Source of the DNA: a virus
Strand: one strand, 5' to 3'
Length of the DNA: 20,083 nucleotides
IMG/VR virus record: IMGVR_UViG_3300047546_001223
Span: 1 to 20,083 of that record
In this document: in pieces, positions 1 through 20,083 of the stretch
Layout of the letters: each line of letters opens with the position of its first letter
Position numbering within the stretch: the first letter of the stretch is position 1
Notes under the pieces: generated by a model
What the model saw: the letters and a program-made list of their open reading frames with translations, nothing else
Database searches by the model: none
What the model was told of the DNA's origin: nothing
Made by a program: the position numbers and the translations under genes

Positions 1-153
1 TTCTTGGAGAGTACACGTCATCACACGAGTTTCCCCGTCTTTTTTCGTAAAAGTTACTGTAGCTGGACCAATTGCCAACATTTCTCTGAGCCAAGTCCTA
101 GCCCTTGTAGATTTAAATGGATGTTCTGTATCCGTATTTGTTGATGTACTCAT
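1..153 (-). CDS. DUF2693-like (SH3-fold) small phage protein, 3' end cut by window
   Basis: The reading frame is open from an ATG at 151-153 to the left edge, giving 51 residues without a stop. The start is well supported: AAAGGA lies about 8 nt upstream of the ATG. The visible part has a polar Ser/Thr-rich N-terminus, then a basic helix-like stretch (STRARTWLREML), then two beta strands around PATVTFTKKDGETRVMTCTL. That pattern resembles the short DUF2693/SH3-like proteins common in T4-type phages; this is recognition by eye. The first 41 nt overlap the 3' end of the upstream 75-aa gene. No function can be assigned, and the C-terminus lies outside the window. Confidence 0.65.
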   Translation of the reverse strand, partial: MSTSTNTDTEHPFKSTRARTWLREMLAIGPATVTFTKKDGETRVMTCTLQE

Positions 154-340
154 TATTAAAATCCTTTGCTGTCATGTTTTTTACTTCAACCCGATCCAAT
201 GAAATCCACGGCGCAATTTTTCCACTTGGGCCGTTAATTGGTCGCTGGTATATTATGTTGCCGTTACGCTCAAAAATCCACGCATGATCCGGCTCTCCGT
301 TTTCTAATATCCAAAAAGCCTTTTCAGTCTCAGTCCACAT
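113..340 (-). CDS. hypothetical protein, 75 aa
   Basis: Small soluble protein that I do not recognise. It is rich in aromatic residues (WTETEKAFWILENG near the N-terminus, HAWIFERNGNIIYQRP in the middle), suggesting a small beta-rich fold, and has no membrane segment. It overlaps the MazG-like gene upstream by 11 nt and the DUF2693-like gene downstream by 41 nt, so it sits inside the same cotranscribed string. No clear Shine-Dalgarno is visible before the ATG at 338-340, so translational coupling to the upstream gene is likely. The protein-like composition and fit between neighbours argue that it is real. Confidence 0.6.
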   Translation of the reverse strand: MWTETEKAFWILENGEPDHAWIFERNGNIIYQRPINGPSGKIAPWISLDRVEVKNMTAKDFNNEYINKYGYRTSI

Positions 341-605
341 AAATCTTAGACCAGACTTTTAACTTTTCTATCTTTTTTAATCTTGCGTTTTCAACATCAT
401 CTAAATCTACGATACCATGTTCTGTAATAAGCTGTATCATACAAATAACATCGCCTATCTCTTCGGCTAAACGTTCTCGATTTGGTACCTTATCTTTTAT
501 GTGATATTCGTTGATTCCAAAACGACGTATCTTACTAATAATTTGAATTAGTTCTGCACATTCTTCTTGTGTGATGTTAAGTATTTCTTCTTGCTTTTTA
601 TTCAT
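330..605 (-). CDS. MazG-like nucleotide pyrophosphohydrolase
   Basis: This 91-aa protein has the all-alpha MazG/dUTPase-like NTP pyrophosphohydrolase pattern. A first helix carries ITQEECAELIQIISK (E14, E15 and E18 region) and a second carries RLAEEIGDVICMIQLI (EExxD), which together form the usual Mg2+-binding acidic cluster. The family hydrolyses (d)NTPs to NMP and PPi. Phage copies have been proposed to adjust nucleotide pools or stress alarmones in the host; that role is inference here. It overlaps the nucleosidase gene upstream by 8 nt and has only a weak ribosome site, so it is probably translationally coupled. Single-domain length is normal for phage MazG-like proteins. Confidence 0.8.
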   Translation of the reverse strand: MNKKQEEILNITQEECAELIQIISKIRRFGINEYHIKDKVPNRERLAEEIGDVICMIQLITEHGIVDLDDVENARLKKIEKLKVWSKIYVD

Positions 606-1140
606 GTTTGAAATTATATTTTTTTAAAATCTCTATGTAGAGCTCTTCGCCTTTGTGAATGTTATCTAAAAAACTATCAGCGGCGTTGTCATCTGCGCGG
701 TCGCTGATATACTTGTAGCAGATAAATTGAATTTTTTCCTCTCGGCAGGCCTTTGCAATAGCATATGCTTCCATATCTACCAAATCAGCTTCTTTCGCAT
801 CAGCAGGATCTTTAACAAAGTTGTCACCGGTGCTAAGATGTAGACCACCCGTTCCGTGTTCTATGGGAGTAATAAATTCTAATAGGTCTTCATCAAATAG
901 GCATCCAGAAGGATAAAGATCTCGTTGGCTAAACTTTGTACACTTATAAATGCCTCCGTGATCAACGGTAATACCACCGGCAGTACCAAAGTTGAAAACA
1001 CGTTTTGGCTTATAACGTTCGATTAATCTGGCAGCGAGAATAGCGGCATTGACCTTTCCTACGCCAGTAAAGAATATACCAGGTGTTCTAAGTAACCCTG
1101 GTGCTTCGTCAGGTAATGCTATTAATGCTATGTCTGTCAA
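598..1140 (-). CDS. MTA/SAH nucleosidase-like (nucleoside phosphorylase superfamily)
   Basis: 180-aa member of the purine nucleoside phosphorylase/5'-methylthioadenosine nucleosidase fold. Visible motifs are GVGKVNAA near residue 26, FGTAGG near 50, a TGDNFV segment near 104, DMEAYAIAKAC near 122 (nucleoside ribose-binding Met/Glu) and SDRAD near 146 (the usual catalytic Asp). An acidic residue in LPDEAPG near residue 13 could be the N-terminal catalytic Glu. The N-terminal half is shorter than the roughly 230-aa bacterial enzymes. Family enzymes cleave MTA, SAH and 5'-deoxyadenosine to adenine. The start is TTG (1138-1140), supported by AAGGA at 1147-1151, 6 nt away, and it overlaps the upstream stop by 4 nt. 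Confidence 0.8.
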   Translation of the reverse strand: MTDIALIALPDEAPGLLRTPGIFFTGVGKVNAAILAARLIERYKPKRVFNFGTAGGITVDHGGIYKCTKFSQRDLYPSGCLFDEDLLEFITPIEHGTGGLHLSTGDNFVKDPADAKEADLVDMEAYAIAKACREEKIQFICYKYISDRADDNAADSFLDNIHKGEELYIEILKKYNFKHE

Positions 1141-1307
1141 AGTGATTCCTTATTTAAGAGTTTTTTAAGATTGTAAAATAATTCTTTATCATTTGTTTTT
1201 AAGTCAGAAACAAACTGTGGAAGATTTATTTTTCTTAATACTGCTAATAGCACAATCAAATCATGATCATACTCAGCATTTTCAAAGTCGTCTTCAAGAA
1301 TCTGCAT
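1137..1307 (-). CDS. hypothetical small protein, 56 aa
   Basis: Short, acidic N-terminus (MQILEDDFENAEYDHD) followed by amphipathic leucine- and lysine-rich helices. I do not recognise it. I chose the ATG at 1305-1307, which lies one base after the RNase H stop codon. A longer frame reaches 1361 (74 aa) but would run back through the RNase H coding region. The 3' end overlaps the TTG start of the nucleosidase gene by 4 nt, consistent with translational coupling. No strong ribosome site is visible, so coupling to RNase H translation is likely. Confidence 0.55.
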   Translation of the reverse strand: MQILEDDFENAEYDHDLIVLLAVLRKINLPQFVSDLKTNDKELFYNLKKLLNKESL

Positions 1308-1308
1308 C

Positions 1309-2319
1309 TTACACTTCAACCATACCAGATTCCTTAATGCCAGCATTAAGTATTTCGCCAAACTCGGTGGCGCTCTCGCTAAGACGTTGCAAGTCCCATT
1401 TGGAACAGAACTTCATAAAGTGTATGCCTACTTGGCCAACATGAGGCTTATTAACCGCGTCTCGCACAATATTACGACATGCTTCTTTAACATCGTTGGG
1501 TTGAGCGGTAAGGTCTATGAGTGTGCGGTTGCGTTCATAATCATCGCGTACACGATGTTCTACTTCTTCGTGGTCTACCCAACGCTGTAGCATGAAGTTG
1601 TTGAAGTTGTATCCGCCGCGCTCGCGATCCTCATATGCTTCTGTAATACCGGTCTTATTTTTACTACCTTTAGTACGGGCACCCGGATATGCACTAAACA
1701 CATTGTCAGTAGGATCACCGCGTACACATTTTTCAAATAGTACAAATGCTGGGTCGCCTATAAGTTTAGGCTTACCGGTCTTTTTATCCATTACCTGTTT
1801 ACCAGTTTTGGCATTAACAACACTATCTAACGATACAATTTCCTCTGTGGTACCGTTATACTGCCGCACATTTTCAGCTAGCAACTGATAAAAATCACTA
1901 TCTGTACTTATAATAATGTGGTTATCATTTGGATGAGTCTGTATCCATGTTGCAATAAGATCGTCAGCCTCAGCTGAGGGATTACGAATGACACTACAAT
2001 TAGTTCTTTCGTTAAAGAACTTAATCATGTCTTCATAGGCTTCAAAAAAGAGCTTGTCGTCTTCAACTTCTTTAGGACTACGCTGATCTGCAATCACTTT
2101 GCGATTAGCTTTGTATGGTGGATAAAAATCTTTGCGCCAGCTACGACCTTCTAAGCAGAATACGACATGACTGCCGTTAAAATCTCGCCATGCCTTCTTA
2201 ATGCTGTTAAACATGATATGCATCGCCATGCCCACTCGCATGTCAATGTCCTTGCCACCACCTACGTGCTTGGCTCGCATAAACATGTTCAAACTATCTA
2301 CAAGAATGTAGGTTGCCAT
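1309..2319 (-). CDS. rnh: T4-type RNase H / 5'-3' exonuclease (FEN-1 family)
   Basis: 336-aa flap-endonuclease/5' exonuclease. It has the N-terminal metal-binding strand ILVDSLNMFMRA (D8), a PPYKANRK segment near 67-74, AEADDLIA at 116-123, STDSDFYQLL at 138-147 and GDPTDN at 201-206, the acidic residues that bind the two catalytic Mg2+ ions. In T4 the enzyme removes RNA primers from Okazaki fragments and works with gp43, gp45 and gp32, so it belongs with the polymerase and clamp elsewhere in this window. Residues 170-187 (KTGKQVMDKKTGKPKL) look like an inserted loop. The start ATG has AGGA 7 nt upstream. A strong promoter candidate lies just before it. Confidence 0.9.
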   Translation of the reverse strand: MATYILVDSLNMFMRAKHVGGGKDIDMRVGMAMHIMFNSIKKAWRDFNGSHVVFCLEGRSWRKDFYPPYKANRKVIADQRSPKEVEDDKLFFEAYEDMIKFFNERTNCSVIRNPSAEADDLIATWIQTHPNDNHIIISTDSDFYQLLAENVRQYNGTTEEIVSLDSVVNAKTGKQVMDKKTGKPKLIGDPAFVLFEKCVRGDPTDNVFSAYPGARTKGSKNKTGITEAYEDRERGGYNFNNFMLQRWVDHEEVEHRVRDDYERNRTLIDLTAQPNDVKEACRNIVRDAVNKPHVGQVGIHFMKFCSKWDLQRLSESATEFGEILNAGIKESGMVEV

Positions 2320-2352
2320 ATTAGATTCCTATTATACTAGAATTGTAGTATA

Positions 2353-2381
2353 AGTATAAATGATTTTTTAAAGTTTGTCAA
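2353..2381 (-). promoter_or_regulatory. sigma70-like promoter for RNase H operon
   Basis: On the minus strand TTGACA (2381-2376), 17 nt, TATACT (2358-2353). This matches the bacterial housekeeping consensus at 6/6 and 5/6 positions. The -35 box lies inside the last codons of the GIY-YIG gene. The predicted start near 2346 leaves a leader of about 25 nt before the RNase H ATG. Confidence 0.75.
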
Positions 2382-3024
2382 GTGTTTCCTTGACATATTT
2401 TTGAGTTTTTATCAAATCTAATGGAGGATTGCACGGCGGTATTTTACCAAATTTTTGAAAGTATAGACCTAACAGCTTAATTTCTGTGTTCTTACAATGG
2501 CTTGGGTGCATCGGTAAGTAGGCTTGATAAACTTTATCTATGTTTTCTTTACCAAACTTTTCCTTAAAGGCAGTACCGCATCCATATGGGCTCAGTCTAT
2601 CATTTCTTACTGTGCCTTTGAAATCTGTTCTGCGACCAAGCATACAGTTTCTCGTTGTGGCTCTGCTCTCTCCAATATAGATCACATTTGGACCTAGAAA
2701 GTCTGCAAAGCCTGTAGGTGACTCTTCAAAAAGTCCATATATGTAACAACCGGGTTGAGCTTTATTAAATCCCCAATCGTCTGACCAAGATTCATCTATG
2801 TGATGCCAAGTTGTAAATTTAGTTAAATCTGGTTCATCTATACTAATTACATGTACACTAAATGCGTCTCTGCCAGATACTTCAGCACACTTAAATAAAC
2901 TGTATGCTAGCATTTCAATTTGTGAGCAATCTTTGAATATGTTATACAGTTGATCTTCTGTTAATCCGTGATTTCCAGAACCAGCTCTTATATTATGCGC
3001 AAGGTTTCTGGCAGCATCACTCAT
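2368..3024 (-). CDS. GIY-YIG nuclease-like protein
   Basis: 218 aa. The C-terminal half carries a recognisable GIY-YIG catalytic pattern: GCYIYGL at 92-98, VIYIGES at 114-120, arginines at 121, 125 and 131-132, a catalytic-type Glu in NTEIKLLGLYF (E181) and PPCNPP with N199. The N-terminal 85 residues are not recognised. GIY-YIG enzymes cut DNA as homing endonucleases, repair nucleases or restriction enzymes. It sits among ordinary operon genes with no intron in sight, so a free-standing homing-type or recombination nuclease is likely but unproven. The start ATG has AAGGA about 9 nt upstream. Confidence 0.7.
   Translation of the reverse strand: MSDAARNLAHNIRAGSGNHGLTEDQLYNIFKDCSQIEMLAYSLFKCAEVSGRDAFSVHVISIDEPDLTKFTTWHHIDESWSDDWGFNKAQPGCYIYGLFEESPTGFADFLGPNVIYIGESRATTRNCMLGRRTDFKGTVRNDRLSPYGCGTAFKEKFGKENIDKVYQAYLPMHPSHCKNTEIKLLGLYFQKFGKIPPCNPPLDLIKTQKYVKETLDKL
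2376..2395. repeat. inverted repeat carrying the -35 box
   Basis: TGTCAAG, 6-nt spacer, CTTGACA: a perfect 7-bp inverted repeat at the 3' end of the GIY-YIG gene. One arm is the -35 element of the RNase H promoter. In RNA it could form a hairpin, but no clean U-tract follows immediately, so a repressor operator or weak terminator are both possible. Confidence 0.5.
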
Positions 3025-3038
3025 AATAATTTTCCTTA

Positions 3039-3284
3039 TTATAATTTTTTGTCATTTGAAAAGTCGCTTAGGATATCATCAAAGGGGCTGTCTTTGAGAC
3101 CTTTTTCTCGAGCCTTTTCAAAATCTCTCAATAGATCAATTTTTAGATGCTTGCTGAAGTTTTGCATTATGTAATGCACTTCTGCAGATGTCATTTGATC
3201 AATGTGCTGTACCACAATTGGTTGGACAGCGTTGATCAAATTATTCAGTTTCAGTAGGGCGTTTTCTCTTAGGTTTTTTGACAT
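3039..3284 (-). CDS. hypothetical protein, 81 aa
   Basis: Predicted all-helical, charged small protein (NALLKLNNLINAVQPIVVQHI near the N-terminus, DLLRDFEKAREKGLKDSPFDDIL near the C-terminus). No recognised domain. It starts inside the 3' end of the 171-aa gene, overlapping by 44 nt, with AGGA about 8 nt before its ATG, and ends 14 nt before the GIY-YIG start. The composition is protein-like, and without it the gap to the next gene would be unusually large for this window, so I regard it as real. Confidence 0.65.
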   Translation of the reverse strand: MSKNLRENALLKLNNLINAVQPIVVQHIDQMTSAEVHYIMQNFSKHLKIDLLRDFEKAREKGLKDSPFDDILSDFSNDKKL

Positions 3285-3756
3285 TTTCTACGTCCTGTCT
3301 TTGCTGTGCTTGTAACCCATAATCTTGGTCGGCTTGCTCTTGTACTAGCACAGTACGACAAACATTATTAAACCACTTATTAACAATTTCTTCGTCGCTT
3401 GTTCCTGTGTAGCCATTTTCTTGTAGCATAATAACAAACTCGTCATTCCAGTCAAGTTCAAAAAATCCTGCAGAAACATTGGTTGGATTAATACCCATCT
3501 TAACAACATTCACCCAAGGTTCTTTGCGTATTTTAGCAACTTCCTTATCATGCTGTGCTTGTGTAATTTTTTCTTTTTTAAGTTGGTGTGCAAGTTTGGC
3601 CACAGCAAGTTCATTTGGATCTGGTGTGCTTATCTCCAGTAGTTTTTCTTCTAAGATATCACCCTCATAATAATATTCAGCTTCAGCAATAGCTCTGCTT
3701 TTTCCTGTGAGTCCCCAGCTAGCTGGTAATAACCAAAATGGTATTTTCTTTTTCAT
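3241..3756 (-). CDS. conserved-looking phage protein of unknown function, 171 aa
   Basis: The N-terminus KKKIPFWLLPASWGLTGKSR is distinctive and reminds me of uncharacterised proteins of marine T4-like phages, but I cannot name a function. The middle is charged and helical (residues about 45-80), followed by a mixed region with WNDEFVIMLQENGYTG. The last 25 residues are Gln-rich and then strongly basic (KKPKRKRP), which could bind nucleic acid. There are no obvious catalytic motifs or membrane spans. The ATG overlaps the 2OG-oxygenase stop by 4 nt, and GAGGA lies 7 nt upstream, so it is cotranscribed with the queE/oxygenase string. Confidence 0.7.
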   Translation of the reverse strand: MKKKIPFWLLPASWGLTGKSRAIAEAEYYYEGDILEEKLLEISTPDPNELAVAKLAHQLKKEKITQAQHDKEVAKIRKEPWVNVVKMGINPTNVSAGFFELDWNDEFVIMLQENGYTGTSDEEIVNKWFNNVCRTVLVQEQADQDYGLQAQQRQDVENVKKPKRKRPTETE

Positions 3757-4328
3757 GTGTCTTTCCTCTGTGTAGCCGCAATATTTTTAGAGTATAAAAA
3801 TAATTGTAGCGTGTATCTTGTATTTGATTCTACATTGGTAACTTGATGATCAGCGCCAATAGTGTAGTTATCATAGTATGCATATATACCTTTATTTAAA
3901 GCGGGTTCAACTATATGGGCTGTATCACCTTCCCACCAAATAAATTTGCCACCATCAAATGCAGATAAAAATACAGTTAAACTAAAGATACAGTTGTCGG
4001 TATGTTTATATATTGAACTACCAACGGGCATTTTTTGTATGGCTATATCACAATGTTTGAGCCATGTTTTTTTATAACACGGAAGCGTTGCGTTCTCATA
4101 CAATTCGTACAATATTTGTGCTTTATCGTTGCCAACTATATCACACGTAAAGCATTCAACTGCTGTTTTATTGTTTGTTACCTCAGCAGGCCAAACATCA
4201 TAACTGCTTTTATCAACGGGCAAAGGTTTGGTATAAGATTTTAATATTGTTAAAACCTTATCAGAAAAAACGTTATTGATCACATTGAAACGTTTATTTT
4301 CCAATCGCGTTGCCATAAATGTGGACAT
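3753..4328 (-). CDS. 2-oxoglutarate/Fe(II)-dependent oxygenase
   Basis: 191 aa from the chosen start. The double-stranded beta-helix iron-binding facial triad is visible as H109xD111 (KHTDNC) and H161 (GADHQV), with R171 (NTRYTLQLFL) positioned to bind 2-oxoglutarate. The segment FSLTVFLSAFDGGKFIWWEGD is typical of prolyl-4-hydroxylase-like members common in marine T4-like phages. The substrate is unknown; protein or nucleic-acid hydroxylation are both possible. The start is ambiguous: ATG at 4328, 4316 or 4370, or TTG at 4376. All overlap the 3' end of queE, and none has a strong ribosome site, so coupling to queE translation is likely. Confidence 0.8.
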   Translation of the reverse strand: MSTFMATRLENKRFNVINNVFSDKVLTILKSYTKPLPVDKSSYDVWPAEVTNNKTAVECFTCDIVGNDKAQILYELYENATLPCYKKTWLKHCDIAIQKMPVGSSIYKHTDNCIFSLTVFLSAFDGGKFIWWEGDTAHIVEPALNKGIYAYYDNYTIGADHQVTNVESNTRYTLQLFLYSKNIAATQRKDT

Positions 4329-5181
4329 GTACTCTGCTTGTGTAATTATAGCCTTTTTGTATAGACTCATCAGCAATCATAGCTTCGGTGATCTTTAATC
4401 CTTCTAAAGTGCCGCCTACCCCCATGATCCAAACTGGAAAATCGCAGCCAGCTTGTCGGAACCGATCAACGTTGTCTTCAACTTCTTGCCAACTGGCTTT
4501 ACTGCCATTGACAACAAATTTTAATTGTCCGTGTCGGCTTGTTTTTGCATAAGCACCTACTACATCAGGAACAATAGCTTTCTTTGCTTTCTCGCCTGCT
4601 GTGCTCCACAGCTTAGGACTTATACTCCAATACCAATCTCCACCATGCTTGAAAAAGTATTCATCAATAAACTTTTCAAGCTCTGGGGTAATAGGTTGAG
4701 TACCGTTAGTCTCAACAGTAACATTCTTTGGCAAATTATCTCTGCTTGCAAACTCTTTAAGAATAGCAATCATACCTTCTTGTGATTTTTTCAACATAGG
4801 TTCACCACCAGTGAATACCATATGTGTCCATTGCTTGCTCTTAGGATGTTGAAACTTGCCGCCCGGTAATAATGCTGTTAGGCTATCAACTGTTTCTTCT
4901 ACAGTTTTGTCAGTCATTAAGTGTTTGAAACGCTTACTCCATGTATAACTACTATCGCAGCCTTTATCAAATACAGGTAAATCCTCAACACGTTTAATAC
5001 TGCTAATATCTACAGTCTCATACGGCAGTTGATAGGTCTTAGGATTGGTTGGGTCTGTTTGACCAAACCCATTGCATTGCAGGTTACACATAAAGAATCG
5101 CAACCATAGACTTGGGATGCCTACATATTTGCCTTCACCTTGTGCGCTATAAAAGATTTCGCTATATTTTAAATTAGTCAT
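4294..5181 (-). CDS. queE: QueE, 7-carboxy-7-deazaguanine synthase (radical SAM)
   Basis: 295 aa. Converts 6-carboxy-tetrahydropterin to 7-carboxy-7-deazaguanine using a 4Fe-4S cluster and SAM. The N-terminus EIFYSAQGEGKYVGIPSLWLRF is a QueE hallmark for substrate binding. Cluster cysteines are C32 and C36 (CNLQC), with the third probably C75 in CDSSYTW; 38 residues separate the last two, whereas canonical QueE has 2. TGGEP at about 124 binds SAM, and VETNGT and SISPKL follow as in the family. It overlaps the upstream 178-aa gene by 8 nt. folE lies just upstream, and queD and dpdA about 8 kb away, supporting a 7-deazaguanine pathway. Confidence 0.9.
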   Translation of the reverse strand: MTNLKYSEIFYSAQGEGKYVGIPSLWLRFFMCNLQCNGFGQTDPTNPKTYQLPYETVDISSIKRVEDLPVFDKGCDSSYTWSKRFKHLMTDKTVEETVDSLTALLPGGKFQHPKSKQWTHMVFTGGEPMLKKSQEGMIAILKEFASRDNLPKNVTVETNGTQPITPELEKFIDEYFFKHGGDWYWSISPKLWSTAGEKAKKAIVPDVVGAYAKTSRHGQLKFVVNGSKASWQEVEDNVDRFRQAGCDFPVWIMGVGGTLEGLKITEAMIADESIQKGYNYTSRVHVHIYGNAIGK

Positions 5182-5710
5182 TTGTGGCTCTTTTAAAAAG
5201 TGTGTTTATGTCTAATACATTTAGTATATCGTCAACCGAACCAACCTTACTATATGCTTCAATAAATGCACTATATATTTTTACGTGCAATTCAGAATTA
5301 GTATAATCTGACGACCCTTGTTTAATGTCGGCGAGACATTCGCTAATGACTGTCATTAAGCCTTCAGCAAACAAGTTTTGAATATTAGTTTCTTCAGGGC
5401 AGAATGTTTTGCCGTGGCTCACAAGCATAAAAAATATTCTGTCAGTGATGCCAACAGTTTCAATATTAATATCTTCAATTGTATTTCCTGCTTGATCGCA
5501 CTTCAACTCAATAAAGTCATTTTCGTGTGGTTCAGTTAGATCAATTAAAGCATCAATACATTCAAATATTTCTTCAACCGTAATTGGATATCTAGTTAAT
5601 AACCATGTTACATCTTTGTGTTCTGTAACAGCGTCCCAGATTTCTTTAACTAGTACGCCTGAACTTTGTAGTGTAAGTAGGTTTCGAGGCCCGCGGGCAA
5701 CAATTGTCAC
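5174..5710 (-). CDS. hypothetical protein, 178 aa, between folE and queE
   Basis: Acidic soluble protein with no motif I recognise. The N-terminus MTIVARGPRNLLTLQSSG is basic and the rest is largely helical with many Asp and Glu (DALIDLTEPHENDFIELKCD). It has no membrane span. The start is GTG at 5708-5710, supported by AAAGGAG about 7 nt upstream. It ends 8 nt inside queE and begins 12 nt after the folE stop. The location between two 7-deazaguanine biosynthesis genes could mean an accessory role, but that is positional inference only. Confidence 0.65.
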   Translation of the reverse strand: MTIVARGPRNLLTLQSSGVLVKEIWDAVTEHKDVTWLLTRYPITVEEIFECIDALIDLTEPHENDFIELKCDQAGNTIEDINIETVGITDRIFFMLVSHGKTFCPEETNIQNLFAEGLMTVISECLADIKQGSSDYTNSELHVKIYSAFIEAYSKVGSVDDILNVLDINTLFKRATND

Positions 5711-5722
5711 AGCAGTTCTCCT

Positions 5723-6397
5723 TTACTGCTTGTTAACAATGTTCATGAATTCTGTACGCACCGCTGGATCAGTTTTAAAGTAACCACCTAGCTTACTTGT
5801 TACAGTACTTGAACCAACATCTTCAACACCTCTGCTTTTAACACAATAATGTTGTGCATCAATTACAACTGCAACATTTTCAGTCTCGAGAATAAAACTT
5901 AATGCATGATAAACTTGTTCTGTTAAACGCTCTTGAATTTGAGGACGTTTGCTAAAGTATTCAACGATGCGATTGATCTTTGAAAGGCCTAGTACTTTTT
6001 GTTTAGGAATATATGCTACAGTAGCCTTACCGTCAATTACTACGAAATGGTGTTCGCAGTTACTCTGTACGTTAACATTGCGTTCAATTACCATTTCGTC
6101 GTACTTCATCTTGTTATCAACTGTGGTACACTTAGGGAAAGCATCGTAGTCTAGCCCCCAAAAGATTTCATTAACATACATCTTTGCTACACGCTTGGGT
6201 GTATCAATTAGACTATCATCAGTTAGGTCTAAGCCTAAAGCTCGCATGATCTCAGCAAAGTTACCCTCGATGATATCGATCTGCTCTTTGCGATCTAGAT
6301 TGCGTTTTTTGATTGGGGTTTCCACACCCATTTTGACTAGGTGTTCGTGGACTTGACGTCCTAATTCGGGATCAGTTTTAGTTTTATTAAATGACAT
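5723..6397 (-). CDS. folE: GTP cyclohydrolase I
   Basis: 224 aa, normal length for the family. Catalyses GTP to dihydroneopterin triphosphate plus formate, the first step of both folate and 7-deazaguanine synthesis. Zinc ligands are visible: C114 and H117 in CEHHFVVIDGKATVAYIP, and C185 in IDAQHYCVKSRG. The block VLGLSKINRIVEYFSKRPQ matches closely the bacterial enzyme, and GSSTVTSKLGGYF near 195 forms part of the active site. The start has a perfect AAGGAG about 6 nt before the ATG. Directly upstream lie a sigma70-type promoter and a T4-type late promoter, so expression may begin early and be renewed late. Confidence 0.95.
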   Translation of the reverse strand: MSFNKTKTDPELGRQVHEHLVKMGVETPIKKRNLDRKEQIDIIEGNFAEIMRALGLDLTDDSLIDTPKRVAKMYVNEIFWGLDYDAFPKCTTVDNKMKYDEMVIERNVNVQSNCEHHFVVIDGKATVAYIPKQKVLGLSKINRIVEYFSKRPQIQERLTEQVYHALSFILETENVAVVIDAQHYCVKSRGVEDVGSSTVTSKLGGYFKTDPAVRTEFMNIVNKQ

Positions 6398-6456
6398 ATA
6401 TACTCCTTCCTTACACGGATAATTTATTGTTTGATGCTACCTTTGTGTAGCACATA

Positions 6457-6464
6457 TATTTATA
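6457..6464 (-). promoter_or_regulatory. T4-type late promoter octamer
   Basis: TATAAATA on the minus strand (6464 to 6457), the exact T4 late -10 consensus recognised by the gp55 sigma/gp33 system. It is 60 nt upstream of folE in a non-coding gap. By eye it is the only exact copy seen on the minus strand of this window. Confidence 0.6.
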
Positions 6465-6470
6465 CATCTT

Positions 6471-6499
6471 AGTATATGATAAACAGCGGTTTTTGTCAA
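6471..6499 (-). promoter_or_regulatory. sigma70-like promoter for folE operon
   Basis: TTGACA (6499-6494), 17 nt, TATACT (6476-6471) on the minus strand. The -35 box overlaps the TGA stop of the upstream radical SAM gene. The predicted start near 6464 coincides with the late-promoter octamer. Confidence 0.8.
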
Positions 6500-7665
6500 C
6501 TACACAACCCACATATGGTCTCACAATACTTTAGAATTTTAGTTCCTTCTACTCCGGCAAAAGCAAATCTTCTCCAAACTGGATCGTTTACTATCTCGTC
6601 AAACTTTCTAGTTCTTAAATCAAACACTTCGTCCCCGCACTCGGCGTAATGATTTAGTGCTAGCTTGATCCATTCATCCCATGCACGTCGCAGTTTTGCT
6701 GTTTCGCCTGTGATGTGTGTGCCTAAGTGACAACACGGCAACAATTTCAAATCATAGGAAATAAACACGCTATTTTGTTTTTCAACCTTACAGTTAACCT
6801 TAACAGGATTGCTGTATTGGTTGTAATAATTCAACCCTTCAACCATTTGATACGGTTGGTAATCATTGACTTTTTCTTTCATGTCCATCCCATACCAGCT
6901 AGTATTAGTAATTGGTAAAGGATCTCCCCAGTCAAAGTTTAATAATTCATTTAGTGTTGGTGCAGAATGATCGCCATAAAAAAATGTGCCATATTTAAAC
7001 TTACTCCAGTTTTCAGTGAGTGTAACAAAATCAACTATTTTACCATTTCTATCAAAGCATGGTGTACCGCCTTCAACAAATCGAGGTCTAGGAATAGTTA
7101 TGTGTGCTTCATACTGATGCGCCAAATCAATAATGTTTTTTAAATCAGCAATTGTGTGCGCCCATGGTATAACATAAAATTCTATGTTAGAATTGTATTT
7201 TGCGTTACGAATGGTATCCCAACCGCGATGCGCACTTTCAATGTTCTTAATCAAGTTAGAAAAATTAACACCCTGTCTATAACGTTGATGTATCTGTTGT
7301 GTTGATCCTTCAACGTCAAACATAATACGCACGCCTGACTGCGCCATATCAAAATAATCTTGCGCTTTGCCAATACCACCGTTAGTGTTAATACTTGGGT
7401 AGCTTTTTCTTTTTATGCTATCTATGGCTATAGCAGCCATATCTGGATTCATCATCGGGTCGCCGTAGTTACCACAAAATGTAATACTGTACCCTTTTAG
7501 GTATGGTGCTATATGTTTAGTGTAATCATCAAAACTTATAAAGCCAACTGTGTCTTGTTTATTTGTGCCTACTGCTCTGGGACATCTAGAGCACGTGGCC
7601 TGGCACATTCCGCTTGGTTCAATGTGAAGTGCTTTAATATCAAATAGGCCGGTTGACAGATTCAT
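6496..7665 (-). CDS. radical SAM/SPASM-type enzyme, substrate unknown
   Basis: 389 aa. The radical SAM cluster motif is CQATCSRCPR (C21, C25, C28), followed by TFCGNYGDPMMNPD near 63-75, which replaces the usual GGEP strand, and SINTNGG near 92. The C-terminus is cysteine-rich (VNCKVEKQNSVFISYDLKLLPCCHLG and a final CETICGLCS), consistent with a SPASM/twitch domain binding auxiliary Fe-S clusters. Such enzymes modify peptides, sugars or other substrates; this one cannot be assigned. It begins inside the 3' end of the DUF465-like gene (26-nt overlap) without a strong ribosome site. Neighbours are a phosphoribosyltransferase and sugar-nucleotide genes. Confidence 0.85.
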   Translation of the reverse strand: MNLSTGLFDIKALHIEPSGMCQATCSRCPRAVGTNKQDTVGFISFDDYTKHIAPYLKGYSITFCGNYGDPMMNPDMAAIAIDSIKRKSYPSINTNGGIGKAQDYFDMAQSGVRIMFDVEGSTQQIHQRYRQGVNFSNLIKNIESAHRGWDTIRNAKYNSNIEFYVIPWAHTIADLKNIIDLAHQYEAHITIPRPRFVEGGTPCFDRNGKIVDFVTLTENWSKFKYGTFFYGDHSAPTLNELLNFDWGDPLPITNTSWYGMDMKEKVNDYQPYQMVEGLNYYNQYSNPVKVNCKVEKQNSVFISYDLKLLPCCHLGTHITGETAKLRRAWDEWIKLALNHYAECGDEVFDLRTRKFDEIVNDPVWRRFAFAGVEGTKILKYCETICGLCS

Positions 7666-7831
7666 TTAATGTATGCTTTAACTTTTCAATTTCCTGTTTA
7701 ATTTTTAACTTTTTTAACTTCATTTGTTCGAGTAACAGATTATCTATTCTATTATTATATGCTACTTGTATTTCTTTGTCCAACTTTTTATGCTTCTCTT
7801 CTAAAATGCTCAAGTAATACTTACTACGCAT
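7640..7831 (-). CDS. DUF465-like short coiled-coil protein, 63 aa
   Basis: Charged alpha-helical hairpin: YYLSILEEKHKKLDKEI, a short linker, then LKKLKIKQEIEKLKHTL. The pattern (KHxxLDxxI, then LKKxKL.hKxEI) resembles the DUF465/YdcH family of small antiparallel coiled coils. The frame extends upstream to 7945, but the ATG at 7829-7831 is preferred: GGAG lies about 7 nt upstream, and it starts 20 nt after the phosphoribosyltransferase stop, whereas the longer form would run back into that gene. The function of DUF465 proteins is unknown. The 3' end overlaps the radical SAM start by 26 nt. Confidence 0.7.
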   Translation of the reverse strand: MRSKYYLSILEEKHKKLDKEIQVAYNNRIDNLLLEQMKLKKLKIKQEIEKLKHTLNESVNRPI

Positions 7832-7850
7832 AAAATTCTCCAAGTTGAAA

Positions 7851-8336
7851 TTAACGTCTCCACCATGATTCCCATGGGAATACAAACCATTGATTATCAT
7901 CACTTCTATTGATTTCGCGCGACGAATAATCACATTCAAAATCACATTCTAAATTTTCAATCGCTGCCGCAAACAAAACAACTGTAAAATCAGATTGAGC
8001 TTTATCTATATTAAAACGGTCAACAATCTCAGCTACACATTTAAAAGTGTAACCGGTGTCACATATATCATCTACAATTAATATAAGTTTTGACTTGTGT
8101 TTATTAAGTAACTCAATCAAGTACTCGGCATTTTTTTCTTGCCCGCTACGTGTCTGCCATTGAAAACTTTCAAAAGGTATGTCATAGTAATTACTTACTT
8201 TAATACCAAAGTCAGCGCCGCCGCGCATTGGAGCAAAAACAACATCTGGTTTAATACAGTCTTTGCTTAACTTACGAATGATATCGGCATAATAATTATC
8301 CATAATATCATGTGTAAGATATTCTAACTTAGTCAT
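7851..8336 (-). CDS. phosphoribosyltransferase (type I, Gpt/HPRT-like)
   Basis: 161 aa from the ATG at 8334-8336, which overlaps the galE stop (ATGA). The PRPP-binding loop is clear: LILIVDDICDTGYTF at about 84-98, preceded by the APMRGGADFGIKVS segment (35-48) typical of xanthine-guanine-type enzymes. These convert a free purine base plus PRPP to the nucleotide. The base used here is unknown; guanine/xanthine salvage is the simplest guess, and a role with adenine released by the phage nucleosidase or with a deazaguanine base is speculation. An in-frame TTG at 8366 would add 10 residues but lies inside galE. Confidence 0.85.
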   Translation of the reverse strand: MTKLEYLTHDIMDNYYADIIRKLSKDCIKPDVVFAPMRGGADFGIKVSNYYDIPFESFQWQTRSGQEKNAEYLIELLNKHKSKLILIVDDICDTGYTFKCVAEIVDRFNIDKAQSDFTVVLFAAAIENLECDFECDYSSREINRSDDNQWFVFPWESWWRR

Positions 8337-9322
8337 TTTTTTCTCTTGTGCTGCCTTACTTCCCAATCATAGGCATGTTTTACAATATCACTTAAATTAT
8401 AGATTGGTTCCCAGCCAAACGCTGATTTTGCTTTTGTAATATCTGCATATGTAGTTGGTGGATCACCGGGGCGTCTAGGTGCTATTTCATATTTGACTTT
8501 TTCGCCCGTTACCTTTTCAAATTCTTTGATAACATTGAGAATACTTGTACCATTTCCTGCTCCAATATTAAAAGCACCGCTGGCACCGCCGTCGTCTAGA
8601 TAATTCATAGCAGCCAAATGTGCGCTAGCGATATCAAATACGTGTGTATAATCTCTTACACATGTACCATCGACAGTATTATAGTCGTTGCCAAATACCT
8701 TAACAGTTTCGCCTTTTACCAAAGCTCTACAAATAATAGGAATCAAATGGCTAGCAGGATCTTGCGTATAACCACACTCACCATTTGGGTCTGCGCCGGC
8801 AGCATTGAAATACCTCAATGACACATATTTCAAACCATAGGCAGCTAAGAAATCTGGTAAGATATCCTCAACCATATTCTTACTTTTTCCGTAAGGAGAT
8901 ATTGGCTTTCTTGGCGTATATTCGTTTGTGGGGAATTCCTTGATGTCTCCGTAAATACTGCTACTGCTACTGAATACAAAGTTTTTGACACCTGCCTTTA
9001 CAGCATGATTAAGCAGACTAACTGTGTTAGCAACGTTGTTCCAATAGAATACACCGGGTTCGGATACACTACGACCAACTTCGTGATCGGCTGCAAAATG
9101 CATAATAGTGTCAGGCTTGGTTAAGTTGATAATGCCCTTCAGCTGGTTGTTATCGATATCAAACGGATATTGATGTACTCCGGGAATTTCAGATTTCTTA
9201 CGATCAATGTTAATAATATTATGGCCAGCAGCAACTAACAGCCTACAAGTCATCTGACCTATGAAGCCGCTACCTCCTGTTACTAATACTGTTTTAGGTT
9301 CTGCTACTTTTTGCATAAACAT
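8333..9322 (-). CDS. galE: UDP-glucose 4-epimerase (SDR family)
   Basis: 329 aa from the ATG at 9320-9322, chosen because AAAGGTG lies about 6 nt upstream and the NAD-binding Rossmann motif then begins at the usual place (VTGGSGFIG at 14-22). The catalytic set is a Ser in FSSSSSIYG (118-125) with Y144 and K148 (YGKSK). LRYFNAAGADPNGE and the DGTCVRDYTHV block are typical of GalE. It interconverts UDP-glucose and UDP-galactose. A longer frame back to 9379 would overlap the glycosyltransferase. The adjacent glycosyltransferase suggests GalE supplies its sugar donor. Confidence 0.92.
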   Translation of the reverse strand: MFMQKVAEPKTVLVTGGSGFIGQMTCRLLVAAGHNIINIDRKKSEIPGVHQYPFDIDNNQLKGIINLTKPDTIMHFAADHEVGRSVSEPGVFYWNNVANTVSLLNHAVKAGVKNFVFSSSSSIYGDIKEFPTNEYTPRKPISPYGKSKNMVEDILPDFLAAYGLKYVSLRYFNAAGADPNGECGYTQDPASHLIPIICRALVKGETVKVFGNDYNTVDGTCVRDYTHVFDIASAHLAAMNYLDDGGASGAFNIGAGNGTSILNVIKEFEKVTGEKVKYEIAPRRPGDPPTTYADITKAKSAFGWEPIYNLSDIVKHAYDWEVRQHKRKK

Positions 9323-9332
9323 GTTTTCACCT

Positions 9333-10511
9333 TTATCTATATTTTGCAGGTGCGATATGATCTCGATATCTATTACCACTGCGATTCCAAACTTCGCCCT
9401 TGCCTTCTATTACGTCAATGATACGGTCAATAGTACCATTATTCCACTCGCTGATTTTACCTTGATTTTTGTGTGGTGTCTCGAGTAGTTTTTCTAACTT
9501 AGCATAAGCATCATCCATGCTCCAAGGAATGTACATACGCTCTGCATCATTTGCAAACGTCTCAGGGAAACTACGATAAGCAGGATATAATACATTACAA
9601 CCAAGTGCATCAGCTTCACTGACAGTATTGCTTACCCAATCTTGTAGCGCACAATTGAACAATACACGACTATCATTTACGATATTATAATAGTCATTCT
9701 TTTTTAAATCTTTATAAATTTTTAGTTTGCCCTGCGATTCAAGTTTGGCAGCACGTTCTAGATACTTAGGATTGTTACTGCGCAACGGTCCTCCACTTAG
9801 TACAGCAAATTCAACCGGCACATTTGAATTAGCATACCAGCGTTCAATAAGATCCATATAAAAGTCTGGTTGCTTTTCTTGATCAAATCTTGCGGCAAAA
9901 ATAATTCTGCGTGAACGCTGGTCCCAATCTTTTATATTGTTTTCTACTCGATCACGTACTTCGGCTTTGCCAAACGCTAGGCCACTAATATTATAGATAG
10001 GAGCACTCCATCCAGCAATGCGCATATGAGCAACCATTTCTTCGTTTGTGGCGAGAACGCCATCCACGAAGTCATTAACCATTTGTTCGTAGAGTCCCAT
10101 CCATTTCGCCATACCCCATACATGCACAAAATCGTCAGGATCAATGGACTGAGCAAGGCAACGAACAAACACACGGGGACGCTGATCAGCAGGGATCTGA
10201 TCAAATATGTAAGGTAAGCTCTCGATACCGGGTTGGAACATATCTTCAAAGTAGATAACATCTTCATTTGTTACGTCGCCTTGTCTCATCATTTGCACAA
10301 GATTCATCATTTGGCTCATGCCAAAATAACTACGTCCATGTGCGTCTAGTACTTGTCCAACGCTGATAGCTTTAGAATTATCAATAGTAGAACCGGGTAC
10401 AATAACGTAGTTAATACCGCGCTGTTTGAAAACAGCTTCGTTCCATTGTTGAAGCTGAAGTGTATATCTACCTTCGTATGGTTCAAGTCCCATGTAGAAC
10501 AGTTTACGCAT
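9333..10511 (-). CDS. glycosyltransferase, probable GT-B fold
   Basis: 392 aa. The C-terminal half resembles GT-B/GT1-GT4 enzymes: RIIFAARFDQEKQPDFYMDLIE near 216-237 (the usual G/ARxxxxK donor-side strand), then an AVLSGGPL strand, then DYYNIVNDSRVLFNCALQDWVSNTVSEADALGCNVLYP, whose Glu in SEADALG matches the ExxALG donor-binding motif. The N-terminal domain is specific to this protein and contains EDMFQPGIESLPYIF. It lacks a signal peptide or membrane span. Neighbouring galE implies a UDP-hexose donor. The acceptor could be phage DNA, virion protein or host envelope; the sequence does not tell. AGGA lies about 10 nt before the ATG. Confidence 0.8.
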   Translation of the reverse strand: MRKLFYMGLEPYEGRYTLQLQQWNEAVFKQRGINYVIVPGSTIDNSKAISVGQVLDAHGRSYFGMSQMMNLVQMMRQGDVTNEDVIYFEDMFQPGIESLPYIFDQIPADQRPRVFVRCLAQSIDPDDFVHVWGMAKWMGLYEQMVNDFVDGVLATNEEMVAHMRIAGWSAPIYNISGLAFGKAEVRDRVENNIKDWDQRSRRIIFAARFDQEKQPDFYMDLIERWYANSNVPVEFAVLSGGPLRSNNPKYLERAAKLESQGKLKIYKDLKKNDYYNIVNDSRVLFNCALQDWVSNTVSEADALGCNVLYPAYRSFPETFANDAERMYIPWSMDDAYAKLEKLLETPHKNQGKISEWNNGTIDRIIDVIEGKGEVWNRSGNRYRDHIAPAKYR

Positions 10512-10692
10512 TGTTTCTTTTCCTGTGTTTTTTATCTGTGTCGTCTGTTAGATCACCATAATCTACAATATGGGTGATTGGATCGCCTAGTGTTTGTGCA
10601 TAGTTATTTAGGCGATCAGCGGTGTCCCTATCAACTTTTTCAGGTTGATTGGTCAACGCTTTATTGTTACTATCTTTGTTATTTTCAATCAT
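10504..10692 (-). CDS. hypothetical small charged protein, 62 aa
   Basis: Highly polar, Asn/Asp/Lys-rich and probably mostly disordered, ending in a basic tail (KKHRKRNNA). No recognised domain. Its ATG overlaps the stop of the Bax-inhibitor-like gene (ATGA) and its end overlaps the glycosyltransferase start by 8 nt, so coupling on both sides supports it as a real gene. No strong ribosome site of its own is visible. Confidence 0.6.
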   Translation of the reverse strand: MIENNKDSNNKALTNQPEKVDRDTADRLNNYAQTLGDPITHIVDYGDLTDDTDKKHRKRNNA

Positions 10693-11372
10693 TTTCTATT
10701 GCCAAATAACGATAGCAAGTTCAAAAACAAATTAATAAAATCTAGGTACAATGTTAGCGCACCTGTGATCTCAGCACTATCATCAAAATTACCATACATA
10801 ATCTGTTCGCGAATCTTTTGTGTATCGTATGCGGTTAGTCCAAGAAAGATAATAATAGCTAGCCCGCTGATAACCATAGCCATAAGACTGCTACCAACAA
10901 ACATATTAATAAGACTGGCAATGATGATAGCAATAAGACCAACAAACATAAACTGACCAATGCTATCAAGATTTTTCTTCGTAAAATATCCATATACACT
11001 CAATGTCCCAAAAAGTACCGCTGCACCCATAAAAGCACTAAAAATACTGGCCATTGTGTATACAGCAAAAATAGTTGCAAAACTTAGTCCCATAAGCCCT
11101 GCAAAGCTATGCAACACTAGCAATTTACCAGTGCGTCCAATTCCTGAATTAAGCAGGACTGGCACAGCAAAGATAAATGCTAGCGGTGCAAATATCACAA
11201 TCCATTTAGTAAATCCTGTAAAAAAGAATTGTAACAATTCAGGCGAAGTGCCTACCAAATAGCTTACAATCATGCTTGTGAGTACAGCAAAGAACATATT
11301 GCTATAAACCTTAGCCATTGCAAGATTAATTTCACTTGCAGTATTAAATCCAACATTATTACTAAATGACAT
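10689..11372 (-). CDS. Bax inhibitor-1 / YccA-YbhL family membrane protein
   Basis: 227 aa with about seven hydrophobic spans (roughly residues 27-42, 57-75, 83-103, 106-128, 141-160, 163-182 and 205-222). The C-terminal hallmark is GLTAYDTQKIRE followed by ALTLYLDFINLFLNLLSLFG, characteristic of the UPF0005/TMBIM family, which includes bacterial YccA (an inhibitor and substrate of the FtsH protease) and pH-sensitive Ca2+ leak channels. In a phage it could protect membrane proteins or modulate the host inner membrane; this is inference. The start has a perfect AAGGAG about 8 nt upstream and lies 11 nt after the histone-like gene, so the two are coexpressed. Confidence 0.9.
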   Translation of the reverse strand: MSFSNNVGFNTASEINLAMAKVYSNMFFAVLTSMIVSYLVGTSPELLQFFFTGFTKWIVIFAPLAFIFAVPVLLNSGIGRTGKLLVLHSFAGLMGLSFATIFAVYTMASIFSAFMGAAVLFGTLSVYGYFTKKNLDSIGQFMFVGLIAIIIASLINMFVGSSLMAMVISGLAIIIFLGLTAYDTQKIREQIMYGNFDDSAEITGALTLYLDFINLFLNLLSLFGNRK

Positions 11373-11383
11373 TGTAATACTCC

Positions 11384-11572
11384 TTAGGCTGCGCTGGCAG
11401 CGTTCTTTTTATCTTGAATCTCGGCACGACGAACTTTAGTTAGCTTGCCAAGTTCGCCTAAAGCCTTACGTGCGCGAGCAGCCGCAGCCTTCACGCCCTT
11501 AACTTCAAATGCTTCGGATTCTTTAAGATATTCATCAAACAAAGTTTTCATTTTTAAATGTGTTTCAGTCAT
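11384..11572 (-). CDS. histone H1/Hc1-like DNA-binding protein
   Basis: 62-aa Lys/Ala-rich protein. Its centre, VKGVKAAAARARKALGELGKL, and following KVRRAEIQ match the short Hc1-like pattern (N-terminal helix, then a KGxKxAxxRxRKxLxxLxKL helix) seen in Chlamydia Hc1-related bacterial and phage proteins that bind and compact DNA. I chose the ATG at 11570-11572 because AAGGAG precedes it by 7 nt; an in-frame ATG at 11587 overlaps the radical SAM stop. A promoter candidate ends about 20 nt upstream. It may act on host or phage DNA early in infection, which is inference. Confidence 0.75.
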   Translation of the reverse strand: MTETHLKMKTLFDEYLKESEAFEVKGVKAAAARARKALGELGKLTKVRRAEIQDKKNAASAA

Positions 11573-11583
11573 GTTTTTCTCCT

Positions 11584-12723
11584 TCATTGTATATTAATAG
11601 ATAATTCAGGAAATGTCAACGAAAAATCCTGCTTTCTAATATTATCTAAAAATTTAACCTCTTTAACAAATTCATCAAAGTTGCCAATTTCTAGATCTAA
11701 GTAGCTACTTAATTGTCTTACATTATCGTATTCAGAATTAAGTAACTTATCCTTTATAATTTTTTTTGTTGTGCTGTTATGCACAGACGGGTGATAGTTT
11801 GGTTTTAGTGATACTATACCAAACCAAGGCTGCGGCAAGTTTTCTTTGTCGCACCATTTGGCAAATGAATCGGCATAAAAAATTGTAAAAGCCGAAACAG
11901 TATACGAAATACTTAGGGTTATGTTATTGTTTTGTTCTTTTAATTCCTGGAATAGTTTTATGTTCTTATATACTTTATTCCATTTTGCAGGCCAACGGTT
12001 ATACTCAAATCTATCTTCAATGTCATCTATACTAATTTGTATTTCGACATGCTTAAACTGTTGCCATACATTTCTATATTCTTCGTTAGGGAAAATGGTT
12101 CCATTGGTAGTGTAGTGTAAGGATATATCATTACTGTTACCTGCATCAACAAACTTGCTTAGGTACACAAGATGTTCCTTGAAACTGGTTAGAAATGGTT
12201 CCCCGCCGATTATATTAATAACTTTGGCATTTTTAGAATATTCGTACAAATCATCTATATACTTTGGATTTGTGTGCCAATCAAATACAGTAGCAGTTGT
12301 TGTTGGGTTTATTTTCTTTTCTTCTGTAACCCACGAGCTACTAGCCCATGGCCCACATATTCTACATGCTAAATTACATAAATTATTGAACGCTATAGCA
12401 ACGATCGAAAAGTCTTTTTCTTTCAGCGATAGATTTTTTAAACGATCTTGGTGAATTCTATTGTCACGTTGTCTTTTACTTTCTATACCAACTAATTCAT
12501 CGCTCCAACAACGACTACATCCATCGGGACGTTTACCTGATAAAAACTCGTATTGCAGTGACTTGAGCCATGCGCTGTTTCTGTACGCTTTGATACCGTG
12601 TGTTACGTTAAAGTTTGGTATATATTTTGAATCAAATTTGAAACAAGGTTTTACTGTGCCTCGCTGACTAACATCGAGGCCGGTAAATGCATTATAGCAA
12701 AAATTTTCAGATGGTAGATTAAT
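11584..12723 (-). CDS. N-twitch radical SAM enzyme with probable ATT start
   Basis: 379 aa if started at ATT (12723-12721). The N-terminal domain has C9 (ENFCYNAFTG), C27 (VKPCFKF), and C69 and C72 (DGCSRCWSDE), an auxiliary Fe-S 'twitch' arrangement placed before the radical SAM core, as in the N-terminal-twitch family. The core motif is CNLACRIC (C116, C120, C123), and IIGGEPF follows at 171-177. The nearest ATG or TTG is TTG at 12249, which would remove every cluster cysteine. The ATT has AAAGG (12736-12732) 8 nt upstream, and NLPSENFCY looks like the usual family N-terminus. The substrate is unknown. It lies directly after queD, so a role in deazaguanine tailoring is possible. Confidence 0.8.
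   Translation of the reverse strand: MNLPSENFCYNAFTGLDVSQRGTVKPCFKFDSKYIPNFNVTHGIKAYRNSAWLKSLQYEFLSGKRPDGCSRCWSDELVGIESKRQRDNRIHQDRLKNLSLKEKDFSIVAIAFNNLCNLACRICGPWASSSWVTEEKKINPTTTATVFDWHTNPKYIDDLYEYSKNAKVINIIGGEPFLTSFKEHLVYLSKFVDAGNSNDISLHYTTNGTIFPNEEYRNVWQQFKHVEIQISIDDIEDRFEYNRWPAKWNKVYKNIKLFQELKEQNNNITLSISYTVSAFTIFYADSFAKWCDKENLPQPWFGIVSLKPNYHPSVHNSTTKKIIKDKLLNSEYDNVRQLSSYLDLEIGNFDEFVKEVKFLDNIRKQDFSLTFPELSINIQ
11591..11619 (-). promoter_or_regulatory. sigma70-like promoter for histone-like/Bax-inhibitor genes
   Basis: TTGACA (11619-11614), 17 nt, TAATAT (11596-11591), minus strand, inside the last codons of the radical SAM gene. The -10 box matches only 4/6. The predicted start near 11584 would give a leader of about 12 nt that still contains the AAGGAG of the histone-like gene. 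Confidence 0.55.
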
Positions 12724-12731
12724 AGCAAAAA

Positions 12732-12736
12732 CCTTT
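12732..12736 (-). promoter_or_regulatory. ribosome binding site deciding the ATT start
   Basis: AAAGG on the minus strand, 8 nt before the ATT at 12723-12721. It overlaps the queD stop at 12738-12740 closely, matching the tight spacing elsewhere in this genome. Confidence 0.55.
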
Positions 12737-12737
12737 A

Positions 12738-13148
12738 TTATCTAAAATATGTTGGACCGTCTACTTGCCAATCCTCTGTGGGTTTGGGGAAGTCAATCTC
12801 GCAACCGTTTTCATTATCTTCGGCTACGCTAATCTTTAGCCAACGATTGGGATAGCGTTCCTTAATCGTCTTTGCTAAATCTTCTGCGATCATCTCACAG
12901 CTCTTGTGATTTAGTTCTAGTACACCCTGACTGTACTGGCGTTCCATCCAACGCTTAAACTGAATAAATTCAATGTCTCGATCGTCGTGAAACACTTCAA
13001 TCCAAACCTTGAAATGGAAAATGTGCCTGTGTGGCACACCTAGAAAACTTACATCATCCCAGTCGCCTGTGGCTAACTTAGGATCAGTGTCGGCACCCGG
13101 ATACATATGGATGCCTTCTTTCTGGAAGGTAACCCAGATACTTTTCAT
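12738..13148 (-). CDS. queD: QueD/PTPS-like 6-carboxy-tetrahydropterin synthase
   Basis: 136 aa from the ATG at 13146-13148, which overlaps the upstream stop (ATGA) and has AGGAG 8 nt upstream. The tunnelling fold pattern is visible: H14 (KEGIHMYP), then VPHRHIFHFKVWIEV with H40 and H42 as the probable zinc pair, LNHKSCEMIAEDLAKTI with H81, and SVAEDNENGC with E110. In QueD, these bind zinc and pterin and convert dihydroneopterin triphosphate to 6-carboxy-tetrahydropterin. The canonical CxxxHGH is altered: Leu occupies the catalytic Cys position and Arg replaces Gly, so the chemistry may differ or C84 may substitute. FolE upstream in the pathway and QueE downstream are both in the window. Confidence 0.8.
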   Translation of the reverse strand: MKSIWVTFQKEGIHMYPGADTDPKLATGDWDDVSFLGVPHRHIFHFKVWIEVFHDDRDIEFIQFKRWMERQYSQGVLELNHKSCEMIAEDLAKTIKERYPNRWLKISVAEDNENGCEIDFPKPTEDWQVDGPTYFR

Positions 13149-13330
13149 TTTTTCATCTCCTCGTAGATACCTTCTTTTACTTCGTCGGGCAATACCCAAC
13201 CGGCCTTTTCAAAAAATGTAAGCATTTTGATAAACAATCGCTTTACACTTTCGTTATTATTAAAGTCAACATCAGTTTCCATTAAACTGCGAAAACCGTC
13301 ATCATCTTTTGTTTCTATTCTAATTTTCAT
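13145..13330 (-). CDS. hypothetical protein, 61 aa
   Basis: Small acidic protein starting MKIRIETKDDDGFRSLMETD, with a helical second half (VKRLFIKMLTFFEKAGWVL). Not recognised. Its stop overlaps the queD ATG (ATGA), indicating translational coupling. The start has no clear Shine-Dalgarno; a 12-bp palindrome lies immediately upstream. It could be a small partner of QueD, but only position suggests this. Confidence 0.6.
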   Translation of the reverse strand: MKIRIETKDDDGFRSLMETDVDFNNNESVKRLFIKMLTFFEKAGWVLPDEVKEGIYEEMKK

Positions 13331-13332
13331 AT

Positions 13333-13344
13333 AGTTATATAACT
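13333..13344. repeat. 12-bp perfect palindrome in short intergenic gap
   Basis: AGTTATATAACT, a perfect palindrome, 3 nt upstream of the ATG at 13330 in the 22-nt gap between the 61-aa and 170-aa genes. It could hide or mark the ribosome-binding region or be a protein-binding site. AT-rich palindromes also arise by chance. Confidence 0.35.
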
Positions 13345-13352
13345 TGTGACAG

Positions 13353-13865
13353 TTATTTTATTGTTTCATCCTTTGTATATTTTGACCAATCCGTAAAATG
13401 GTCTCTGCTTTGCATTTCATGCAAGCTATGACACCACACTCCCGGATTTGAATGTTTGTAGTCTGAATCGTCAATCTTAATTGTTGTGTTGTAGTTATAT
13501 AATCTGATGTACGGGATCTTTACACTAATCATGGGTATAAAATTATCGTGCTCACACCACCCACCATCATGAAACCATGGATGTTTTGAAAACTTTACAT
13601 CAAAATCTAACGTTACCCAAATCCCATCCTTTAGAAGGTCATTAATCAATTTGTCCCATTGATCCCAGTCAACGTCAGTAGCAGGATCAAAACTTTGATT
13701 AGCACCCAAGTAAATATGTGGACATTTATTATTCAGTGCCCTTGACAAAATTTCTTCTTTGGGTTGTAATCCCACAACAAACAGAGTCCTTTGTCCAAAT
13801 GCAGGACTATGCTCTACTTCCGTCCCAATAAAAAATGAAACATTTTCATGCCCTTCTCTGTTCAT
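13353..13865 (-). CDS. unknown protein in the dpdA-queD block, 170 aa
   Basis: I do not recognise a family. The protein is soluble and Trp/His/Asp-rich. Segments include FFIGTEVEHSPAFGQRTLFVVG (residues 11-32), CPHIYLGANQSFDP (48-61), WVTLDFDVKFSKHPWFHDGGW (82-102) and NPGVWCHSLHEMQSRDHF near the C-terminus. The density of His, Asp and Cys suggests a metal or substrate site, without matching any known motif. Its ATG overlaps the stop of the 55-aa membrane gene (ATGA). Being cotranscribed between dpdA and queD makes it a candidate extra component of the 7-deazaguanine pathway; this is positional inference. Confidence 0.7.
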   Translation of the reverse strand: MNREGHENVSFFIGTEVEHSPAFGQRTLFVVGLQPKEEILSRALNNKCPHIYLGANQSFDPATDVDWDQWDKLINDLLKDGIWVTLDFDVKFSKHPWFHDGGWCEHDNFIPMISVKIPYIRLYNYNTTIKIDDSDYKHSNPGVWCHSLHEMQSRDHFTDWSKYTKDETIK

Positions 13866-14029
13866 ACTAATTCCTCAACAACACCAAACAGTTCAGCTAA
13901 AATTAATAAAGCGCCTGCGGCAACAAACCAACCGTTAACTAGTGTGACACCTGCGGCTATACGAACAGCACTCTTAGCAATGCTAACGTAAAAATGACCC
14001 TTACTTGGATCCTTGGGTTGAACTTCCAT
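13862..14029 (-). CDS. small membrane protein, 55 aa, nested start in zinc-ribbon gene
   Basis: ATG at 14027-14029, stop TGA at 13862-13864. The protein begins with a polar 12-residue segment (MEVQPKDPSKGH), has a basic amphipathic middle (VSIAKSAVRIAAG), then one strong hydrophobic span from about residue 28 to 50 (VTLVNGWFVAAGALLILAEL) and ends EELV. AAGGAGG precedes the ATG by 6 nt, among the best ribosome sites in the window. It overlaps the zinc-ribbon gene by 29 nt and the 170-aa gene by 4 nt. It fills the otherwise empty 135-nt gap. Function unknown; inner-membrane location predicted. Confidence 0.75.
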   Translation of the reverse strand: MEVQPKDPSKGHFYVSIAKSAVRIAAGVTLVNGWFVAAGALLILAELFGVVEELV

Positions 14030-14186
14030 CTTCTTCCTCCTTGATAATAACCTTCTCGGTTACTTCTAATAAAGAACCACATCTGTTGCATAGAACGTCA
14101 GGTTCAAGTCTTTTTTGCTCGTAAAATGCGCCACACTCGCTGTTAGTGCAATGTAGATTCCACGCATACATTCTCATTGTAAACAT
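14001..14186 (-). CDS. zinc-ribbon protein, 61 aa
   Basis: Two cysteine pairs, C13 and C18 (HCTNSECGAFY) and C33 and C36 (VLCNRCGSLL), form a typical small zinc ribbon, likely nucleic-acid or protein binding. The C-terminus is an acidic, disordered tail (IKEEEDGSSTQGSK) that overlaps the coding start of the membrane protein. The first ATG (14184-14186) is preferred because GAG lies about 8 nt upstream, in the dpdA stop region, while the internal ATGs lack any site. It begins 2 nt after the dpdA stop and may act with DpdA. Confidence 0.75.
   Translation of the reverse strand: MFTMRMYAWNLHCTNSECGAFYEQKRLEPDVLCNRCGSLLEVTEKVIIKEEEDGSSTQGSK
14036..14042 (-). promoter_or_regulatory. strong ribosome binding site of the 55-aa membrane protein
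   Basis: AAGGAGG on the minus strand, 6 nt before the ATG at 14029, lying inside the zinc-ribbon coding sequence, where it encodes Glu-rich codons. This is the main evidence for the overlapping start. Confidence 0.75.
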
Positions 14187-14188
14187 AA

Positions 14189-15748
14189 TTACATCTCAAA
14201 AAAAGCGTCTAATATTTCTTCTTTAGTGCCATCATCATCGCCACCTAGACTCAAATGCGATAAAAATTCATTATAGTCTTTGATCATTTGTCTTGCATTA
14301 GGATTGGCCGGGTCAAGAACATCCTTAGCAAAACTACGGAAGTACAAAATATTAACAGGAACGTAAGGAGAAACTTCATTGGCCTTTGATGACTTCTTTG
14401 ATGGCTTCTTCCAATGCTTGTAGTCTACAGTCTCACGATATGCTTCAACATCTGCAAGACGGTTTGCTTCTTGTACAGCATCAATATGATTGAATACACT
14501 ATGACCCATATAATATAGATAGCTCAGCGTATCCCAACTTGTGCTGTCGCGTTCAGCAAACATTTCATTACCGTTGGCATCTAACTTAGGCTTGCCTTCC
14601 TTGTCTAGTAAAGGTTGCCCTTCAGCTAACTTTGCTTTACCGTTTTTATCTAAATCTCCTGCTGACATTACACATAGGTCTCCCATTGTTAAACGACTCA
14701 TCACAGGACTATGACCAAATGGTGCTGGTAGATCACTACCCTTTAGTGCTTGCTGATCAAATGCACGATCCATAAAGTAACCAAATTTTCCTGGCTCAAA
14801 AAAGTTATGAGCATAGGTCTGTCCGTATGCTGTATTAACAAATGGACTCGCGGCATCAAAACTTAATGTAATATGTGGATTATCATGTACACGTAGTTCG
14901 CGCTGAATAGCTGTTAGATAGCAAGCCCATTGTAGTTTACCTGTACCAAGAAAGTGAATCCAATCCTTATCTTCCAACAAACCATCTTCGCGTAAGTCTA
15001 ACAGTCGGTTAAGTACGCAACTTAGATCCTTCATGTTAATACCTGCAAACGCATAGCCTTCTAAGGTGCGTGATGCATCATCGTACACTTCTGCTACAAA
15101 TGACTTATTGCTAAAGTGCTTGACACTTTCGTACCACTGCTTACTGGTTGCTTCGTCTGTGCCTGAAATAACGTTTAGAAACTTTGTTGCGCCCGGTGTG
15201 CGGTTACGCATAAAGTAATCTAAGTTAAGCAAACTGATGTCCAGTGTATCTTGAAAACTAGTTAAACCTGTTTTTTTGCTTAGTGGTTCTACAGCCGCAA
15301 ACGCAGGAATATCCAACGTCATGCTCCAGTCTGCTGTATGCTCTAGCCACTTTAGAATATCGTTGCAGATTTTAGTACGTGCAGGATCGTTTGGATCCTT
15401 AGCGTTCTTCCAATCAAGTTTTAGAACACCAGTTGCGATCTGGAATCCGCCCGAGTCACCGAGGATAGTTGTGTAACTGCGGTCCCGCTTCTGGACCATT
15501 GCTTCCTCAACATCACTCTTAGCAGGATCTAAATGAGCATGCCCTGCAGAATAAAGTCCGTATGGATAATGATAATAGCTGTCATTCTTCTTTAAGAAAT
15601 CAAGCCCGCCGTTGCCAAACTCAAAGCCTGCAGGAATACGCCAATCGCTTGGATTATCTACAGCCTTCTGTAATTGTTTTGTATAGAAACTGCTGATTGC
15701 GGGCAAGTAAACAGCATAATCTTTTTGACGTTTTCCAAAGTCTGTCAT
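14189..15748 (-). CDS. dpdA: DpdA-like TGT-family DNA guanine transglycosylase
   Basis: 519 aa with the tRNA-guanine transglycosylase barrel signature: LGDSGGFQ (D98 to Q103, substrate-binding Asp and SGGFQ loop), WSMTLDIPA near 141-149, HFLGTGKLQWAC near 265-276, and LSFDAASPF at 295-303, where D298 fits the nucleophilic Asp. It lacks the CxCxxC zinc motif of bacterial tRNA TGT and is longer, features expected of DpdA proteins that insert 7-deazaguanine bases in DNA. Residues 366-395 are two copies of a 15-residue unit. It begins 1 nt after the clamp stop with AAGAG about 8 nt upstream, so it is cotranscribed with replication genes. A tRNA-acting or archaeal-type TGT is less likely in this context. 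Confidence 0.85.
   Translation of the reverse strand: MTDFGKRQKDYAVYLPAISSFYTKQLQKAVDNPSDWRIPAGFEFGNGGLDFLKKNDSYYHYPYGLYSAGHAHLDPAKSDVEEAMVQKRDRSYTTILGDSGGFQIATGVLKLDWKNAKDPNDPARTKICNDILKWLEHTADWSMTLDIPAFAAVEPLSKKTGLTSFQDTLDISLLNLDYFMRNRTPGATKFLNVISGTDEATSKQWYESVKHFSNKSFVAEVYDDASRTLEGYAFAGINMKDLSCVLNRLLDLREDGLLEDKDWIHFLGTGKLQWACYLTAIQRELRVHDNPHITLSFDAASPFVNTAYGQTYAHNFFEPGKFGYFMDRAFDQQALKGSDLPAPFGHSPVMSRLTMGDLCVMSAGDLDKNGKAKLAEGQPLLDKEGKPKLDANGNEMFAERDSTSWDTLSYLYYMGHSVFNHIDAVQEANRLADVEAYRETVDYKHWKKPSKKSSKANEVSPYVPVNILYFRSFAKDVLDPANPNARQMIKDYNEFLSHLSLGGDDDGTKEEILDAFFEM
14564..14653 (-). repeat. two tandem 15-residue units inside DpdA
   Basis: Residues 366-380 (DKNGKAKLAEGQPLL) and 381-395 (DKEGKPKLDANGNEM) share DKxGKxKLxxGxxxL/M. 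They lie after the barrel motifs and look like an exposed, charged loop insertion. Confidence 0.6.
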
Positions 15749-15749
15749 A

Positions 15750-16505
15750 TTAGCTCTTTGCTGGCAACAGGTATGTGTATTCGCCTAGACCGCTGTGTAC
15801 CTTAATCTGCAACAGACCCTTGCTGTTAATACTTAATACCACATTTGAGCTATCGCCTAAACGCATAATCTTTAACACAATATCCAGCGGCCATCTAAAG
15901 TCACTGCTTAGTTCACCATCTACTGCTTCAGCAATTAGAATTTTTGTACGATCACTAGTGCCATCGCCAATATGAAAATATAACTTGCCGTCTTTTGTAC
16001 GTGGACTAAAGCTAGATTCAAATGCGCCTAGTACACTATTAAAGTAGCTAAGGTCCTTCAAATTTTTAGCAGTTGGGACAATGTTAACATTAAACTCTGC
16101 ACCCTTGAATTTAATTTCCTTTAGCTGTTGATTGACTACATCTGCTAACATGAAACGATAGTTTGCATCAGTACCATCGGCCGCTGTGAAAGCTACCTCA
16201 ACCGGTACGTCTTCACCGTTGCGGTTTTGTGTAGTAACTGCTACTGTTGCCGCTTCGTCGTCAAACCCTGGATACTTTAAGTAGCCATCTAGAACGCTCA
16301 TGCGACTGAGACCAACTGTAGCGCCAACAAAGTCTGCAACAGGATTTACTGTTTTGCCTTTGAAGATAACAGTTTTTTCTGCGTCTACAGTTTCAATATT
16401 TGTTTCTTCTAGTGTACCTGAGATTTTAACCATTTCAAAGATACCTAGACTGTGTGTATGTTTTAGAACATCTTTAAGTGTGTCTTTGATGTAATTATTT
16501 GCCAT
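15750..16505 (-). CDS. 45: sliding clamp, DNA polymerase accessory protein (gp45-like)
   Basis: 251 aa, close to the 228-aa T4 clamp. The N-terminus MANNYIKDTLKDVLKHTHSLGIFEMVKISG and the middle VGATVGLSRMSVLDGYLKYPGF follow the gp45 pattern; residues 215-245 (LDIVLKIMRLGDSSNVVLSINSKGLLQI) resemble the last clamp strands. It is a ring trimer that tethers gp43 to DNA and in T4 also activates late transcription with gp33/gp55. AGGAG lies 7 nt before the ATG. Its own promoter candidate sits in the 76-nt gap after the polymerase gene, so it can be made independently of gp43. Confidence 0.88.
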   Translation of the reverse strand: MANNYIKDTLKDVLKHTHSLGIFEMVKISGTLEETNIETVDAEKTVIFKGKTVNPVADFVGATVGLSRMSVLDGYLKYPGFDDEAATVAVTTQNRNGEDVPVEVAFTAADGTDANYRFMLADVVNQQLKEIKFKGAEFNVNIVPTAKNLKDLSYFNSVLGAFESSFSPRTKDGKLYFHIGDGTSDRTKILIAEAVDGELSSDFRWPLDIVLKIMRLGDSSNVVLSINSKGLLQIKVHSGLGEYTYLLPAKS

Positions 16506-16528
16506 AGAGACTCCTGATATAATATGTT

Positions 16529-16557
16529 AGTTTAGTTGATATATTTAGATTTGTCAA
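16529..16557 (-). promoter_or_regulatory. sigma70-like promoter for clamp-dpdA operon
   Basis: TTGACA (16557-16552), 17 nt, TAAACT (16534-16529) on the minus strand. The -35 box is exact; the -10 box matches 4/6. Within the spacer, TCTAAATA (16549-16542) is one base off the T4 late octamer, so dual early/late use is possible. Confidence 0.65.
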
Positions 16558-16561
16558 TGAT

Positions 16562-16576
16562 AATCTTGCCAAGATT
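16562..16576 (-). repeat. short hairpin between polymerase and clamp genes
   Basis: AATCTT, GGC, AAGATT: a 6-bp perfect stem with a 3-nt loop, 5 nt after the polymerase stop codon and 4 nt before the -35 box. There is no U-tract, so it is at best a weak terminator; an operator or an mRNA 3'-end stabiliser are alternatives. Confidence 0.4.
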
Positions 16577-16581
16577 TCAGA

Positions 16582-19296
16582 TTAAAATTCAAAAAATTCT
16601 TGTAGTGCTTCACTATCGTTAGCACGTTCGATCTCCCAACCCATCTGACCTAATACGTTCTGCACTTTCTTATCTAAGACTGCTGTTTCCATATCTGATT
16701 CATCAAACGGTAAGTCCTTGAACCATTGCGGTAAGTTAAGTTCGTCTGTTGGATACGCAATACTACTATAACCCATTGGGTTATTCTTCAAGCGGCACAC
16801 AATTACTTTGGCACCATCTGTGATACTCATACTGTATTGATCACCGTTTGCTTGTTTTAACTCGTTCCAATTAATACTTGCACGAACGTGTCCAGGGATA
16901 GTATTATTAGTAGATTCCTCTTTGAGATCGTTAAGGCGTTTCAGTTTTAGATTGTTATCAACTTGTTTAGCCTTTTCAATCTTTTTAGTGTATGCTGTTA
17001 GATTGTTTACACGCTTAGGCATGCCTTTCTTCCAAGGCTCAATGCTTTGGAATTCTTTCTTAAATGCACGAATCTTTTCAATAACTTCTTTTTCAGATTT
17101 GCCACTTAGTGCATCGTTGAGAACTTCTTCTAGAAAGTCCTGCACAAACTCTGGAGTATCACTGCGCTTGATCTCCATGCCCATAATCTTTAACTTACCG
17201 CCTTCGGGTTGATATCCTTCAATATCCCAACAGTTAATAGCGTAACGCTTCTTGGTAATAAACAGTCCAGCGCGGCCAACAACTTCACGACCAGCTTTTA
17301 AAACTTTGCCGTTTTGTGGTGGTACATTAAATGCATCCTTAAGGAACTGAGGAAACGCCTCACTTACAGTATCGCTGATATGGTCATATAGTTTTACTGC
17401 GCCGTCTAAATCAAGCTCGGAGTCTTTTGGTAGTGCTGGTACGGCAGTAAAATACACTGAGTCAGTATCACCGTAGATAATGCAATCGCCAACGTGATCA
17501 TATGAACCTGTAAGCAATTCATTGGTCTTTGACGCCATAAATTTAGTAATGCTACGACCAGTTAGTGTAGTACTTTGCCCAATACGTTTATCAAAGAAAC
17601 GACAGCCCGGATTTAGAATAGCACCGTACAAGCTGTTTAAGTTAATCTTCTTAACCAGCTGACGCTTATCCCAGAACGCTTTCTCCTCGGGTGTAGTAGC
17701 ATCTTTCTTCTTGGCTTGTAGTTCTTTACGTTCGCTATACCAACGCTCTAGCAAACCTGGAACAATGCCCTGAAAGTCTGTTTTAAAGATAGTACCATTG
17801 GCACTGATGTTCCATGGCTGGCCGCTATGGAAGATCAAGTTGTAAATGTCGGCGCCGGTGCATTCTATACTCTTGCCATCCTCCATATCTAAATGAAGAA
17901 TTGTGCTAGTATCTTTGTTCATTATGAGCTCATACTCATTACACGCAAATTTACCTAACCAAGCATCAGCAAAGCTCATTGCTTTAAGTGGCAAACCATC
18001 TTCGTCGCACCAACGACCTGTTGTCTTATCGCGGATTTCTTTTTCCGTATACTCTAGACGAACCTGGCCAACAATAGTTTCAGCGGCCATATTGAGTGCG
18101 CGGAACACACTAGGATATAGACTGTTAATATCCATGCTGCCTACCCACTCATGGTAACCTTTCTTTGGAAAGGCAACATAAGCACCAGCAGCCTGTGTAT
18201 CTGTATTTTCTTCTCGCTTGCGGTCTGGTACAACAAATCCTCTGCGATGGGCTTCGTTAATAATAGCCTGCTCAGTGGTTGCAACAGCACCCATGGTTGT
18301 AGGCAACAAAACGGTATTGTCGTGCGCAATAGTATTAGCAAGATCAATAAATTGTAGCTTTTTGTCTAGCTTGGCTAACAGCATTGTATCTTGAATGTTA
18401 TATTCTAAGAAACGCTCAAAGTCATGATTATATAACCTATCCAGACTTCCCTCATATGGAACCTTACGTTCGCCAATTTCCATCTCGCCAATATAATCCA
18501 ATCGATAACTGTGACGCTCTTCGTAATTATACTTTCGATACAATTGCATGTAGTCCAGGTGTACGCGACCAGTCAAGTCGTATGTTACACGCTCACTACC
18601 GTATGCTTCGTATGTTCTCTCTTTTGGATATTGGTCCCAAAGACATAATCTACGAGTTTCGCTTTTCCCTAAAACTTTAATAATTCGATGGACCACATAT
18701 GGAATATCATAGCCTTCGCTGTTCCAGCCACTGACAATATCGGCGTCATCAATTAACGTTAGAAATGTGTCTAGCATTTCCTTTTCCGTCTTGAACAGTA
18801 TAACTGTGGGCATGTTTGACACAATACTTTGCGCTTGCTCCCAACTAAGTGTGCGGGGCGGCACAGCAAGACAGACCATAGTGTCCATCCAATCTAAGTA
18901 TACGCCAATTGCTGTAATAGGCATAAACGCTTCTTCGGGGCTAGCATAGCCGCGCTGTGGATCAAAGTCCACCTCAATATCAAAGAATGCTGTTTGTAGT
19001 TTTGGTGTTTCTGCGCCAGTATAGTGTTTAGCGATCGTTTTATTTACTGGCTTGATATCGCTTTCGAATGTCTTATTTGAGCGATTGATTGCTACGTTTT
19101 TTCTAAAGTCTTTGATGTTGCGACAACGCATTTCTGCAACGGGCTCTCCATAGATACTTCTATGACTGCCTCGAGGGTCTGCAACATAAAAATTATATTC
19201 AGGCTTATGTTCTACAAGAATTCTTTGCCCGTTTACACGTTCAACAACAAAGACAATATCCTTGTCCTTGTGGTGAAAGGCATCCACATAACTCAT
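16582..19296 (-). CDS. 43: B-family DNA polymerase (gp43-like)
   Basis: 904 aa, matching T4 gp43 (898 aa). The 3'-5' exonuclease motifs are FFDIEVDF (D106, E108), WNSEGYDIPY (191-200) and YNIQDTM (299-305). The polymerase motifs are MDINSLYPS (motif A, 388-396), KKINLNSLYGA (motif B, 549-559) and YGDTDSVY (motif C, 608-615), followed by KKRYAINCWDIEG. The gene appears intact, with no frameshift or intein. It is the replicative polymerase, working with the gp45 clamp immediately downstream. GGAG lies about 9 nt before the ATG. A near-consensus promoter lies 47-75 nt upstream, overlapping a terminator hairpin. Confidence 0.97.
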   Translation of the reverse strand: MSYVDAFHHKDKDIVFVVERVNGQRILVEHKPEYNFYVADPRGSHRSIYGEPVAEMRCRNIKDFRKNVAINRSNKTFESDIKPVNKTIAKHYTGAETPKLQTAFFDIEVDFDPQRGYASPEEAFMPITAIGVYLDWMDTMVCLAVPPRTLSWEQAQSIVSNMPTVILFKTEKEMLDTFLTLIDDADIVSGWNSEGYDIPYVVHRIIKVLGKSETRRLCLWDQYPKERTYEAYGSERVTYDLTGRVHLDYMQLYRKYNYEERHSYRLDYIGEMEIGERKVPYEGSLDRLYNHDFERFLEYNIQDTMLLAKLDKKLQFIDLANTIAHDNTVLLPTTMGAVATTEQAIINEAHRRGFVVPDRKREENTDTQAAGAYVAFPKKGYHEWVGSMDINSLYPSVFRALNMAAETIVGQVRLEYTEKEIRDKTTGRWCDEDGLPLKAMSFADAWLGKFACNEYELIMNKDTSTILHLDMEDGKSIECTGADIYNLIFHSGQPWNISANGTIFKTDFQGIVPGLLERWYSERKELQAKKKDATTPEEKAFWDKRQLVKKINLNSLYGAILNPGCRFFDKRIGQSTTLTGRSITKFMASKTNELLTGSYDHVGDCIIYGDTDSVYFTAVPALPKDSELDLDGAVKLYDHISDTVSEAFPQFLKDAFNVPPQNGKVLKAGREVVGRAGLFITKKRYAINCWDIEGYQPEGGKLKIMGMEIKRSDTPEFVQDFLEEVLNDALSGKSEKEVIEKIRAFKKEFQSIEPWKKGMPKRVNNLTAYTKKIEKAKQVDNNLKLKRLNDLKEESTNNTIPGHVRASINWNELKQANGDQYSMSITDGAKVIVCRLKNNPMGYSSIAYPTDELNLPQWFKDLPFDESDMETAVLDKKVQNVLGQMGWEIERANDSEALQEFFEF

Positions 19297-19342
19297 CTAA
19301 ATTATCTCCAAGCATCATTTGCGGCTGACGCACTACCAAGTA

Positions 19343-19371
19343 ATTATATATTAAAATAGGGGGATAGTCAA
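19343..19371 (-). promoter_or_regulatory. near-consensus sigma70 promoter for DNA polymerase
   Basis: TTGACT (19371-19366), 17 nt, TATAAT (19348-19343), minus strand: 11 of 12 consensus bases. The -35 box begins in the loop and first stem base of the upstream terminator hairpin. The predicted start near 19336 gives a leader of about 40 nt. Confidence 0.85.
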
Positions 19372-19377
19372 TCCCCC
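19350..19377 (-). terminator. rho-independent terminator after dsbA
   Basis: GGGGGAT, loop TGACT, ATCCCCC (19377-19359) followed by TATTTTAAT. A 7-bp G:C-rich stem and a partly U-rich tail, 9 nt after the dsbA stop codon. Confidence 0.75.
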
Positions 19378-19385
19378 ATTTGAAA

Positions 19386-19649
19386 TTAAAGTGTTTTACC
19401 AACTGCTTCTAAGATGGTCTCAAGCTCATCAAAGTTATTACGCTCATCAGTGAATTTAGCCTTATGCGCAATTCTGATAGCTTTATTTAATGTTGCTGAC
19501 TTGATATCCATTTCTTCAGCAATGGCAGTAACAGTATCTCTAAGTCCTTCCTTAAGAGTATCAATTTCGTATTGCACTTGGCAACCTTCATCAATGAGTT
19601 TCTTAAGACGTGCCTTTTCCTCGGCATTGAATGTTCTGTTATAAGCCAT
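19386..19649 (-). CDS. dsbA: DsbA-like dsDNA-binding protein (late-transcription-associated)
   Basis: 87 aa, similar in length and pattern to T4 DsbA (89 aa). The helical core LRDTVTAIAEEMDIKSATLNKAIRIAHKAKF lines up by eye with the T4 segment that pairs a deamidase-like helix with a basic helix, and it ends in an acidic helix (FDELETILEAV). T4 DsbA binds double-stranded DNA near late promoters and stimulates transcription. The N-terminal half (ARLKKLIDEGCQVQYEIDTLKEG) is a charged helix. GAGG lies 6 nt before the ATG. The gene is followed by a strong terminator, making it the last gene of the upstream operon. Confidence 0.7.
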   Translation of the reverse strand: MAYNRTFNAEEKARLKKLIDEGCQVQYEIDTLKEGLRDTVTAIAEEMDIKSATLNKAIRIAHKAKFTDERNNFDELETILEAVGKTL

Positions 19650-19656
19650 TGTTACC

Positions 19657-19857
19657 TCAATCTATGTTTGTGTTAATATGTATATCTAGTTGTTGCTGAG
19701 GGGAAGGATTACTGGCCACTTCTACGTAGTATGAAGTTTTGAATCCTGGCATTTGATCAAAACTGATTTGCTCGAGGATACGTCGATCTTTAATTTGGTT
19801 GCCTTGTTCATCATAAGCAACAAATTGGTTGCCAATAAAATGAACCTCAACTCGCAT
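19657..19857 (-). CDS. hypothetical protein, 66 aa
   Basis: Small beta-rich-looking protein starting MRVEVHFIGNQFVAYDEQGNQ, with a DRRILEQISFD middle and an Asn-rich, hydrophilic end (QQQLDIHINTNID). Not recognised. I prefer the ATG at 19855-19857, 2 nt after the stop of the upstream gene, over an in-frame TTG at 19878 inside that gene. GGAAG lies about 12 nt upstream, rather far. It ends 7 nt before dsbA, so it belongs to the same transcript. Confidence 0.6.
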   Translation of the reverse strand: MRVEVHFIGNQFVAYDEQGNQIKDRRILEQISFDQMPGFKTSYYVEVASNPSPQQQLDIHINTNID

Positions 19858-19859
19858 TG

Positions 19860-20083
19860 TTAGAAAATTTCTTCCCAATCAATTGAGCCAATGGCATCGT
19901 CGTTATCGGCTGCGGCTGCTACTGCAAGAGTATAAGTGATAGCGGTGTTTGATAATCCGTTTCTTTCAAGTTGGTAATCAAAATCACCAGTAGCCAAATC
20001 AATGGTCTGACCGCTTTGGTTATTAATACCAACATAACCTGTGGTTAATGTATGACCACCGCTCATTGTGTTAGCAGTAATAT
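19860..20083 (-). CDS. C-terminal end of a larger protein, cut by window, possibly structural
   Basis: The frame is open from the right edge (about 74 residues seen) to TAA at 19860-19862. There is an in-frame ATG at 20066, but it has no ribosome site and the frame stays open upstream of it, so the true start is probably outside. The content (GGHTLTTGYVGINNQSGQTIDL, SNTAITYTLAVAAAADNDDAIG) is Gly/Ala/Thr/Asn-rich and beta-like, as in phage virion or fibre proteins, and ends IDWEEIF. The family is not recognised; the structural role is a guess from composition. Confidence 0.6.
   Translation of the reverse strand, partial: ITANTMSGGHTLTTGYVGINNQSGQTIDLATGDFDYQLERNGLSNTAITYTLAVAAAADNDDAIGSIDWEEIF

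Follow-up and report, generated by a model that had tools for sequence, protein, structure and literature searches.

A cassette-borne N-twitch radical SAM gene with ATT at its probable start site in an uncultured T4-type phage

A radical SAM gene in an uncultured T4-type phage very probably starts at a codon that is ATG in its closest homologue and ATT in the only contig from which the gene is known. We give about an even chance to what we regard as the most likely reading, namely that this ATT is a genuine, weak AUU start at the homologous position of a recently captured and intact gene. The gene lies in a 20-kb IMG/VR virus record (IMGVR_UViG_3300047546_001223), a metagenome consensus contig that we analysed over its 20,083 nucleotides and refer to as the window. 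The window DNA polymerase has its nearest counterparts in large T4-type phages (47% to Sinorhizobium phage Phosso), and megablast found no match to the whole window among isolate phages. The features discussed below are collected in Table 1.

Table 1. Coordinates in the window of the radical SAM gene, its start region and its neighbours
Feature	Coordinates	Strand	Basis or remark
N_Twi_rSAM radical SAM gene	11584..12723	-	379 codons from ATT; NF033640, Pfam Radical_SAM, AlphaFold2
ATT codon at the homologue's ATG position	12721..12723	-	Gap-free alignment with L172
AAAGG, candidate Shine-Dalgarno (SD), 8 nt before ATT	12732..12736	-	Sequence; duplex energy with standard anti-SD
Gene-bearing insertion of ~1,153 bp, absent from close relatives, AAGG on both flanks	11583..12735	-	Empty sites in relatives
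Upstream gene, phrog_17812, function unknown	12738..13166	-	Stop TAA 12738-12740, 14 nt before ATT
Downstream Hc1-like (histone H1-like) gene, 62 aa	11384..11572	-	Pfam PF07432
First conventional start of the frame, TTG, implausible as start	12247..12249	-	Costs half of the SAM barrel and seven cysteines

An apparently intact N-twitch radical SAM protein

The protein matched NCBIfam NF033640 (N_Twi_rSAM) with 287.8 bits, for a cut-off of 170, over positions 1-395 of the 398 of the profile, and Pfam Radical_SAM matched as well. This full-length match bears out the N-twitch radical SAM identity that the original prediction had read from the letters. The CX3CX2C motif is formed by C116, C120 and C123 in CNLACRIC, and it is preceded by a set of N-terminal residues (C9, G22-X4-C27 and C69-X2-C72) that resembles a twitch/SPASM site; all are invariant in the family alignment. 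The order of a C-X12-G-X4-C ... C-X2-C region followed by the CX3CX2C core is that of N_Twi_rSAM proteins, a family common in related phages. The gene differs from the family in having ATT instead of a conventional start, and the protein in carrying Phe in place of the second Cys of the PCC pair (C28F). An AlphaFold2 model built from a 13-sequence alignment had a pLDDT of 85 and a pTM of 0.85; confidence was high from about residue 5 onward, and residues 1-3 alone scored under 50. Its best fold matches in BFVD were phage radical SAM proteins (TM ~0.8), and those in the PDB, restricted to the core, were SPASM maturases, BlsE and viperins. A sequence search of the PDB with the protein gave no match, and no cellular homologue was confirmed in the genome contigs searched.

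The gene looks intact, with no sign of decay, because the protein departs from only 2 columns that are invariant in the 12 other aligned relatives (an I-to-V change and C28F), as compared with 0-5 such departures in the relatives themselves; 53 columns are fully invariant. A very recent loss of the start would be invisible to such a comparison.

On related T4-type contigs, N_Twi_rSAM paralogues are clustered in groups of about 5-21, as in G020:C1:3561-39680. The contigs concerned (G001, G005, G006, G014, G015, G018, G019 and G020) are those behind the loci L017, L019, L110, L122, L120, L118, L032 and L059. One T4-like genome from TARA has already been reported to hold 12 radical SAM genes (PMC5332604), and we came across no function stated for such phage arrays.

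Position of the start

The open frame runs on the minus strand from the codon after TAG (12742-12744) to the TGA at 11584-11586 and begins ATA ATA AAG GTT TTT GCT ATT AAT CTA CCA TCT GAA AAT TTT TGC. As predicted, it contains neither ATG nor GTG before the radical SAM motif, and TTG is absent from that part too. The prediction was equally right about the first conventional start, a TTG from which translation would forgo the enzyme's first half, with C9, C27, C69, C72, C116, C120 and C123, and keep the single later Cys, C291. Gene finders limited to ATG, GTG and TTG would thus miss the enzyme or truncate it badly.

Homologues were collected from IMG/VR and isolate phages, and family arrays from related contigs. 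In all, 104 distinct family frames were aligned on the first conserved Cys, and a conventional start was sought within 40 codons upstream. An ATG was present in 97 of them and only GTG or TTG in six; the window frame was the single one (1/104) with none of the three, and its ATT was shared by no relative. The ATG of the family mostly stands 1-10 codons before the first conserved Cys, and the ATT of the window 8 codons before it. In L172, the closest homologue (56% identical), the ATG likewise stands 8 codons before, and in L002 (50%) 9 codons before. The original prediction had proposed to see whether the ATG of homologues falls on the ATT codon, and that of L172 does align with it gap-free (INLPSENFCYNAFTGLD / MSSNSKTFCYNAFTGLD). 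The N-terminus read from this codon is (M)NLPSENFCYNAF... Taken with the distances seen in the family, the gap-free L172 alignment places the start very probably at the ATT; since family residues before the first Cys are unconserved, the exact codon hinges on this one homologue and on the spacing of the SD.

The AAAGG noted in the original prediction does lie 8 nt upstream of the ATT, and AAGG, 8 nt and ATT reproduce the spacing of the next gene (AAGG, 8 nt, ATG). We would put the chance of an in-frame ATN codon within usable distance of an AAGG at 10-20% as an uncalculated estimate, which is not very unlikely in AT-rich DNA. The weight of the ATT site therefore comes from the gap-free match to the L172 ATG and from the rarity, one in the 104 family frames, of a missing conventional start. 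Pairing with the anti-SD was -3.8 kcal/mol for the ATT gene. Most genes of the window lie between about -4 and -9, and a few pair more weakly than the ATT gene (the MazG-like, QueE, rSAM 6496 and 14189 genes). The predicted RNA fold at the start region was in no way unusual (z = -0.08).

A cassette at a cargo hotspot

The radical SAM gene is missing from eleven close relatives, in which its flanking genes abut, TAATA being joined to GGAG...ATG, so that DNA left of 11583 meets DNA right of 12736. The empty site reads TAATA followed by GGAGAAAAACATG in L017, L093, L018, L110, L100, L016, L099 and L012, and is similar in L014, L106 and L019. As a longer read, TAATA followed by GGAGAAAAACATGAC, it occurs in L017, L018, L110, L100 and L016, with similar versions in L093, L099, L012, L014, L106 and L019. 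The two neighbours are 14-19 nt apart in close relatives and 646-1,735 nt apart at several loci that are more distant, where other cargo fills the interval. Abutting flanks on the one hand and other cargo at the same site on the other show that the gene is a cassette of ~1.15 kb that close relatives lack, inserted at a cargo hotspot. The cassette is bordered by AAGG on either side, each AAGG being followed by 8 nt and then by the ATT of the radical SAM gene or the ATG of the Hc1-like gene; the SD of the latter (AAGG, 11581-11584) overlaps the end of the inserted gene. The third-position G+C of the gene is 0.29, as compared with 0.32-0.43 in eight other window genes.

The same hotspot, between the phrog_17812 and Hc1-like genes (11384-13166 in the window), was also seen in L027, L032, L111, L031, L043 and L117. 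Judged by eye, its cargo in other phages consists of sulfotransferase-like genes, of an SDR gene with a radical SAM gene, or of unknown genes. The arrangement resembles phage cargo (moron) sites in that one phage has the cassette and eleven close relatives lack it, with other cargo in more distant ones; it differs from them in that the window cassette has no demonstrated promoter or terminator of its own. A decamer, TTTTTGCTAT, occurs twice across the start region (12722-12731 and 12694-12703), 28 nt apart. Such a repeat has a chance of ~0.3% under a Markov model, yet 1% of real 60-nt stretches have one, and it is possibly a junction scar or a chance occurrence.

Is the ATT a functional start?

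AUU starts are established in E. coli infC and pcnB. That of pcnB is cited in a study of Staphylococcus aureus, where AUU and AUA starts (AUU in cvfC1, AUA in infC and ccpN) are conserved and preceded by extended SDs, and where the AUU of cvfC1 yields, in poor medium, ~10% of the output of AUG (PMC13009471). The window gene resembles these genes in that an ATN codon occupies the expected start position behind an SD. It differs in that theirs are conserved or experimentally shown, and in S. aureus the SDs are strong and extended (PMC13009471); the window gene is known from one contig, its SD is modest and its ATT is not conserved. An AUU at the homologous start behind an SD is found here, and its conservation among relatives is not.

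The ATT is known from a single contig of an uncultured phage. Two exact patterns and peptide patterns retrieved no close DNA copy of the gene from IMG/VR, a search that may have omitted very near records. A start-codon screen covered ~1,287 conserved frames of related contigs. Those that clearly combined a conserved N-terminus with the lack of a conventional start were the window gene and L224:3022-3702; they make up ~0.16% of the frames, a figure to which genuine rare starts and errors both contribute. Most other flagged frames were rejected as antisense shadows or interrupted frames, and L118 as an alignment artefact; none of the other window genes was flagged as startless or interrupted. 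The L224 frame sits beside a radical SAM gene in another phage; its conserved N-terminus is preceded by 40 codons devoid of ATG, GTG and TTG, and ATT ATT codons occur near the expected start.

The strongest competitor, which we hold to be a serious if clearly less probable possibility, is that the genome has an ordinary ATG and the contig a one-base consensus error or private variant, the gene being ordinary. The ATT falls exactly on the ATG of the homologue, is one base away from ATG and stands at a perfect distance from the SD; the contig is a consensus built from a metagenome, no second copy was found, and the choice of the window out of a large scan makes rare errors more likely. On the other hand, consensus errors seldom occur in short-read assemblies, and the other genes of the window show no interruption. 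Alternatively, the start may have been lost when the cassette was inserted, ATT being a chance codon in a gene that is silent or beginning to decay. The insertion junction lies only 12 nt upstream of the ATT, the decamer repeat could be its scar and the SD pairing is weak. Still, we think this unlikely, for the open frame is complete, nearly all family-invariant residues are kept, and both the ribosome-binding site spacing and the alignment with the L172 ATG hold.

The original prediction had also pointed to infC and a few other genes, whose ATT starts allow IF3-based control. AUU starts that throttle expression do have a precedent (PMC13009471), yet IF3 regulation finds no support here, because no homologue has ATT and the SD is ordinary and of modest strength; the usual fold of the start region and the recent insertion also argue against an evolved regulatory start, which we regard as improbable. 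Least probable of all, to the point of being hardly credible, is a start elsewhere. Two ATA codons, 12739-12741 and 12736-12738, are in frame, but both lie upstream of the SD or at it. A frameshift from the upstream gene was rejected: it would need to take place at AGA-TAA, after the TAG at 12742-12744, and no slippery sequence is found.

On the reading that we favour, an intact N-twitch radical SAM gene was captured as a cassette at the variable cargo site between the phrog_17812 and Hc1-like genes, and its ATT would be genuine and act as a weak start in the phage. The AAGG 8 nt upstream may position the initiator tRNA on it, and ribosomes fresh from termination 14 nt upstream may assist. Expression would then be low, at roughly a tenth of that from an ATG start or less, and this may suffice for an enzyme. 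A more specific version, to which we attach a rather low probability, is that the cassette was captured behind a resident-like ribosome-binding site and is truly translated from AUU, which would hold down the dose of an Fe-S enzyme that may be costly. Were the start real, a phage cargo gene would join the short list of AUU starts and would exemplify a captured gene expressed weakly from an imperfect start. Were it an error, it would mark a class of falsely 'startless' genes in viral metagenomes, amounting to ~0.1-0.2% of conserved frames in our sample.

Other genes of the window

The Hc1 gene (11384-11572, PF07432) is adjoined at 10689-11372 by a gene whose product is a membrane protein of the Bax1-I family (PF01027, 167 bits). 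Farther away, QueE-like and FolE genes and a gene for a 519-aa protein are found at 4294-6397 and 14189-15748. The 519-aa protein has a TGT-like DSGGFQ motif and no family match. Together, the QueE-like, FolE and DSGGFQ-motif genes suggest 7-deazaguanine DNA modification.
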